A model generated the notes under the pieces. It ran no database searches, was not told the DNA's origin, and saw only the letters and a list, made by a program, of their open reading frames with translations. Positions 1 to 64,000 of a DNA stretch of 64,000 nucleotides are shown piece by piece; within the stretch, counting starts at the first letter, position 1, and each line of letters opens with the position of its first letter. Position numbers and translations under genes: made by a program. Source of the DNA: Alphaproteobacteria bacterium (GTDB lineage: Bacteria > Pseudomonadota > Alphaproteobacteria > SMXS01); NCBI GenBank assembly GCA_028284945.1, contig JANQQJ010000041.1, positions 62,001 through 126,000 of the forward strand, in the 5' to 3' direction.

Positions 1-181
1 GGAAATGGTAGTTAACCAGCCCGGGCGAGACGCCAATGCGCTCGGTTATTTCGCGTATAGAAGCAGCCTCGTATCCGCGCGCTCCGAACACCTCAATCGC
101 CGCCTGCAGAATGCGCGACCGAGTGTCGAGCTGAAAGCCTTCCTCTGCCGGACTTGGCGTATGTGGCAGCGGAACCGCCAT
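1..181 (-). CDS. TetR/AcrR-family regulator, N-terminal part only
   Basis: The 60 visible residues end in a typical TetR helix-turn-helix: a TRSRILQAAIEVFGARGYEAAS helix region followed by IREITERIGVSPGLVNYHF (about residues 42-60). The rest, with the ligand-binding domain, lies beyond position 1. ATG at 181-179 is the only sensible start, because the HTH then sits at the usual distance from the N-terminus. The gene is divergent from the TonB receptor that starts at 467, and a long inverted repeat lies between them, so it probably represses itself and the receptor (inference). The ligand cannot be guessed. Confidence 0.9.
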   Translation of the reverse strand, partial: MAVPLPHTPSPAEEGFQLDTRSRILQAAIEVFGARGYEAASIREITERIGVSPGLVNYHF

Positions 182-350
182 AGCACATGCCCCCTTCTCA
201 AACCCCTTACACCATCATCGAATGCCTAAGCGCAACATTCAACCCTGACTTTTCCATGAGTTTCAAAGTCCAAGGCTGAAGCAAGCTGAGAGGTGGAAGT
301 CACCTCTTGCAAACGATGAACGCCAGCCGTATGTTCGCACCAATCAATAA

Positions 351-388
351 TTTGAACAACTGATCAAATTTAAGATCATTTGTTCAAA
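351..388. promoter_or_regulatory. 38-bp inverted repeat between TetR and TonB genes
   Basis: The arms TTTGAACAACTGATC (351-365) and GATCATTTGTTCAAA (374-388) match at 14 of 15 positions and are separated by the A/T spacer AAATTTAA. The site lies 80 bp upstream of the receptor start and 170 bp from the divergent TetR start. Position and symmetry fit a TetR-family operator, possibly a double site. That function is inferred. Confidence 0.6.
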
Positions 389-466
389 AGAATGGGCAAG
401 CCATCAGTAGTTCGGGCATCGGGCGCTTTAGGGAGCCCACAGGCCACTGACAATTGGGAGGAACCA

Positions 467-2890
467 ATGGCACGTCGTATTAAGCAATCTGTAGTCGCGC
501 TGGCTGTAACATCCACGGCTGTCCTAACAGCGCTGGTGACGTCTGCTCCTGCATCGGCGCAGGGTACCGCTGAGCAGCAGGACCGTGAAACGATCACCGT
601 CGTCGCCCGTAAGCAGACAGAAACGCTGCAAGACGTGCCGGTGAACGTCGCCGTTATTGGCGGCGAAACCCTGCAGACATACGCGGTCAACGAAATCGCC
701 GACGTCGTCGGCCGTGTACCGACCCTGAATGTACAGATCGGTGGATCGGGCGCGGGCGCGCAGATCAGCCTGCGGGGTATTGGTTCAACCAATATCTCGT
801 CAGCCTTTGATTCCGCCGTTGCGTTGAATTTCGATGGTGTTTCCGTCAGCACCCAACGCCTGTTGCAGACCGCGTTCTTTGACGTAGAACAGATCGAAGT
901 ATTGAAAGGGCCGCAATCACTATTCTTTGGAAAAAGCGCATCCGCAGGCGTTTTCTCCCTGCGGTCGGCTAACCCAACAGAGGAATGGGAGTTTGGCGGA
1001 ACGGCCTCCTATGAGTTCGAGGAAGAGGGCTACACGCTCAGCACCTTTTTCTCCGGCCCGATCAGTGACACGTTAGGCGTTCGCGTCGCGTTGCAATTCC
1101 AGGACGTCGCCAAATATGTGCAGCTCGAAGCCGGCACCCCTGCGCGCGACAGATCGAAGGAACTGACCAACTTCATCGGTCGCGTAACGTTCCAGTGGGA
1201 CCCGACCGACAACTTCAGCGCCAATCTTAAGATCAACTACAACAATCAGGACAGCGGCACACTGCTCGGGCATTCAGACCTGGATTGTGGTCCGGACGGC
1301 CTTCCCGATCCGGTTGTCCTTGGGCTTGCAAACGCGGCAGGTGACTTTTCACCCGTCATCATCGCACCAAGCCACAATTGCGACATTAACGATGGGCGCT
1401 ATCCCGCGCCCGACGGTCATCCATTGATCAACATCATTCCAACGGGCACGCCTGGCGACGGCAAATTCCGGGGCGAGGCCTATAACGATACGGAGATCTT
1501 CTTTGCCCGGCTGAATTGGGACTGGCAGCTTTCAGAAGTGTTGACCCTTTCGTCCACAACCGGTTTTGTCCGCCTCGATAATCAAAGCCTCGATTCCTTC
1601 AGCTACACGGGCGTTTTGCCCGACGGCTCACCGGCCGGACTGGTCGCCCCGTTCCGCAACGAACTGACACAGTTCACGCAAGAACTGCGGCTGACCAGCG
1701 ACTTTGACGGCTGGTTCAATTTCATGCTCGGTGCGTTCTACGAAGACCGGAACATCCCACTGGGCACGTCTCAAAACGCGTTCAACGTCTCGCTGTTCCG
1801 ACCTGATCCGATCACCGGTTATACGTTTGACTGGTTTGCCGAACGCAACAGCAAGGCTGAGGCGTTCTCAATCTTCGCCAGCACGACCATTGATATCACC
1901 GACCGGCTGCAGCTTTCCGGCGGTGTGCGCTATACCGACGAAACCAAGAAGACCACTGTCGCATTCCCCTATGTCCACAGCGACATCAGCAACATTCTCG
2001 GCTTCGTCGACTCAGGGTTCTTTGCCGGGCCGATCATCTTCAAGGACGACAATTGGTCGCCTGAAGTCACCTTGCGCTATCAGGTATCCGACGACGTCAA
2101 TATCTATGCCGCCTACAAGACCGGCTTCAAATCGGGCGGCGTGGACAACAATGCGCTTCCATCAGGACCCCTGGGTGGCTTGCTGGATCCTGATCCAGCC
2201 GTGCGCGAAGCCATTGAAAACGGCCTGATTTTCGAATCTGAAACCTCAGAAGGCGGCGAAATCGGCGTCAAAGCCGTGTTTGCCGGCGGCACCTTCTCGC
2301 TCAACACAGCGATCTTCTACTATGTGTTCGATAACCTGCAGGTTCAGAACTTCAACGTGGCGATCTTCAACTTCGACACGTTTAACGCCAGTGAGCTGAC
2401 GACAAAAGGCGTCGATGTGGACTGGACGTGGCAGACACCCGTTGATGGGCTGGTCCTTTCGGGCGCCTTCTCATACACAAACACCAAATATACCGACACG
2501 TTCATTCCGACGGCGGAAGACCTGCAAGGTCGGATCGCAGCCCGCGCGCCGAAGTGGTCGGGCAATGTCGCCTTTGACTGGTTTACGCCCATCGGCAATG
2601 CGCTTGAATTCGGCCTCAGCGGCAATTTGAGCTTCAGCAGCGCCTACTTTGCCAATGATGACACGTTCAATGACGACTTCCGCAATTCCGGCTATGTCAC
2701 GATTGACCTTGCTGTCTCTCTGGCCGACCCGGACGCGGGCTGGAAGGTATCCGTCATCGGCACCAACCTGACCGATGAGATCTGGGTTAACACCAGCGGC
2801 GCCGCGCCGTTCCGCGGCACGGGTGACGATCTGGTCCTGACTCAAAATCGCGGTCGCCAAATCTACCTGGAGGCTGCATTCAGGTTCTAA
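467..2890 (+). CDS. TonB-dependent outer-membrane receptor
   Basis: This is an 807-residue receptor. A basic N-terminus and hydrophobic stretch ending ...SAPASAQ form a signal peptide. It is followed by a TonB box-like ETITVVA, a plug domain (about residues 50-170, with LKGPQSLFFGKSASAGV) and a long beta-barrel ending in the outer-membrane signature ...LEAAFRF. An ATG at 380 is in frame, but the start at 467 is chosen because GGGAGGA lies just upstream and the signal peptide then begins at residue 1 (MARRIKQS). The type is common in alphaproteobacteria that take up siderophores or plant/aromatic compounds. The substrate is unknown. Its TetR neighbour suggests ligand-controlled expression. Confidence 0.95.
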   Translation: MARRIKQSVVALAVTSTAVLTALVTSAPASAQGTAEQQDRETITVVARKQTETLQDVPVNVAVIGGETLQTYAVNEIADVVGRVPTLNVQIGGSGAGAQISLRGIGSTNISSAFDSAVALNFDGVSVSTQRLLQTAFFDVEQIEVLKGPQSLFFGKSASAGVFSLRSANPTEEWEFGGTASYEFEEEGYTLSTFFSGPISDTLGVRVALQFQDVAKYVQLEAGTPARDRSKELTNFIGRVTFQWDPTDNFSANLKINYNNQDSGTLLGHSDLDCGPDGLPDPVVLGLANAAGDFSPVIIAPSHNCDINDGRYPAPDGHPLINIIPTGTPGDGKFRGEAYNDTEIFFARLNWDWQLSEVLTLSSTTGFVRLDNQSLDSFSYTGVLPDGSPAGLVAPFRNELTQFTQELRLTSDFDGWFNFMLGAFYEDRNIPLGTSQNAFNVSLFRPDPITGYTFDWFAERNSKAEAFSIFASTTIDITDRLQLSGGVRYTDETKKTTVAFPYVHSDISNILGFVDSGFFAGPIIFKDDNWSPEVTLRYQVSDDVNIYAAYKTGFKSGGVDNNALPSGPLGGLLDPDPAVREAIENGLIFESETSEGGEIGVKAVFAGGTFSLNTAIFYYVFDNLQVQNFNVAIFNFDTFNASELTTKGVDVDWTWQTPVDGLVLSGAFSYTNTKYTDTFIPTAEDLQGRIAARAPKWSGNVAFDWFTPIGNALEFGLSGNLSFSSAYFANDDTFNDDFRNSGYVTIDLAVSLADPDAGWKVSVIGTNLTDEIWVNTSGAAPFRGTGDDLVLTQNRGRQIYLEAAFRF

Positions 2891-3009
2891 GAAACCCGAT
2901 CAATCGTGTTTACAGGGACGTGTGGCACTGCCGCGCCAAGCGGTCAGGTTCTCCGATCCCAAGGTAACCTGACGGCTTAATGCCCAGACTGTTGGAAAGT
3001 TTCCCCAGA

Positions 3010-3052
3010 CACCGCTTGCATTCCTCTTCCGAATGCAAGCGGTGCTTTTTTT
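3010..3052 (+). terminator. Rho-independent terminator after TonB receptor
   Basis: A perfect stem CACCGCTTGCATTC / GAATGCAAGCGGTG with a 7-nt loop is followed by seven T (3046-3052). It lies 120 bp past the receptor stop and faces the same way. Confidence 0.9.
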
Positions 3053-3103
3053 GCGCCGAGCATAATCGAAGCAACATGCACACCAGCCGACGGTGATGTG
3101 GCC

Positions 3104-4297
3104 CTAGGCAATGCGCCCTTTCGGAGGCAGCTCCCACACAGCGCGGCCATAGTTCTCTGCCGCCTCTTCCCATACCAGTGATACATGGGTAACACCGACA
3201 TTGATGTCGCGCAGATAGCGTTGAACCGGATTGCCCAGATAGACCGACGTGGCCCCGGCCATCATAGACAGCGTGTTGCCAACCTTGCCCATCAGACGCG
3301 CGACATAGGCCGCATCCCGGTGCGAAGCAAAGGCTTCGGTCATCGAGGGCGGGCCACCCGCCTCACCCCATTTCATCAGCTCTGACAAGCGGTGGCGCAT
3401 GATCAGTTCCGCTGCGTTAATGTCTGCGTGGACTTCCGCCATCTTGATCTGGTTGGCAACCCGTTCCGTCTGGGCTTCGCCGGTAAACAACGCTTTCTTT
3501 CCAACAAGCGTCTGCTGAACGGTTTCGGCCATACCTTGCGCCATGCCGATCAATGCCGAGGGAATACCCCAGATCGCCGCCCAGCCGAACGGGAGCCGCG
3601 CAAGCGGAATACCGTGCGCCTTACCGCCCGGGGTTGTGCCCGCATTCAAATCCGCCGATTTCACACAGCGGTGCTCGGGCACGAAGACGTCATCGAGAAT
3701 GAGGTCCCGGCTGCCCGTGGCGCACAGGCCAGAGACAAACCAGTCGTCTTCAATGGTCACCTCGTCGCGTGGAATAACCATCCAGTCAAGACAGGTCGGG
3801 CTTGGCTTCATGATCATGAACCAGCTGGCAAAGTCACAACCGCTGGAAAACTTCCAGCGACCGGTTAGCCGGTACCCACCATCGACCACTTTCATCTCAC
3901 TTTTCGGCGCAAAAGAGACAGTGGAACAAACCTGGTCTTCACCGCTGGCCCAGTATTCCTCCTGCGCCTCCATCGGCATCAGGCTGAACTGCCAGTTGTG
4001 AAGAATGAACAAATTTGCGACCCAGCCCGAGGACCCGCATCCCTTTGCGAGGGTTCTGATGCATTCGGTCGCAACGCCGATGCCATATTCATATCCCCCG
4101 AAACGCTTGGGCTGCATGATTCTCAAGAACCCGGCGTCGCGCATTTCCTGCACCGTTTCATCAGGCAGACGACGGTTTTTCTCTGCATCCGCCGCCCGCT
4201 CCCGCAACGCCGGTACCATTGCCTCGGCGCGGGCGATCAATTCTTCAGGTGTCGGGATCGCCGACGCCTGCGCCCTGGTTTCAACTTCGATATTCAT
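3104..4297 (-). CDS. Acyl-CoA dehydrogenase-fold flavin monooxygenase (HpaB/HsaA-like)
   Basis: This 397-residue protein has the acyl-CoA dehydrogenase fold. An N-terminal helical part (LRERAADAEKNRRLPDETVQEMRDAGFLRIMQPKRFGGYE) leads into a central beta domain (GYRLTGRWKFSSGCDFASWFMI) and a C-terminal helical bundle. This arrangement, with the 'LIARAEAMVPALRERA' opening, is typical of two-component flavin-dependent hydroxylases such as HsaA and 4-hydroxyphenylacetate hydroxylase C2, rather than true dehydrogenases. The partner flavin reductase is not adjacent. The start is ATG at 4297 with GGAACAAAG upstream. Substrate unknown; a phenol or steroid-ring fragment is possible. Confidence 0.8.
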   Translation of the reverse strand: MNIEVETRAQASAIPTPEELIARAEAMVPALRERAADAEKNRRLPDETVQEMRDAGFLRIMQPKRFGGYEYGIGVATECIRTLAKGCGSSGWVANLFILHNWQFSLMPMEAQEEYWASGEDQVCSTVSFAPKSEMKVVDGGYRLTGRWKFSSGCDFASWFMIMKPSPTCLDWMVIPRDEVTIEDDWFVSGLCATGSRDLILDDVFVPEHRCVKSADLNAGTTPGGKAHGIPLARLPFGWAAIWGIPSALIGMAQGMAETVQQTLVGKKALFTGEAQTERVANQIKMAEVHADINAAELIMRHRLSELMKWGEAGGPPSMTEAFASHRDAAYVARLMGKVGNTLSMMAGATSVYLGNPVQRYLRDINVGVTHVSLVWEEAAENYGRAVWELPPKGRIA

Positions 4298-4515
4298 GGC
4301 GCTTTGTTCCCTTCAATGCAGAGGCCAACGGGCTCTCAGTCCGCGCACATTAGACCCCTCAATCCGACTGAACTCCAGCATCGATTTCCTGGTGTCAGGA
4401 TCAAGAATTAATCGTCGCCGTTGCGGCAGGGCCGGTCAAACCGGCACGCCGGGGGGCCCGCCTTCCAAAGGTCACGGCGCGCTGATATAACCACCACCGC
4501 CCAAACGGCAAGAGG

Positions 4516-4592
4516 GCGCCCGTAGCTCAGCCGGATAGAGCACCAGATTCCTAATCTGGGGGTCGCAGGTTCGAATCCTGCCGGGCGCGCCA
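4516..4592 (+). tRNA. tRNA-Arg (CCT anticodon)
   Basis: A full cloverleaf is present: acceptor GCGCCCG/CGGGCGC, D-arm with AGCTCAGCCGGATAGAGC, anticodon stem CCAGA/TCTGG around loop TTCCTAA (anticodon CCT, reads AGG), T-arm GCAGG-TTCGAAT-CCTGC, discriminator G and an encoded CCA end. Confidence 0.97.
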
Positions 4593-4843
4593 CGCTTCTC
4601 CGTTATGTTGCACGATTTTGCTGGTCAAAAAGATAGGCCGGTATTGGCCATAAGCGGACACCAGGTTTTGTCATAGCTTACTCAGGCAAAACGATCTTCT
4701 AGCGGGCCGCCTCGAACCTTGGGTCGTCGCGACTATTGCCCCAAAAGCTGTATTGTGAAGAAATAACCGGCTGGACGACGTCACCACTCGGAGAGTTAGT
4801 TTGATCTGCCGAAACCCCTTAGAGCTCCCTGATTCCAGGGAAA

Positions 4844-5755
4844 CTACGCCGGCGGCCCTGTCTTGTCGTCAATCGGTTCTCGGAGAATGGTTTTTGACAG
4901 CTCGCGTTCGGCATCGACAGAGCTGACCGGAATGCAGGCGCCACCGGCACAGTGGGTAATTTCCCCCACATAACAGTGTTTGCCGTCCGAATACATGTCG
5001 ATCCGGACATGCTCAAAATAGGCCGCGATTTTGCCGGCAACCTCGAGCATTGACTGCAAATTGTCGGGCTTGTCGACCGGGTGCTTATCCACCGAATTGG
5101 CCGTGAGGCCATTCACCCAGTTCCAAGTCGTGTCACAAATGAACTGCCGGTGATCACTGTTAACACTAAACCGGCCGATATGGACCTCGACGAGATTGGG
5201 CTGTCCCTTGTAGCAGAAGAATTTGAAATCCGCGCCCTCGGTCAACGGGAAGACCACTTCTTCGACAATGACCTTGGGGACAAGGTCACGATAGTTGGCC
5301 TCGCGCGATTGGCGATAATAGTTGTGGCTAAGCCAACTTTTAATCTCGTTTCTGTCGATCTCCTGATTATCGCGGCGGAGAATCACGCGCCCACAGCTAT
5401 GCGTCGGCTTAATGCAACAATCTGGTGGGAAATCGTATGCGTCTATCTCTTCGACGGTGCGCAGCACCTGAATGGTCGGCACGACATATTGTTTGCCGGC
5501 GACGGCTGCCGTAAAGATCTTGGCCAATTCCTTGTCGGTCGTAAACACACGAAGCGGGTTGAGCAGCTCACCGCTTCTCTTGATCTCATGCATGACGTCG
5601 GTGTTGACCGTGAAGTCTCCCGGAAGCCTGCTATGCGCCCGAAAAAACTGCAGGAAGTGCGCAATCCGGTCGTCCCATCGGTTATAGGGAAGCAGTCGAA
5701 TGGCGCCGTAGAAAAAGGCCCTCCTTATCCAGTCAACACTCTTCGACCGAGACAT
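4844..5755 (-). CDS. TupA-like ATP-grasp protein
   Basis: This 303-residue protein has the layout of the TupA-type ATP-grasp family. It shows a lysine/glycine nucleotide-binding stretch (CCIKPTHSCGRVILRRDN, about residues 118-135), VIVEEVVF, the diagnostic DFKFFCYKGQPNLVEVHIGRF, and a metal-binding end (FEHVRIDMYSDGKHCYVGEITH). Such enzymes ligate amino or carboxyl groups in surface polymers, and usually sit in polysaccharide clusters. Here the gene stands alone between tRNA-Arg and a tRNA-like remnant, which hints at transfer. GGAGAAG precedes the ATG at 5755. The final loop CAGGACIP replaces the more usual Phe/Pro-rich sequence of the family. Substrate unknown. Confidence 0.75.
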   Translation of the reverse strand: MSRSKSVDWIRRAFFYGAIRLLPYNRWDDRIAHFLQFFRAHSRLPGDFTVNTDVMHEIKRSGELLNPLRVFTTDKELAKIFTAAVAGKQYVVPTIQVLRTVEEIDAYDFPPDCCIKPTHSCGRVILRRDNQEIDRNEIKSWLSHNYYRQSREANYRDLVPKVIVEEVVFPLTEGADFKFFCYKGQPNLVEVHIGRFSVNSDHRQFICDTTWNWVNGLTANSVDKHPVDKPDNLQSMLEVAGKIAAYFEHVRIDMYSDGKHCYVGEITHCAGGACIPVSSVDAERELSKTILREPIDDKTGPPA

Positions 5756-5850
5756 TGCTTCTCCGTTTTCGCAGACCAGGACCGAGGGTTGAAAGCCACG
5801 TCAACAGCCCAAGAACATTTTCGACTGGTTTCATTGGATTGCCTGACAAA

Positions 5851-5900
5851 GCACCAGCTTTTTGATCTGGGGCTCGCGGGTTCGAAGCCCGCCAGGGGCT
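5851..5900 (+). pseudogene. 3' fragment of a tRNA-like sequence (anticodon TTT)
   Basis: GCACCAG, loop TTTTTGA, TCTGGGG and a perfect T-arm GCGGG-TTCGAAG-CCCGC are followed by CAGGGGC. No matching 5' acceptor strand or normal D-arm is present upstream, so this is a remnant rather than a working gene. It resembles the 3' two-thirds of tRNA-Arg at 4516 but is not identical. The last two bases overlap the stop codon of the SDR gene on the other strand. It may mark one edge of an old insertion containing the ATP-grasp gene (inference). Confidence 0.6.
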
Positions 5901-6729
5901 AATTGTTTCCCGGCGTGTTGGCCGCCATCATTTTAGCCATCAGTGTTCTGGCATCGAACTCGTCATCACCGTCATAGCGCGGCGCATAGGTCTGATAGGC
6001 CTGGCTGATTTCCTCATACCGGTCAGTGATGCGCTTCATATTGTAGGCGTGGGAGACCACGTAATACTCGCCGGCCCTAAGCTGCTTCATCGCGATTGTC
6101 GTATAACGGTCGGTGTCCATGGTCAGGCCCTTGCCGAACGGATCGGTCATTTCCGAAGCCACGAAGCCGGGACAAATGAACGCGACTTCAATATGGTCGG
6201 GCACTTCTTCGCGCAGCGCATCGGTTAGCGCATGGACGGCATGTTTGCTGGCCTCATAGGTGAAAGCCTGCGGCACGAAATTATAAAGCGCGTTTTCCGA
6301 CCCGACATTATAGATGCCGGCCGGTGTACCCTGTTCAATGAAGCGCTTGCCAAAGACGGAGACGCCGTTCCACAAACCATAGAGATTGACATCAATGACC
6401 CGCTTGAAGTCATCAATCTTGGCGTCGATCACCGTGGATGGCGTGTGCATGACGCCGGCGTTGTTGAGGATGACATCAGCCCTGCCATAGGTGTTCCAGG
6501 CGAAGTCGGCCAGCGCTTCAACCTGGGCATAATCAGCCACGTCGCAGGCGAACCCGGCGGCATCAATGCCGAGGCCTTTCAGCGCCGCGACAGCCTCATC
6601 CAGCTTTGCCTGACGGCGGCCGGCGATGACGACCTTTGCGCCGTCATTGCCGAACTGTTTGGCGAACGAAAATCCAATACCGGTCGCGCCCCCGGTGATG
6701 ACAACGACCTTGTCCTTATAGTCCTGCAT
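5899..6729 (-). CDS. Short-chain dehydrogenase/reductase
   Basis: This is a 276-residue classical SDR. It has the cofactor motif TGGATGIG (residues 12-19), NNAG near residue 89, a catalytic Ser in NVGSENA, and YEASKHA carrying the Tyr and Lys. An Arg pair after the second strand (AGRRQ) favours NADP(H). GAGGAACG precedes the ATG at 6729. It follows the VOC gene (6757-7128) by 27 bp on the same strand, so the two are probably one transcript. The substrate (alcohol or carbonyl) cannot be told. Confidence 0.9.
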   Translation of the reverse strand: MQDYKDKVVVITGGATGIGFSFAKQFGNDGAKVVIAGRRQAKLDEAVAALKGLGIDAAGFACDVADYAQVEALADFAWNTYGRADVILNNAGVMHTPSTVIDAKIDDFKRVIDVNLYGLWNGVSVFGKRFIEQGTPAGIYNVGSENALYNFVPQAFTYEASKHAVHALTDALREEVPDHIEVAFICPGFVASEMTDPFGKGLTMDTDRYTTIAMKQLRAGEYYVVSHAYNMKRITDRYEEISQAYQTYAPRYDGDDEFDARTLMAKMMAANTPGNN

Positions 6730-6756
6730 TTTCGTTCCTCACCCTACCGCGCGCTG

Positions 6757-7128
6757 TTAGCCGAACTTATAGGCGCACAGCTTGTTACCATCGAGATCCC
6801 GGAAATAAGAAAAATAGGCGCCCGGCGCACGTTCACCCGGGGGGCCATCATCGGTGCCGCCCAGCTCCAGCGCCTTGGCGTAGAACGCATCCACTTCCTC
6901 GCGCGTGTCAAAACTGAAGCCGCACATGGACCCGTTGCCAACGCAGGCCGGTTCGCCGTTATAGGCGCCCAGCACCCCGAACAGACCGGCATCGCTGTCA
7001 TAGAGGCGGCCGCCAGACGGGTGTTCAAAACGCGGATTCATCCCGATGGAGCCAAGCAACGCGTCATAAAACGCCTTTGCCTCTTCCAGTTTGTTCGACC
7101 CCACGGTGAAGTAGCTGAGCTGTGCCAT
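6757..7128 (-). CDS. VOC (glyoxalase/bleomycin-resistance fold) protein
   Basis: This 123-residue single VOC module opens MAQLSYFTVGSNKLEEAKAFYDALLGS and ends with the paired beta-strand FRDLDGNKLCAYKFG typical of the family. The upstream in-frame extension is ignored because AGGATAC stands just before ATG 7128 and the family begins here. It is the first gene of a probable two-gene unit with the SDR. The role could be a lyase, isomerase or binding protein. No metal triad can be assigned with confidence. Confidence 0.85.
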   Translation of the reverse strand: MAQLSYFTVGSNKLEEAKAFYDALLGSIGMNPRFEHPSGGRLYDSDAGLFGVLGAYNGEPACVGNGSMCGFSFDTREEVDAFYAKALELGGTDDGPPGERAPGAYFSYFRDLDGNKLCAYKFG

Positions 7129-7242
7129 GATGTATCCTGTTGTTCGTTGGTGTTTCGCCGGGAAGCGTAAGCTGCGGATATTGTGCTGTCCACAGCCGGA
7201 ATCTCCTCGACTTCGCAATTTCAACCGTGCCAACATTCACGC

Positions 7243-7719
7243 ATGACTGATAACGCGATACAGCAGATCCTGGACCGCCAGGCAATCACCGACGGCCTAC
7301 ACTGGTACGTCAAATGGGTCGACCTCAACCGGGTCGACAAACAGGTTCAGATCTTCGCCGACGATGGCAAGATCAATTTCAGCGAAGGCGACGACAACTG
7401 GACCCAGGGCCGCGCCAATATCGAGGCGCTGATCCACCCGCTGGTGCAGCTTTATTCAGCGACCCACCACTATATCACCAATGTGGAAATTGAGTTCGAT
7501 GGAGCCGACGCTGCGCGCTCGCAATGCTATCTGCATGCCTGGCACCGCCCAGTCGATGGCAGTGACGATTTCGTGCTCTATGCCCAGTATCACGACCGCT
7601 GGGCCCGCACCGGCGAAGGCTGGCGGATCAAGGAACGCCGCCTCAAAACCGCCGGCACCGAAGGCCGCGACGGCGACACCGCAGGCATGGAGCCGCTAGG
7701 CCGCCGCCCGTCGGGCTGA
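7243..7719 (+). CDS. SnoaL-like/NTF2-fold protein
   Basis: The 158 residues beginning MTDNAIQQILDRQAITDGLHWYVKWVD match the opening helix of SnoaL-like polyketide cyclase/dehydratase-fold proteins. YSATHHYITNVEIEFDGADAARSQCYLHAWH and YAQYHDRWARTGEGWRIKERRL form the curved sheet. The start at 7243 is chosen over an in-frame upstream ATG because the family begins with this helix. It is divergent from the VOC-SDR pair, which shares the promoter region. Function unknown; relatives are isomerases, dehydratases or ring-hydroxylase small subunits. Confidence 0.8.
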   Translation: MTDNAIQQILDRQAITDGLHWYVKWVDLNRVDKQVQIFADDGKINFSEGDDNWTQGRANIEALIHPLVQLYSATHHYITNVEIEFDGADAARSQCYLHAWHRPVDGSDDFVLYAQYHDRWARTGEGWRIKERRLKTAGTEGRDGDTAGMEPLGRRPSG

Positions 7720-7921
7720 CGGCCGCGCAAACTGATCCGGGCAGCGCTAACCCTGCGTATAGACGCTTAGAAGTCTATCGACGCCCGGTCCTATTGGGCT
7801 GGGCTGTTTATTCCACCCATGAACGGGGACCGCCCAAGAGGCGCATAGGTCTGGCAACAGCCACCGTCCTACGGTAGTACCCAGCCATACAGATTCGAAT
7901 TCAATCAGAAGAGATCACACC

Positions 7922-8947
7922 ATGACCAAGGAAAGCCGCCAGTGGACCCTGAAATCACGCCCGACCGGGCTTGTCGGGCCGGAACATTTTGAGCTGGGCA
8001 CGACCCAGGTGCCGGAACCTGGCGAGGGGGAAATCCTCGTCAAGAGCCTCTACTTCTCGTTCGACCCGACCCAGCGCGGCTGGCTGAATGAAGGCCCCGG
8101 CTATATGGACCCGATCCAGATCGGCGCACCGATGATCGGCAGCGGGCTGGGCCAGGTGCTGGCCTCTGGCGACCCGGAATTCGCGCCGGGGGATATCCTC
8201 AATGGCACCCTGCCCTGGCAGGATTACGCCGTCGTCAAGAATGAAGGCATGTTGCCGTTCACCAAGGTCTCGACCGACTTTCCGCTAACATGGAATTTCT
8301 CCGTCTTCGGCATCACCACCTTGACGGCCTATTTCGGCCTGCGCGAAGTGGGTGAGATCAAGGAAGGCGATGTGGTGCTGATCTCTGGCGCAGCCGGCGC
8401 GACGGGGTCTGCTGCGGCGCAGCTCGCCAAGATCCACGGCGCCAGCAAGGTGATCGGCGTCGCCGGTGGGCCTGAAAAATGCAAATGGATCGTCGAGGAA
8501 GGCGCGTGCGACGCCGCCATCGATTACAAGAACGACGACCTGGCTGCGAAGGTCGCCGAACTGGCGCCGGACGGGGTCGATCTGTTCTATGATAATACCG
8601 GCGGGCCCATTCTGGACGCGGTCTTGCTCAACCTGGCCGAGGGCGCCCGCGTCGTGGTTTGCGGTGGCATCGCCTCCGGTTATTCCGGTTGGGAAATGCC
8701 CGAAGGGCCGAAGAACTACCTCTTCCTGATCCTGAAAAGCGCCAAGATGGAAGGCTTTCTGCTCTTCACCTATGCGCCCAAATTCGGTGAAGCGATGGCC
8801 GATATCGGCAAATGGGTGCAGGAAGGCAAGCTGACTGTGGCGGAAACCATTTCAGAAGGACTGGAAAACGCGCCCGCCACCATGCAGGGCCTGTTCACCG
8901 GCAAGAACAAGGGCAAGACGATCCTGAAGGTCGCCGATCCGGATTAA
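7922..8947 (+). CDS. NADP-dependent zinc-free medium-chain reductase (CurA/PTGR-like)
   Basis: This 341-residue protein has an N-terminal GroES-like domain and a Rossmann domain with GAAGATGSAAAQLAKIHGASKVIGVAGG (about residues 157-184). No catalytic zinc ligands are visible. The opening SRQWTLKSRPTGLVGPEHFEL and FDPTQRGWLN are characteristic of the prostaglandin/curcumin reductase group, which reduces activated C=C bonds with NADPH. It stands alone; a 202-bp gap upstream holds no recognised gene. Confidence 0.9.
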   Translation: MTKESRQWTLKSRPTGLVGPEHFELGTTQVPEPGEGEILVKSLYFSFDPTQRGWLNEGPGYMDPIQIGAPMIGSGLGQVLASGDPEFAPGDILNGTLPWQDYAVVKNEGMLPFTKVSTDFPLTWNFSVFGITTLTAYFGLREVGEIKEGDVVLISGAAGATGSAAAQLAKIHGASKVIGVAGGPEKCKWIVEEGACDAAIDYKNDDLAAKVAELAPDGVDLFYDNTGGPILDAVLLNLAEGARVVVCGGIASGYSGWEMPEGPKNYLFLILKSAKMEGFLLFTYAPKFGEAMADIGKWVQEGKLTVAETISEGLENAPATMQGLFTGKNKGKTILKVADPD

Positions 8948-8999
8948 CTATCGACCAAACTAGCACAGAAGCACTTTTCGCGATCATCACTGGCTTAGC

Positions 9000-9142
9000 C
9001 CGTTCGCCCTGAGGAGCCCGCGATAGCGGGCGTCTCGAAGGGTTCTTTCGAACGGGCGGCCTAGTGTCAGCCACCACGCCGTTCGCAGGAAACCTTCGAG
9101 ACGGGCATCGCTATACGCTCTGCCCTCCTCAGGCCGAACGGC
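9000..9142. repeat. Dispersed palindromic repeat, paired copies
   Basis: Two facing copies of the same element are present: CGTTCGCCCTGAGGAG...GTCTCGAAGGG (9001-9042) and CCTTCGAGAC...CTCCTCAGGCCGAACGG (9093-9141). Together they can fold into one long hairpin between convergent genes. The same core recurs at 13231, 33391 and 44221. Confidence 0.8.
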
Positions 9143-9181
9143 TTTGGTGCATTTGAAAAGCTGCTCGGGTCTGTGGGAAAC

Positions 9182-10078
9182 TCATTGGTCCGCCGCGTGC
9201 AATTCTTCAAAGTAACTCCGCAGGGTCATGGTGCCGCGCACCGGGCCCACCCCATCGATCTCGCCTGCTGTAACGATGAAGTCGGCCAGATCGCCGAACT
9301 GAGTCGAGAGCACCCCGATCACCTTGACCAACGCCCGCGCCAGCCACATGGGCACGACGGTGATCTTGGGTTTCTTACCCACCACATCGAAGGCCAGATA
9401 GGCCGCCTCCAGCTGGGTCATGGTTTCCGGCCCGCCCACTTCGGCCTCCAGCTCATCGCCTTCTGAAATTTCGACGCAGGCCCGCGCCAGATCGCGGCCG
9501 TGGATCGGGCTCATCTTGTTGAGGCCCTTGCCGACCAGAAACACCCGGCCGCGCTTGGCCATGTCGTAGAGCGCACCCATGTCAGAGAAATAGCCGCAGG
9601 GGCGCACAATCCGGTACTCCATGCCGGAATTTTTCAGCAGGTCGACCACCCGCTCATGCACCTGGGTGATGACAAGCTGCATGATGTTCTCCGCGCCCTG
9701 CATGGAGACATAGGTGAAGCGCTTAACGCCCGCAGCCTTGGCCAGCTCGATCAGGGTCGCGTTGCACTGATAGTCCACCTGCTCAAAGGTCAGGCCATCG
9801 CGCTGGCGCGAAATGCCGACGGATGAAAACACCAGGTCGATCCCGTCCATCACGCCATCCAAGGTTTCCGGCTTGGTGAGTTCGCCGACGAAAACCTCAT
9901 CCGCATCGGCCTCGGTAATGGCGGGGGCCTTGAACGGTCCCGGCTTGCGCAGCCGCCGCTCGCTGCGGGTCAGCACCCGCACCCAATAGCCCCGTTCCTT
10001 GAAAGCTTTGACCGCATATTTGCCCAGATAACCAGTGGCCCCCGCCACCAGCACCCGCTTGATCTCCGTTTCCGCCAT
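9182..10078 (-). CDS. NAD(P)-binding atypical SDR (NmrA-like)
   Basis: This 298-residue protein starts MAETEIKRVLVAGATGYLGKYAVKAFKERGYWVRVLTRSE, an extended-SDR nucleotide site (GATGYLG). It carries VGISRQRDGLTFEQVDYQCNATLIELAKAAGVKRFTYVSMQGAE but no clear YxxxK pair, like NmrA/complex-I-assembly-type members. An in-frame GTG four codons upstream exists; ATG 10078 is preferred. The role could be redox sensing or reduction of quinone-like substrates. It is convergent with the reductase at 7922. Confidence 0.85.
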   Translation of the reverse strand: MAETEIKRVLVAGATGYLGKYAVKAFKERGYWVRVLTRSERRLRKPGPFKAPAITEADADEVFVGELTKPETLDGVMDGIDLVFSSVGISRQRDGLTFEQVDYQCNATLIELAKAAGVKRFTYVSMQGAENIMQLVITQVHERVVDLLKNSGMEYRIVRPCGYFSDMGALYDMAKRGRVFLVGKGLNKMSPIHGRDLARACVEISEGDELEAEVGGPETMTQLEAAYLAFDVVGKKPKITVVPMWLARALVKVIGVLSTQFGDLADFIVTAGEIDGVGPVRGTMTLRSYFEELHAADQ

Positions 10079-10202
10079 GCCGTCCGCCACCGCACTATCC
10101 CTGGTGCGGACAATGGCACGGGCTCGCCTGCGTGTTAAGCTGAAGGCTCCTCACCTGTTCGGTCCCTCTCCTGTCCGTCAACAAATGGAAGCGATGTCAT
10201 AA

Positions 10203-10910
10203 ATGATTGATCTCTATACAGCAGGAACGCCGAATGGCTGGAAGGCCTCAATCTGTCTTGAGGAGCTGGGTCTGCCCTACAACACGACCCATATCGATCT
10301 CACTCAGAACGAACAAAAACAAGAGTGGTACCTGAAGATCAATCCCAACGGGCGCATCCCGGCGATTATCGACAGAGAAAACAACGATTTCGGTGTGTTT
10401 GAATCAGGCGCAATTCTGATCTACCTGGCGGAGAAGACGGGGCAGCTTTTGCCACAGGACAGTGATAAACGCTCGCTTGCCCTGCAGTGGCTGATGTTTC
10501 AGATGGGCGGCGTCGGCCCCATGCAGGGTCAGGCGCTCGTCTTCATCAGAAACGTGCCGGAGAAGATGCCCTATGTGATTGACCGATACGTCAATGAAAC
10601 CAAACGCCTGTACCGTGTTCTTGATCGCCGCCTGGCTGAGGAGGAATTTCTGGCCGGCGACTACAGCATCGCGGATATCACCGTGTGGCCCTGGATCTAT
10701 TGTGCGGAATGGACAGGGATCGACCTTCAGGAAACACCCCATCTCGCGCGGTGGTTCGAGACGCTTTCGGCCCGCCCAGCCGTCAAAAGGGGGCTCAACG
10801 TTCCCGAGCCTTTCGACATCAACGAACTCATGAACGACGAGGACCAGGTCAAGGAAATCGAAAACCGGTGGAGCAAATTGCTCGGGGAAAACAATCCCGA
10901 AGCCTCCTAG
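10203..10910 (+). CDS. Glutathione S-transferase (Nu-class-like)
   Basis: This is a 235-residue GST. The thioredoxin-like half opens [33 protein letters not shown], with the glutathione-binding [10 protein letters not shown] and [12 protein letters not shown]. The helical half carries [12 protein letters not shown]. The TPNGWK segment resembles YfcG/YghU enzymes, which have disulfide-bond reductase or organic hydroperoxide activity. It is monocistronic by spacing (91 bp to the next gene). Confidence 0.9.
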
Positions 10911-11001
10911 CAATCAAGACGGTCCAGCCCTGACAGATTAGAACACCGGCATTGCCGCGTGTTAGACTCAGGCCCTCTCACTGCCCATTAGGAGACCTGC
11001 C

Positions 11002-11526
11002 TTGAGTGAAACATCCGCCCGCCCCGCCTGGTTCGCCCGCCGCGAAATCGCGCCCTTTACCCTGGATGACGAGGCGGTGCAGGACATCCTGGGCCGCGCC
11101 ACCCATGGCGTCGTCTCCTGGGTGACGAAGGAGTGCAAGCCGGTGTCCGCGGTGATGCTGTTTTGCATGATCGACGGGAAAATCACCATGAGCTCCACTA
11201 CCAACCGGGCGAAATATCACGCATGGCGGCGCAACCCGGCGGCCTGTTTCTGCACCTGGGACCCGGAAAGCATTGGCCGCCAGGTGACCCTGCGCGGTGA
11301 GATGGAACTCATGCAGGACCCGGAGCTTTTGCGGAAGTTTACCGAGGTATTCCTGACCCGCCGCGCCGGCGGCGAGGCCCCGACGCCCGACCGCCTTCAA
11401 GAAGAATATGAAAAATTCGACGCGCCCGACCGGCACATGATGCAGCTGAAAGTCGATAAGGTGCTGACCCACGACCTGCACAAACTGTTTCAGGTGGAGA
11501 CCGAAGGGACCGATGTTTGGGGGTGA
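11002..11526 (+). CDS. Pyridoxamine-oxidase-fold flavin/F420-binding protein
   Basis: This 174-residue split-barrel protein has IDGKITMSSTTNRAKYHAWRRNPAACFCTWDPESIGRQVTLRGEMEL, the strand-and-Arg/Lys pattern that binds the flavin phosphate in the PNPOx-like family. The start is TTG at 11002, with AGGAG eight bases upstream and no nearby ATG. The SIR2-like gene begins 6 bp after its stop, so it may be the first gene of a two-gene transcript. Substrate unknown. Confidence 0.8.
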   Translation: MSETSARPAWFARREIAPFTLDDEAVQDILGRATHGVVSWVTKECKPVSAVMLFCMIDGKITMSSTTNRAKYHAWRRNPAACFCTWDPESIGRQVTLRGEMELMQDPELLRKFTEVFLTRRAGGEAPTPDRLQEEYEKFDAPDRHMMQLKVDKVLTHDLHKLFQVETEGTDVWG

Positions 11527-11532
11527 GCAAAA

Positions 11533-12564
11533 TTGCTAAGAAATCCTACGACATTTGTGATCGGCGCTGGGGCTGGCAAAGTTGTCAATATGCCAACCGG
11601 TGCTGACCTGATCGATTCTATCGAGAGGGGGCTAAACTTCACTTTTGAAGGCATCAGAGGCGACCCGCAAACTGGAAACCGCCGCGTCTGGCAGGCAGTA
11701 CAAGAACACATAAAGCAATCACAGGACTCACCAAACCAGGATGAATTCCGACAAGCTGCCCTACAGATATCAAATGCAATGCCGCAGTGTGAATCCATCG
11801 ACAACTATATTGCGGCGCATGAAGGAAGTGACGAGATAGAGCTTCTGGGCAAGCTTTCCATTATCGACAACGTTCTAACCTTGGAATCTCAGAGCAGCAT
11901 GCATAAGGCAAGCCACGACCTAAACGGGGAGCTCGCTATTACTGCCTGTCGAGATACTTGGTATACGAAGTTGTTCAAGCTGCTTCATTCAGGTTTGACA
12001 AGACAGACCTGCTCAGAGGTCTTCAACAACGCAAAGTTCATTGTCTTCAACTACGATCGATGCTTGGAACACTTCTTCTTTCACTCTTTGCAAAACTACT
12101 TTGCCATCACACCAAGTTACGCTGCTGAAATTGTCAATTCCGCAACGGTCTTTCATCCCTATGGGACGCCTGGAATGCTGCCATGGCAAGGCGGGGCGGA
12201 CATTGTTCAATTTGGTGAAGCAATTTCTCCAGATAGATTACTCCACCTGTCGCGTAGGATCAGGACATTCGGAGAAAAATCGGATGACAGCGTCACAAAA
12301 GAAGGAATAACCAAGGCATTGGACAACTCTTCAACAGTTGTATTCCTTGGTTTTGGTTACCACGATCAAAATGTTGATCTGCTAAAGATTCCGTACCTGG
12401 ATATAAAGCGCGTGTTTGGTACTGCACTTGACCTATCGCTTTACAATACCGAAGCAGTAAGCCACCGACTAAGGAAGGCGCTCAGTATGCCTCCTCATCG
12501 CAGTGTTACGCTGGAAAATGTGAACTGCGAGAAACTCATTGAGGAGTATTCACAAGCGTTATGA
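11533..12564 (+). CDS. SIR2-like NAD-binding protein, possible defence gene
   Basis: This 343-residue protein has the SIR2-like Rossmann core. FVIGAGAGKVVNMPTGADL (residues 8-26) gives the glycine loop, VFNYDRCLEHFF carries N173 and D175, FHPYGTPG carries H208, and VVFLGFGYHDQN (269-280) forms the distal nucleotide loop. These are the positions used for NAD in SIR2 domains of antiphage systems. No second domain is large enough to identify. The start is TTG at 11533. The gene is visibly more A+T-rich than both neighbours and begins 6 bp after the flavin-fold gene, so it looks inserted. NAD hydrolysis and defence are inferences. Confidence 0.7.
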   Translation: MLRNPTTFVIGAGAGKVVNMPTGADLIDSIERGLNFTFEGIRGDPQTGNRRVWQAVQEHIKQSQDSPNQDEFRQAALQISNAMPQCESIDNYIAAHEGSDEIELLGKLSIIDNVLTLESQSSMHKASHDLNGELAITACRDTWYTKLFKLLHSGLTRQTCSEVFNNAKFIVFNYDRCLEHFFFHSLQNYFAITPSYAAEIVNSATVFHPYGTPGMLPWQGGADIVQFGEAISPDRLLHLSRRIRTFGEKSDDSVTKEGITKALDNSSTVVFLGFGYHDQNVDLLKIPYLDIKRVFGTALDLSLYNTEAVSHRLRKALSMPPHRSVTLENVNCEKLIEEYSQAL

Positions 12565-12587
12565 CATCAGACCAAACTCTAGAGGCA

Positions 12588-12899
12588 CTACCCCCTCACC
12601 TGCTCGATCTCATTGTAGACGCTCATTACCGGGTCGCCGTCGACGCAGTCCATGAAGCGGGGTGAGATGTCCTCTACGTGGGCGGCGGTCATATGCGCGT
12701 CGAGCGCGGCCTGGTCGGCCCAGCGTTCCATGAAGTAATAGTCACCCGGCTGGTCTGTCTTGAAGAGGCTGTAGAACAGCGCGCCTGGTTCATTGGCGCG
12801 CACGGCCTCAATCATCTCCTTGGCGGCGGCTTCAAAGTCGGCCTCGCGGCCCGGTTTGGCCTTGATGTGCACGGTCACGCCCAGCATCGCGCTCACCAT
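12588..12899 (-). CDS. Antibiotic-biosynthesis-monooxygenase-fold (ABM) protein 2
   Basis: This 103-residue ABM ferredoxin-like protein contains LGVTVHIKAKPGREADFEAAAKEMIEAVRANEPGALFYSLFKT and YYFMERWADQAALDAHMTAAHV. Its ATG (12899) lies inside the end of the preceding ABM gene (TGG TGA read as ATGGTGA), so translation is coupled. An alternative start is the next ATG (MLGVTV). Members are heme or quinone oxygenases or simple stress proteins; substrate unknown. Confidence 0.85.
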   Translation of the reverse strand: MVSAMLGVTVHIKAKPGREADFEAAAKEMIEAVRANEPGALFYSLFKTDQPGDYYFMERWADQAALDAHMTAAHVEDISPRFMDCVDGDPVMSVYNEIEQVRG

Positions 12900-13180
12900 A
12901 CCTGTGTGAGGGTGACGACCTCCAGGTCGCCATCCAGCATGGGGCCCACGGTTTCCATCGCCTTGGCCACATGGGCGGAGGCGCCGTGCGCGTCGACCGC
13001 GGCCTGATCCTCATAGGCTTCGAGCGCGACAAAAGCATCCGGGTCGTCCGTGTAATAGCCGCGGTAGAACACATTGCCCGGCTCCTGGCTTTCCACCGTG
13101 TGCGACATGCGCGCGGTGTGTTCGGCAAAGGCGGTGCCCTGCCCCTGCTTCACGCGCAGCTTAACAATCAATCCGATCAC
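12893..13180 (-). CDS. Antibiotic-biosynthesis-monooxygenase-fold (ABM) protein 1
   Basis: This 95-residue protein opens MIGLIVKLRVKQGQGTAFAEHTARMSHTVESQEPGNVFYRGYYT and has FVALEAYEDQAAVDAHGASAHVAKA, the same fold and motif order as its downstream neighbour. It is the first gene of an overlapping pair. ABM proteins act as dimers, so the two products could form a heterodimer (inference). Confidence 0.85.
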   Translation of the reverse strand: MIGLIVKLRVKQGQGTAFAEHTARMSHTVESQEPGNVFYRGYYTDDPDAFVALEAYEDQAAVDAHGASAHVAKAMETVGPMLDGDLEVVTLTQVW

Positions 13181-13230
13181 TGAACTCTCCCCATTGATTC
13201 ACAACCAAGTCTAACAGCCCCGCGCCGCCC

Positions 13231-13278
13231 CTGTCTCGATACACCGTTCGTCCCGAACGGCACTCGACACGAACGGCT
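13231..13278. repeat. Dispersed palindromic repeat, short copy
   Basis: TCTCGATACACCGTTCGTCCCGAACGGCACTCGACACGAACGG in pieces: the palindrome CCGTTCGTCCCGAACGG at 13244-13260, then CTCGACACGAACGG. It is a reduced copy of the element seen at 9000, 33391 and 44221, lying between two minus-strand genes. Confidence 0.6.
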
Positions 13279-13297
13279 TGGTTTACTTACCGGAGCA

Positions 13298-13942
13298 CTA
13301 AAGTCGGCTTTGCTTGCGCTGGGTGGCGATGGGCAGGTCGCTGATGCGCGCCATCTCCCCCGTCTTGAAAGAGGCTGGCTCAGCCAGATAGTCCAGCACC
13401 ATATCCGTGGCGTCATTGCCCCAGAATAGCTCGTCATCGATGATGAAGGTGGGCACGCCAAAAACGCCGCGTTCAATCGCTTGTTCGGTATTGGTGCGCA
13501 GGGTGGCTTTGACCGCTGGATCGCCAGTTGCCGCCTCCAGATCCTCTACGCCCAGCGAGGCCGCGAGCGCGCGGAACGAGTCCGGAGACTGGCCGTCGTT
13601 CCCCTGCCCCCAGATATGGTTGTAGATCGCGCCCACCACCGCCGGTGTGCTGCCCAGGGCGATGGAAAGCCGCAGTGGCACCAGCGGGTTGAACGGATGG
13701 GCCGGCGGCGTTTTGAAAGGCACGCCCATACGCCCGGCCAACCAATGACACGTGCGATAGGTCTGCACCCGTTTGGCGGGGATCTCCGCCGGGCCCTTTT
13801 GATCCCAATGGCCCAGCAGCCCGGCAAACAGTACCGGCTTCAGCGCTACGTCCAGGTCCGGTGGCAGCCGGTCAAATTGCAGAAACTGCAGATAGGCAAA
13901 GGGCGAAATGAAGTCGAAATACCAGTCGGCGTGTCGGGACAA
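13298..13942 (-). CDS. 2-hydroxychromene-2-carboxylate isomerase family (DsbA fold)
   Basis: This 214-residue DsbA-like protein begins HADWYFDFISPFAYLQF, where Ser and Pro take the place of the thioredoxin cysteines, as in kappa-class GSTs and NahD-type isomerases. GVFGVPTFIIDDELFWGND carries the cis-Pro loop that binds glutathione. The family isomerises 2-hydroxychromene-2-carboxylate in naphthalene-type degradation, but is also found where no such pathway exists, as appears so here. The start is TTG at 13942, without a strong Shine-Dalgarno, so the first codons are uncertain. It is divergent from a GST. Confidence 0.85.
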   Translation of the reverse strand: MSRHADWYFDFISPFAYLQFLQFDRLPPDLDVALKPVLFAGLLGHWDQKGPAEIPAKRVQTYRTCHWLAGRMGVPFKTPPAHPFNPLVPLRLSIALGSTPAVVGAIYNHIWGQGNDGQSPDSFRALAASLGVEDLEAATGDPAVKATLRTNTEQAIERGVFGVPTFIIDDELFWGNDATDMVLDYLAEPASFKTGEMARISDLPIATQRKQSRL

Positions 13943-14056
13943 GGCGGGCCTGCTCGATTGGAGGGAGCACTTACCCTAATGCCCCTTTTCGGCGATTGCC
14001 AATATCGGCACGCGCGGGCAAGCTGCAGCGGCATCTGTGAAGAGGGAGAACCCGTA

Positions 14057-14680
14057 ATGAGCGGACTGACAATCTATGGCATCCCAACGTCGCGCGCGCT
14101 GCGGTCGGTGTGGATGGCCGAAGAACTGCACCAGGAAATCGGGCTGGCGTACAAAAATATCCCGACCCATTTCATTGATGAATCGAAAGAGCCGGATTAT
14201 CTGGCAATCAACCCGAATGGCCGGGTGCCCGCGATGGATGATGACGGGCTGATCCTGTTCGAATCCATGGCGATCAATCTCTATCTGGCCCGCAAGCACA
14301 AGGATAGCGCCCTGTCGCCACGCGATTTGGCCGAGGACGCCCAGGCAACTCAATGGAGCTTTTGGGCGATGACCGAGCTGGAACCCAACATCATCGCACT
14401 GGTCGTCCGCCACCCGAAGATCGCGATGTCGCCACCCAATCCGGAAATCGAAGATGCGGCCCGGGAGGCGATTGAACGGCCGCTCAAGGTCCTCGACGCC
14501 CATCTGGACGGCCGCGACTGGCTCTTCGGTGACCGGTTTACGGTGGCTGACCTGAATGTGTCTGCGGTGATGTCGCTTTCGAAATTTATCGGGCTGGAAT
14601 TTTCAGCCTATCCCCATGTGCAGGACTGGTTCGACCGGTGCCTGGCCCGGCCCGCCTATGCTGCAGCGCAAAATAAATAG
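14057..14680 (+). CDS. Glutathione S-transferase
   Basis: This is a 207-residue GST. The thioredoxin half opens MSGLTIYGIPTSRALRSVWMAEELHQEIGLAYKNI, with INPNGRVPAM and FESMAINLYLARK. The helical half carries FTVADLNVSAVMSLSKF. The start at 14057 is set by the GAGGGAG upstream and the family N-terminus. The Ser in PTSRALR is the likely glutathione-activating residue. It is divergent from the DsbA-fold isomerase; both use glutathione in their families, so shared control is possible. Confidence 0.9.
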   Translation: MSGLTIYGIPTSRALRSVWMAEELHQEIGLAYKNIPTHFIDESKEPDYLAINPNGRVPAMDDDGLILFESMAINLYLARKHKDSALSPRDLAEDAQATQWSFWAMTELEPNIIALVVRHPKIAMSPPNPEIEDAAREAIERPLKVLDAHLDGRDWLFGDRFTVADLNVSAVMSLSKFIGLEFSAYPHVQDWFDRCLARPAYAAAQNK

Positions 14681-14792
14681 TGAGTTTGCTGCGGCGCAAC
14701 GCGTTTTCGGCTGTTATGAAACCCGAGCACGGCGGCAAGGGTAGGTGCCGCCAAATCACCAGATAAGCCGCTTGTGAGTCATGTCAAATTGT

Positions 14793-14813
14793 AATGTCAG
14801 TATTACTGACATT
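14793..14813. promoter_or_regulatory. 21-bp palindrome upstream of UrcA gene
   Basis: The arms AATGTCAGTA and TACTGACATT are perfect complements around a single T, inside an A/T-rich stretch about 100 bp before the UrcA start. It looks like a dimeric repressor or activator site. A terminator for the GST is less likely, because only a broken T-run follows. Confidence 0.5.
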
Positions 14814-14910
14814 ATTTTATAAACCACTGATCTAATGAATAAATCTCCATCGTAAAGACGGCAAAATGAGGCCCGGGATGGCCCCGGGCTTGCCCTTTAA
14901 GGAGATTAAC

Positions 14911-15300
14911 ATGTCTGTTCGCACTCATCTGACCGCCCTGGCCGCTGCCGTTTTCATGACCGGCACAATTGCTGCACCTGCTAACGCCATCCTGGAAGGA
15001 CCGACCGAATCTGTTGAAGTACCGGTTGCCGGCTATGACCTCAACCAGGCGCAGGATCTGGACACGCTGCACCGGGAAATCGTCAGCGTTGCGACCGACC
15101 TGTGCCGGGAAGAATTCCGCAACTGGGTGCTGGGCAGCATTCACAAGCAGATCGACAACTGCATTGCCGAGACTGTCGACTCAGCAATTGAAGAGTCAGA
15201 TATCGATGGTCTGCAGGAATTTCATGGCGCGATCGACCTCAGCCTGCGCTATGAGACCGACCGCCCGACCGACGTGACCCTGCTGCTGGCCTCTAACTAA
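14911..15300 (+). CDS. UrcA family protein, exported
   Basis: The 129-residue precursor has a signal peptide (MSVRTHLTALAAAVFMTGTIAAPANA). The mature part, VEVPVAGYDLNQAQDLDTLHREIVSVATDLC and INDC-like second cysteine (QIDNCIAETVDSAI), matches the UrcA layout with two cysteines likely to be disulfide-bonded in the periplasm. AAGGAG precedes ATG 14911. A G/C hairpin (GCCCGGG/CCCGGGC, 14871-14889) sits in the leader just before it. The function of the family is unknown. A strong terminator closes the unit. Confidence 0.85.
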   Translation: MSVRTHLTALAAAVFMTGTIAAPANAILEGPTESVEVPVAGYDLNQAQDLDTLHREIVSVATDLCREEFRNWVLGSIHKQIDNCIAETVDSAIEESDIDGLQEFHGAIDLSLRYETDRPTDVTLLLASN

Positions 15301-15323
15301 GCCACGCCGTATTAGAAATGTTG

Positions 15324-15356
15324 AAGGGCCCCGGCGGCGTCGCCGGGGCCCTTTTT
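15324..15356 (+). terminator. Rho-independent terminator after UrcA
   Basis: The stem GGGCCCCGGCG / CGCCGGGGCCC (15326-15336 and 15341-15351) has a 4-nt loop and is followed by TTTTTCTTT. Confidence 0.95.
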
Positions 15357-15364
15357 CTTTGGGC

Positions 15365-15613
15365 TTACTTTTTAACCGCGCGATAGACCACCAGAAGAAT
15401 GATCGCTCCGCCCACGGCAAGAAACAGGCTCATCAGGTTAAAGCCGCTTACGCTGCCAATGCCGGCCACCGTGCCCAGATAGCCACCCAGAATGCCGCCC
15501 ACGACACCGATGGCAATCGTAACGATCAGGCCCCCGGGATCCTTGCCGGGCATAATCCATTTTGCCAGGAAGCCCGCGACCAGGCCCAGCAACATCCATG
15601 TCAGAAATCCCAT
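15365..15613 (-). CDS. GlsB/YeaQ/YmgE-family small membrane protein
   Basis: The 82 residues form three hydrophobic segments (MGFLTWMLLGLVAGFLAKWIMPG, LIVTIAIGVVGGILGGYLG, LMSLFLAVGGAIILLVVYRAV) with the G-x-x-A-K-W-I-x-P-G signature and glycine-rich turns of the transglycosylase-associated/YeaQ family. Start ATG is at 15613. It is an inner-membrane protein, often stress-induced, with no proven biochemical role. It converges on the UrcA terminator. Confidence 0.9.
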   Translation of the reverse strand: MGFLTWMLLGLVAGFLAKWIMPGKDPGGLIVTIAIGVVGGILGGYLGTVAGIGSVSGFNLMSLFLAVGGAIILLVVYRAVKK

Positions 15614-15775
15614 CAAGCGTCTCCATTCGTGCTGACGCGCCCTTTGGCGTCGGCGCCACACTGGCTGATTTGTCTTTCCGGGACAAGCCGCAGCGTTGAT
15701 TGATGCCGGTCAATGCAAGATCCGGCAGCTTCTGGTGTTGTGAAGCGTGACACTCAAACACGCTATGATAAGCCT

Positions 15776-16099
15776 ATGACCAAGCATGATGACATCGCCG
15801 ATGCCTTACGTCAGCGGATGCAGGCATTGACCGGACGGATCGAACAGCTCGATCACGATCTGCGGGAGCCCGCCAACCCGGATTTCGCCGAACAGGCTAC
15901 CGAAGCCGAACATGACGAAATGATGGAGGCGCTGGAGGAATCCAGCCGTGCCGAGGTGCAGCAGATCAAAGCCGCTTTGGCGCGCATTAAAGACGGCACC
16001 TATGGCACCTGTGCCAATTGCGATGAACCCATCGCACCGGCGCGCCTTGAAGCGGTTCCCTATGCAACGCTCTGCATTGAATGCGCCAGCGCCGCCTAG
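15776..16099 (+). CDS. DksA/TraR-type zinc-finger protein
   Basis: This 107-residue protein has a coiled-coil-like N-terminal half and a C4 zinc finger: C79, C82, C100 and C103 (CANCDEPI ... LCIEC). It is shorter than DksA and lacks its characteristic acidic DxxDxA coiled-coil tip, so it resembles the TraR/YbiI-like small members. These bind in the RNA polymerase secondary channel, or have unknown roles. Start 15776 is chosen as the Met just before the helix. Confidence 0.9.
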   Translation: MTKHDDIADALRQRMQALTGRIEQLDHDLREPANPDFAEQATEAEHDEMMEALEESSRAEVQQIKAALARIKDGTYGTCANCDEPIAPARLEAVPYATLCIECASAA

Positions 16100-16105
16100 A
16101 CCGTA

Positions 16106-16795
16106 TCAGACCTGTTTCGGTAGATCGGCAATCCGCCAAATGCCTAAACACTTGTCTTGATACGCGCCGCCCATTTCCTGGCAATCCTCATTGATAAGCA
16201 AGGCCGGCTCGCTCCAGGAAAACGGTTCTAGGCAATGATTCAGCGGCCTCCAGTCGCCGTCTTCTACATCTTCATTCCGGTCGGCATTGGTAAAGTGGGT
16301 TACGGCCAGCCACTCACTACCTGAATCGACAAGATGGGCTATCGCCTTGTAGGTGTTTTCAAAGCTGAGATGTACCAAACAGTCGCGGCACAAGATCAGA
16401 TCGCCTCTCGGAATGGGGCCTATTGTCAGGTCGGCAAGCCTGTATTCCTTCGTTGCGTCCCTGGCGTGCTGTTTGGCTAGCCCGTCTATCAGTTCAGGCA
16501 CAATATCAATTCCGATATAGCGCTGGATCGGCAGGCCTGCTGATGCAACCCACCGACCATCACCACATGGCGCATCAATCAGCGTTTCAACACCCAACAT
16601 TGAGCAAAGGTGAGCCAGTCGCCGCGCAAAAATCTGCGTCGCATCATGTTCCGAGCCCAGGCCCGAAACCGATGTCGGCGCGCCCCACAGGTTCAGATCG
16701 TGAATTGCCCGGAAACGATCCGACAACGAAAGAGAGGTCAGCTGATCGCGATGTTCCGCGAACCGTTGCTGCGCCAATACAGGTGGCCGTTTCAC
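16106..16795 (-). CDS. Class I SAM-dependent methyltransferase
   Basis: This 229-residue protein has the SAM motif I LIDAPCGDGRWVA (about 73-85), IGIDIVPELIDGL as motif II, and LILCRDCLVHLSFEN as the motif IV/post-IV region. It starts at GTG 16795 with AGGAG upstream. It follows the enoyl-CoA hydratase gene by 19 bp, so the two are probably co-transcribed. Acceptor unknown. Confidence 0.85.
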   Translation of the reverse strand: MKRPPVLAQQRFAEHRDQLTSLSLSDRFRAIHDLNLWGAPTSVSGLGSEHDATQIFARRLAHLCSMLGVETLIDAPCGDGRWVASAGLPIQRYIGIDIVPELIDGLAKQHARDATKEYRLADLTIGPIPRGDLILCRDCLVHLSFENTYKAIAHLVDSGSEWLAVTHFTNADRNEDVEDGDWRPLNHCLEPFSWSEPALLINEDCQEMGGAYQDKCLGIWRIADLPKQV

Positions 16796-16814
16796 GGTCT
16801 AACGGCTCCTCGGC

Positions 16815-17600
16815 CTATTTCCCGCTGAAGACAGGTGCGCGCTTTTCCATAAAGGCGCGCATCGCTTCCTTGGTGTCGTCTGATTGCATGATGGTGGCGT
16901 GCCGCTCGCTCTCAAGCGTGATGTAATCCGCCAGGCCCGTGCGTTCGGCGGCCAGGAAATTCTGCTTCAGCGCAGTGATCGCCAAGGGCGCGGCACCGGC
17001 CAGGCGCTGCACCACGGCTTCGGCCTCATCACGGAAAACGGAATCATCGAACACCCTTGAAACCATGCCGATGCGCAACGCCTCGGCCGCATCGAACTTG
17101 TCCGGCATAAAACACAGTTCGCGGGCCTTGGCCGCGCCCAATAGACGCGGCAGGAACCAGGGACCACCCATATCGCCAGCAACGCCCACCGTCAGGAACG
17201 CCACATTGAACATCGCCGAGCTGGCCGCAACGCGCAGGTCACACGCCAGTGCCCAGCCAAGCCCGGCCCCGGCGGCCGCCCCATTGATCGCCGCAATCGT
17301 CACTTGCGGCATCTCGTGCAGCAGCGTCGCGACGTGGAACGCCTCGACATCCCGTCGCTTACCGGTGGTGTCGCGCGGCCCGCTGGTCTGCAAATTGAGG
17401 TCAGCGCCCGGACAGAAATGCGTGCCGGCGCCCGTCAGCAACAGCACCCGCAGGTCACTGTTGCGGGACGCCAGCGAAAGCGCGTCATAGGCCTCTTCCA
17501 GCATCTGGGTCGTCATGCCGTTGCGCGCGTCGGGCCGGTTGATCGTTAGTCGCCCAACCGGTCCATCTACCTCAAACAATATGGTTTCATATGTCGTCAT
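16815..17600 (-). CDS. Enoyl-CoA hydratase/isomerase
   Basis: This is a 261-residue crotonase. The first oxyanion segment is TGAGTHFCPGADLNLQT; the second is AAINGAAAGAGLGWALACDLRVAASSAMF. A Gly-Asp-Met-Gly (GVAGDMGGPWFLPRLLG) occupies the catalytic region where classical hydratases carry Glu. The protein therefore has at most one of the two usual glutamates and may be an isomerase, hydrolase or other crotonase. It is first gene of a pair with the methyltransferase. Confidence 0.85.
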   Translation of the reverse strand: MTTYETILFEVDGPVGRLTINRPDARNGMTTQMLEEAYDALSLASRNSDLRVLLLTGAGTHFCPGADLNLQTSGPRDTTGKRRDVEAFHVATLLHEMPQVTIAAINGAAAGAGLGWALACDLRVAASSAMFNVAFLTVGVAGDMGGPWFLPRLLGAAKARELCFMPDKFDAAEALRIGMVSRVFDDSVFRDEAEAVVQRLAGAAPLAITALKQNFLAAERTGLADYITLESERHATIMQSDDTKEAMRAFMEKRAPVFSGK

Positions 17601-17782
17601 TGGGGCAGTCTCCTAATCATCAAGGGGGTTTCTTTGTTTGCCGCTGTCGAAGAATCCCCTAGATCAATCATGGTCTTCCAAACGAGCCGGCGCAAATCCC
17701 TTGCGCATTGTCCCGGGACACCTAATTCTTGTGGGACTTGGCGGGCCGCCATAGTGGATGCGATCGCATAGAGGAGCGGGAT

Positions 17783-18496
17783 ATGACGCGAACGGCACAA
17801 ACCAATGAAAACAATAGGTTTTTGGCTTATCTTTTGACCGGTATTCTAGCCGTTTTGCTACTGATCGGCCCAGCGGCGGCCAAGGACAAATATGAAGCGC
17901 AGGAACTGGTGGATGACGCCAAGAACGCCTTTATGGATCTGATCGATCAAGGTGACAACGTCACCGCCAATGCGCTTTTGAAAGAAGCCAAGGGCGTGAT
18001 GATTTTCCCCTCCATCGTCAAAGCCGGCCTGGTTTTCGGTGGTGAGGGTGGCAGCGGGGTGATGATGACCCGCGCGGCCAACGGCACCTGGAGCTACCCG
18101 GCCTTTTACCACATGGCCTCGGCCAGCTTCGGGCTGCAGATCGGCGTCCAGGAAACCCGTTTCCTGCTGATCCTGATGACCGATGACGCGGTCAACAGCA
18201 TGCTGGAAGGCGAAGCCGAAATCGGCGGTGATCTGAGCGCGGTGGCGATTGAAGACGGTATCGATAAGGAACTGACCACGACCACCGGCCGCAAAGCCAT
18301 CTACTATGTGGCCGAAACAGAAGCCGGTCTGTTTGCCGGGGTCAGCATTGAAGGCTCCAACATCAAGTTCCGCCGGAAAACCACCCGGAACTATTACGGC
18401 GAAAATGCCACGCCGCAGGATGTGTTGGTCAACTTCAAGGTTTCCAACCCGGATGCGGGCATCCTGCGCTCCACCGTCGCCAACAATTCGCGTTGA
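17783..18496 (+). CDS. SYLF/YSC84-domain exported protein
   Basis: This 237-residue protein has a single N-terminal membrane/signal segment (FLAYLLTGILAVLLLIGPAAA). The SYLF domain follows: LLKEAKGVMIFPSIVKAGLVFGGEGGSGVMMTRAANGTWSYPAFYHMASASFGLQIGVQE, then TGLFAG-like EAGLFAGVSIEG. SYLF proteins bind phosphoinositide-type lipids in eukaryotes; bacterial forms are envelope proteins of unknown role. GAGGAG precedes ATG 17783. Confidence 0.9.
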   Translation: MTRTAQTNENNRFLAYLLTGILAVLLLIGPAAAKDKYEAQELVDDAKNAFMDLIDQGDNVTANALLKEAKGVMIFPSIVKAGLVFGGEGGSGVMMTRAANGTWSYPAFYHMASASFGLQIGVQETRFLLILMTDDAVNSMLEGEAEIGGDLSAVAIEDGIDKELTTTTGRKAIYYVAETEAGLFAGVSIEGSNIKFRRKTTRNYYGENATPQDVLVNFKVSNPDAGILRSTVANNSR

Positions 18497-18557
18497 TTCA
18501 ACGCCATTGCGAACAGCCCGATAGGGCTTTGCTCGCAATGACGTTCTGGTAGAAAAA

Positions 18558-19850
18558 CTACCCCGCCGCGGCCAGAGCCTGATCCAGGTCGGCGATGATG
18601 TCGTCGATATGCTCGATCCCGATGGATAGCCGGACATATCCATCGGTAACACCGGTGGCGAGCTGTTCTTCCGGCGTCAACTGACTATGGGTCGTCGTCG
18701 CCGGATGGATCGCTAGGCTACGCGCATCGCCGATATTGGCGACGTGGTAGAACATCTCCAGTGAGTCAATGAACTTGCGGCCCGCTTCCCGCCCGCCTTT
18801 CAGCTCAAAGCCCAACAGTCCGCCATAGGCTGACATATAGGTATCGGCCCGGCGTCTTGCTTCGCCGTCCTGCTGTCCGGGATAGATCACCTTGGTTACG
18901 TCGGCGTGCCCGGCGAGATAGTCCGCCACGGCGGCCGCATTCTGACAGTGGCGCTCCATGCGCAGTGGCAGGGTTTCCAGCCCCTGGATGAAGTTGAACG
19001 CGTTGCTGGGCGTGGTCGCCGCGCCCAGGTCACGCAGCATTACCGTCCGGGCGCGCATGATATAGGCAATCGGACCCATGGGCTTAACCGCCTCGACCCA
19101 GACCGCGCCGTGATAGGACGGATCAGGCGTGTTCAAATTGGGCTGGCGCTCTGGATGCGCCTCCCAATCAAAAGAGCCGCTATCGACGATCATGCCGCCA
19201 ATCGACGTGCCATGGCCACCGATATACTTGGTCAGCGAATAAACATTGATCGCCGCGCCATGCTGGAACGGGCGGCAGATCAAGGGCGCTGCGGTGTTAT
19301 CCATAATCAGCGGGATACCGTATTCACGGCCGATATCCGCCACTTCCTTGATCGGGAATACGTGTAGCTTAGGGTTCGGCAGGGTCTCGGCATAATAGGC
19401 GCGGGTGCGGTCGTCCGTTGCCCGGCGAAAGGCTTCGGGATCTTCCGGGTCGACGAAGCGCACCTCGATACCCATAGATGGCAGCGTGTTGGCAAACAGG
19501 TTCCAGGTGCCACCGTAAAGATCCGTCGAGCTGATAATGTTGTCACCAGACGACGCCAGGTTCTGGATGGCCAGTGCCGAGGCCGCCTGCCCCGAACTGA
19601 CCGCGAGCGCTGCCGCACCGCCGTCAATCGCCGTGACCCGTTCTTCAAGAACCGACTGGGTCGGATTCATGATCCGCGTGTAGATGTTACCCAGCTCTTC
19701 CAGCGCGAACAGCTTGCGCGCATGCTCGGCATTGTCGAACTGGTAGGAGGTGGTTTGATAGATCGGCACCGCAACGGCACCGGTCGTCGGGTCGGCCCTA
19801 TGGCCGGCATGCAGCACAATTGTCTCAGGGTTCTTGGAGTCAGCGGTCAT
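18558..19850 (-). CDS. metY: O-acetylhomoserine aminocarboxypropyltransferase (sulfhydrylase)
   Basis: This 430-residue Cys/Met-metabolism PLP enzyme has D184 in LIMDNTA pairing with the pyridine nitrogen and K208 in YSLTKYIGGHGTSIGG as the Schiff-base lysine. The length and the opening PETIVLHAGHRADPTTGAVAVPIYQTTSY are typical of MetY rather than the shorter cystathionine synthases. It makes homocysteine from O-acetylhomoserine and sulfide. The 145-bp leader has a G/C stem and an A-rich stretch before GGGAAG but no riboswitch I can defend. Confidence 0.92.
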   Translation of the reverse strand: MTADSKNPETIVLHAGHRADPTTGAVAVPIYQTTSYQFDNAEHARKLFALEELGNIYTRIMNPTQSVLEERVTAIDGGAAALAVSSGQAASALAIQNLASSGDNIISSTDLYGGTWNLFANTLPSMGIEVRFVDPEDPEAFRRATDDRTRAYYAETLPNPKLHVFPIKEVADIGREYGIPLIMDNTAAPLICRPFQHGAAINVYSLTKYIGGHGTSIGGMIVDSGSFDWEAHPERQPNLNTPDPSYHGAVWVEAVKPMGPIAYIMRARTVMLRDLGAATTPSNAFNFIQGLETLPLRMERHCQNAAAVADYLAGHADVTKVIYPGQQDGEARRRADTYMSAYGGLLGFELKGGREAGRKFIDSLEMFYHVANIGDARSLAIHPATTTHSQLTPEEQLATGVTDGYVRLSIGIEHIDDIIADLDQALAAAG

Positions 19851-19995
19851 GATTCTTCCCTTTTTTTGAGATTACTGAGCACGCGCACCCGAAAGGCAGC
19901 GTCTGCGCGCCATCCTATCCGGAAATTCGTGCAACTGTGTGCCGCAGGTCACAATGTTTGAAAACAGTTAAGTTTTCGGTCATTCAATGCGGTCT

Positions 19996-20352
19996 CTAAC
20001 CGAGAAGAGTTAGAATATTGCCGTCCGGATCACGAAAATCCGCTAGCGAGCCGCCCCAAGGCTGTTGCTCTGGCGGATTGTCGAACTGGACGCCTTTGGC
20101 TTTCAGGTCTTCATAGGTTGAATTTATGTCCTCGACCTGAAGCGATATGGCAACAAACCGTCCCACCAGAGCATCTCCCTCAGCGTCGTCAGGCGGAACA
20201 CGCGCCAAGCCGATACAGGGGCCACCCAAATCGTACTCCGCCCACCCCATGTCATCATTTTTGAAACGCTCCTTCAGGCCCAGAGCGTCGCGATAAAATT
20301 CGCATGCTTCCGGCCACTGACGAACAAAGATTCGAACGGCATAAAGCTCCAT
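19996..20352 (-). CDS. VOC/glyoxalase-fold protein
   Basis: This 118-residue VOC module opens MELYAVRIFVRQWPEACEFYRDALGLKERFKNDDMGWAEYDLGGPCIGLARV and ends SLADFRDPDGNILTLLG. The terminal Asp-Pro-Asp-Gly-Asn turn is a family hallmark. Function unassigned. Both neighbours are on their own promoters by spacing. Confidence 0.88.
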   Translation of the reverse strand: MELYAVRIFVRQWPEACEFYRDALGLKERFKNDDMGWAEYDLGGPCIGLARVPPDDAEGDALVGRFVAISLQVEDINSTYEDLKAKGVQFDNPPEQQPWGGSLADFRDPDGNILTLLG

Positions 20353-20474
20353 TGGCTGCTCCCCAGTTTTTGGTTCGTTGAGGCTATCACGCGCATGACG
20401 ACCTGATCATCATATTCCTGTGACACTGTAAATTGATCGGATAGTCTCTAGCGCGGACAAAGGGGAAGCAACAC

Positions 20475-21392
20475 ATGTCACTACTTGCAGCGATTAAAGG
20501 AACGCGCGGCGCGAGCGGATTCGGTTTTGCATCAACAGCCGAAGACGTCACAGACGGCATTGACCTGTCGGGAAAAACCATTCTGATCACTGGCGTGAAT
20601 TCCGGGCTGGGTCAGGAAAGCACGCGCGTGCTGGCGATGCGCGGCGCGCACATCATTGGAGCGGCGCGAACCGCAGAAAAAGCCTCAGCCGCTTTGGGCG
20701 CAATGAGCGGCGACCATATGCCGGTTGCCTGCGAACTGTCCGATCCGGCATCTGTCCGCGCAGCTGTCGAGTCCATCAAGGCAAGCGGCAAAAAGCTGGA
20801 TGTGATGCTGTGCAACGCCGGGATCATGGCGTTGCCCGCTCTTGAAAAAAGCAACGGCTATGAGCTGCAATTCTTCACCAACCATGTCGGGCACTTCATT
20901 CTGGTGACCGGCCTGACGGACCAGCTGACGGACGATGGCCGGGTCGTGATGCTGTCCAGCGCGGCACATAACGGCGCACCGAAAGGCGGGATCGAGTTCG
21001 ACAATCTATCCGGTGATGCCGGGTACAGCGCCTGGCGCGCCTATGGTCAGTCGAAAATGGCCAACCTGTTGTTCGCCAAGGGCCTGGCCAAGCGGCTGAG
21101 CCCGGGCCAAACCGCCAACGCGGTCCACCCAGGCGTTATTCAGACCAATCTGGGACGGCACATGGCCGGTTGGATGAACGTTGCCTTCGGCGCACTCGGC
21201 AGCCTGTTCACGAAATCGGTCGCGCAAGGCGCCGCGACCCAGTGTTACGTCGCCACCAATCCGGCGGTCTCTGGCGTCAGCGGCAAGTATTTTGCCGATT
21301 CCAACGTCAAAGAGCCGCGGGCAGACGGCTCTGACGACGCGACGGCTGAAAAGCTATGGGCCAAGACCGAAGAGATCGTCGCAGCGCTCTAA
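20475..21392 (+). CDS. Short-chain dehydrogenase (retinol/WW-domain oxidoreductase-like)
   Basis: This 305-residue SDR has TGVNSGLGQE for cofactor binding, RTAEK after the second strand favouring NADP, CNAGIMA, an SSAAHNG catalytic serine and YGQSKMAN with the Tyr-Lys pair. The NSGLG and NAVHPGVIQTNLGRHM features resemble retinol-dehydrogenase-like enzymes. Its stop overlaps the stop of the converging LysR gene by 4 bp. Confidence 0.9.
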   Translation: MSLLAAIKGTRGASGFGFASTAEDVTDGIDLSGKTILITGVNSGLGQESTRVLAMRGAHIIGAARTAEKASAALGAMSGDHMPVACELSDPASVRAAVESIKASGKKLDVMLCNAGIMALPALEKSNGYELQFFTNHVGHFILVTGLTDQLTDDGRVVMLSSAAHNGAPKGGIEFDNLSGDAGYSAWRAYGQSKMANLLFAKGLAKRLSPGQTANAVHPGVIQTNLGRHMAGWMNVAFGALGSLFTKSVAQGAATQCYVATNPAVSGVSGKYFADSNVKEPRADGSDDATAEKLWAKTEEIVAAL

Positions 21393-22312
21393 CGACAAGG
21401 CTCAACGCCGGGGATTGCAGCAACGGCGGCAGAGATGTGATCGATAAGCGCTGAGAGGCGTTGTGTTTGGCGCTGCACTGGCTGATAGGCGGCGTTCACC
21501 GTCAAACGGTCGCCACGCCAATCTGGCAGCAGGTTAACCAATTCTTCACTTCTTAGCTCTCCATCGACCATCCAGCGAGGCATCAGCGCGTAGGCCGAAC
21601 CGGACAAAACGGCTTCACGGACGGCGAAAATATTGTCCGAAGAGAACCGCACCTGTGCCTCGACAGACCGGGTTTGCCCACCTGTATTGGTCAATACGAG
21701 CTGTCCCCCTTCATAGGGCGCCAACGCTGCGCAGGAGAAATTGGCGAGCTGTTCGGGATCAGACAACACCGCACCGTCAGCGAACATTGGCGCTGCAACC
21801 AAAAGCCGTTCGACCTCGCCTAGAGAGCGAACGATCAGCGTATCGTCCGGAACCGCCCCAACCCTGATCCAAAGGTCGCAGCCGATTTCAGCAAAACGGA
21901 CGACCTCATCTTGAAGCAACCAGGTGACGGTAACGTCCGGGTGCTGTCTCTGATACCCCAGCACGGCCTGGGCAAGGTGAAGTTGACCGAGCGCAACCGG
22001 CGCAACAACCTTGAGGGGCCCTTGAAGCCGATCCCGCTCGCCGTCTTCATTAAGTTGTTCGACCATCGCGTCCCACCCTTCGAGAAGTCCGCGAGCATCA
22101 GCAAGACATTGAGCCCCTGCATCGGTGAGCGCCAGGCTATGGGTCGTTCGATTGATCAGGTGCGCGCCGAACTGTTGCTCCAGTGCGCTGAGCTGCCGGC
22201 TCGCAGAGGCCTGCGAGATACCAAGGTCTCGGGCTGCTGCACTGATCGACCCCCGTTCGACAATTCGAATGAAGGTTGCCAACAACGACAGACGGTCAAA
22301 TCCGGCATTCAT
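21389..22312 (-). CDS. LysR-family regulator, divergent from aldo-keto reductase
   Basis: This 307-residue LysR protein has an N-terminal winged helix (LSLLATFIRIVERGSISAAARDLGISQASASRQLSALEQQFGAHLINRTTHSLALTDAG) and a periplasmic-binding-like effector domain. It opens away from the aldo-keto reductase at 22426. The classical arrangement suggests that it controls this gene (inference). Confidence 0.92.
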   Translation of the reverse strand: MNAGFDRLSLLATFIRIVERGSISAAARDLGISQASASRQLSALEQQFGAHLINRTTHSLALTDAGAQCLADARGLLEGWDAMVEQLNEDGERDRLQGPLKVVAPVALGQLHLAQAVLGYQRQHPDVTVTWLLQDEVVRFAEIGCDLWIRVGAVPDDTLIVRSLGEVERLLVAAPMFADGAVLSDPEQLANFSCAALAPYEGGQLVLTNTGGQTRSVEAQVRFSSDNIFAVREAVLSGSAYALMPRWMVDGELRSEELVNLLPDWRGDRLTVNAAYQPVQRQTQRLSALIDHISAAVAAIPGVEPCR

Positions 22313-22325
22313 ACATTAAACGTAT
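22311..22325. promoter_or_regulatory. Candidate LysR box
   Basis: ATAC-N7-GTAT (contains T-N11-A) lies at the LysR start codon in the 113-bp gap before the aldo-keto reductase. It is short and could be chance. Confidence 0.3.
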
Positions 22326-22425
22326 AACAATATTTCTATCTAACCTTCTACCGTATATATCCCGGGAATGCCATTTTCCTCCTGTCGGCGGCATCAGCCG
22401 TCTAACCCCAAGCGGAGGCAGTGAC

Positions 22426-23226
22426 ATGACTGACACATCCAAGACATTCAAACTCGGCGGTGAATTCGACGTCAACCGCATCGGCTATGGTGCCATGCGG
22501 CTGACCGGGCAGCCTGGCAATTTCGGCCCCTATCCGGACTGGCAAGGCGGATTGCGTCTGTTGCGCCGCGCCGCCGATCTCGGCGTCAATTTCTTCGACA
22601 GCGCATGGGCCTATGGGCCTGAAACGGCTGACCAGATCGTTGGCGAAGCTCTAGAAGGCCGCAGCACCGTCATCGCAACCAAGGGCGGCGTCGATAAGCC
22701 TGAACCGGGCAAGATCATCATTGACGGCTCCCGCGATACGTTGCTGCGGCAGATCGACAAGGCGCTGATTAACCTCCGACGCGACCGGATCGATCTGTTC
22801 CAACTGCACAGGATCGATCCTGAAACACCCATTCAAACATCTGTTGCGGCCCTTGCCGAAGCACAGCAGGACGGCAGGATCGGCCATATCGGCCTTTCCA
22901 ATGTGACCGCCGAAGACCTGGACCGGGCCCTAGGCGTCGCGCCCATAGCAAGCATCCAGAATCGCTTCAACATGGCAGAAACCGGCGACGGCGACTTGGT
23001 AGATTTCACAGCTCAAAGGGATATTGCCTTTATTCCCTATGGGCCGCTGGGTGCGCACCCCATGCGGCAGGGGTCGACACTCGATTCCACCGAAGCGCTA
23101 TCCTGGCTGCTGCGCCGGTCGTCCAATATCATTGTTATCCCAGGGACCACGTCACTGGCCCATCTGGAAGAAAATATCCGGGTCTGGGATGCGGTGAGCG
23201 GGGAAAAGCATGCCCCCGGGACCTAG
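22426..23226 (+). CDS. Aldo/keto reductase
   Basis: This 266-residue TIM-barrel enzyme has NRIGYGAMRLTG, the catalytic Asp and Tyr region FFDSAWAYGPE, a Lys in VIATKGGVD, and FQLHRID with the catalytic His. The cofactor end (NIIVIPGTTSLAHLEENI) is typical. GCGGAGG precedes ATG 22426; an upstream in-frame extension is rejected. It is a likely target of the divergent LysR. Reduces aldehydes or ketones with NADPH; substrate not predictable. Confidence 0.92.
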   Translation: MTDTSKTFKLGGEFDVNRIGYGAMRLTGQPGNFGPYPDWQGGLRLLRRAADLGVNFFDSAWAYGPETADQIVGEALEGRSTVIATKGGVDKPEPGKIIIDGSRDTLLRQIDKALINLRRDRIDLFQLHRIDPETPIQTSVAALAEAQQDGRIGHIGLSNVTAEDLDRALGVAPIASIQNRFNMAETGDGDLVDFTAQRDIAFIPYGPLGAHPMRQGSTLDSTEALSWLLRRSSNIIVIPGTTSLAHLEENIRVWDAVSGEKHAPGT

Positions 23227-23257
23227 ACCAATGGATTGGCGCCGCCCGGCAGAATAT

Positions 23258-23273
23258 GTTACCATATGGAAAC
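23258..23273. promoter_or_regulatory. 16-bp near-perfect palindrome touching a start codon
   Basis: GTTACCATATGGAAAC is symmetric except for one pair and ends immediately before ATG 23274. It resembles a dimeric regulator site but could also be a small start-region hairpin. Confidence 0.4.
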
Positions 23274-24206
23274 ATGACTGGTTCGACGACATATCTGAGC
23301 CGTGAAGAGCTTCGCCAATTGCGCAAGCGCTCCGATTGGCGCGGCGCATGGCTGGTGTTTCATGCCTGGGCCGTGATCCTGGGCGCCATGGCGCTGTTTG
23401 TGGTCTATCCCCACCCCGTCACTTTTCTGCTGGCAATCATGATTATTGGGGCGCGGCAATTAGGATTGGCGATCCTGATGCACGATGCCGCGCACGGCCT
23501 GCTGTTTCGCAGCCGCAGGATCAATGACTGGGTGGCAAACTGGCTGTGTTCCTACCCCGTGTTCGCCGATGTAAACATCTATCGCCCCTATCATATGACC
23601 CATCACCGCAACACCCAGACGGCCGATGATCCGGATCTGGCCCTTTCAGCGCCGTTTCCGATCACCCGGTCGAGCTTTAGGCGCAAAACGATCCGCGACC
23701 TGACCGGACAGACTTTCGTTAGGCAGTATGGCGCGCTGTTCTCCCCACCGAAGGACGGCGCGCGGGGCACCGACAAGAAACAGTTCTTCGGGGCGATCTG
23801 GGGCCCGATCACTGCCAATTTGATCCTGTTCGGTATCGCAGTGATTACAGGCTACTGGTATCTCTACCCGCTGTTATGGGTGCTACCGGCAGCGACGTGG
23901 CGGATGTGGGTGACCCGTGTCCGCAATATCGCCGAACACGCCGTATTGAAAGACAATGACGATCCGCTGAAGTACGCGCGCACGACACTGACGGGACCGC
24001 TTGAGCGCGCCTTCATTGCGCCCTATTGGGTGAATTATCACCTCGAACACCACCTTTATATGTGGATCCCCTGCTACAACCTGCCCAAGGCTCACAGGCT
24101 GCTGCGGAAACGCGGTTTGCTGCCTGAGATGGAGGTCAGGCGTGGATATGTGGATGTATTGCGGGACGCGGTCTCGAAGCCCGAGCCTGTGCCGCAAGCA
24201 GCCTAG
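23274..24206 (+). CDS. Membrane fatty-acid desaturase
   Basis: This 310-residue protein has three histidine boxes: HDAAH (70-74), HMTHH (107-111) and HLEHH near residue 256, with hydrophobic pairs between them (AWLVFHAWAVILGAMALFVVY; LILFGIAVITGYWYLYPLLWVL). This is the di-iron desaturase/hydroxylase pattern, acting in the inner membrane with an electron donor. An in-frame ATG at 23256 adds six residues; 23274 is preferred because GGAA precedes it, but the choice is uncertain. Its end overlaps the converging thioesterase by 4 bp. Confidence 0.92.
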   Translation: MTGSTTYLSREELRQLRKRSDWRGAWLVFHAWAVILGAMALFVVYPHPVTFLLAIMIIGARQLGLAILMHDAAHGLLFRSRRINDWVANWLCSYPVFADVNIYRPYHMTHHRNTQTADDPDLALSAPFPITRSSFRRKTIRDLTGQTFVRQYGALFSPPKDGARGTDKKQFFGAIWGPITANLILFGIAVITGYWYLYPLLWVLPAATWRMWVTRVRNIAEHAVLKDNDDPLKYARTTLTGPLERAFIAPYWVNYHLEHHLYMWIPCYNLPKAHRLLRKRGLLPEMEVRRGYVDVLRDAVSKPEPVPQAA

Positions 24207-25033
24207 CCTTTGGTCTTGGGCGCCATCAGCTTTTGAATCTGGCGGGAATCGGCGATCAGCCGGTCTTCTGAATCCCAAATTTCACCGTCTTCTTCAAAGA
24301 AGCCCCGGGTCAGAAACTTGGTTGTAAATCGGAAGCGAAGCCAGCCCGGCGCGGGCATGCGCCGCAGATGCGTAGTCAGTTCAATGGTCGGCACCCAGCC
24401 TGTCGGCCCGACCACGTTAAAGATGGCTGGTGGGACAGCGTCGGCAAACAGCAGGACCGAATAAAAGTCAGCCGGGTGACCGTCCCCAAACCGGATATAG
24501 CCTGCCATCTCCCCCACGCCGTGCGGTGTACTTTTGAGCCAACCGACGTGATCCGGATGGAACCGCATCTCAATCATCCGCTGAAAACTGGGTACACCAT
24601 CCGGGCGCGGCAGACTGACACATTCTTCCGGCGACGGCAGGTCCGGCGGCACCGCATCAACCTCGGACTGGCCGGTGGCCAGATCAAAATCAGTAAACGT
24701 GGCGGTAAAATGGGTGCGCTGCTTGCCGTCCTGGATCAACCGGGCAAGCCCGGTCGAGGTCGTCAGACTGCGGCCCAACTTCTCGGTCTGAATCTCGACC
24801 GGCCCGATCTGCGACCGGCCCATATAGTGCCCCGTGACGGTCAGAGGGTGCGGATGATCCAGCGTGCCGGCCAGCGCGCGCGTCGCGATCGCCATCAGAT
24901 AGCCACCATTGGGTGTCCCCGCGCCGATCGCCCAGCGATCATGGAATTGAGATGCGAACAGACCGTCGCTCTTTTTCTCGACCGCCGTTTCCTGATCGAA
25001 AAAGAAAGTTGAACCTGCCGTACTATCCGCCAT
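24203..25033 (-). CDS. TesB-like acyl-CoA thioesterase
   Basis: This 276-residue double-hotdog protein has WAIGAGTPNGGYLMAIATRAL (first hotdog helix) and HPHPLTVTGHYMGRSQIGPVEIQTEKLGRSLTT. A second hotdog ends PGWLRFRFTTKFLTRGFFEEDGEIWDSEDRLIADSRQ, matching the TesB/acyl-CoA thioesterase-like family. Hydrolyses acyl-CoA in the cytoplasm in characterised relatives. Convergent with the desaturase. Confidence 0.88.
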   Translation of the reverse strand: MADSTAGSTFFFDQETAVEKKSDGLFASQFHDRWAIGAGTPNGGYLMAIATRALAGTLDHPHPLTVTGHYMGRSQIGPVEIQTEKLGRSLTTSTGLARLIQDGKQRTHFTATFTDFDLATGQSEVDAVPPDLPSPEECVSLPRPDGVPSFQRMIEMRFHPDHVGWLKSTPHGVGEMAGYIRFGDGHPADFYSVLLFADAVPPAIFNVVGPTGWVPTIELTTHLRRMPAPGWLRFRFTTKFLTRGFFEEDGEIWDSEDRLIADSRQIQKLMAPKTKG

Positions 25034-25170
25034 CCGCCGCGCTCCGTTTCGGTGCGCGACGGTCTATCGAAAATCCGCCAGACTGGCAACGCCCGGATCG
25101 TTGAGAAATCTTGGTGCATAGAAAGGCGGAGCCTCTGATACGCTCGGCAACAACGGAAGAGAAAGGCACT

Positions 25171-26049
25171 ATGGTCACGATGACATATTCGGTAATGCGA
25201 TTGCTGTTTCCTGTTCTGTTAGTCGTCATGGCAGGAGTGCCAGGCGCCGTATATGCCGAACAAGAGTACGAAGTCGTGGCCAGTTCGGATGTCGTATTTC
25301 AGCCTCTCAACCCGGCCCGTGGCGATGCCAGCCCTCGCGCTGGCGCTCTCTGGGGGGATATCAGACAGGGTGTTCCGTCTGGTGTTCTTATCAAATTTGC
25401 TGACGGCTTCTCATCACCACCGCACATTCACAACATTACCTACCGCGCGGTGGTCATCAGCGGCACTGTCCATAACGACGACCCAAACGCAGCAGCAATG
25501 TGGATGGGCCCCGGTTCATTTTGGACGCAACCCGCTGGTGAACCCCATATTACCGCCGCAGGGTACGGGGCCCCGGCAACAGCGTTCCTAGAAATTTTGG
25601 ACGGCCCTTATCTCGTCCGGCCGGCCGAAGAAGCGTTTGATAACGGTGAGCGGCCCATGAACCTCAGTTCTGGCAATGTGGTATGGCTGTCCTCGGAAGA
25701 CGTCACCTGGATAGATCAGTCCGAAGAGTCAGCAGATGGTGACGGCCCGAAAATAGCGTTCCTGTGGGGCAGCCATGAGGCAGGGCAAGACCAAGGGACA
25801 TTTCTCAAGCTGCCGGCGAAATACAGCGGCACGTTGCAGGGCAATGCTTCCTGGATCCGAACCATCGTAATCAAAGGGAGAATTAGCCATCAAATTCCGG
25901 GCAAAACCGGACTGAACGAGCTGACACCCGGCAGCTATTTCGGCGCGAAGGGAAGCCTAGGGCAGGATGTGTCGTGTTTGGCAGAGGACGAATGCCTCCT
26001 CTATGTTCGCAACAAAGGCAAGTTCAGCCTCTCCCCGATCCGCCGTTAG
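25171..26049 (+). CDS. Exported cupin protein (DUF4437-like)
   Basis: The 292-residue precursor has a signal peptide ending ...VPGAVYAEQ. It contains two cupin-like halves: [45 protein letters not shown] carries the metal-site histidines (PPHIHN), and a second half ([15 protein letters not shown]) has lost them. AGAGAAAGG precedes ATG 25171. The bicupin layout with [18 protein letters not shown] suggests the DUF4437 family. Function unknown; periplasmic or secreted. Confidence 0.75.
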
Positions 26050-26106
26050 GCGTTGAGCCTCAGAATAAAGTTTCCGGACGGGTCTTCTTTCCCCTTTTTT
26101 CAAGAA

Positions 26107-28038
26107 TCAATGCACCATCGCGCCCTGGCCGTTGGTCGCAATTTTCATGACGGTCGAATCATCAAGGCCGGAAATGTCATCACCTGAAAGCGCTTGAATT
26201 AGCAGTGTCTCGAAAAGCTGCAGCCATTGCTGGGCACAAGCGTTTTGCTGGGCAAGCCCGTTCGCCCGGTCAAGAACCACGGCAATCTTGGGCAGATGAG
26301 GTTCAACATCTGGCCCCATACGAACTGCTGCCCGTAGAGCCATCAGAACCGCCACAGCCAGTGTCGGCCCGAAGGCGAGAGATGCACCGTCACGGCCCGT
26401 GAACGCCGCACTGCTCGGGCTCAGCACCGACTTGATCACCTTGGTGCCTAATTGCTCGTCGGGATCGCCCGCTGAACCGTCGAACAGAACGCCAGGATTG
26501 GCGGCAACCAATTTGAGCACGTCTTCACAGAGCGCCAGCCACTGTTCGGCGGCAAGAAGCGCCTTTGTGTCGCTTGCCATCCCACGCGCGAGGCCACCGG
26601 CAATGGCGCGCACCTCGCCAGTCAGCCGCGGTTTGACGAGCATGTCCGTCGTCACGGCGGCGCGGCGCAGGAAGACCTCGCCGAGGGTCAAAGCCTGTTC
26701 ACGCGAAAACAGATGCATAAAGGCGTTTTCCTGACCCTCATACCCGTCAGCCAGACCAATCAGGACCCGCGCGCCGGCCTGCGCGGCAACCCGCGGCCAG
26801 GGAAGAGCATCGGTACTTCTGATCTGTGCCGGCCCCCGGCACGCCACTTCACGCAGCCCTGACAGCACAAGGTCTGTCAGCAGGCCGCTGTGGAACGGAT
26901 CTTCCGTCACCGCCAGCGCCTCGCCGATATCTTCGATCAGTTGAGCTGCTATCGATGTCGAGGGAATACCCTTCTTGTTCTCAAACAGTTCCGGACGGTC
27001 AATCGCGATATCCAGCACGGTGCCATAGACCCCCACCATCAGACTATCGCTCATGATCGAGCGCATGCGCGGATCGGCAGCCTCTAAAAACACGGCTTTG
27101 GAGACGGCCTTGACCGCGCCCATGGCCGCGATACTACCGCTCTCAAAGGCTGACGGGTGCGCCTGCAGTCGGTTAAGCGCCATGGCCGTTGTCGAGCCAA
27201 ACAGCGATTCCGTGAGAAGAATCAGCGACGGGCGCTGAGAATCGTCTTCGCCGGGCGCAGCCTCATCATGGCCAAAAGCTTCTACCATCGGCTCCAGCAC
27301 ACCTTCGACCAAGGCCTGAAGAACAGCCGGGCTGACCGAACCAGCCTGATCGATATTGCAGAGCGCCGACTTCAGGAACACCCGCGCGGCTCGTTCGAAA
27401 AACATATTCTGGCGCGCATGGGTTTCCCAGTTGCTGTCATCAACGCTGGGCAGCATCCGGGGCGTGCGATCGACAATCTGTTCGATCAGGACATCGCCAG
27501 AAGCCCCCCGCACCATCAATGACGGATTGATGTGGGCATGGGACAGCGCCACATCCGCCAGCGACCGCGACAGGTGCAGCCAGGGCACGGGCCCTTCCTC
27601 TTCCCGCCAGTGCCCGATGACATAGGGCGCAACCTGACAGGCACGGATAAAGGTGCTGTTCTGGCTGCGCTGCCAGACGCTCATCGGACCGAGCAAATCG
27701 AAATAGGTGCTGAAAATCGCTTCGCGCGCCTCGGGCGTGTCCTTGACGGACATGTTTTCCCAATGCGGCGCCAAGGCCGGATTGCCGGTGATCAGCGGTT
27801 CATTTTCGGGATGACTGAAAAACGTGCTGACCTCGTCCGTCAGAACGTCCAACCATTCATCGATTTCCGGAAGTGCCGCGTCGTCCTCACGGACGATCCC
27901 GCCGGCATTTCCCCCAAGTACAGCCGCCAGCCGAATCGACGACCGGACGACAAATAACGCAGTATGTGGCCCCAAAGTTGCGCTCCAAACCCAAACGGGT
28001 ATTAACCCAAAGCGCTCCCTTCCCGAGTAAACTACCAA
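26107..28038 (-). CDS. Unrecognised 643-codon alpha-helical protein
   Basis: I do not recognise a family. The sequence is long, without transmembrane runs after the first 50 residues, and reads as repeated amphipathic helices (MALNRLQAHPSAFESGSIAAMGAVKAVSKAVFLEAADP; LTDLVLSGLREVACRG; VVLDRANGLAQQNACAQQWLQLFETLLIQAL), like a helical-repeat scaffold. The start is doubtful: TTG at 28038 has no Shine-Dalgarno, and the first 30 codons use codons (TTA, ATA, AGG, GGA) rare in the rest. The true start may lie near VREDDAALPEIDEW, where GGGGGA precedes. Codon use after that is normal for the region, so it is a real gene. Confidence 0.7.
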   Translation of the reverse strand: MVVYSGRERFGLIPVWVWSATLGPHTALFVVRSSIRLAAVLGGNAGGIVREDDAALPEIDEWLDVLTDEVSTFFSHPENEPLITGNPALAPHWENMSVKDTPEAREAIFSTYFDLLGPMSVWQRSQNSTFIRACQVAPYVIGHWREEEGPVPWLHLSRSLADVALSHAHINPSLMVRGASGDVLIEQIVDRTPRMLPSVDDSNWETHARQNMFFERAARVFLKSALCNIDQAGSVSPAVLQALVEGVLEPMVEAFGHDEAAPGEDDSQRPSLILLTESLFGSTTAMALNRLQAHPSAFESGSIAAMGAVKAVSKAVFLEAADPRMRSIMSDSLMVGVYGTVLDIAIDRPELFENKKGIPSTSIAAQLIEDIGEALAVTEDPFHSGLLTDLVLSGLREVACRGPAQIRSTDALPWPRVAAQAGARVLIGLADGYEGQENAFMHLFSREQALTLGEVFLRRAAVTTDMLVKPRLTGEVRAIAGGLARGMASDTKALLAAEQWLALCEDVLKLVAANPGVLFDGSAGDPDEQLGTKVIKSVLSPSSAAFTGRDGASLAFGPTLAVAVLMALRAAVRMGPDVEPHLPKIAVVLDRANGLAQQNACAQQWLQLFETLLIQALSGDDISGLDDSTVMKIATNGQGAMVH

Positions 28039-28182
28039 ATGTGGCGAAAATATGGAACCTACTGAATCACATAGGTTTAGATTGGATTTGACTCAAAAGA
28101 ATCAGGCTCTTGGTGGATTTTGGTGGCATCGGCCCCGCAACCGGTGATAAACAAATTAAGAACAAATAGGGAACGATTCTCC

Positions 28183-28608
28183 ATGGAACAACGACTCAGT
28201 CTGGTGACTCTGGGTGTTCGGGATCTCGCGGTATCGCGCCGCTTCTATGAACGGTTAGGCTGGCAGGCCTCACCCCGCAGCAGCGCTGACATCATCTTCT
28301 TTCAGATGAACGGGCTGGTGTTCAGCCTCTATGGCCGCGATGCCCTGGCCGCAGACGCAACCATCGATCCCGCTACAATTGGTGTCGGGGGCGGTACCAT
28401 CGCGGTCAACTTCCGGTCTGAAAACGAGGTCGATGCCGCTATGAAAGATGCAGAAGCAGCAGGCGCTACCGTGCTGAAGCCGCCGCAGAAAGTGTTCTGG
28501 GGCGGCTACTCCGGCTATTTCGCCGACCCGGACGGCCATTTATGGGAACTGGCCTACAACCCGTTCTGGGAGATCGGCGAGGACGGGTCGGTGGTGCTGC
28601 CGAAATAG
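28183..28608 (+). CDS. VOC/glyoxalase-fold protein
   Basis: This 141-residue VOC protein opens LSLVTLGVRDLAVSRRFYERLGWQASPRSSADIIFFQMNGLVFSLYGRDAL and closes FWGGYSGYFADPDGHLWELAYNPFWE. This is the layout of the large YwbC/PhnB-like bacterial group with single module and terminal DPDGH. ATG 28183 is chosen over an upstream one. Function unknown. Confidence 0.88.
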   Translation: MEQRLSLVTLGVRDLAVSRRFYERLGWQASPRSSADIIFFQMNGLVFSLYGRDALAADATIDPATIGVGGGTIAVNFRSENEVDAAMKDAEAAGATVLKPPQKVFWGGYSGYFADPDGHLWELAYNPFWEIGEDGSVVLPK

Positions 28609-28614
28609 CGTTGA

Positions 28615-28627
28615 TCCCAAATTGGGA
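28615..28627. promoter_or_regulatory. Palindrome before HigBA
   Basis: TCCCAA-A-TTGGGA is a perfect 13-bp palindrome 27 bp before the HigB start. Toxin-antitoxin operons are usually repressed by the antitoxin at such sites; this fits, but is inferred. Confidence 0.5.
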
Positions 28628-28653
28628 ACAAATTAGAATGACTACAGCTTGAG

Positions 28654-28953
28654 ATGCGCATAATTGCGGTTAGGACCCTGCGGGAATTTTGGCAACGGTC
28701 CGAGTTTTCGGATGCTGAGCAGCCGCTGCGTGCCTGGTATGCAGAAGCAAGAGCCGCGAACTGGTCATCACCGGCGGAGGTTAAACGTCATTACGCCCAT
28801 GCCAGCATCGTTGGCGACAGTCGCATTGTGTTTAACATTGCCGGTAACAAGTACCGGCTGGTGGTCAAATTCAACTATGCCTACAGGATCGGCTACGTCC
28901 GTTTCATTGGCACACACGCGCAATATGATTCCATTGATGTGACACGTGTTTAG
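28654..28953 (+). CDS. higB: HigB-type toxin (RelE-like mRNA interferase)
   Basis: This 99-residue protein carries the HigB hallmark: SRIVFNIAGNKYRLVVKFNY-type strands, followed by RFIGTHAQYDSIDV, and VKRHYAHASIVGD before. These ribosome-dependent endoribonucleases cleave mRNA. The toxin gene comes first, as usual for HigBA, with the HTH antitoxin 15 bp downstream. Confidence 0.92.
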   Translation: MRIIAVRTLREFWQRSEFSDAEQPLRAWYAEARAANWSSPAEVKRHYAHASIVGDSRIVFNIAGNKYRLVVKFNYAYRIGYVRFIGTHAQYDSIDVTRV

Positions 28954-28968
28954 AACAGGATATCAGAC

Positions 28969-29340
28969 ATGGACATCCAACCCATTCGCACCGATGCAGA
29001 CTATCAACGAGCGCTTGCGCGCATCTCTGCAATTATGGACGCAACCTACGGCACGCCAGAGGGGGCTGAACTTGATGCATTGGCCACGCTGGTTGAAGCT
29101 TACGAAACCCGCAACCACTTCATCGATGCCGCCGACCCGATTGAGGCCATCAAATTTCGCATGGAGCAAATGGGGCTGGACCGCAAAGACCTGGAGCCCT
29201 TTATCGGCAGCCGCGGGCGCGTGTCCGAGGTTCTTTCAGGCAAACGGCCTTTATCCCTCAATATGATCCGTCGTCTCAATCGAGGTCTGGGAATTCCTGC
29301 CGAGGTGCTGATCCGGGATCCGGCGGACATAATTGCCTAG
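28969..29340 (+). CDS. higA: HigA-type antitoxin with Xre-like HTH
   Basis: This 123-residue protein has an N-terminal region that would wrap the toxin, and an HTH (IKFRMEQMGLDRKDLEPFIGSRGRVSEVLSGKRPLSLNMIRRLNRGLGIPAEVLI). AGGA precedes ATG 28969. It would neutralise HigB and repress the operon through the palindrome at 28615. It is convergent with the Rieske oxygenase gene. Confidence 0.93.
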   Translation: MDIQPIRTDADYQRALARISAIMDATYGTPEGAELDALATLVEAYETRNHFIDAADPIEAIKFRMEQMGLDRKDLEPFIGSRGRVSEVLSGKRPLSLNMIRRLNRGLGIPAEVLIRDPADIIA

Positions 29341-29346
29341 CGCCAG

Positions 29347-30678
29347 CTAGGCGCCCAGATAGGTTTCCCAGGTCTTGTGAAAGTTGCGGATGCGCCGTTC
29401 GTGGTGGCTGATCCACAGGCCCTTGCAGCCTTTCGAATGCAAGCCCTTCTGGACGCCCGCCAGGCAGGACGCATCCTGATCGAGCAACAGGCCCGATGAC
29501 CGCTCGCCATATTTGTAGAACTGGTGTTCCGGGCGGCCTTCCACATTGCCTTCGTCCAGTTCCAGGAACATGTCGACGGCGCCGGCTGCGGTATTAGCGC
29601 CTGCCTCGCCCTCCGGCACCCGGTTAAACACCATGCGGTCGAAATACATCTTGTCCGGATCGGTCGGGTGCGGCCGGTGGCGGAACATCCACATCTGCTC
29701 GCCGAACAGGTTGAAGGTGACGTTCGGGAAGATGTTGTAGTGGAAATCAGCGGTCAGCTGATCGTCATGCAGCTTGGAGAAATCGAGCCCGGTTTCCTTC
29801 GACTGCTCGCGCTTGAAAGCGGCGACATCACGGCGCAGGGTGCTCACCCCGCCTTTATAGTCGTCAGCCGGGAAGCCCTCCGATTTCAGATATTCGACCA
29901 AGCCCGGGTTGAGCGCGTCGCCCTCGCGGACGCGCACGCTGGGCACATACATCGGCGCGATGAAGCGGCTGTGCGCGCCATAGAGATCAACCTGCACTTC
30001 GATATCGTCCGACACCCATTCGGATTCCGGGTGCACGCCGCGTACGTGATAGGTTTCGGAGAAGATGTCGACGGAGGTCTTCCAGTTGCAGTCCCACTCG
30101 ATGGTCTCGTCATAGACCAGCACCATCTTTTCGAACTCATAGGCATCCAGATGGGCGGGGATCTCGCCCAGATAGTCCATCAGCGGCTCGGCGACCAGGT
30201 CCATATTGGCCCAGACGAAGCCGCCCCAGGTGTCGACCTTGACCGGCACCAGCCCCAGCTCTTCCGCGGGCGTGCCCTGCGGGAAGTCATCGGCTTCGGG
30301 CACGTCTTTCAGCGAGCCATCCAGGTTCCATTCCCATTTGTGGAAACCGCAGACGAAGCTGGAGGAATGGCCGCAGCCTTCGGGCTTCAGCTGGTTGGCG
30401 CGGTGGCGGCAGACATTAAAGAAGCCATAGAGCTCACCGTCTTCGGCGCGCGAGACGATGATCGACTCCCGCCCAACCTCGAAGACGAAGTAGTCACCGG
30501 GTTCGGCCACATCGCATGCCGGGCCCGCCAGCAGCCAGGTCTTGGACCAGAGCTTGTCCATCTCCTGCTTCATGACGGCCGGGTCGATATAGCGCTCCAC
30601 CGGGATCATCTCGGTGCCGAGGTCCGGCTCCGGCGCCTTTTCCAGCGGCGTCATTTTGATCGGCTTGACTTCGTTCAT
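29347..30678 (-). CDS. Rieske non-heme iron oxygenase, large subunit
   Basis: This 443-residue oxygenase alpha subunit has the Rieske cluster C90-x-H92 and C110-x2-H113 (CRHRANQ...CGFHKW) and a mononuclear-iron facial triad with H211 and H216 (YHVRGVHPE) and a distal Asp. This is the full family length. No beta subunit, ferredoxin or reductase gene adjoins, so partners must be encoded elsewhere. Relatives hydroxylate or O/N-demethylate aromatic and quaternary-amine compounds; substrate not predictable. Confidence 0.93.
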   Translation of the reverse strand: MNEVKPIKMTPLEKAPEPDLGTEMIPVERYIDPAVMKQEMDKLWSKTWLLAGPACDVAEPGDYFVFEVGRESIIVSRAEDGELYGFFNVCRHRANQLKPEGCGHSSSFVCGFHKWEWNLDGSLKDVPEADDFPQGTPAEELGLVPVKVDTWGGFVWANMDLVAEPLMDYLGEIPAHLDAYEFEKMVLVYDETIEWDCNWKTSVDIFSETYHVRGVHPESEWVSDDIEVQVDLYGAHSRFIAPMYVPSVRVREGDALNPGLVEYLKSEGFPADDYKGGVSTLRRDVAAFKREQSKETGLDFSKLHDDQLTADFHYNIFPNVTFNLFGEQMWMFRHRPHPTDPDKMYFDRMVFNRVPEGEAGANTAAGAVDMFLELDEGNVEGRPEHQFYKYGERSSGLLLDQDASCLAGVQKGLHSKGCKGLWISHHERRIRNFHKTWETYLGA

Positions 30679-30731
30679 ATCAGGCTCCCCGGCCTTACGG
30701 TCATGCGTGAACGGGGAACCTATCAGAGCGG

Positions 30732-31253
30732 CTAGACGGCTTCTAGGTCCGATAGGACAGCCGCAGAAGTCGATTCCCAGTCCAATACATGGAGCATGTA
30801 GTCTGGGATCTGATGCTGGTCCTTTTGCTCACCAAACAGATAGAGGCTGTCAACAATCCCGTGCAAGTGCTCCAACACATCTTTCCTGTCATCGACAAAG
30901 TGCGTAATCAGTAATTGCTTGCAGTGACCCGCCTTTTGAGGCCGCTCAAGACAGAAGCGGACATTTCCAGGCGGGACGCCCGTCTCCTCAAAGAACTTCC
31001 AATATCGAAGCCAGGCGCGGGTCTTCCGCTGCACGTTCTTTCCACATTTAGACACTAGCCAGACGCGTTTATTAAATTGTCCCGTCAGTTCCTTAATGTT
31101 CTCCAAAGCGCCTTCTGCAGGAGGTGTCTGCATCGCTCGTTCGAACGATCCGCCTAAGAAGGATGTATCGGCTTTGCCGCCTACCACTGGACCGATAATC
31201 ACACGGCCAATGTCAATTCCCAATCTGGGTTCATATTTTCGTTTTCTATTCAT
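30732..31253 (-). CDS. HAD-like phosphatase-fold protein
   Basis: This 173-residue protein has LGIDIGRVIIGP (D14; the usual second Asp at position 16 is Gly), VWLVSKCG with S68 as motif II, KAGHCKQ as a possible motif III Lys, and THFVDDRKDVLEHL with paired acids (motif IV). The HAD order is clear, but the missing acid-base Asp makes catalysis uncertain. It diverges from the LysR-KptA operon across an 86-bp A+T-rich gap and shares its low GC. A role in handling RNA ends or KptA products is only a suggestion. Confidence 0.7.
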   Translation of the reverse strand: MNRKRKYEPRLGIDIGRVIIGPVVGGKADTSFLGGSFERAMQTPPAEGALENIKELTGQFNKRVWLVSKCGKNVQRKTRAWLRYWKFFEETGVPPGNVRFCLERPQKAGHCKQLLITHFVDDRKDVLEHLHGIVDSLYLFGEQKDQHQIPDYMLHVLDWESTSAAVLSDLEAV

Positions 31254-31286
31254 GCCCGTTAGATGCCGGACTTTTTTATAAGGAAA

Positions 31287-31326
31287 AACTATTAAAAATT
31301 CATATACTATAAAAAATAACTATTAA
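31287..31326. repeat. Direct repeats in the LysR-KptA promoter region
   Basis: AACTATTAA occurs at 31287-31295 and 31318-31326, 31 bp apart (about three DNA turns), in a very A+T-rich gap between the HAD gene and the LysR gene. It could be a LysR binding arrangement or part of two promoters. Confidence 0.4.
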
Positions 31327-31339
31327 TAGGAAAGTGAGC

Positions 31340-32206
31340 ATGCGCTCAGATTGGCTTGAATCTTTTGCCGTCTTTTCAGATGAACTGAATTTTACACGCG
31401 CGGCCGCACTCTTGAACATCTCTCAGCCGGCGCTTCACGTGAAGATCAAGCAACTGAGCTTACAGTTTCCTGAACCGCTATATTCACGGCATGGTAAGCA
31501 ACTGACGCTTACATCTACAGGGCAAAGGGTAGCGGCCTTCGCAAGAGAACAGACTGAACGTCGAAATGAGTTTCTCGCATCAATCCAGGAACGGGACGCC
31601 ACAGATGCAATTATCCTCGCAGCAGGTGAGGGCTCCTTCAGTTACTTGTTGGCCACCGGCATACGACAGTTCTTGTCAGCTAAGGCTCAGCCGCTACGGC
31701 TCCTGACGGGCAACAAGCAAGATATTATCGATGCTGTAGCAACCGGGCGGGCACACCTTGGTGTCGCCCCGGCAGATGCCCTCAAAGATGGGCTTGTCCA
31801 AACGCCGCTCTGTGAAGCCGGACAGGTCTTATTGTGCAAGCCTGAACATCGGCTCGCTGGCCGCAAGAGTATTTGCTTGGCTGATCTTGAGGGAGAGGCT
31901 CTAGTCGTGCCGCCGGGCGGGCGTCCGCATCGCCTCTTGATTGAGCGGCTCCTAGCGAGCGCTGGGACGCAGTGGTCGGTTGCAGTCGAAGTTGACAGTT
32001 GGCATCTCATGCAACAGTTTGTCGAAATGGGCGTAGGGGTTTCCCTTGTGAACGACTACTGCCACACGGACCCGAACATCCTGGCTCTGCCAATTGTTGA
32101 CTTTCCAAAATTACCGTTCAGCGTATTCCAACAAGAAGGACGAAACCGGAAACCGATAGAAGCCCTAAAATCTCGCTTGTTAACGACCGTACCGCATGGA
32201 TTTTGA
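31340..32206 (+). CDS. LysR-family regulator overlapping KptA
   Basis: This 288-residue LysR protein has a winged helix (WLESFAVFSDELNFTRAAALLNISQPALHVKIKQLSLQF) and an effector domain with LAAGEGSFSYLLATGIRQFL. AGGAAA precedes ATG 31340; a GTG two codons upstream is in frame. Its last codons overlap the KptA start by 11 bp, giving translational coupling. LysR proteins usually sense a small molecule, so KptA may be induced by a metabolite (inference). Base composition is lower in GC than the flanks. Confidence 0.9.
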   Translation: MRSDWLESFAVFSDELNFTRAAALLNISQPALHVKIKQLSLQFPEPLYSRHGKQLTLTSTGQRVAAFAREQTERRNEFLASIQERDATDAIILAAGEGSFSYLLATGIRQFLSAKAQPLRLLTGNKQDIIDAVATGRAHLGVAPADALKDGLVQTPLCEAGQVLLCKPEHRLAGRKSICLADLEGEALVVPPGGRPHRLLIERLLASAGTQWSVAVEVDSWHLMQQFVEMGVGVSLVNDYCHTDPNILALPIVDFPKLPFSVFQQEGRNRKPIEALKSRLLTTVPHGF

Positions 32207-32753
32207 CGAGAAACTGAGCCGAACAATTTCGCACGCATTAAGGCATGCACCTGACGACTACGGTCTCACCCTGGATAGTCAGGGATGGGTATGCGTCAAC
32301 CAACTAATCGCCGCGCTGGCGCTCAGACATTCGGACTGGTCGGCCCTAACCCAAGGTGAAATCGTAAGACTGAACCAACAGTCTGATAAGCAGCGGTTTG
32401 AGATTCATAACGGAATGATCAGAGCGTCTTACGGGCACTCTTTATCAGGACAAATTGACTTGCCGGCGGTGAAGCCCCCACCCGTCCTCTATCATGGTAC
32501 CAAGGCTCGCAGTCTCGAGAAGATCCAAAAGGCGGGTTTGTTGCCAATGAAGCGGCAATTTGTTCACCTCTCTGTCACGCGCGAGCTCGCTCTACGTGTC
32601 GCTGAGCGGCGTCAGGGCCCGAGCATAATCATCCGTGTTTACGCGCAGGACGCCGCTGCATCCGGGATCAACTTCTATTTGACTGGTGACAACATCTGGC
32701 TTTCCGAGCCCGTCCCATCTGAGTTTTTGCAAATAGAGGCCGATGTTGTTTAG
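32196..32753 (+). CDS. kptA: RNA 2'-phosphotransferase (Tpt1/KptA)
   Basis: This 185-residue protein is complete for the family: LRH with R16 and H17, IRASYGHS with R76, LYHGT (98-102), VHLS (123-126) and AERRQG with R138/R139. These are the Arg-His-Arg-Arg catalytic positions of Tpt1. The enzyme transfers an internal RNA 2'-phosphate to NAD, releasing nicotinamide and ADP-ribose 1'',2''-cyclic phosphate. In bacteria without tRNA splicing the natural substrate is unknown. It starts inside the LysR gene and ends overlapping the converging methyltransferase by 4 bp. Confidence 0.93.
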   Translation: MDFDEKLSRTISHALRHAPDDYGLTLDSQGWVCVNQLIAALALRHSDWSALTQGEIVRLNQQSDKQRFEIHNGMIRASYGHSLSGQIDLPAVKPPPVLYHGTKARSLEKIQKAGLLPMKRQFVHLSVTRELALRVAERRQGPSIIIRVYAQDAAASGINFYLTGDNIWLSEPVPSEFLQIEADVV

Positions 32754-33373
32754 ATTTTCCGCCCCACGACGGCATAAAGCGGGTCGGAGCGGCCGGGGAA
32801 GGGCGACAGATTGACCGCGTCGCGCGGGCCGAAGCCGCCCGCCAGATTGCAGTAGAGGTCGATCAGGTTGGCGTGGTTTTCGTCATCCAGCGACCGCCAG
32901 ACGGCGACCGCCTTGGTCGGGAAACAGCGGTTCGAGAAAGAGACGATCAGCGGCGCGCCAGGGCGCAGCACCCGGGCGATCTCGGCAAACACCTCGACCG
33001 GCTTGGTGAGGTACTGGACCGAGACGGCGATCAGGCAGGCATCGAAGCTTTCATCGGCGAAAGGGATCACCGGGTGGTCGTTCAGGTCTTTGATCAGCCC
33101 GCCGGTGAGCTGTTTGTTGGCGCGCAGCTCCATCGCGTTCATGCCCAGGCCGATGACGCGCTCATAGTCACCATCCTCCGGCAGGTGGGACACGCAGCTC
33201 GACATCAGGTCGAGGACCGCGCCGCCCGCGGGCAGATTGTCCTTATAGAACTTGGCGAGCGCCTCGCAGGCCTGCTCGTCGATGTGTTTGACGATGCGCG
33301 GCGGGCCATAGAACGCCCGGTCGGGCGTGTTGTCGACGCGGTTGAAATGTTCCGGTTTGAGCGGGTTTTCCAT
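32750..33373 (-). CDS. SAM-dependent methyltransferase
   Basis: This 207-residue protein has a class I methyltransferase core: AVLDLMSSCVSHLPE (motif I is a divergent DLMSS), VIGLGMNAMELRAN, FDACLIAVSVQYLTKPVEVFAEIARVLRPGAPLIVSFSNRCFP. The 'vLDLMSSWvSHlP' form marks a conserved bacterial methyltransferase family of unknown acceptor. Its GC content returns to the genome norm, so the low-GC locus ends at KptA. Confidence 0.85.
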   Translation of the reverse strand: MENPLKPEHFNRVDNTPDRAFYGPPRIVKHIDEQACEALAKFYKDNLPAGGAVLDLMSSCVSHLPEDGDYERVIGLGMNAMELRANKQLTGGLIKDLNDHPVIPFADESFDACLIAVSVQYLTKPVEVFAEIARVLRPGAPLIVSFSNRCFPTKAVAVWRSLDDENHANLIDLYCNLAGGFGPRDAVNLSPFPGRSDPLYAVVGRKI

Positions 33374-33390
33374 GGGCGAACTTTACCCGC

Positions 33391-33477
33391 AAAGCCGTTC
33401 GGTGAAACCCTTCGACATGCTCAGGGCGAACGGCTTTGCTTTAACCGTTCGTGCTGAGCTTGTCGAAGTACGAACGG
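33391..33477. repeat. Dispersed palindromic repeat, paired copies
   Basis: GCCGTTCGGTGAAACCCTTCGACATGCTCAGGGCGAACGG and CCGTTCGTGCTGAGCTTGTCGAAGTACGAACGG in pieces: the arms CTTCGACATGCTCAGGGCGA and GTGCTGAGCTTGTCGAAG are inverted copies. This is a second subtype of the element at 9000 and 44221. Confidence 0.8.
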
Positions 33478-34119
33478 TCAAGACAGCGAAAACCCGACCG
33501 CGGCTTCCAGCTCCGCCAGCGCGTCATCCGGGTCGATAACCTTGATGGTGGTCATGCCAAGTGCCCGGGCAGGCTTAAGATTGATCCCCAGATCATCAAG
33601 ATAAACCGCCTCAGACGGCTCGATCGCCAGCGCCTCGCAGGCCATCTGATAGATCGCCGGGTCGGGCTTGCGCACACCCACCTTGGAGGATTCGATCACC
33701 ACCTCGAACATCTCCATGACTTCGGCGACAGCAGCGGCTTTGTCGACGCTGCGGGCCATCCCCGCGCCCTCGCCCGCTTTCACATTGTTGGTGATGCAGC
33801 CGATTTTGAGACGCGTCTTGATGCGGCGCAGCGCCTCAACCATCTGGGGGCGCACATCACCGGATAGCAGCGCGATAATGTGCTTGCCCGGCACGTCGTG
33901 GCCGCGTTCCTGCGCCTCGGCCAGGAAGAGTTTATCGAATTCATCCAGGCTGACCCGGCTGCTTTCGAATTTGGCCCAGGCATTGTCGAGCGGGTTGGTG
34001 GCGTTGATGGACCGGATAAAGTCCTTCGGCAGGCCGCGTTCAGCCTCATAGACGTTGAACGCCTCAAACGGGCTGGACGTAATCACCCCGCCGAAATCCC
34101 AAATCACCGCCTTGATCAT
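33478..34119 (-). CDS. HAD-superfamily hydrolase (haloacid-dehalogenase-like)
   Basis: This 213-residue protein has motif I VIWDFGGVITS (nucleophile D8; Gly at the second Asp position), motif II CITNN, motif III Lys in SSKVGVRKPDPAIY and motif IV VYLDDLGINL. The DFGG form is common in the epoxide-hydrolase N-terminal/alpha-D-glucose-1-phosphate phosphatase-like group. The upstream extension is rejected; ATG 34119 has GGCGG upstream. Substrate unknown. Confidence 0.88.
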   Translation of the reverse strand: MIKAVIWDFGGVITSSPFEAFNVYEAERGLPKDFIRSINATNPLDNAWAKFESSRVSLDEFDKLFLAEAQERGHDVPGKHIIALLSGDVRPQMVEALRRIKTRLKIGCITNNVKAGEGAGMARSVDKAAAVAEVMEMFEVVIESSKVGVRKPDPAIYQMACEALAIEPSEAVYLDDLGINLKPARALGMTTIKVIDPDDALAELEAAVGFSLS

Positions 34120-34282
34120 CCGCCTGCCTTTCGCGCGTTTCGAACCGGCGCGTATACTAGGGATCGGTGACTGCGCGTCCACAGCAAAGGCGGTGTTGCG
34201 GATTCCGGTTGACCGGTCTCGGCCCCACTGTAGGCTGCTGCCCCACATAACAAGCACACATTCTTCGGGGAGACAGTGGGCT

Positions 34283-35632
34283 GTGAGCACACAAGCCGCA
34301 ACGGACACCAGCGCGCCAGAAGAGCATAGCGAGCGATATCTTTGGTATGTGGTGGCCGTTTTGGCGCTGGCCTCGACCATTTCGATCATCGACCGGCAGA
34401 TCATGAATGTCATGATCGGCCCGATTAAACGCGATCTGGGCGGCCTCTCGGACCTTCAGGTTTCACTGGTCATCGGCCTGGCGTTCGCGTTTGTTTACAA
34501 CATTGCCTCGTTCCCCGCGGGCCGGTTCGCTGACCGGGCCAATCGACGGAACATCATGGCGGGCGGCATCGTCGCCTGGAGCATTGCCGGCGGCTTCTGC
34601 GGTCTGGCTAATACATATTGGCAGCTTTTCCTGGCCCGCATGGGTGTTGGGATCGGTGAAGCCGCCCTGGGCCCTGCTGCCAATTCCACGCTCGCTGACC
34701 TGTTTGATAAGGCGCGGCTTCCCATCGCCATCGGGATCGTGTCTGCGGCGCCCTTCATCGGGCAGGGCCTGGCCGGGATGGTCGGGGGGCCGCTAATCGA
34801 CTATCTGGAAGCCACGCCCAATATGGAGGTGCCCGTTCTGGGCGAAATCTATTCCTGGCAGATGGTCTTTCTGTTGTTGACGCCGCCGGGGCTGATTATC
34901 GCAGCGATGCTGATGTTCACCCGCGAACCGAAGCGCAGGGGCCGGTCACGTGAGGACCTGACGGCAATTCCCTGGAGCGAAGTCTGGCGGTTCGTCAAAA
35001 GCCGGCGGATGTTCTTCTTCCTCGTTTTCACCGCCTATTTGTGCCTGTCCATTCAGGGCTGGTCGTTGATGATCTGGATCTATGAATTCTTTGACCGGAC
35101 TCATGACTGGAGCCGGGGCCGGACCGGGCTGATCTATGGGCCGATCGGCATGTGCGTCGGGATTTTTGCCAGCGTTTATGCGGGCTTCCGGGCCGGTAAG
35201 ATGGTTGCCAAAGGCCGCGAAGACGCGACCTTGCGGCTGGTATTTTACGGTTCCATCATCCTGATCCCCGCAGCCGGCGCGCTGACCATCGTGCCCAACC
35301 CCTGGGTCGCGATTGCCCTGCTGTTTCCGGTGACATTCATGATGGCGATGCCGCCGGGGCTGATGATGACGACGCTCCAAACCATCGCACCCAATGAGTT
35401 ACGCGGCCAGATGGTGGCGTTTTACCTGATCGCGGTGAACTTCCTGTCCTATACATTTGCGCCGTCACTGCCGCCGCTGATGGACCTTTTGCTGTTTGGT
35501 GAGGAGAGCACGCTGGGCGTATCGATATCGGTGCTGGCCGTGTTCAATTACACGGTCGCGTCGATCTGTCTGGGGCTGTCGCTGAAACATTACCGTCAAG
35601 CGGTGGATGCCGCCAAAGCCTGGACCAGCTAG
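34283..35632 (+). CDS. MFS transporter
   Basis: This 449-residue protein has twelve predicted helices, from YLWYVVAVLALASTISIIDRQIMNVMIGPI to the last pair after LPPLMDLLLFG. It carries the MFS loop signature ASFPAGRFADRANRRNIMAGGIVAWSIAGG between helices 2 and 3. The start is GTG 34283 with GGGGAG upstream; the long upstream reading frame is noncoding. This group (spinster-like) exports or imports organic anions and lipids; substrate unknown. It converges on TetR. Confidence 0.92.
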   Translation: MSTQAATDTSAPEEHSERYLWYVVAVLALASTISIIDRQIMNVMIGPIKRDLGGLSDLQVSLVIGLAFAFVYNIASFPAGRFADRANRRNIMAGGIVAWSIAGGFCGLANTYWQLFLARMGVGIGEAALGPAANSTLADLFDKARLPIAIGIVSAAPFIGQGLAGMVGGPLIDYLEATPNMEVPVLGEIYSWQMVFLLLTPPGLIIAAMLMFTREPKRRGRSREDLTAIPWSEVWRFVKSRRMFFFLVFTAYLCLSIQGWSLMIWIYEFFDRTHDWSRGRTGLIYGPIGMCVGIFASVYAGFRAGKMVAKGREDATLRLVFYGSIILIPAAGALTIVPNPWVAIALLFPVTFMMAMPPGLMMTTLQTIAPNELRGQMVAFYLIAVNFLSYTFAPSLPPLMDLLLFGEESTLGVSISVLAVFNYTVASICLGLSLKHYRQAVDAAKAWTS

Positions 35633-35639
35633 CGTACGG

Positions 35640-36284
35640 TCAGTCTTGCGGGCGAAGTTTGTTGCGTTCCGGCAGCCAGGACTCGTGCAGCCGGTCCTTG
35701 ATCCATTGCAACTGCGCCTTGATGCGGCGATCCCGGTCATAGGTGATGACGGTCATCGCCATGCCTTCCAGCAGGAACCGCAGCGTATCGCGGTTATGCT
35801 CAAACTTTTCGTATTCTGCGGCGGCAAAATCCGGATAAGCATCGCGGCCTGCACGGCGGCGGGCCTGCTCATACTCTTCGGCGACCGGTTCGATAATCGC
35901 CCGCAATTCGGGGTCGGTGCGGGATGCGGTCACCAGTTCCATCCAGGCGACAAACAGCCGGTTATTGACCAGTTCCCACATATTATCGACGGCGTGGTCG
36001 ATGAAATCCTTACCCCGTGGTGTACGCCGCGACACGTCGTTATAGGCACCGATCCATTCTTCGAGCAGATAGTCGATTGACGCCTCAAGAACATGCTTTG
36101 TCGTCGGAAAATAGTGCTGAACCGCGCCACGTGTAACATTGGCCTTCTTGGCAATTTCCGTCGTGGTCGTCCGCCAGTACCCAATATCGACGAAGCAAGA
36201 AACAGTCGCTTCAATGATATCGCGCCGGGTCGCCAGGCTACGGCTTCTGCGTTTTCGGGGTTTAGTCCCTGTTGCGATATCCAT
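35640..36284 (-). CDS. TetR-family regulator divergent from TonB receptor
   Basis: This 214-residue TetR protein has the HTH TRRDIIEATVSCFVDIGYWRTTTTEIAKKANVTRGAVQHYFPTTKHVLEASIDYLLEEW and a helical ligand domain. It reads away from the TonB receptor that begins at 36524. A palindrome lies between them (36386). It probably controls the receptor, as at the first locus of the window. Confidence 0.93.
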   Translation of the reverse strand: MDIATGTKPRKRRSRSLATRRDIIEATVSCFVDIGYWRTTTTEIAKKANVTRGAVQHYFPTTKHVLEASIDYLLEEWIGAYNDVSRRTPRGKDFIDHAVDNMWELVNNRLFVAWMELVTASRTDPELRAIIEPVAEEYEQARRRAGRDAYPDFAAAEYEKFEHNRDTLRFLLEGMAMTVITYDRDRRIKAQLQWIKDRLHESWLPERNKLRPQD

Positions 36285-36385
36285 CTCGTTCTTATTCCAG
36301 GGTCATTCAATCATGTGAAACCGGCAGCGCGGGCGACGAATGCCAAGAGACGCTACAAAGCATGACAAGCTAGCGCGCCCCGATA

Positions 36386-36421
36386 GTTCCTAGCAACTGC
36401 AAATTGTTGCAAGGTAGGAAC
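36386..36421. promoter_or_regulatory. Interrupted inverted repeat between TetR and TonB
   Basis: The arms GTTCCTA-GCAAC (36386-36397) and GTTGC-AAGG-TAGGAAC (36406-36421) pair, apart from a 4-nt insert. Two nested half-sites fit a TetR-type operator. The distance to the receptor start is about 100 bp. Confidence 0.5.
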
Positions 36422-36523
36422 GACCCGTTCCCGCGCTTGCCGGACGTCGAGAGACAAGACAGCTTGACTTGACATCACAGCAGCCAACCTCCTTAAGTCT
36501 TCCAAAACTACGGGAAACGTCCA

Positions 36524-38572
36524 ATCAAAAAGAACCTTGCACTAGCGCTGGCGCTCATCCTGCCGGTTTCGGCGCCGGCTATTGCCGCGCCAACCGAACA
36601 GCTGGTGGTCACCGCGACCCGGGAAGAAACGCCGCAATTCGATCTGCCGGAGAGCACGGGCGTGCTGGACGACGATCTGATCGACAGATTGAAACCAACG
36701 CATCCTTCGGAATTGTTTGAGCGAATCCCCGGCGTGCACCAGGTCTGGCTCGGTGGTGACCACCACACGACGGTGATCCGCCAACCGATTAACTTCAACC
36801 CGCTTTATCTCTACCTCGAAAACGGTGTGCCGACCCGGGCCACCGGCTTTTTTGAAACCAATGCGCTATTCGACGTCAATATTCCCCAGGCGCGGCGGGT
36901 TGAGATTACCAAGGGTCCAGGGTCAGCGCTTTATGGATCAGACGCAATTGCCGGTGTGATCAATGTGTTGACGCCGCTGCCGCCAGAAGAAGGCCTTGCC
37001 GGCGAAGCATCTGTGGAAGGCTCGACACGCGGCTATTTCCGCGGTCTTTTTTCATTAGGCGGCACCACCGGCAAGCATGGCCTGCAGGCGGATGTGAACC
37101 TGGTTCAGGATGACGGCTGGCGCGACAATACCGAATCCGACCGGCAACTGGGTACCTTTACCTGGGTCATCGATGGCGGCGGCGCCGTCCGCATTCAGAA
37201 CGTGCTGATGCTGGCACGCGTCGATCAGGAGTCCACAGGTTCGAACTTGAACCGGGACGATTTTCAAAACAATCCCACCCGGAACACCCAACCCATCGCC
37301 TTCCGCAAGGTCGATTCCGTCCGCTTTCAAAGCCATATCGACGTTCGGATGGAACAGGCGCTGCTGAGCATCACGCCCTATTTTCGTTACAACCGGATTC
37401 AGCTGCTGCCGTCCTTCGCGCTCGGCTTTGATCCGCATTTTTTTGACACTGACGCCTATTCCCTCGGCGCACAGATCAAGTATCGGCACGATCTTTCGGA
37501 AACCTTCCGGATTATTGCCGGTGTCGATATCGACTACACCACAGGGGACCGGACAGATACACGGATCGCGTTGACCCGGGAAGGCGGCATCATCGTCGAC
37601 TTCACCGATGTTGAAACCGTCTATAACTTCGACGTTAACACGTTGACCATCGCGCCCTATCTGCACGGCGAATGGCAGGCGACGAGCCGGTTACGTATCA
37701 CCGCGGGGCTACGGTTCGATTATGCCGAGTTTGATTACACCAACAATCTGACAACGGTGATCGACCCGACAGCGCGTCACAACCGCCCGCCGAGCCAAAA
37801 GATCGACTTCAATTCCCTGAGCCCCAAGGCCGGCCTGACCTATGACCTGACCGAAACACTGAACGCGTTCTTTTCCTATAAGCGCGGGTTCCGCACACCG
37901 ACAGCACAGCAACTGTTCCGGCCCGGCCGCTCAACCCTGTCGACGGAGCTGAAACCGGTCAAAGCAGACAGCTTCGAGATCGGGCTGCGTGGGAGTTTCG
38001 TGGATACAGTCAGCTTTGAACTGTCGCTCTACACCATGACCCTGCGCGACGATATTCTGGTCTTCACCAATAATGAGACCGGTGTACGCGACATTCGCAA
38101 TTCCGGCCGCACGCGGCACAGGGGCGTCGAGATCGGCATCAGTGTCGATATCACCGATACGCTGACCCTGGCGGGCGCCTATGCCTACAACGATCACTTC
38201 TTTGTTGAATGGATGCCGGTCGGTGGCGCTGACCTCTCCGGAAACACGATCAACCGTGCCCCCAAGGACATCGGCAATGCCCGGTTGACCTGGCGGCCGG
38301 CGTTCCTCAACGGCGGCGTGTTCGAGATCGAATACCAGCACCTTGGCTCGTATTTCCTGGACGACAACAACACCCGCACCTATGGCGGGCACGACCTTCT
38401 GCACATCCGCGGCAGCATCGTCATCGCGCCGGGCATGGAGCTCTATTTGCGCCTGCACAACGTGTTCAACGAGCGCTATGCGACCAATGGCCGCTTCAAT
38501 GCTTTTGCAGGCGAGGAATTGAAGCCAGGCCAGGCACGCACGCTCTATGGCGGAATCGGCGCCAAGTTTTAG
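36524..38572 (+). CDS. TonB-dependent receptor (BtuB/CirA-like), probable ATC start
   Basis: This 682-residue receptor has a signal peptide KKNLALALALILPVSAPAIAA, TonB box EQLVVTA, plug with RVEITKGPGSALYGSDAIAGVINVLT, and a barrel ending LYGGIGAKF. The signal peptide is in frame, but no ATG, GTG or TTG precedes it. The frame is stopped at 36494, and ATC 36524 stands at the right place 8 bases after GGGA. A GTG at 36605 would discard the signal peptide. Either a non-AUG start or a base change is implied. Substrate unknown; upstream is the divergent TetR. Confidence 0.85.
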   Translation: MKKNLALALALILPVSAPAIAAPTEQLVVTATREETPQFDLPESTGVLDDDLIDRLKPTHPSELFERIPGVHQVWLGGDHHTTVIRQPINFNPLYLYLENGVPTRATGFFETNALFDVNIPQARRVEITKGPGSALYGSDAIAGVINVLTPLPPEEGLAGEASVEGSTRGYFRGLFSLGGTTGKHGLQADVNLVQDDGWRDNTESDRQLGTFTWVIDGGGAVRIQNVLMLARVDQESTGSNLNRDDFQNNPTRNTQPIAFRKVDSVRFQSHIDVRMEQALLSITPYFRYNRIQLLPSFALGFDPHFFDTDAYSLGAQIKYRHDLSETFRIIAGVDIDYTTGDRTDTRIALTREGGIIVDFTDVETVYNFDVNTLTIAPYLHGEWQATSRLRITAGLRFDYAEFDYTNNLTTVIDPTARHNRPPSQKIDFNSLSPKAGLTYDLTETLNAFFSYKRGFRTPTAQQLFRPGRSTLSTELKPVKADSFEIGLRGSFVDTVSFELSLYTMTLRDDILVFTNNETGVRDIRNSGRTRHRGVEIGISVDITDTLTLAGAYAYNDHFFVEWMPVGGADLSGNTINRAPKDIGNARLTWRPAFLNGGVFEIEYQHLGSYFLDDNNTRTYGGHDLLHIRGSIVIAPGMELYLRLHNVFNERYATNGRFNAFAGEELKPGQARTLYGGIGAKF

Positions 38573-38633
38573 CGCGCTTGCCCCGGATGGATTGAAGGCT
38601 AAGCTGACTCCCCAACGAACGCGGAGAAAGTCC

Positions 38634-38732
38634 ATGGGCCGATCTAAGGGCGCCATTATTCATCTGGTTTCGGACGACGCCGAACATGCCTACCGTGCCG
38701 AACAGGTGCTGGATGGCGGAACGTCGCATTAG
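38634..38732 (+). CDS. Small ORF (32 aa) coupled to beta-helix gene
   Basis: MGRSKGAIIHLVSDDAEHAYRAEQVLDGGTSH has a good Shine-Dalgarno (GGAGAAAG) before ATG 38634. Its stop is 3 bases before the ATG of the next gene, which lacks its own strong Shine-Dalgarno. It may be a leader peptide for translational coupling, a small protein, or the tail of a degraded gene. No family recognised. Confidence 0.4.
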   Translation: MGRSKGAIIHLVSDDAEHAYRAEQVLDGGTSH

Positions 38733-38735
38733 ATC

Positions 38736-39929
38736 ATGCACCGGGGCATTGTCTGGCTCTTCGCCGCAATATCCATGGCAGCAGGCTGCGGCGCGTCCGA
38801 GCGGATTGCGGTGTCAGACGCAGATGACCTGCGTGCCGCGCTTCGATTTGCCGAACCCGGGCAAATAATTGAGCTGGAACCCGGTGTTTATCAGGGCCCG
38901 TTCCGCATGTCCGAAGGCGCAAGCGGCACACCCGAAAGTCCAGTCATTATCCGGCCCGCTGCGGGGACAGGGCGAGTCGTGCTGGATGGGAACGGCACCT
39001 CGATCACCCTGAAGTTCAGCGCCGTCAGCCATGTGACAATTACTGGAGTTGACGTTACCGGCGGCGGCTATCACGGCATATTCTTCGACAAAGGCGCCCA
39101 CAACATCACGATTGAAGATAGCCGGATATACGACAACCACCGGACCCACCCACTCAACAGCCATGCCGAGATCAAAGGATCAGGGGCAGATGACAGAAAC
39201 AGGCCCCGCCAGATTGTTCTGCGCAACAACGAAATCTTTCACACCTCGCACCCGCCCGGTGGAAATTTCCAGGGCATCGACTGCAACCGGTGCGATGACT
39301 TCCATGTCACCGGTAACCATATTCACAGCATCCATTCACCGACCGAACAGCCAACCTCGTATTATGATCGCGGCGCCTGCATTCAGATGAAGAGCCTTTC
39401 GCGGCGAACCGTTATTGAGCGCAACCGCATCGAGGACTGCCATATCGGCATTGTCTTTGGCGGCGAGGGTATGGAGACCCCCGAACATCTGGGCGGTGCC
39501 GTCCGGAACAATATCATTGCCGGATCGCACGATATCGCGATTGTTCTAGCGGATGTTGAAGATGGGGTGGTCGCGCACAATACCCTGATCGGCAACACCC
39601 GCTCCATCTTGCTGGGCACGCACCGGGGTCGGCCGACCGCAGAAAACAATGCGATCATCGCCAACAACCTGATCGACCAGCCCATTGAGCCGGTCAAGGC
39701 GGCCGAAACTCGTCTTGAAAACAACCTGCTGATATCAGCAGAGGACGCCGCCTCGTGGTTTGCCGCAGCCAGCACAGGTGATGTTCGTCTGACGGCTGCC
39801 GCAACGGCCGCGATTGATCATGCGGTGCCGCTGGACCCGCCATTGATAGCAGATTTTGAAGGGACCACACGGCCGCAAGATGCGGCCCCGGACATCGGCG
39901 CGTTTGAATATCGGCGCGTACTCGACTAG
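38736..39929 (+). CDS. Right-handed beta-helix lipoprotein
   Basis: The 397-residue protein begins MHRGIVWLFAAISMAAGCGAS, a lipobox (A-A-G-C, C18). A right-handed parallel beta-helix follows, with rungs such as VTITGVDVTGGGYHGIFFDKGAHNITIEDSRIYDN and DFHVTGNHIHSIHS, then RLENNLLIS. It resembles polysaccharide lyases of the PL6/pectate lyase fold and NosD-type proteins. A catalytic site cannot be assigned. Start codon shares the stop of a small ORF. It sits after a TonB receptor, so glycan use in the outer membrane is possible. Confidence 0.85.
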   Translation: MHRGIVWLFAAISMAAGCGASERIAVSDADDLRAALRFAEPGQIIELEPGVYQGPFRMSEGASGTPESPVIIRPAAGTGRVVLDGNGTSITLKFSAVSHVTITGVDVTGGGYHGIFFDKGAHNITIEDSRIYDNHRTHPLNSHAEIKGSGADDRNRPRQIVLRNNEIFHTSHPPGGNFQGIDCNRCDDFHVTGNHIHSIHSPTEQPTSYYDRGACIQMKSLSRRTVIERNRIEDCHIGIVFGGEGMETPEHLGGAVRNNIIAGSHDIAIVLADVEDGVVAHNTLIGNTRSILLGTHRGRPTAENNAIIANNLIDQPIEPVKAAETRLENNLLISAEDAASWFAAASTGDVRLTAAATAAIDHAVPLDPPLIADFEGTTRPQDAAPDIGAFEYRRVLD

Positions 39930-39978
39930 GTAAGGGGCACCAGCGTGGATGGCACGCTGAAGCAATGGTCAAACACCA

Positions 39979-40770
39979 ATGAACGGCAGGCCTCAACCCA
40001 TATCAATCGCTGGCCTCATGATCGAGGCGGCACAGTTCCACTGGAACCGCGTGCTGACCTTTCTGGCGACCGCCCTGGTCTATGTGCCAATGGCGCTTTT
40101 GGTCGCAAGTTCGGCATTTGAGGTAAGCGATGCGCAAGACAGCACCGCAGCAGATACCACCGCCGCGACACCGCCGGAATTGAATGTCGACTTCGACCCA
40201 TTAACGCTCTTGGCCGTTGTTGCCTTGCTGGCCGTGTTGTCTTCGGCGTCCTTTGTGCTCTGGCTGCGAATGTCGCTGATGGGCATGCCAACGGCCTTGC
40301 AACAGCCTTTGGGAAATTGGCTGGGGCAAATTCTGCGAACCATGGGTCTGTTTCTTGCCGCTGGGCTTGTTGGGCTGGTCCCGGTCTCATTTCTCGGGGG
40401 CTTGCTGGTCGGCTCGACGGGGACATTGTCACCCGGGGCCCTGGCGTTCCTGGTGCTGCTTTCTTCAGCAACCGTCAACGGCGCGATTGCGTTGCTGTTT
40501 TTGCCCTTCGTGGAAGCCGCGACCGGTGTTAAGCCGCTTGGAACCTCTGAGACCCGGGCCAGGGCCAACGCGCTACGCCCGGTCCTCGCCCTGACACTCA
40601 TCACGGCGACATTTGCTGTGACATTTGTCGGCGGCGTTATCATGCAGATACTGGTCGCCGGTGGCGCGACCATCTCGGCCGGTCTGGTCCAGGCCATGAC
40701 AATCACCTTCTCAGTGACCTATATTGCAGCGATCATGGGGTGCGCGTTCAGGCGCCTAAGCACCGAATAG
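39979..40770 (+). CDS. Integral membrane protein of unknown function
   Basis: This 263-residue protein has about six membrane segments: VLTFLATALVYVPMALLVAS, LTLLAVVALLAVLSSASFVLWL, ILRTMGLFLAAGLVGLVPVSFLGGLLVG, LAFLVLLSSATVNGAIALLFLPFV, VLALTLITATFAVTFVGGVIMQIL and a last one at the end. An Asp/Thr-rich loop follows the first. No family recognised. It lies 106 bp before CoxL on the same strand; whether it belongs to that operon is open. Confidence 0.8.
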   Translation: MNGRPQPISIAGLMIEAAQFHWNRVLTFLATALVYVPMALLVASSAFEVSDAQDSTAADTTAATPPELNVDFDPLTLLAVVALLAVLSSASFVLWLRMSLMGMPTALQQPLGNWLGQILRTMGLFLAAGLVGLVPVSFLGGLLVGSTGTLSPGALAFLVLLSSATVNGAIALLFLPFVEAATGVKPLGTSETRARANALRPVLALTLITATFAVTFVGGVIMQILVAGGATISAGLVQAMTITFSVTYIAAIMGCAFRRLSTE

Positions 40771-40875
40771 TGTGTCGTTCGGATTGAACTGAAGCCGTTT
40801 TTGGCCTATCTCACAGGGTTCAAATGTGGTGCGGCAGGGCGCGCCTTTCCTTAACGTCCCTCGGGAGACAGTTTC

Positions 40876-43227
40876 ATGCAGAAGTTTGGTATCGGGCAGC
40901 CGGTCAAGCGCGTCGAAGACGTACGGTTCATTACGGGCGCAGGCGCCTATACAGACGATTTGAACCTCCCCAATCAGGCGCATGCCGTTGTGCTGCGGTC
41001 GCCGTTCGGCCACGCCAAGATAAACAGCATCGATACGTCCATGGCCCAAGAAGCACCGGGCGTCATCGCGGTGCTGACCGGTGCTGACGTTGAAGCCGAT
41101 GGCCTGGGCACCTTGCCCTGCCTCGCCCCGGTCCCCAATGCGGATGGCAGCGAGATCGTTATGCCGCCGCGGCCCTTGCTGCAAAGCGACAGGGTCCGCT
41201 TTGTCGGCGACACCGTTGCGTTCGTTATCGCCGAGACAGTCAATCAGGCCAAAGACGCCGCCGAGATGATCGAGGTGGATTACGAGGACCTGCCGGCCGT
41301 CGGCACGATCGAAACCGCCGAAGCCGATGGCGCCCCACTGGTTTGGGACCAGGCGCCCGGCAATGTCTGCCTTGAATGGGCGATGGGCGACGAGGCGGCG
41401 GTCAATGCCGCGTTCGACAATGCTGCCCATGTCACGAAAGTCGACCTGATCCACAACCGGGTTGTCGTTAATGCGATGGAACCCCGCGCCGCCTTGGGCG
41501 AATACGATGCCAGCGATGAAAGCTATACGCTGCGCACCTCGACGCAGGGCGCCAACAGTCTGCAGGGCGTTCTGGGCGGCATGGTGCTGCAGATCGACCC
41601 GTCCAAGCTTCGCGTCTTTACGCCGGATGTGGGCGGCGGTTTTGGTATGAAAACCTTCGCCTATCCCGAGCAGGCGCTGGTGCTTTGGGCATCGAAGAAA
41701 ATTGGCCGCCCGGTGAAATGGACCGGCGAGCGGTCTGAAGCCTTCCAGGGCGACAGCATGGGACGCGACTGGCTGACCCATGTGGAACTGGCGATTGATT
41801 CCGACAACCGGATTCAAGGCATGCGCGTCAACAACCGCTGCAATCTGGGCGCCTATCTGTCGCAATTCGCACCGTTCATTGCGACAGCCTCGCCCGGCCG
41901 TATTCTGGGCGGCGTCTACAAGATCCCGGCGATCCATGTATCCGTTACGGGCCTGTTCTCCAATACGGTTCCCGTCGATGCCTATCGCGGTGCGGGCCGT
42001 CCGGAAAGCGCCTATATCATTGAGCGCGCGGTCGATGCGGCTGCCGCCGAGCTGGGCATCGCCCAGGACGAGTTCCGGGCCATCAACTTCATTCCGCCTG
42101 AAGACATGCCCTATCAGCACCCGCTGAGCTTTGTTTTCGACACCGGCGAATACAACCGCAACATGGAAGACGCCAAGCGCAACGCCGGTTGGGACACGTT
42201 TGAGGCCCGCAAAGCCGAATCCCGTGCCCGCGGCAAGCTGCGCGGCATCGGCATGGCCTATTACATCGAATGTACGCTGGGTGGCCCCAGCGAAGCCGCC
42301 GAGATCAACTTCCTTGAAGACGACAAGGTCGAGATCATCACCGGTACCATGTCGAACGGCCAGGGCCATGAGACGGCCTGGGCCCAGGTCGTGGTCGACC
42401 AACTGGGTGTCCCATTTGAAAATGTGACGCTAGTTCAAGGCGATACCGACCGGGTGAAGACCGGCGGGGGCACCGGTGGTTCACACTCGCTCTATATGGC
42501 CGCTGGCGCGTTTCAGGAAACCTCCAACGAGGTCATCAAGAAGGGCAAGATCATTGCCTCGCTGATGCTGGAGGATGAGCCGCAAAACATCGATTTTGAA
42601 GAGGGTCTCTTCAAAGTACCGGGCACCAACAAATCCGTCGGCATCATGGAAGTCGCCGCAAAGGCGCGTGAAGTCGACGAACTGCCGGGCGATTTCAAGG
42701 AAATGTTCGTGGACGGTCTGAACTCCTCAGGCATCTATGAGTACAGCACCTCGACCTTCCCGAATGGCTGCCACATCTGCGAGGTCGAGATCGATCCGGA
42801 GACAGGCAAGACCGACGTGGTCGGCTATACGGTCGTGGATGATTTCGGCAAGGTGATTAACCCGATGCTGGTTGCCGGTCAGGTCCATGGCGGCGTTGTG
42901 CAGGGATTGGGCCAGTCTCTTACCGAGAACTGTGTCTACGATCCTGAAACCGCCCAGTTGATGACCGGGTCCTTCATGGACTATGGCATGCCGCGTGCGG
43001 ACGACATCTGCGACATCGACTTCAGCTACAACGAAATCCTGTGTAAAACCAACCCGTATGGGATCAAGGGCTGTGGTGAAGCCGGCACCATTGGCGCCTG
43101 CCCGTCCTCGATCAACGCGATCCTGGATGCTTTGCGGGAATTCGGCGTCACCGCCATCGACATGCCCGCCACGCCGCTCAAGGTCTGGCAGGCCATTCAG
43201 GACGGCACCCGCCAGGCCGCGGAGTAG
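40876..43227 (+). CDS. Form II CoxL-type molybdenum hydroxylase large subunit
   Basis: This 783-residue subunit of the xanthine-oxidase family has the form II active-site signature AYRGAGR (369-375) in place of the AYxCSFR of true CO dehydrogenases. The catalytic Glu is at E735 (GCGEAGTIGACPS). It has the MCD-binding GSHSLYMAAGAF region and the opening IGQPVKRVEDVRFITGAGAYTDDL. Form II enzymes act on aldehydes, purines or aromatic carbon, and CO use is doubtful. The partner subunits CoxS and CoxM lie in a converging operon at 46969-48282. XdhC follows 13 bp downstream. Confidence 0.93.
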   Translation: MQKFGIGQPVKRVEDVRFITGAGAYTDDLNLPNQAHAVVLRSPFGHAKINSIDTSMAQEAPGVIAVLTGADVEADGLGTLPCLAPVPNADGSEIVMPPRPLLQSDRVRFVGDTVAFVIAETVNQAKDAAEMIEVDYEDLPAVGTIETAEADGAPLVWDQAPGNVCLEWAMGDEAAVNAAFDNAAHVTKVDLIHNRVVVNAMEPRAALGEYDASDESYTLRTSTQGANSLQGVLGGMVLQIDPSKLRVFTPDVGGGFGMKTFAYPEQALVLWASKKIGRPVKWTGERSEAFQGDSMGRDWLTHVELAIDSDNRIQGMRVNNRCNLGAYLSQFAPFIATASPGRILGGVYKIPAIHVSVTGLFSNTVPVDAYRGAGRPESAYIIERAVDAAAAELGIAQDEFRAINFIPPEDMPYQHPLSFVFDTGEYNRNMEDAKRNAGWDTFEARKAESRARGKLRGIGMAYYIECTLGGPSEAAEINFLEDDKVEIITGTMSNGQGHETAWAQVVVDQLGVPFENVTLVQGDTDRVKTGGGTGGSHSLYMAAGAFQETSNEVIKKGKIIASLMLEDEPQNIDFEEGLFKVPGTNKSVGIMEVAAKAREVDELPGDFKEMFVDGLNSSGIYEYSTSTFPNGCHICEVEIDPETGKTDVVGYTVVDDFGKVINPMLVAGQVHGGVVQGLGQSLTENCVYDPETAQLMTGSFMDYGMPRADDICDIDFSYNEILCKTNPYGIKGCGEAGTIGACPSSINAILDALREFGVTAIDMPATPLKVWQAIQDGTRQAAE

Positions 43228-43240
43228 ACCCTAGAGCGCC

Positions 43241-44203
43241 ATGTCCATCGACATCCTGAAGACGGCGGAGGACTGGCGCGCCCAGGGGCGCAAGGTAGCC
43301 CTGGCAACGGTTTCCAGTACCTGGGGCTCGGCCCCCTTCCCCGTCGGCAGCCAGTTAGCCGCCGACGACCAGGGAAATTTTGTCGGCTCGGTCTCTGGCG
43401 GCTGCATTGAAGGCGCGGTAATTACCGAAGCCCGCCAGTCCATCGAAGATGGCAAGATTCGCAATCTGGAATTCAGCGTCTCCAACGAAGACGCTTGGGA
43501 GGTCGGCCTGGCCTGTGGCGGCACCATCCGGGTATTTGTCGAGCCTGCACCGGATGAAATCAGCGCCGTCGTCAAAGCCAGCGCAGATAACCACTCCGTC
43601 GCGCTGACAACCGATCTGGAGACCGGTAAGCACGCGCTGGTCGATGCGGACGCAGCACCTGAGGACGTGGCCCAAGCCATGCGCGAAGACCGCAGTAAGA
43701 CATTGAGCGACAACGCGTTTGTCCGGGTCTTCAACACGCCGCGACGACTGGCCATCATCGGTGCGGTCCATATCGCGCAAGAACTGGTGCCGATGGCCCA
43801 GCGTGTCGGTTTCGATGTTACGGTTATTGACCCGCGGCAGGCCTTTGCCACGCCGGAACGCTTTCCCGGCGTCGGCCTGTCGACAGACTGGCCGGACCAG
43901 GCGCTGGAGGAGTTCGCCCTGGACCCCCGTTCCGCGGTGGTTACCCTGACCCATGACCCGAAGCTGGATGATCCGGCGCTCGACATCGCCCTCAAATCCG
44001 ACTGTTTCTATGTCGGCGCCTTAGGATCGACCCGCACCCAGGCCAAGCGCGTCGATCGATTGACCGAAGCCGGGTTCACAGCCGATCAAATCGACCGGAT
44101 CCACGGCCCCATCGGGCTTGATATCGGCGCCAGTTCACCGGCTGAGATCGCCGCCTCCATCCTGGCCGAAATCATTGCGGTTCAGCGCGGCGCCATAGCC
44201 TGA
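43241..44203 (+). CDS. XdhC/CoxF-family Mo-cofactor insertion factor
   Basis: This 320-residue protein has an N-terminal XdhC/CoxI domain (ALATVSSTWGSAPFPVGSQLAADDQGNFVGSVSGGCIEGAVITEA) and a C-terminal Rossmann domain (LAIIGAVHIAQELVPMAQRVGFDVTVIDPR). XdhC proteins bind the cofactor, sulfurate it and insert it into the hydroxylase. Its position 13 bp after the CoxL gene, on the same strand, supports this. Cytoplasmic. Confidence 0.92.
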   Translation: MSIDILKTAEDWRAQGRKVALATVSSTWGSAPFPVGSQLAADDQGNFVGSVSGGCIEGAVITEARQSIEDGKIRNLEFSVSNEDAWEVGLACGGTIRVFVEPAPDEISAVVKASADNHSVALTTDLETGKHALVDADAAPEDVAQAMREDRSKTLSDNAFVRVFNTPRRLAIIGAVHIAQELVPMAQRVGFDVTVIDPRQAFATPERFPGVGLSTDWPDQALEEFALDPRSAVVTLTHDPKLDDPALDIALKSDCFYVGALGSTRTQAKRVDRLTEAGFTADQIDRIHGPIGLDIGASSPAEIAASILAEIIAVQRGAIA

Positions 44204-44220
44204 TGCGGCGGACGTACACA

Positions 44221-44319
44221 GCCGTTCGTGCTGAGGAGGCTGCGACGCAGCCGTCTCGAAGTGCGGGCGGCTGTTCACCCTTCGAGACGGGGCGGAACGC
44301 CCCTCCTCAGGGCGAACGG
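44221..44319. repeat. Dispersed palindromic repeat, paired copies
   Basis: GCCGTTCGTGCTGAGGAG...CGTCTCGAAG (44221-44260) faces CCTTCGAGACG...CTCCTCAGGGCGAACGG (44279-44319). It lies between XdhC and the cofactor-fusion gene, so the transcript may carry a long hairpin. Confidence 0.8.
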
Positions 44320-44336
44320 TTTAGGACAGAAAGGCC

Positions 44337-45992
44337 ATGATCTACGATGACATGCCGGTCACTGAGGCTGAGGGCGCGATTCTCGCGCACAGCCAACAGG
44401 CCGGCACACGCAGACTGAAAAAGGGCCACACTCTCACCGCTACTGATGTCGACGCCCTTAAAGATGCAGGCATTGACCGGGTTTCTGCGTTCCGCCTGGA
44501 GCCGGGTGATGTCCCTGAAGATGAAGCGGCCGATCGGCTTGCCCAGGCGTGCCTGGGGCCCGGATTGCGCAAGAGCGCGGCTTTTACCGGCCGCTGTAAC
44601 CTGTTTGCTGAGGCCGATGGGGTCCTGATGCTGAACCCGGAGCGCATTGACGCGCTCAACCTGACCGATGAAGCCCTGACCATTGCAACGCTGGAGCCCT
44701 TTGCAGCCGTCCGTGAAGGTCAGATGGTGGCTACCATCAAGATCATCCCTTTTGCCGTGCCGGCCACCCTTCTAGACAAAGCGCTATCGGGCATCGCCAA
44801 TGAGCCGCTTGTTCAGTTGGCCCCCTATCAGGGAATCAAGGCAGCTCTGATTGAGACCACTATCCCAGGCGGCCGCAACGAAGCCTCTGAAAAACTAGTG
44901 CGGATTACCGGCGACCGCATGACCGAGATCGGCGGGACGCTTGGTGCGACGGGTGAGGCTGCGCATGAGGTCGAAGACCTGGCCGCAGAGATCAAAAGCC
45001 AACTGTCGCTGGGATGCGACCTTCTGCTGATAGCCGGGGCCAGCGCGACGACGGACCGGCGTGACGTTGTCCCCGCAGCCATCGTCGAAGCGGGGGGCGA
45101 GATCGACCATTTCGGCATGCCTGTTGATCCCGGAAACCTTTTACTGCTGGCCCGCATCGGTGAGACCCCCGCCAGCGGGGCCAAAGCGCCCCTTCGGCGC
45201 GGCGTGCCCGTGATCGGCCTGCCCGGCTGCGCACGGTCGCCCAAGCTCAACGGCTTTGACTGGGTGCTGCAACGGATCGGTGCAGGCCTGCGGGTCACGC
45301 CGGAAGATGTTATGCGCATGGGTACGGGCGGGCTGCTCAAGGAAATCGGTTCCCGCCCCTTGCCCCGCCGACAAGCCACCGGCGATGCAAAGCCTGTCGC
45401 GCCACGGGCGCCAAAAATCGCCGCGATCCTGCTGGCCGCTGGCACCTCCAGCCGCATGGGTGGCCGGAACAAGCTGCTGGAAGAAATCGACGGCGTCCCG
45501 ATGATCAAGCGCACGGCAGAGGCGGTTACCGCAAGTTCGGCCCGCCCCGTGCTCGTCGTTACCGGGCGGGATCAAGTCGATATCGAAGCCGCCCTATCAG
45601 GGCTCAATCTGGATCTTACCCATAATCCGGCATTTGAAGACGGTATGGCGGGCAGCCTGAAAACCGGTCTCGCGGCGCTGCCGCCGGCCGTTGACGGTGC
45701 GATTATCTGTCTGGGTGACATGCCGCTGGTCACCCCCGCTGATATCGACAAGTTGATCGCCGCCTTTGATGAAGAAGAGGGCCGCACCATCATTGTGCCA
45801 GCACATGACGGGAAGTGGGGCAACCCGGTCGTCTGGAGCCACGTCTATTTTGACGAAATGGCCCGTATTGAGGGCGACAAGGGCGCTCGTGGCTTGCTGC
45901 ACAGCTATGCCGACAAGATCTGTGAGGTCGAAATGGAAGGCGACCGGATCTTCCGGGATTTCGACACGCCCGAGGCGTTTAAGGCCACCTGA
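44337..45992 (+). CDS. Molybdopterin-binding plus MocA-like cytidylyltransferase fusion
   Basis: This 551-residue fusion has an N-terminal MoeA/MogA-like molybdopterin-binding part (about 1-330; LLLIAGASATTDRRDVVPAAI, GVPVIGLPGCARSPKLNGFDW). The C-terminal part is a nucleotidyltransferase (about 358-551) with AAILLAAGTSSRMGGRNKLLE and ICLGDMPLVTPADIDKLI. MocA makes molybdopterin cytosine dinucleotide, the cofactor form used by CoxL-type enzymes, so its place after CoxL and XdhC fits. Characterised MocA proteins lack the N-terminal domain. Starts ATG 44337. Confidence 0.9.
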   Translation: MIYDDMPVTEAEGAILAHSQQAGTRRLKKGHTLTATDVDALKDAGIDRVSAFRLEPGDVPEDEAADRLAQACLGPGLRKSAAFTGRCNLFAEADGVLMLNPERIDALNLTDEALTIATLEPFAAVREGQMVATIKIIPFAVPATLLDKALSGIANEPLVQLAPYQGIKAALIETTIPGGRNEASEKLVRITGDRMTEIGGTLGATGEAAHEVEDLAAEIKSQLSLGCDLLLIAGASATTDRRDVVPAAIVEAGGEIDHFGMPVDPGNLLLLARIGETPASGAKAPLRRGVPVIGLPGCARSPKLNGFDWVLQRIGAGLRVTPEDVMRMGTGGLLKEIGSRPLPRRQATGDAKPVAPRAPKIAAILLAAGTSSRMGGRNKLLEEIDGVPMIKRTAEAVTASSARPVLVVTGRDQVDIEAALSGLNLDLTHNPAFEDGMAGSLKTGLAALPPAVDGAIICLGDMPLVTPADIDKLIAAFDEEEGRTIIVPAHDGKWGNPVVWSHVYFDEMARIEGDKGARGLLHSYADKICEVEMEGDRIFRDFDTPEAFKAT

Positions 45993-46009
45993 TGGCTACT
46001 AACGGCGTC

Positions 46010-46118
46010 CCCCTCACCCTGGTCTCGCATAAGGGCTCGACCCTTCCCTCTCCCCTCAGGGGAGAGGGTTACGAAGGCTTAGCAAACGCAGTGAGCTTAG
46101 CCAACGTTGGGTGAGGGG
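46010..46118. repeat. Palindromic repeat between convergent operons
   Basis: Outer arms CCCCTCACCC (46010-46019) and GGGTGAGGGG (46109-46118) enclose an inner perfect hairpin CCCTCTCCCC / GGGGAGAGGG (46046-46068). It is a different family from the GAACGG element and could stop transcription from both sides. Confidence 0.75.
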
Positions 46119-46135
46119 TAAGTGAAACCTGACAA

Positions 46136-46942
46136 TCAACCAAGTTTGCGGCCCCACACCATGTGGACGCGCGGAATGGCCTGAATATAGGCAGGATCAC
46201 GCGCCTGCTGATAAAGCACGTCAACCGTCTCTTTCAACTCATCTTCAGACGCCAGTCCCGCTGCCAGAACGGCAGGTGCAATGCGCTCCAGCGTGACCGG
46301 GTTCATCAGCTTGACCTCGGTCTGGCTGCTGGTCGGGTGATCAACGCCGAAACCAATATCGACAAAACCTGCCTGGTCCAGCAGGCCAACCAATTGCGGA
46401 CCGATATTCGCCTCACCACCCTTGGCTGCGACCGTATCCGTATAGAGCTGAACATACCGGTGAACGGCCGGGCTGTCGGGAATACTGAAATGGGATCGGA
46501 ACTCGGTATCCATGATCGCGATCCAGCCACCGGGTTTAAGCGCGTCGAACGCGCGGGAGACAAATTCAGCGCGATGCATGACATGCGACAGCAGGAAGCG
46601 GGCATGCACCACATCGCATTGTTCTGCGATCAACGACGTAGAAACGTCCTGTTGGGCGAAGGTTACATTGTCGGCGTTTTGCTCTGCAGCCTCTTGCCGG
46701 GCGATATCAAGAACGCTGTCGTCAATATCGAAGCCATAGGCATGGCCCTGTTGGCCGACCCTGCGCGCCAGCTCAAGCGTGACATCGCCGCCACCGCAGC
46801 CAAGGTCAAGACATGTGCCACCAGTGGGAATCTGAATACGGTCAAGGAGCGAATTGGTTGCGTCACCAAATACGCGCGACAGCAGTTTAAGGCGTTCCCT
46901 GCCCTCCACACCGCCTTCGATGGCATAGGTGTTCGTGGTCAT
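46136..46942 (-). CDS. UbiE-like SAM-dependent methyltransferase
   Basis: This 268-residue protein has motif I CLDLGCGGGDVTLELARRVGQQGHAYGFDIDDSVL and the post-I acid FDID, then WIAIMDTEF and YQQARDP at the end. It starts 26 bp after the CoxM stop on the same strand, so it is probably transcribed with CoxGSM. Such a gene is not a usual cox partner; substrate unknown. Confidence 0.85.
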   Translation of the reverse strand: MTTNTYAIEGGVEGRERLKLLSRVFGDATNSLLDRIQIPTGGTCLDLGCGGGDVTLELARRVGQQGHAYGFDIDDSVLDIARQEAAEQNADNVTFAQQDVSTSLIAEQCDVVHARFLLSHVMHRAEFVSRAFDALKPGGWIAIMDTEFRSHFSIPDSPAVHRYVQLYTDTVAAKGGEANIGPQLVGLLDQAGFVDIGFGVDHPTSSQTEVKLMNPVTLERIAPAVLAAGLASEDELKETVDVLYQQARDPAYIQAIPRVHMVWGRKLG

Positions 46943-46968
46943 TGCCGATCACACAACCGGCAGCCGGA

Positions 46969-47763
46969 TCACGCGATCGCAGCGACGGCGCGCTTGGCGC
47001 CCGTTGACACCAAACTGGCCCGATAGGCCGCAGAAGCGTGCATATCCTCATTGAGGCCATCTGCGTCCACGGAAATACCGTCGAGCGCATCCACAGAGAA
47101 GTTGCTGCCCAACGCAGCTTCCATCTCTGCGTTACGGAACGCGCTGGGGGCAGCGCCCGTGATGCCAACCCGCACACCAGCATCTGTTACGGCAACCATC
47201 ACACCAACAATAGGATAGCGTGAGGCCGGATTGGGGAACTTGAAGTAAGACGCCTTCTGCGGGACGGGGAACCGAACCGCGGTGATGATCTCGCCCTCAT
47301 CCAGTGCAGTCTCGAACATATCGACAAAGAAATCATCGCCGGCGATTTCGCGTTTGTTGGTGACGACGGTAGCGCCCAAGCCGACCACAGCGGCAGGATA
47401 GTCAGCCGCCGGATCGGCGTTGGCCAAGGACCCACCGATGGTACCGCGGTTGCGCACCTGCGGATCGCCAATCTGGTTTGCCAGCGCTGCCAAAGCAGGG
47501 ATCGCCGCCTGCACGTCAGCCGATGCAGCAACATCGGCATGGCGGGTCGTGGCACCGATGGTCACGGTCCCGCCATCAACGGAAATACCGCTCAGATCGC
47601 CGATCTCATTCAGGTCAACCAAATCAGACGGCATCGCCAGTCGTTGTTTCATGGTGGGCAGCAAGGTCATCCCGCCAGCCAACAGCTTGGCATCCTCGTT
47701 ATCGGAAATCAGCGATGCCGCTTCGTCGACACTGCCCGCGCGGTGATAGGTGAAATTATACAT
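46969..47763 (-). CDS. CoxM-type FAD-binding medium subunit
   Basis: This 264-residue subunit has AGGMTLLPTMKQRLAMP and GTIGGSLANADPAADYPA, the two FAD pyrophosphate loops of the molybdenum hydroxylase medium subunit, and a C-terminal domain (KFPNPASRYPIVGVMVAV). It carries electrons from the Fe-S subunit to the acceptor. It lies 51 bp after CoxS in the converging operon. Confidence 0.93.
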   Translation of the reverse strand: MYNFTYHRAGSVDEAASLISDNEDAKLLAGGMTLLPTMKQRLAMPSDLVDLNEIGDLSGISVDGGTVTIGATTRHADVAASADVQAAIPALAALANQIGDPQVRNRGTIGGSLANADPAADYPAAVVGLGATVVTNKREIAGDDFFVDMFETALDEGEIITAVRFPVPQKASYFKFPNPASRYPIVGVMVAVTDAGVRVGITGAAPSAFRNAEMEAALGSNFSVDALDGISVDADGLNEDMHASAAYRASLVSTGAKRAVAAIA

Positions 47764-47814
47764 CGAATGAAGCTCCTTCAGCCGGCCAGGCGTCCGCCGC
47801 CCGGCACAAGCGAC

Positions 47815-48282
47815 TTACATATCGCGGGCGCCAGCCAGCACGGATTTGACGATATTGTGGTAGCCGGTGCAGCGGCAGATATTGCCTTCCAGCTCGTGGC
47901 GAACGACCTCTTCGGAGAGGTTATCCTTGTTGCGGTCGACGATGCCGATGCTGGCCATGATCATACCCGGCGTACAGAAGCCGCATTGCAGGCCATGTTC
48001 TTCCTGAAACGCGGCCTGCATCGGATGCAGATTGCCCTCTTCACCGATGCCCTCAATGGTCGTGACTTCGTGGCCTTCGGCCTGAACCGCAAGCATGGTG
48101 CAGGATTTTACCGGGCGGCCATCAACATGAACCGTACAAGCGCCGCACTGGCTGGTGTCACAGCCGACATGCGTGCCGGTGAGTTCCAGGTTCTCGCGAA
48201 TGAAATGAACCAGAAGGGTATTCGGCTCCACGTCGCCCGATACCTGATTCCCGTTGACCGTCGTTGTTACCTTCACCGTCAT
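47815..48282 (-). CDS. CoxS-type 2Fe-2S small subunit
   Basis: This 155-residue subunit has a plant-type cluster at C41, C46, C49 and C61 ([22 protein letters not shown]) and a second cluster in the helical domain at C100, C103, C136 and C138 (CGFCTPGM ... CRCTGY). It relays electrons from the Mo site of CoxL to FAD. Start 48282 is preferred because the 14-residue upstream extension is not in the family. Confidence 0.95.
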
Positions 48283-48310
48283 GCTTATCCTCGCCGCAAC
48301 GATTTGATTT

Positions 48311-48922
48311 CTAGTTTGCACCTGACATCAGGAAGTACCCCAGTAGCGCCAGCGCCGCCACAATTATCCCAATTGACAGGGGTGATCCCCAGCGTTTTTT
48401 GGGCTGCGATGGCAGCTCCGGCGCGGCCTCTGCCGCCGGCTCCGCCTCTACTGCCTCCGGCGCTGCGGTGTCATCCGACCCGGCGCCGCCGACAATTTCG
48501 GTAAAAGTGGCGAAAAACTCGTCCGCCATCTTCTTCGCGGTCCCGTCAACCAGCCGGGCCCCGACCTGAGCCAGCTTGCCACCGACCTTGGCCTCAACGT
48601 TGTAGGTCATCAATGTTCCGTCACCGTCATCGGCGAGCGCGACCTTGGCCGTTCCCCGGGCAAAGCCGGCGACACCACCCTTGCCTTCACCGCTCAACGT
48701 ATAACCGTTTGGTGGATCGATGTCCGACAGGGTGACCTCACCGTTGAATTTGGCACTGACCGGGCCAACCTTGGCTTTCACAACGGCGGTCATATCGGTT
48801 TCTGAGGTTTTCTCGATGGATTCACAGCCAGGAATGCATTGGCCGAGAATGTCCGGATCATTGAGCGCGTCCCACACACGTTCCCGCGGTGCTGGGATAC
48901 GGTATTCCCCGCTCATGTCCAT
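48311..48922 (-). CDS. CoxG-like SRPBCC protein with C-terminal anchor
   Basis: The 203-residue protein has an N-terminal SRPBCC domain ([38 protein letters not shown], then [17 protein letters not shown]) of the CO-dehydrogenase subunit G family. An Ala/Glu/Pro-rich linker leads to a single membrane segment ([19 protein letters not shown]). CoxG tethers the hydroxylase to the membrane and helps link it to quinone reduction. It is first gene of the converging operon; AGGAG precedes ATG 48922. Confidence 0.9.
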
Positions 48923-49023
48923 GGACAGACTCCTGATGCTCCGTCGGCGATGCGTTGAAAGCCCACCGTTATGGGCAGAAAACTAGTCCCTGGACCGCTG
49001 AAGTCAAAGGCTTTTGTCCACTG

Positions 49024-49908
49024 CTAGTCCTTGCTATCCAGCGCGTCGAGCCTAGCCAACAGGCTGGATGTATCCCAACGCCCGCCGCCCAGAGCCTGAA
49101 CTTCGCCATAAAACTGGTCAACCAGTGCCGTCAGTCCCAAATGGGCGCCGTTGGCGCGGCTTTCGTCCAATGCGATGGCGAGGTCTTTGCGCATCCAGTC
49201 AACGGCAAATCCATGCTCAAATTCGCCATCAGCCATGGTTTCATAGCGGTTTTCCATCTGCCAGCTCTGGGCCGCGCCGTGACGGATAACATCAACGACC
49301 GCACGCGGATCGAGCCCGGCTTTCTTGGCGAAATGAATGCCTTCTGAGAGGCCCTGCACGACTCCGGCGATGCATATCTGATTGACCATCTTGGTGAGTT
49401 GGCCATGGCCAGCCGGCCCCATCAGCTTGATTGACTTGGCATAGGCTTGCATGACCGGTTCGACGCGGGCAAACGCGGCCTCTTCACCACCGGTCATGAT
49501 CGTCACCTGACCGTTTTCAGCGCCCGCTTGCCCGCCAGATAACGGGGCATCGAGAAACCCGATACCTTGCGCTGAACAGGCCCCAGCCAGCTCGCGCGCC
49601 AGATTGGCGGACGCTGTTGTGTGGTCAACCAAGACAGTGCCGTTTGCCATCGACTCAAGAACGCCATCAGGCCCGGTTGTGACCTGCCTCACGTCGTCGT
49701 CATTTCCGACGCAGGCGAACACGATCTCGGCTTCCTGCGCCGCCTGAGCAGGTGTGGCGGCGCTGCTGCCGTCATGGTCTTTCACCCAGGCTTCGGCCTT
49801 GGCCGTTGTACGGTTGTAGACACAGACGTCATACCCCGCGCGCTGCAGATGCCCCGCCATGGGATAGCCCATGACACCCAAACCGATGAATGCGAGTTTC
49901 TGACCCAT
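49024..49908 (-). CDS. 3-hydroxyisobutyrate dehydrogenase-family oxidoreductase
   Basis: This 294-residue protein has LAFIGLGVMGYPMAGHLQRAGYDV (cofactor loop GxGxMG), DAPLSGGQAGAENGQVTIMTGG (substrate segment) and the catalytic Lys in GHGQLTKMVNQICIAGVVQGLSEG. The family oxidises 3-hydroxyisobutyrate, tartronate semialdehyde or similar beta-hydroxy acids. The chain length is normal. No downstream partner in the same unit is clear. Confidence 0.9.
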   Translation of the reverse strand: MGQKLAFIGLGVMGYPMAGHLQRAGYDVCVYNRTTAKAEAWVKDHDGSSAATPAQAAQEAEIVFACVGNDDDVRQVTTGPDGVLESMANGTVLVDHTTASANLARELAGACSAQGIGFLDAPLSGGQAGAENGQVTIMTGGEEAAFARVEPVMQAYAKSIKLMGPAGHGQLTKMVNQICIAGVVQGLSEGIHFAKKAGLDPRAVVDVIRHGAAQSWQMENRYETMADGEFEHGFAVDWMRKDLAIALDESRANGAHLGLTALVDQFYGEVQALGGGRWDTSSLLARLDALDSKD

Positions 49909-49956
49909 GCCACGACCTTTCCCTGCAATACCTGAACGGGCCGCAGCATAGAAAGA

Positions 49957-50100
49957 TCACATGGCCGTTGAAAGATCGGCCTGAGCCACAATCACGGACG
50001 GACCAGGAAATGTGCCCTTGTGATCAACCGCGGCATAGGCAGCCAGCGCCATCGCGCCGATAAGGCCGAGAATTGCTATGGTGATCTGTCGAACAGGCAT
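49957..50100 (-). CDS. Small membrane or exported peptide (47 aa)
   Basis: MPVRQITIAILGLIGAMALAAYAAVDHKGTFPGPSVIVAQ... is preceded by GGGAGCGAT, so GGGAG sits 4 bases before ATG 50100. The first half is a clear hydrophobic/signal-like segment, followed by a short hydrophilic tail. It is too short for routine calls. No family recognised. It lies in the gap between the dehydrogenase and the amidase on the same strand. Confidence 0.5.
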   Translation of the reverse strand: MPVRQITIAILGLIGAMALAAYAAVDHKGTFPGPSVIVAQADLSTAM

Positions 50101-50175
50101 ATCGCTCCCTTTCCCCAACCATTCTAGGGAGGAGATAGGGGCGATTATGGCGGGAATTTGACGATTTGGTGCCGG

Positions 50176-51561
50176 CTAAACCGCCGGCATCTTGAAGGGG
50201 TGGACCTGTTCAAACGCCCTTGCGGCGTGGAATATCCGGGCTTCCTGATGCCAGGGTGCGACGATTTGCAGCCCTATGGGCAACCCATCCTGGGTGAACC
50301 CGCAAGGCACAGACGCTGCGGGCTGCCCGGTCAGATTGAAGGGGAAGGTCAGCGGCGTCCAGGTTCGTTTATAGGCGTCGCCCTCTGGCCCATAAACGCC
50401 CCGCTCTGCCTTGAACGGCGGTACAGGTGTGGTTGGCGCAATCAGCAGATCAAAATCCTGATGAAAGGCCGACATGAGCTGGGTCAGCGCCCCACGGGCC
50501 GCGAGTGCCTGATAGTGGCGCACAATGGGGATTTCAGCGCCTTTCTTGGCAGACCGCACCAGCATCGGGTCACTGGCCGCCAGCGCCTCCTCTGACGCAC
50601 CATCAAGATAATAGGCGGTAACCGGCTGCCAGAAGTCCAGGAATGTCTGAAGCATATTCTCAAAACCGGGATCGGCTTCGACGACTTCGGCCCCCAGGTC
50701 TTCAAATGTTCCGGCGGCACTGGCAATAGCGGCCGCAATATCGGGGTGAATGTCGGTCAGCCGGGAACCGTCCCAATAAGCGATTTTCAGACCCTTAACA
50801 CCGGCTTCAAGGTCAAGCGCCGCGCCTTCAACCAATGGCAGGGCAAACGGATCCTTGGCATGGGGCTGGGCCATCACCGAATACATCAAAGCACCGTCCG
50901 CGACCGTGCGCGTCAGCGGCCCGGCCTGCGATAAGGCTGCGGTTGGCCCACCCGGACCTCCGGGGACCCTGTATTGCGTCGGTTTCAGCCCAAAGATTCC
51001 ACAAAACGCGGCGGGTATGCGGACCGACCCACCGCCATCGGTGCCGACATGAAGCGGTCCCATCCCCAGCGCACAGGCCGCCGCCGCGCCACCAGAGGAG
51101 CCGCCCGGCGTTTTGTCGTTGTCCCACGGGTTATAGCTGACTCCGTAGAGCGCGCTATCCGTACAGCCTTTCCAGCAAAATTCCGGTGTGGCGGTTTTGC
51201 CGAGAATGACAGAGCCGGCCGCCCGCAAATGCGCCGTCAAAGGCGCGTCAGCCTCGGCAGGAACATCCGGCAGAATGGGCGAACTTTGCCGCGTCGCCCA
51301 GCCTTTGACGTCGATATGTTCCTTGATTGAGAGCGGCACACCATCCAGCGGGCCTTTTGTCTGCCCACTGGACCAGCGCTGTGCGGCATTCTCGGCCTCC
51401 TGAAGCGCCCCCTCGGCGTCAACCAGGATAAAGGCGTTCACAGCCGGGTTCTGTGCCTCAAGACGCTCCAGAGCGGCCTGAGTGGCTTCTACGGGCGAGA
51501 AATCACCACCCTGATATCCCTGAAGCAGTTCAACGGCGGAAAGGTGGGCAAGATCTGTCAT
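50176..51561 (-). CDS. Amidase-signature enzyme
   Basis: This 461-residue amidase has the Ser-cisSer-Lys triad: K80 (VPLSIKEHIDVKG), S155 (TPGGSSGGAAAA) and S179 (TDGGGSVRIPAAF), spaced as in the family. Its ATG overlaps the stop of the SDR gene upstream by 4 bp (ATGA), so the two are co-translated. Hydrolyses amides; specific substrate unknown. Confidence 0.93.
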   Translation of the reverse strand: MTDLAHLSAVELLQGYQGGDFSPVEATQAALERLEAQNPAVNAFILVDAEGALQEAENAAQRWSSGQTKGPLDGVPLSIKEHIDVKGWATRQSSPILPDVPAEADAPLTAHLRAAGSVILGKTATPEFCWKGCTDSALYGVSYNPWDNDKTPGGSSGGAAAACALGMGPLHVGTDGGGSVRIPAAFCGIFGLKPTQYRVPGGPGGPTAALSQAGPLTRTVADGALMYSVMAQPHAKDPFALPLVEGAALDLEAGVKGLKIAYWDGSRLTDIHPDIAAAIASAAGTFEDLGAEVVEADPGFENMLQTFLDFWQPVTAYYLDGASEEALAASDPMLVRSAKKGAEIPIVRHYQALAARGALTQLMSAFHQDFDLLIAPTTPVPPFKAERGVYGPEGDAYKRTWTPLTFPFNLTGQPAASVPCGFTQDGLPIGLQIVAPWHQEARIFHAARAFEQVHPFKMPAV

Positions 51562-52334
51562 GTTCCCTTGATCCCCAATGATTGACCGTCATCGATCTTG
51601 ATGTTGGCGCCGGTGATGAAATCACCCTCGTCCGATGCCAGCAAGAGCAACAAGCCGTTCAAGTCCGTGTCGTTGCCAACACGGCGGGTGGGCCAGGCAT
51701 TGATCATCCGCTGGCCCACATCGCTTTCCCAAAGGTCGTCGTTCATTTCGGTTCGGATATAGCCGGGGCAAATCGCATTAACCTTGATACCATGCCGCGC
51801 CCATTCCAGCGCCAACACTCGCGCCATCATCGCCGCTGCCGCCTTTGACGTTGAATAGGTGATGCCACCCCTCAATTCGACCAGCCCGGCCATGGAGGCA
51901 ATATTGATGATGCGCCCACCAATACCTCGCGCGATCATCCGCTTGCCGACCTCCTGGGCAAGCATGAAGGGCGCGCGGACATTGGTATCCATCACGGTGT
52001 CATAGTCTTCCTGGGTGGTTTCTTCGGCCCGGCTCATAATCGCAACGCCGGAATTGTTGACCAGGCACCAGATCGGGCCGACCTGCTCTTCAGCCTCTGC
52101 GACGGCTGCCGCGCAGGCGGATTGGTCGGTGACGTCGAACGAAATTGGATAGGCGCTGCCACCCGCCGCCTCAATCTCGGTCTTCAGCGCGTCAAGCCGC
52201 TCTTTCCGCCGGCCAGTGACAACGACTTGCGCGCCGGCACCTGCCAGGCAAAGCGCGAATTGCCGCCCCAGCCCGCTTGTGGTGCCGGTAATGAAACAAA
52301 CGCGGCCAGTCAGATCGAAATTCGGTTGGGTCAT
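51558..52334 (-). CDS. Short-chain dehydrogenase/reductase
   Basis: This 258-residue SDR has FITGTTSGLGRQ, TGRRKERLD after strand 2 (NADP preference), NNSGVAI, INIASMAG with the catalytic Ser, and YSTSKAAAA with Tyr and Lys. It ends GANIKIDDGQSLG, a typical FabG-like tail. It precedes the amidase with a 4-bp overlap and follows the threonine dehydratase by 44 bp. Confidence 0.93.
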   Translation of the reverse strand: MTQPNFDLTGRVCFITGTTSGLGRQFALCLAGAGAQVVVTGRRKERLDALKTEIEAAGGSAYPISFDVTDQSACAAAVAEAEEQVGPIWCLVNNSGVAIMSRAEETTQEDYDTVMDTNVRAPFMLAQEVGKRMIARGIGGRIINIASMAGLVELRGGITYSTSKAAAAMMARVLALEWARHGIKVNAICPGYIRTEMNDDLWESDVGQRMINAWPTRRVGNDTDLNGLLLLLASDEGDFITGANIKIDDGQSLGIKGT

Positions 52335-52378
52335 GGACAGTTTCCCGAGTGTTCAGTGCTCAACAATGGAGCGGCACG

Positions 52379-53599
52379 CTAGTCACAGTCATCAAATGGG
52401 TCAAGGAGACGGACGGCGAAGCCTTCGGCTGACAGCGCATCGACAATCCGGTGGATATGGCGATGATCACGGCCCTCCAGCGCGAGCTCCAGATCGGCTT
52501 CCTTGACCTGGGTTTCGGAAAACAACCGATTGTGCTGCACCTCCAGAATGTTCCCCCCGGCTTCGCCAATACAGACAGCGACTTGCGCCAAGGCGCCTGG
52601 CCTGTCCGGAATGGTCAGCCGCAACTGCGCGATCTGCCCCTGATTAACCAGGTCGCGCATCAGGACCGCAGCGAGCAATCGCGTGTCGATGTTTCCGCCC
52701 GATAGCACAATACCGACCTTGCGGCCCTTGAACCGGTCAGGCTCCGCGAGAATGGCGGCAAGCCCAACGGCCCCCGCCCCCTCGACCACGGTCTTTTCGA
52801 TGGCGATCAGAAGACTGATGGCCCGCTCGATCTGCGCCTCGGTAACGATCTGTAAATCGTCAACCTTGTCGCGAATGATCTGGAGCGTCAGCGCCCCAGG
52901 CCTTTTGACGGCAATCCCCTCTGCAATGGTCGCGCCACCAGCTAGCGCATCTTCGCCGGAAAGCGCTGCCGTGACACAGGGATAGCGCGCGGCCTCAACG
53001 CCAATCACTTGAATGCCCGGATTGAGTGCCTTGGCAGCCACGCCAATCCCGCTGATCAACCCGCCGCCGCCGACTGGAACGAGTACCGCATCCAAGGCCG
53101 GCACCTCGGCCAGCATTTCCAGCCCGATGGTGCCCTGCCCGGCAATGATCGCCGGATCGTCATAGGGATGGATAAAGGTCAGGTTCTTTTCGGTTGAAAG
53201 CGCGGCTGCCTTATCGGCGGCTTCGGTCAAGCTTTCGCCCTCTAGGACGACCGTGGCTCCAAACGCCTCTGTATTGCGGACCTTCACATAGGGTGTATCG
53301 CGGGGCATGACGATGGTGGCTTCGATGCCTAGCATTCCAGCGTGACGAGCGACCGCCTGAGCATGATTACCTGCCGACATGGCGATCACCCCGGCACCTC
53401 GTTCGGCCTCACTAAGTCGCTGCAATTTGTTGAGGGCGCCGCGTTCTTTGAACGATGCGGTGAACTGCAAGTTCTCGAACTTCAGGTAGATTTCCGCCCC
53501 CGTGACCTGTGACAGCGTGACAGACCGCAGGAGCGGCGTGGGCGCCAGCGCGTCCTTAATCGCATCAGCGGCTGCCTGGATATCTGATAGACTCACCAT
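52379..53599 (-). CDS. Threonine dehydratase with ACT domain
   Basis: This 406-residue PLP enzyme has K51 in [14 protein letters not shown], the phosphate loop [11 protein letters not shown] and [15 protein letters not shown]-terminal ACT domain follows ([31 protein letters not shown]). It deaminates threonine to 2-oxobutanoate. A single ACT-like domain fits the short, catabolic or YbeY-like type rather than two-ACT IlvA; the symbol is therefore not assigned. First gene of the minus-strand run ending with the amidase. Confidence 0.92.
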
Positions 53600-53676
53600 C
53601 GAATCACCTGAGGCTCATTGGTCATGAGAGTGTCACATGGCGGGCTTCAGCGCGAGAACACCAGGGGACAGAAAAA

Positions 53677-54915
53677 ATGGATTTTGAGTTTTCAGACCGC
53701 GTGATGGAGCTGCGGCAGCAGGTCCGTGACTTTATCGAAGAGCACGTACAGCCAGCAGAGAAGGTCTATGCCGAGCAGGTGGAAGAAGGCGGCCGCTGGA
53801 CAGTGCCGCCGGTTATGGAGGAACTGAAGGCCAAGGCGAAGTCTGCCGGGCTTTGGAATATGTTCCTGCCGGATTCAAAAGGCGGTTTTGGCCTGTCGAA
53901 CCTGGACTATGCACCGATTGCCGAGGAATTGGGTCGGTCTTCACTGGCATCTGAAGCGTTCAATTGTTCAGCACCGGATACCGGCAATATGGAGATCCTG
54001 GAACGCTTCGGGTCCGACGAAATCAAAGCGAAATGGTTGCAGCCGCTGTTGGATGGGGAAATCCGTTCGGCCTTTGCGATGACCGAACCGCTGGTCGCGA
54101 GTTCCGATGCCACCAACATTGAATCCAATATTGCGCGCGACGGCGATGAATACGTGATCAACGGCCGCAAATGGTGGACATCCGGCATTATGGACCCGCG
54201 TTGTGAAGTGTTGATCTTCATGGGCAAGACCGACAAGTCAGCGCCCATCCATCAGCAGCAATCGATGATTGTCGTGCCGCGGGACACACCGGGCATTACC
54301 GTGCTGCGGTCTCTACCGGTATTCGGCTATGACGATGCGCCCCATGGCCATGGCGAGGTCCTGTTCGAGGATGTACGCGTGCCCACCAGCAATATTCTGC
54401 TGGGCGAAGGCCGTGGCTTTGAAATTGCACAGGCGCGGTTGGGGCCGGGCCGGATTCACCACTGCATGCGGTCGATCGGATCTGCAGAACGCGCCATCGA
54501 ACTGATGTGCGCCCGGGCCGATAGCCGTGAGGCATTTGGCCAGAAACTCTCCGAACAGGGCGTGGTCATGGAGCAGATCGCCAATAGCCGCATCGAAGTC
54601 GAACAGGCCCGCCTGTCCGTGCTGAAAGCCGCCTGGATGATGGACAAATACGGCAACAAGATCGCCCGCAGCGAGATCGCCCAGATCAAGGTATCCGTGC
54701 CCAATATGGCAATGAAGATCCTGGATCGTGCAATCCAGATTCATGGCGGCGGCGGCGTATCGGCCGATTTCCCGCTGGCCCGTGCCTATGCCAGCCAGCG
54801 CACATTGCGGCTGGCCGATGGCCCAGATGAAGTACATCGCCGAACGATCGCGCGGCTTGAACTTAAGAAACAGCGTGAGCTAAGAGATCGGCAGCATAAT
54901 CTGGCCGCCCAGTAA
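53677..54915 (+). CDS. Acyl-CoA dehydrogenase
   Basis: This 412-residue flavoenzyme has the FAD region [38 protein letters not shown] and the helical domain with [18 protein letters not shown]. The C-terminal [35 protein letters not shown] contains the motif that binds the adenosine moiety. The N-terminal part is standard. It oxidises acyl-CoA thioesters with ETF as acceptor; the length suits the ACAD10/11-type prokaryotic subgroup. Divergent from the threonine dehydratase. Confidence 0.95.
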
Positions 54916-54936
54916 CACAGGCGGTTGCATTTCTCC

Positions 54937-54970
54937 AAGGGGGCGTGGTCCGGCGGGCTGCGCCCTTTTG
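54937..54970 (+). terminator. Candidate terminator after acyl-CoA dehydrogenase
   Basis: AAGGGGGCG (54937-54945) pairs with CGCCCTTTT (54961-54969) with two G-T wobbles, and a T-run follows within the stem end. Confidence 0.6.
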
Positions 54971-55044
54971 TCTTGGGTGAACGCCTGGACATCTGCGCCG
55001 CCGTCGGCATCGTAGACAAGGAGATTGTTGAACGGAGGTGACCC

Positions 55045-55815
55045 ATCGCCGCCATCCTGGGGACGAACGCACTGATTTTGTGGCTGCTGGTTACAGCGCT
55101 CTGGCTGTTGAGCCTGAAGCTGAAAACCGTCAGCTTCGTGGATAGCTTCTGGGGCGTTGGTTTCGGTGTGCTGGCCTGGGCATCGCTTGCTCAGACCGGC
55201 GCGACGACCATGGGTCTGATCGTCGCGGGTCTCACGACCCTTTGGTCACTGCGTTTGGGCACTCATCTGCTGAGACGTTTCTTGGATGAAGGCGAGGACG
55301 CCCGCTATGCCGCCATGCGCGACAAGGCGGGCCCGAGCTGGCCCCTGCGGAGCTACGTCGTGGTTTTCCTGTTACAGGGGACCCTGATGTGGATGGTAGC
55401 CCTACCCGTCCAGGTGACAATCGCAGCACCGCCCGAGGCCTGGCCCGATGCCCTGACCGTGGGCGGCATCTTGGTGTTCCTTTTCGGATTTGTCTTCGAA
55501 GCCATCGCCGACCAGCAGCTAAACAGCTTTCGCCGCCGGAATACGGACCCGGACGCGATCATGGACAAAGGGCTCTGGTGCTGGTCCAGACACCCAAACT
55601 ATTTCGGCAATGCCTGTTTGTGGTGGGGCCTGTTCCTGATTGCAGCATCAGCGGGTCATTACTGGACCATCATCGGGCCCTTGATCATGACGTTCCTATT
55701 GCTGCGGGTTTCGGGCGTAACCCTCCTAGAGGCCCATATGGAGGCAACCCGTCCCGCCTATGCCGCCTATAAGAACAGGACCAGTCCCTTCCTGCCGTTG
55801 CCCCCGAAATCCTGA
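55045..55815 (+). CDS. DUF1295/steroid-5-alpha-reductase-like membrane protein, probable ATC start
   Basis: The 256-residue membrane protein has six or seven hydrophobic segments and the DUF1295 tail GLWCWSRHPNYFGNACLWWGLFLIA...HMEATRPAYAAYKNRTSPFLP. GGAGG (55034-55038) is followed after 6 bases by ATC 55045, which opens IAAILGTNALILWLLVTALWLLSLKLKTVSFVDSFWG, a complete first helix. No ATG, GTG or TTG lies between the in-frame stop and there. A TTG at 55078 has no Shine-Dalgarno and would cut the helix. Relatives use NADPH to reduce sterol-like or lipid double bonds. Function unknown. Confidence 0.8.
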   Translation: MAAILGTNALILWLLVTALWLLSLKLKTVSFVDSFWGVGFGVLAWASLAQTGATTMGLIVAGLTTLWSLRLGTHLLRRFLDEGEDARYAAMRDKAGPSWPLRSYVVVFLLQGTLMWMVALPVQVTIAAPPEAWPDALTVGGILVFLFGFVFEAIADQQLNSFRRRNTDPDAIMDKGLWCWSRHPNYFGNACLWWGLFLIAASAGHYWTIIGPLIMTFLLLRVSGVTLLEAHMEATRPAYAAYKNRTSPFLPLPPKS

Positions 55816-55839
55816 CGATTAGGCACCAGGGCAACGTCC

Positions 55840-56307
55840 TTATCGATACTGGGCGGCTGTTATGAATTCTCCAAAAGCCTCGCACCAGATCACAACGGTT
55901 GTGTAGGCGCCGACATCAATACCTGCTGGCACATCCAGAATGAACCCATCAAAGGTCGCTACATTCCCGACCTGAACAGCGGACGACTTGACGGCATTAA
56001 ACCCGGCTTCGTCTTCGACAAATTCACCCGTGAGATAGAGCCTGTAGTCAGGTCCCGGCGCGAGGCGTCCTTCGTGGACAATCTGAGACGCACTGACACT
56101 GACTGCCCCTTCGCCCCAATGGAGAAAGTCACTGCCGTTGAGGTCACGGGTGAATTCGCCCTTAAAGAGCGCGGCCTCGGCGGACGCAGCAAGAACCTCG
56201 CGGTCCGGGGCGTCAGGCGCGGTCAGAATGGGCAACAGATAAACCCCTAGGGCAAACCCCAGCCCGAGCACCGCCGCATGGGTACCCACCAGAATTAGAT
56301 TTCGCAT
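55840..56307 (-). CDS. DM13-domain protein
   Basis: This 155-residue protein has a signal or anchor segment (ILVGTHAAVLGLGFALGVYLLPILTAP) and a DM13 domain (FKGEFTRDLNGSDFLHWGEGAVSVSASQIVHEGRLAPGPDYRLYLTGEFVEDE...IDVGAYTTVVIWCEAFGEFITAAQYR) with a single conserved Cys near the end. DM13 is thought to be a redox or adhesion-linked beta domain. It lies just below the terminator of the large autotransporter on the same strand. Confidence 0.88.
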   Translation of the reverse strand: MRNLILVGTHAAVLGLGFALGVYLLPILTAPDAPDREVLAASAEAALFKGEFTRDLNGSDFLHWGEGAVSVSASQIVHEGRLAPGPDYRLYLTGEFVEDEAGFNAVKSSAVQVGNVATFDGFILDVPAGIDVGAYTTVVIWCEAFGEFITAAQYR

Positions 56308-56361
56308 TCCTCTTTTCCTTTTCCCGCGCTCTCAGCACCTTATTCGATAATCCTTGCTTCC

Positions 56362-56391
56362 ATAAGAAAAGGGCGCCCGCTGGGCGCCCTT
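56362..56391 (-). terminator. Rho-independent terminator after autotransporter
   Basis: Read on the minus strand, AAGGGCGCCC, a 3-nt loop and GGGCGCCC are followed by TTTTCTTAT. It is 40 bp past the autotransporter stop. Confidence 0.9.
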
Positions 56392-56430
56392 CCCTTAAGT
56401 CCCGCCCCAAAGGGGACGATGTCCTTATCG

Positions 56431-59400
56431 TTAGAAGTGGAGGCGAAGGCCGCCCGTGACCGAGTGCTCTTCGTAACCACCGCCGAACTCACCCTCGTAG
56501 TCGAGGAAGAGCGAGATCATTTCGCTGACGGAGGCGTTCACACCAACACCGAACAGGCCAGTGGTCTCGCGCGCAACCTCACCGAAGACGGTGAAGGAGC
56601 TGTTCGGGACGCCTTCGATGCGGCCGGTGATGGCCCGCAGGTCGTCTTCGAACTCATGCGCGATACCAGCGCGGAGGTAAGGCGTCCAGTGACCGCCATT
56701 GCCGGTCTTGAACGTCTTGGACACCCGCAACTGTGCGGTGACACGGAACGACTTGGCCGACTGTTCGTCGATCAGCAGGTTGAGGTTACCCGCACCAGTC
56801 TCGGCAAAGGCATCCTGCTCAACCTCGACCCAAGCCAGCCCGATTTCCGGGGTCAGCTTGATGCCGTTTTCACCGATGTCGAAGCTGTAGCCGGCTTTAC
56901 CGCTGATGTAAGCGAAGTCGCCGTCGTAGTCGGCCAAGGCCAGAGCATCGAAGCTACCGAACTGGCTACCGAACGAGATATCACGTTCACTGGTGAGATC
57001 CAGATCCCCAATACCACCCTGAATGTAGGCAAACAGGTCTTCAGTGAAGTAGCTGAGGTAGCCGCCGATGTTCCACTGGTCGATATCGCCTTCACCCGTG
57101 CGGCCATCAAAGTCGATGTCGGTGTTACCGAAGCCGCCCATGATGCCAATCAGCAGGGTGTTGTCGATGATCTCGTAGTCGAACCCGATGAAGCCGGAGA
57201 CCGTGTCGAAGTCATAGTTCAAGAACCCATCGTTCTCACTGACATCGACCGTGTCGAACTGACCGGCCACCCACACGGCCGCACGGTTATCGTCGCCACT
57301 GGCACCCGAGGTGGAGTTGTCAGTCACATTCATGACAACCCGCGAGGATGACGGTGCGGCACCGAACTGTGCTTCCAGCGTCCGCAGATAGACCTGACGG
57401 TCGTTCTGCATGGCAGCGTTGATCGCAGCTTCATTGAAGGCGTTGAACCATTCTGGGTTAATGCCCTCCAGGCCAGCAGCAATATTGTCGGCTTTGCCCA
57501 GGTAGGCGATCTGCTCATGGAGGCTATCCGTGTTCAGACCATACTGGGTAAAGCTGTCAATATAGGCACCGACCAGGTTCTGGTTCTGCGTGTTGCCCTT
57601 GTCGGCAAAGCTCGGGATCGAGATGATCCGGACCGTTTGCGGCAAGTACAGCAGCGCAGCCTTGAACACCTGAACGCGGACTTCCTCGTTCACATCCGGC
57701 GTCGACGGATCGTCATACTGAAGGACGATCGCACCGTCGTTCGGACCACCATCGAAGCCGAGGTCGGAGAACGTGCCGTTCACCGCGCCATCCGGCGTTT
57801 TGATGATGTCGTAAACGAGACCCATGTCGCTGTAGTCGGCCGTTGTGATCCGGTTGCCGTTCTCATCGACATCGGGAATACCGTCCGGTGTCGTGAAGGC
57901 CGGGTTCTCGGTCTCACAGTTCGGCGTACCATCAGGCGCATCGTCACAGCCCGTACCGCCGGTCGGAATGGTCGGCTCCGAACCGTTGGTCGTGACGTCA
58001 ACGAACTTGCCGTCAAGGACGATGTTCAGGCGGCCCGCCAGATTGGCGTTGCCATCTTCGACCGGCGTGATGACCTGAGCAACCGTGTCAGGAATGCCAT
58101 CCTGGCCAGGCTGGTTCGGTTCCATCGTGTCAGCGAAGATCAGGTCCTGCAGCACGTTGCCCGTACCCATGTCGAAGTCCGGAATACCATCACCCTGCGT
58201 ATCGTCGGTGATGTTACCCATTTCGTCCTGGGTCACGTTGTCGACGGTGTTGAAGTCATCAAGACCATCCGGCGCCGCCTCATTTTCAGGCGTGAACGGA
58301 TCATCCTGGATGATTTCACCAGTCATCGGATCCTGAGCAACCAGATCAACGGTTTCGAAGTCATTGATACCGTCAGGAGCGCTCTCATCGACGTCCGGCG
58401 TATTCGGATCGTCATTGAGGAACGCGCCGGTGTCCGGATCTTGAGCGCCGGTGTCGACGGGGCCGACCGTGAACAGGTCCTGCTTCTCGTCAACAATGGC
58501 TTTCTCTGCACCGGAGGCCACAACAACCAGCATATCGCTATCACCAATCATCGTACCGGCCGAGGAGATGTCGCTCAGGTCGGCCGTGAACTGGCTGCCC
58601 CAGCTCTTGACCACTTCGCGACCCTGGATCTCGGTTTCGATGCTTGTGGTAGCAAGCTCGCCTTCAATGACGTCACGACGGACATCGCCGGTGTCGGGAT
58701 CGAAGTCGTCAATGCCATCGGGTTCGAAGGCAGTGATCTCTCCGGTCATTTCGTCCTGGGTCAATGTGTCGATCGTCAGGAAGTCAGGAATGCCATCGCC
58801 AGTTTCACCGTCGGTGATATCACCCGTCGTCAGATCCTGCGTCACTTCGTCAACCGTGGCAAAGTCCTGAATACCATCCGGGCCGGCGCCAGTATCAGAA
58901 CCGTCCATCGGGTCCTGGCTAATGGCGTCAACCGGAACCACTTCACCGACAACATAGGTCGTGTAGTCAGTGACCGGGTCGGAGAAGTTGACGTTACCGA
59001 CAACAGTCAACGTACCGATCTTCGTGGTTTCATCACCCGGATTGATAGTGCCGTACTTCGGCGTATCAGACGGGAGATCGAACGGCATATCCATTGCGAT
59101 TTCTTCGCGGATGAAGTTCTCGGGAGCCACAAAGCCCTCAAGACGATCCGCAGCAATCGCGTTGCCGAGCGGATCAGCCGGCTGATCAACCAACGTGGTT
59201 TCGAAGGTCAGGTTCTGGAGAACGTTACCCGTTGCACCGTCGAAGTCGTCAACACCATCGGGTACGAAGGCGGTAATCACGCCTGCACCGTTCTGAGTGA
59301 CATTGTCGACCGTGGTGAAGTCAGGCAGACCGTCCGGGGCGCTTTCGTCCACGTCTGGCGTACCTGCATCATCGGGAATGTCCGCACCGGTAACCGGATC

Positions 59401-62400
59401 CTGCGCCTTGTTATCAACGGTCATGAAATCGTTGATACCGTCAGGTGCGCTTTCGTCCACGTCCGGCGTGTCCGGATCATCAGCCAAGAAAGACCCCGTG
59501 TCCGGATCCTGAGCGCCCGTGTCGACCGGAAGCGGATCAATGCTCGCAACCAGCTGACCGCGGATCATGATCGGTGAGACACGGCCGGTGACGTTAACAC
59601 CACCATTACCGCCCCGAACGCTGGGATCGGTAATAACCGTGCCGTGACCACCAAGGGTACCGCCACCAAGAACCTCAACCACCGGTGAGCTCAGCTCAGC
59701 CTGCGACTGCGGTTCGATCACGAACAGCGGCTCTTCGGTCGTCGGATCGAGATCCTGGTTACCATCACCATCGGCATCAAGCGGCACCAGCAGTGAGCCA
59801 CCGACATTCAGACGGCCATAGTGGATCTCTGTTGCCACGGTCTCCGTGATGAAGTTCGCCGGATCATTCAGCTCGTCATCGTCAAAGATGCCGTCACCAT
59901 TACGGTCAATCGGCATCGGCATGTCGATGGGAGCGCCGTCGATCGTCACGTTGCCGTTCAGATCCCACGTACCCGGGCCAACTTTGTAGAGCAGTTCGGC
60001 TTCGGTGAGCGTGCCGCCATAGACGCCACGGTCTTCACCAGTGCCTTCACCGTACAGAACCAGCGTGTCGATACCGACATCCGTCTGCTGCTCAACCTGA
60101 ACGATTTCCATCGCCGTGCCACCTTCGGACTCGTCGACTTCCGTTTCCGGATCGTCTACGACCATCACGATGGTCGGAACCATGGTCAGTTCAAGGTCTT
60201 GGCCAAGGTCGGCATTGCCGTCATTGACTGCATCGGTGTTCGGATCATCGAAGATGGAACCCGTACCCAGCGCCAGGATATCGTCACCGCCGTCGGTGTA
60301 GATGTCACCAAGGATGATGCCACCCGGGCTGTCGGTGACTTCACCGTCGTACTCACCTTCTGCTGTCCCGGTCTGGCTACCGCCATCCGGTACTGCTGGA
60401 AGGTCACCATCAGTGAAGCCCGTCAGGGTCTGAGCAGCGTTTCCGCCGAGCAGATTACCCGTGGACGGTGTGTTAACGATGATTTCAGAACCTTCGCCGC
60501 CCAGCACCGCAAACCGGTTGGTCTGCTGAACATTGACCATGCGCTCAATGGCAACATTGTCGACGACGTCGAAGTCGTTCATGCCATCGGGCACTTCGGC
60601 TGTAACGTTGCCGAGGTCATCCTGAGTAACCAGGTCAACCGGGACATCACCGAAGGCATCCGCGCCATCAATCAGACCGGCGTTGATGACAACCAGAATG
60701 TCGCCGTCAACCGACCCGACATTAGCAGGCTGCTGCTGATCATCATCACCTTCGGTACCTTCGGATTCGCCGTCCTGGCTGCCAAAGGCATTGATGGCCG
60801 CCACGGCCCCTTCAGGGAAGCCGATGGAGATGCCGGTGTCACCCTGCGTTTCCTCGTCCATGTCGTCGTCATCATCCATGGCAGGTGCCGGGGCCGGGAA
60901 TTCGCCGGTGCCGGTTACGCGGATAACGCCGTTGCCGAAGTTAACGATCAAGTTCTCCTTGTTCGTCTCTCCACCAACATAGATGCCAGCGTCTTCACCG
61001 GTGATCAGCGCGTCATTGGCGACAACATTATCGGTGCCGTTGATGGCGATACCGACATGCGTGCCCTGGATCAATCCGACTTCGCCGCCGCTGGCAATGA
61101 AGTTGTCATTGTCAACGGAGATACCGATTGAGCCTTCACCACCGGTACTGACGATCCGACCGTTGGCGTTGATGATGTCGTTGCTATCCCCGGCAAGAAT
61201 ACCGAACACACCGCCTTCAATCCAACCGCCCATATTGTTGACGTCGTTGAAGTCGAGCATGTCGATACCCGCTGAGTCATCATCCGGGTTCGGACCCGTG
61301 AAGCCCACACCACCCAGGATCGTGCCCGAGTTGTTGACGGTGCTGTTGTTGTCCAACTCGATGCCATCATCACGGTCGCCCTCAATTGTGCTGCCCGCGG
61401 TGTTGTAGATCGTGGTGGAGTTGGCGGCGGAGTCGATGCCGTCTTCTTCACCCCGGATGACACCGCCCAAAGCAACGCCGGCGTCGTCATCAAGCACATT
61501 GATCACGGGAGCGCCGAACTCATCAAACGTGAGCGTCCGGACCGGAACGTCGGTATCCGCGTTGATACCGTTCCAGATGGTGTTGCCTGTCGACGAGCTA
61601 TCAATGTGGACCCCGTCGCAATCCCGGCCATCGGCCTGGCACTGCAGCGAGCCACCAATGATCGACGATGTGCTGGCATTCAGGATCAGGTTGAAATTCG
61701 ACCCATCAACGATCAACACACCGTTGTCTTCGCCACGGACCGTGCCGCGGTTGAACAGGGTGTTGCTGTCGGCATTGTCATCGAATTCGACACCGTCGTC
61801 GTCACGCCCCTCGATTACACCTTCGATGGCATTGATAATCACATTGTTCGAAGAACCGCCGCTACTACCATTGACTTCGATGCCGTCTTCAGCACCGGAA
61901 ATCAGCCCGATGTTGATGACGTTATTGTTATCGGAGTTACCGGTACCGTCATCGTCACCGTCACCGATCGAAACACCGTCGGAGCCGGTTCCACGACCGC
62001 TCTGGATGTCCTGAGTAAGGTTCTCATCGAGCACCTCATTACCCATACCATCGTCCATGGTCGTGAAGTCCTGGACACCATCGCCAGTCGCCGCCGTCTG
62101 GGTACCGAAGGTCGGCCCCGGGGTCAGGTCCTGACTGATGTTGTCCTGTGCAATGGTGTTCTCTTGCGCACCTTCGCTGCGGATTACACCGGTTGCAGTG
62201 TTGAGCAGGAAGTTACCCGAACCGTCAATATCAACACCATCGTCGGCATTGTTGGGATCAGTGGTTCCATCGTCGGAGCTGATGTCGGCATAGTTGATCA
62301 CAACATTATCGTTGCCATCGATTTCAACGCCTTCATCACCGCCCTGGATGGACGAGCGTGAGCTACCAACAACGTTGTTAACCAACACGTTGTTAACGCC

Positions 62401-64000
62401 GTTCAGTTCAACACCATCGTCATCACCCGTTGCCGAGCCGTTATTCACGACCAGGTTCCGGTTCGCAACCTCGATCGCATCGTCGCCGGCATCGATAGTG
62501 CCGTTGTTGAAGATGCCACCAGCGTTACGGGCCAGAACAGACGTCGGGGCGCCCGGTTCCGGATTGTTGACGGTCACGAACGCATAGCCGTTGTCGTTGT
62601 TGGCGTTAATGCCGTCACCAATCTCCGTATTGATGGTCAGGTCACTGTTGTTTTCGACGTAGTTACGGTCTTCGACGTGAATACCGATGTTCTCAACGTC
62701 AATCGTGCCGTTATTGATGACAATATTGTCGTTGTTAACCTCGATGCCATTCCAACCGGTGATGGTGCCTTCGTTGACGACCTGATTGAAATCTTCAAGG
62801 AAGATGCCCGTACCGTCGTTGTTGTCGTCGGTATCGGCATTGATCGTGCCGGTGTTGACAACATCCCAGTAGCTGCCGGTCTCGGCAACGCTGTCATTGT
62901 TGTCGTTGCCGGTGATGCCATCATCGTCGGCATTAATCGTGCCGTTGAATTCGATGATTTCCCGTGAGGCTGCCGTGCCATTCTTGCCGAGAACGATACC
63001 GTCGTCCCAGGCGTTGATGATGATGTCGGCGATATTCCAGTCGTTATCGGAAGAGAAGTTCGTGATGCCATCGGCTTCGGCATAAAGTGAAACACCATTC
63101 AGGTTAAGGATGTTACCCACGCCTGAAACGTCCACGCCATCACCGCCAGCCCGAATGCTTTCGGCGACTGTGATGATGTTACCGGTGCCCGATACAGACA
63201 GACCGTCATCATCATCACCGCCACCGGCATTGATGCTGTTGACGGTTGCTTCGTTGGCATTGCCAGCGATCACCAGACCGGAGCCATCAAACGACGTCAG
63301 GTCGTTGGCGTCGAAGTCATTACCGTCGCCGGTAATGGAAGCCGCCGTACCCGTGGACCGTACATTGTTGTATTCAACAATGTTGCCTTCACCCGAGATC
63401 TGGACGCCATAGCCGTCTACAAATCCACCAAGATCCGTAAACGCCAGGCCGGAGATGCCGTTGCCGACTTTGCCGATGTCCGTGAAGAAGGACGCTGTGC
63501 CGTTGGTCTGATCAATGATGTAGATATCATCTTCAGTGCTGAGGCCATTCGAACCGGTCACGGCGTAAAGGACGTCGCCCGGACCAAACTCAAACTCGCC
63601 GTCAACGCCTGCACCGCCGCTGAACAAGAAGGTCAGCGAGCCGTCGCTCTTGTCGACGGAATTGAAGGAGCTGAAGTTTTGCAGCACAAGATCGCCGGTC
63701 GAGTCAGTGTCGATTGCAACACGGCTGTACTGATCGCCATTGTCGCCCAGCGCCACGGTTGCACCCGTATTCGGGTCAATCGTGAAGACTGAGTCTGACG
63801 GGGAGCCGATTCTGTTGACACCATAGAGCGTGTCGGTGGTGTCATCGTAGGTGATGCTTGATGCACTCGTAGCAAACCCGTTCAGCGTCGTAATCGCCGT
63901 CAACTCGCCCGTTTCCGGATCAAGCATCATGAGGCGAGGCGTATTCGTATCCGCATTGCCTTCCATGGCATAGACCTGACCCGTATCCGGATTGGATTCC
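56431..64000 (-). CDS. Giant autotransporter adhesin, 5' end outside window
   Basis: More than 2,520 residues are visible, with the start beyond the right edge: the frame stays open to 64000 (ESNPDTGQVYA precedes the first Met). In order, the sequence shows a beta-propeller-like N-terminus (LDPETGELTAITTLNG; about 1-170) and a long right-handed beta-helix passenger full of NNGTI and DDGIE rungs (about 180-1150). An Asp-rich repeat zone follows (about 1150-2080), then an autotransporter barrel (last 280 residues) ending GGLRLHF. The product is a cell-surface or secreted adhesin. A terminator follows at 56362. Confidence 0.92.
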   Translation of the reverse strand, partial: ESNPDTGQVYAMEGNADTNTPRLMMLDPETGELTAITTLNGFATSASSITYDDTTDTLYGVNRIGSPSDSVFTIDPNTGATVALGDNGDQYSRVAIDTDSTGDLVLQNFSSFNSVDKSDGSLTFLFSGGAGVDGEFEFGPGDVLYAVTGSNGLSTEDDIYIIDQTNGTASFFTDIGKVGNGISGLAFTDLGGFVDGYGVQISGEGNIVEYNNVRSTGTAASITGDGNDFDANDLTSFDGSGLVIAGNANEATVNSINAGGGDDDDGLSVSGTGNIITVAESIRAGGDGVDVSGVGNILNLNGVSLYAEADGITNFSSDNDWNIADIIINAWDDGIVLGKNGTAASREIIEFNGTINADDDGITGNDNNDSVAETGSYWDVVNTGTINADTDDNNDGTGIFLEDFNQVVNEGTITGWNGIEVNNDNIVINNGTIDVENIGIHVEDRNYVENNSDLTINTEIGDGINANNDNGYAFVTVNNPEPGAPTSVLARNAGGIFNNGTIDAGDDAIEVANRNLVVNNGSATGDDDGVELNGVNNVLVNNVVGSSRSSIQGGDEGVEIDGNDNVVINYADISSDDGTTDPNNADDGVDIDGSGNFLLNTATGVIRSEGAQENTIAQDNISQDLTPGPTFGTQTAATGDGVQDFTTMDDGMGNEVLDENLTQDIQSGRGTGSDGVSIGDGDDDGTGNSDNNNVINIGLISGAEDGIEVNGSSGGSSNNVIINAIEGVIEGRDDDGVEFDDNADSNTLFNRGTVRGEDNGVLIVDGSNFNLILNASTSSIIGGSLQCQADGRDCDGVHIDSSSTGNTIWNGINADTDVPVRTLTFDEFGAPVINVLDDDAGVALGGVIRGEEDGIDSAANSTTIYNTAGSTIEGDRDDGIELDNNSTVNNSGTILGGVGFTGPNPDDDSAGIDMLDFNDVNNMGGWIEGGVFGILAGDSNDIINANGRIVSTGGEGSIGISVDNDNFIASGGEVGLIQGTHVGIAINGTDNVVANDALITGEDAGIYVGGETNKENLIVNFGNGVIRVTGTGEFPAPAPAMDDDDDMDEETQGDTGISIGFPEGAVAAINAFGSQDGESEGTEGDDDQQQPANVGSVDGDILVVINAGLIDGADAFGDVPVDLVTQDDLGNVTAEVPDGMNDFDVVDNVAIERMVNVQQTNRFAVLGGEGSEIIVNTPSTGNLLGGNAAQTLTGFTDGDLPAVPDGGSQTGTAEGEYDGEVTDSPGGIILGDIYTDGGDDILALGTGSIFDDPNTDAVNDGNADLGQDLELTMVPTIVMVVDDPETEVDESEGGTAMEIVQVEQQTDVGIDTLVLYGEGTGEDRGVYGGTLTEAELLYKVGPGTWDLNGNVTIDGAPIDMPMPIDRNGDGIFDDDELNDPANFITETVATEIHYGRLNVGGSLLVPLDADGDGNQDLDPTTEEPLFVIEPQSQAELSSPVVEVLGGGTLGGHGTVITDPSVRGGNGGVNVTGRVSPIMIRGQLVASIDPLPVDTGAQDPDTGSFLADDPDTPDVDESAPDGINDFMTVDNKAQDPVTGADIPDDAGTPDVDESAPDGLPDFTTVDNVTQNGAGVITAFVPDGVDDFDGATGNVLQNLTFETTLVDQPADPLGNAIAADRLEGFVAPENFIREEIAMDMPFDLPSDTPKYGTINPGDETTKIGTLTVVGNVNFSDPVTDYTTYVVGEVVPVDAISQDPMDGSDTGAGPDGIQDFATVDEVTQDLTTGDITDGETGDGIPDFLTIDTLTQDEMTGEITAFEPDGIDDFDPDTGDVRRDVIEGELATTSIETEIQGREVVKSWGSQFTADLSDISSAGTMIGDSDMLVVVASGAEKAIVDEKQDLFTVGPVDTGAQDPDTGAFLNDDPNTPDVDESAPDGINDFETVDLVAQDPMTGEIIQDDPFTPENEAAPDGLDDFNTVDNVTQDEMGNITDDTQGDGIPDFDMGTGNVLQDLIFADTMEPNQPGQDGIPDTVAQVITPVEDGNANLAGRLNIVLDGKFVDVTTNGSEPTIPTGGTGCDDAPDGTPNCETENPAFTTPDGIPDVDENGNRITTADYSDMGLVYDIIKTPDGAVNGTFSDLGFDGGPNDGAIVLQYDDPSTPDVNEEVRVQVFKAALLYLPQTVRIISIPSFADKGNTQNQNLVGAYIDSFTQYGLNTDSLHEQIAYLGKADNIAAGLEGINPEWFNAFNEAAINAAMQNDRQVYLRTLEAQFGAAPSSSRVVMNVTDNSTSGASGDDNRAAVWVAGQFDTVDVSENDGFLNYDFDTVSGFIGFDYEIIDNTLLIGIMGGFGNTDIDFDGRTGEGDIDQWNIGGYLSYFTEDLFAYIQGGIGDLDLTSERDISFGSQFGSFDALALADYDGDFAYISGKAGYSFDIGENGIKLTPEIGLAWVEVEQDAFAETGAGNLNLLIDEQSAKSFRVTAQLRVSKTFKTGNGGHWTPYLRAGIAHEFEDDLRAITGRIEGVPNSSFTVFGEVARETTGLFGVGVNASVSEMISLFLDYEGEFGGGYEEHSVTGGLRLHF
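58150..59530 (-). repeat. Asp-rich tandem repeats within the autotransporter
   Basis: Three long blocks are seen, at about 59210-59530, 58690-58945 and 58150-58470. Each unit reads roughly [TA]QDPxTGxxxxDDPxTPDVDESAPDG[IL]xDFxTVD. Shorter copies occur near 60570-60640 and 62010-62160. The first and third blocks are also close in DNA. The Asp/Gly pattern resembles calcium-binding thrombospondin-type-3 repeats; the family is not identified. Confidence 0.8.

Follow-up and report, generated by a model that had tools for sequence, protein, structure and literature searches.

Introduction

AIDA-I/Ag43 and pertactin are type Va autotransporters with large passengers. The RTX (HemolysinCabind) nonapeptide repeats belong to type I secreted proteins (reviewed in PMC3034196). 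Here, we describe an aspartate-rich repeat, designated unit A, in a giant autotransporter of an alphaproteobacterium, and compare it with these systems and with thrombospondin type-3 repeats. The DNA analysed is a stretch of 64,000 nucleotides (the window), to which all coordinates refer.

A giant type Va autotransporter carries the repeats in its passenger

The repeats are encoded in a reading frame on the minus strand, which comprises 5630 aa when read from the window's own assembly and has a signal-peptide-like start and a barrel at its end. The N-terminal signal peptide (MHLFINN...TPAYA; the stretch MHLFINNIINLKITDAAKVAALGFALTLVAWSGLGTVTPAYA-AC at the start of the frame) was read directly from the sequence. 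The part within the window comprises the following features:

56431 to 63999, minus strand: C-terminal 2522 aa of the autotransporter frame, open upstream past the window end
56494 to 57276, minus strand: autotransporter beta-barrel PF03797 (residues 2242-2502 of these 2522 aa; full-length profile, E = 9e-56)

The barrel is also matched by TIGR01414 of NCBIfam (E = 2.3e-30). With signal peptide and barrel on one chain, the 5630-aa protein is a giant type Va autotransporter. The frame and its PF03797 barrel bear out a preliminary description of this DNA, which had placed the repeats in the passenger of a giant autotransporter. The same description had called the passenger a beta-helix; this is supported in its upstream part, where PF13229 matches at E = 5.6e-5, below its curated cut-off, while for the stem itself, whose insert-free profile yields weak PDB matches only, we infer this fold.

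A propeller-like stretch in the middle of the passenger (63409-63999, minus strand, continuing beyond the window) matches DUF4394 (E = 3.6e-6, below cut-off) and Lactonase (E = 4.5e-4), and is bordered by beta-helix-type repeats on both sides. Upstream of the window, the same gene (L006/L007) encodes about 3000 aa more of passenger with very regular INGDDNxVDxGxITG-type repeats, which match PF13229 (E ~5e-5) and DUF3060 (E ~3e-5). Further autotransporters of this kind are encoded in the same genome on contigs 40 (L053), 37, 7 and 32, with frames of 3928, 954, 1852 and 4287 aa. Unit A is absent from the L053 frame, and the genome-wide search for unit A matched none of these other autotransporters.

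Unit A occurs in three triads and a single copy

The unit has the consensus [TAS]Q[DNG]-x(1-3)-x-G-x(n)-[PG]DG-x-x-DF, with a period of 25-27 aa in the short and 35-36 aa in the long form. The latter is represented by four units, which owe their length to an internal acidic segment resembling DDPxTPDVDES. The recurring unit QDPxTG...DDPxTPDVDESAPDGINDFxTVD quoted in the preliminary description is present in frame at the places reported and corresponds to this long form; likewise, the aspartate-rich character and the unit's own TQDxxTGxI segment were confirmed in the sequence. The copies, all in frame, are listed with the stem loops (s0 to s3) that hold them:

58156 to 58446, minus strand: triad 3 (loop s3), with long A/B-hybrid units at 58339-58446 and 58234-58338 and a short unit at 58156-58233
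58684 to 58920, minus strand: triad 2 (loop s2), with three short units at 58843-58920, 58762-58842 and 58684-58761
59224 to 59514, minus strand: triad 1 (loop s1), with long hybrid units at 59407-59514 and 59299-59406 and a short unit at 59224-59298
60553 to 60627, minus strand: single unit A (loop s0), with the flank PVDLVTQDD, which is found in orthologues at s3
62041 to 62136, minus strand: SQDLTPGPTFGTQTAATGDGVQDFTTMDD, a degenerate stretch resembling the unit, upstream in the passenger, with a weak profile match (E = 0.003)

The frame within the window contains 11 DG-x-x-DF motifs, ten of them in good copies and one (near 62085) in the degenerate copy, which brings the total to 10 or 11 units. 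The blocks of repeats noticed earlier are real, but their count was not: there are three triads instead of two blocks, plus the single unit and the degenerate stretch. When triad 3 was used as query in a whole-genome search, triad 1 was recovered at E = 2.6e-33 and triad 2 at ~1e-7, and the triads are therefore homologous rather than alike by chance. All three are strongly acidic, with net charges of -27, -26 and -32.

An antisense open frame of 686 aa (57517-59577, plus strand) runs through the triads. NCBIfam gives no match to it, and instead of a gene it is probably a by-product of codon usage, that is, of GAC/GAT-rich coding on the opposite strand.

The stem loops serve as slots for acidic cassettes

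The orthologue set comprises seven members, mostly MAGs, of the same alphaproteobacterial family and includes no second genome of the same genus; G000 denotes the window's genome, and G001, G002, G004, G005, G007 and G008 the orthologue genomes. When genome contigs were searched with only the triad, no relatives were obtained; a stem profile then gave five loci. The contig CALQFM020000097.1 (L023 / L055), deposited as Candidatus Kuenenia stuttgartiensis, is that of G005, belongs to the same family as the window and is apparently a mislabelled MAG.

Alignment to the orthologues places the units between conserved stem segments. Loop s3 holds unit A in all seven orthologues, with one unit per relative, and further copies are present at s1 in G004, G007 and G008, at sL (after RLNIGA) in G004 and at s0 in G001. 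The comparison of copy numbers proposed in the preliminary description, made here across genomes of the family, gives 1-3 units in the orthologues and 10 or 11 in the window's protein; the reading frame, whose loss in other isolates had been named as a counter-argument, is kept. Moreover, there are full-length paralogues with the same stem and barrel that are free of any unit A.

The stem contains two further kinds of acidic module, namely unit B, which reads DDPxTxDVDES-xGGTA in orthologue slots, and canonical calcium-type loops:

60112 to 60156, minus strand: unit B loop DDPETEVDESEGGTA, at the same place in 6 of 6 orthologues
57682 to 57714, minus strand: unit B loop DDPSTPDVNEE, preceding the barrel linker, in paralogues too
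59872 to 59907, minus strand: canonical DxNxDGxxD calcium-type loop DRNGDGIFDDDE
59743 to 59778, minus strand: DADGDGNQDLDP, the other canonical loop of calcium type, where another species holds unit A in the same slot

At 59872-59907, a DxDxDG or DxNxDG loop is present in five of the six orthologues with a full stem, and the variant DGNGNG in G007. Outside the family, unit B gives scattered weak single matches in frames of other families, the best in a frame of 5980 aa (G270:C1:2259897, E = 1.5e-5) and another in one of 8257 aa (G220:C1:1333762, E = 9e-4). Because such matches occur, giant surface proteins may use the DDPxTPDVDE segment more commonly as a linker.

The content of a given loop differs between species. 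Loop s0 holds unit A in G000 and G001 and unit B in G004 and, by orthologue alignment, in G002 and G007. Loop sL is occupied by unit A in G004, by unit B in G002, by a canonical DxDxDG loop in G000 and elsewhere by other acidic filler, and s2 by three A units in G000, by unit B in G001, G004, G007 and G008 and by a cassette confined to G002. To judge from these alignments, the stem loops are interchangeable slots, and it varies with the species whether one takes up unit A, unit B, a loop of calcium type or some other acidic cassette. The single inserted repeat zone envisaged in the preliminary description does not match this arrangement, as the units occupy at least four separate loops and are swappable there with other acidic cassettes.

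Several cassettes recur within one protein. Among the proteins examined, DGVTPLGPDG is private to G001, where it is present at both s0 and s3, and VLDxEGxPVLDExDxPTYT to G002, where it is present at both s1 and s2; neither recurrence was obtained in composition-matched shuffles (0/2000 each). The hybrid units of G000 are likewise common to triads 1 and 3. Private cassettes in at least two loops of one protein, in three lineages, suggest that cassettes were copied from loop to loop within one gene. A permutation test on 21 units supports copying only mildly: for nine of them the nearest neighbour lies in a different loop of their own protein, 4.5 being expected and 62 of 2000 permutations reaching as high a number, since the s1 units of G004 and G007 group by site.

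As to direction, PVD stands before the first unit in each of the loops s0, s1, s2 and s3 of G000. In the relatives, the flank before the s3 unit is PVD in G004, G007 and G008, TVD in G002 and G005 and PID in G001, and that before the s1 unit is GDL in G004, G007 and G008. In addition, the G000 s0 unit scores best with the s3 units of G004 and G002 and not with G001 s0. The flank pattern together with these scores points to s3 as the probable donor loop. A wider reading, in which the stem loops of the whole autotransporter family form a cassette system, a few acidic modules having been copied repeatedly from loop to loop, independently in each lineage, and having re-dressed the surface while the scaffold stayed untouched, is one that we regard as tentative at best.

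Unit A shares half of a calcium loop and matches no named family

The repeat had been described as belonging to no recognised family, and this holds: no repeat model of Pfam or NCBIfam matches unit A or the triads, the thrombospondin type-3 models PF02412 and PF18884 have no match anywhere in the genome at E <= 10, and a PDB search with a profile built from the units retrieved no calcium-repeat structure. Nothing credible as a named repeat family emerged from any of these searches, and the direct profile match that would have contradicted the description did not occur; matches to DUF6002, BamM and bottromycin lay far under the cut-offs and are not credible. A literature search, judged by title and abstract, found no paper describing unit A. 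Arrays of the RTX nonapeptide GGxGxDxUx are absent from the triads, which are without Pfam match and have a period of 25-36 aa.

The proposed likeness to calcium-binding type-3 repeats stands for the DG--D half of the loop, but neither for the first half nor for profile matches. Within the ligand set DxDxDGxxD, positions 5, 6 and 9 (D5, G6, D9) are (nearly) invariant in 22 units, whereas three of the 22 have D at position 1 and 12, the majority, have K or A at position 3. By the available tests, unit A is not a thrombospondin type-3 repeat; its descent from degenerated canonical calcium loops or convergence on them is possible, because the stem has canonical loops at 59872-59907 and 59743-59778.

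The units might nevertheless be variant thrombospondin type-3/EF-hand repeats that bind Ca2+ via the DG--D half loop and preceding acidic residues and so stiffen the stem in a calcium-rich exterior. Some copies do fit DxxxDGxxD (e.g., DTQGDGIPDF), true DxDxDGxxD loops are present in the same stem, and sL swaps such a loop with unit A. Set against the poor conservation of positions 1 and 3 and the lack of model and structure matches, this leaves the explanation unlikely in our view, despite the near invariance of D5, G6 and D9.

The triad duplication is old and its copies are constrained

The preliminary description had noted two blocks about 1.07 kb apart. Similarity at a spacing of 1068 nt was indeed found (58286-58461 versus 59354-59529, 74% identity). 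The blocks had been called nearly the same in DNA and taken as a sign of recent duplication, which is ruled out: the two 71-nt blocks are identical at 56 of 71 positions (79%), and triads 1 and 3 as a whole share 66% nucleotide and 63% amino acid identity. Between these triads, dS is 1.26 (NG86) or 1.49 (YN00), which is near saturation and makes the age imprecise, dN is 0.29-0.31 and dN/dS is ~0.2-0.25. The same codon is used at 48 of 78 identical residues, with 38 expected from the codon bias of the gene. This divergence, together with dS, dN/dS and codon sharing, indicates that the duplication is old and that both copies were held to their sequence; on codon comparison, they appear to have been under purifying selection ever since. 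Tandem Repeats Finder detects no tandem array at the repeats at the DNA level, and a minisatellite or slippage array was rejected.

These values also bear on neutral length expansion, in which a loop could take any soluble acidic filler and the repeats would be functionless by-products of slippage and unequal recombination. Unrelated acidic fillers do occupy the same loops in different species (s2, for instance, carries triad A, unit B or the cassette of G002), and the paralogues without inserts are still full-length. However, a dN/dS of ~0.2-0.25 between triads, the invariance of Q, G, DG and DF across genera (21 units from seven orthologues) and the retention of the s3 unit in every orthologue make neutral expansion distinctly improbable.

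Unit A appears confined to one family

A whole-genome search found unit A in no other gene of the window's genome. Profile searches covering 385 genomes from the class and 398 from the phylum returned nothing credible outside the family, where the best matches (E ~0.001) cover part of the unit only; in plasmids, unit A was not found, nor were relatives in viral contigs. With no credible copy in another gene, on a plasmid or in other families of the class and phylum, unit A appears restricted to one family across the genomes searched. These negative searches, and the fact that one unit is enough in relatives, leave hardly any probability for an independent folded domain or mobile in-frame element that was inserted and is unrelated to the stem instead of an expanded loop, even though triads 1 and 3 are sharp-edged (PVDTG to NLTFETT/DLIFADT) within unrelated surrounding sequence.

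Discussion

We lean, with some reserve, towards the explanation that the repeats are acidic cassettes in surface loops of the membrane-proximal stem, which arose from a founding unit at s3. This unit would have been one motif of ~26 aa, common to all orthologues, that was tripled in the window's lineage. Two of the three s3 units would then have gained the acidic unit-B-like segment DDPxTPDVDES, and copies would have reached s0, s1 and s2 via old in-frame intragenic duplication or conversion, with purifying selection acting on both triad copies after the spread. Anatomy, loop placement, orthologue comparison, age, purifying constraint and family restriction are matters of observation. More tentatively, the units may project from the stem as short beta-rich hairpins near the outer membrane, where they would extend the stem and bring in negative charge, each triad having a net charge between -26 and -32. 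They might bind divalent cations loosely or act as electrostatic spacers, and not as classical calcium loops; their function would be that of acidic, possibly ion-binding stem decorations.

If this explanation is true, the protein is a clear case of a beta-helix surface protein that diversifies by swapping loop cassettes and raising their number, and the loop that served as source can still be recognised. The collected units also define a repeat without a name, which databases leave unlabelled and in which Q, G, DG and DF are invariant. The interest is mainly for autotransporter evolution, and a wider question is touched only once a function is shown.

Thrombospondin type-3 repeats (PF02412) and their bacterial counterparts (PF18884) resemble unit A in aspartate richness, in the DGxxD half loop, and in being tandem and extracellular; unit A differs in its period of 25-36 aa, its own TQDxxGxxT segment, the unconserved ligand positions 1 and 3 and the lack of a profile match. 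RTX repeats (PMC3034196) share richness in glycine and aspartate and likewise occur in extracellular giants, whereas the triads have neither GGxGxDxUx nonapeptide arrays nor a Pfam match, and export is of type V instead of type I. With type Va autotransporters of the AIDA-I/Ag43 and pertactin kind, the protein shares a signal peptide, a long and probably beta-helix-like passenger, a C-terminal stem of the GTL..G type and a PF03797 barrel. In contrast to these, it comprises 5630 aa and has acidic tandem cassettes in several stem loops as well as a DUF4394-like propeller-type stretch in the passenger. None of the libraries searched has a name for unit A, and the point of interest is that the loops are used like slots.
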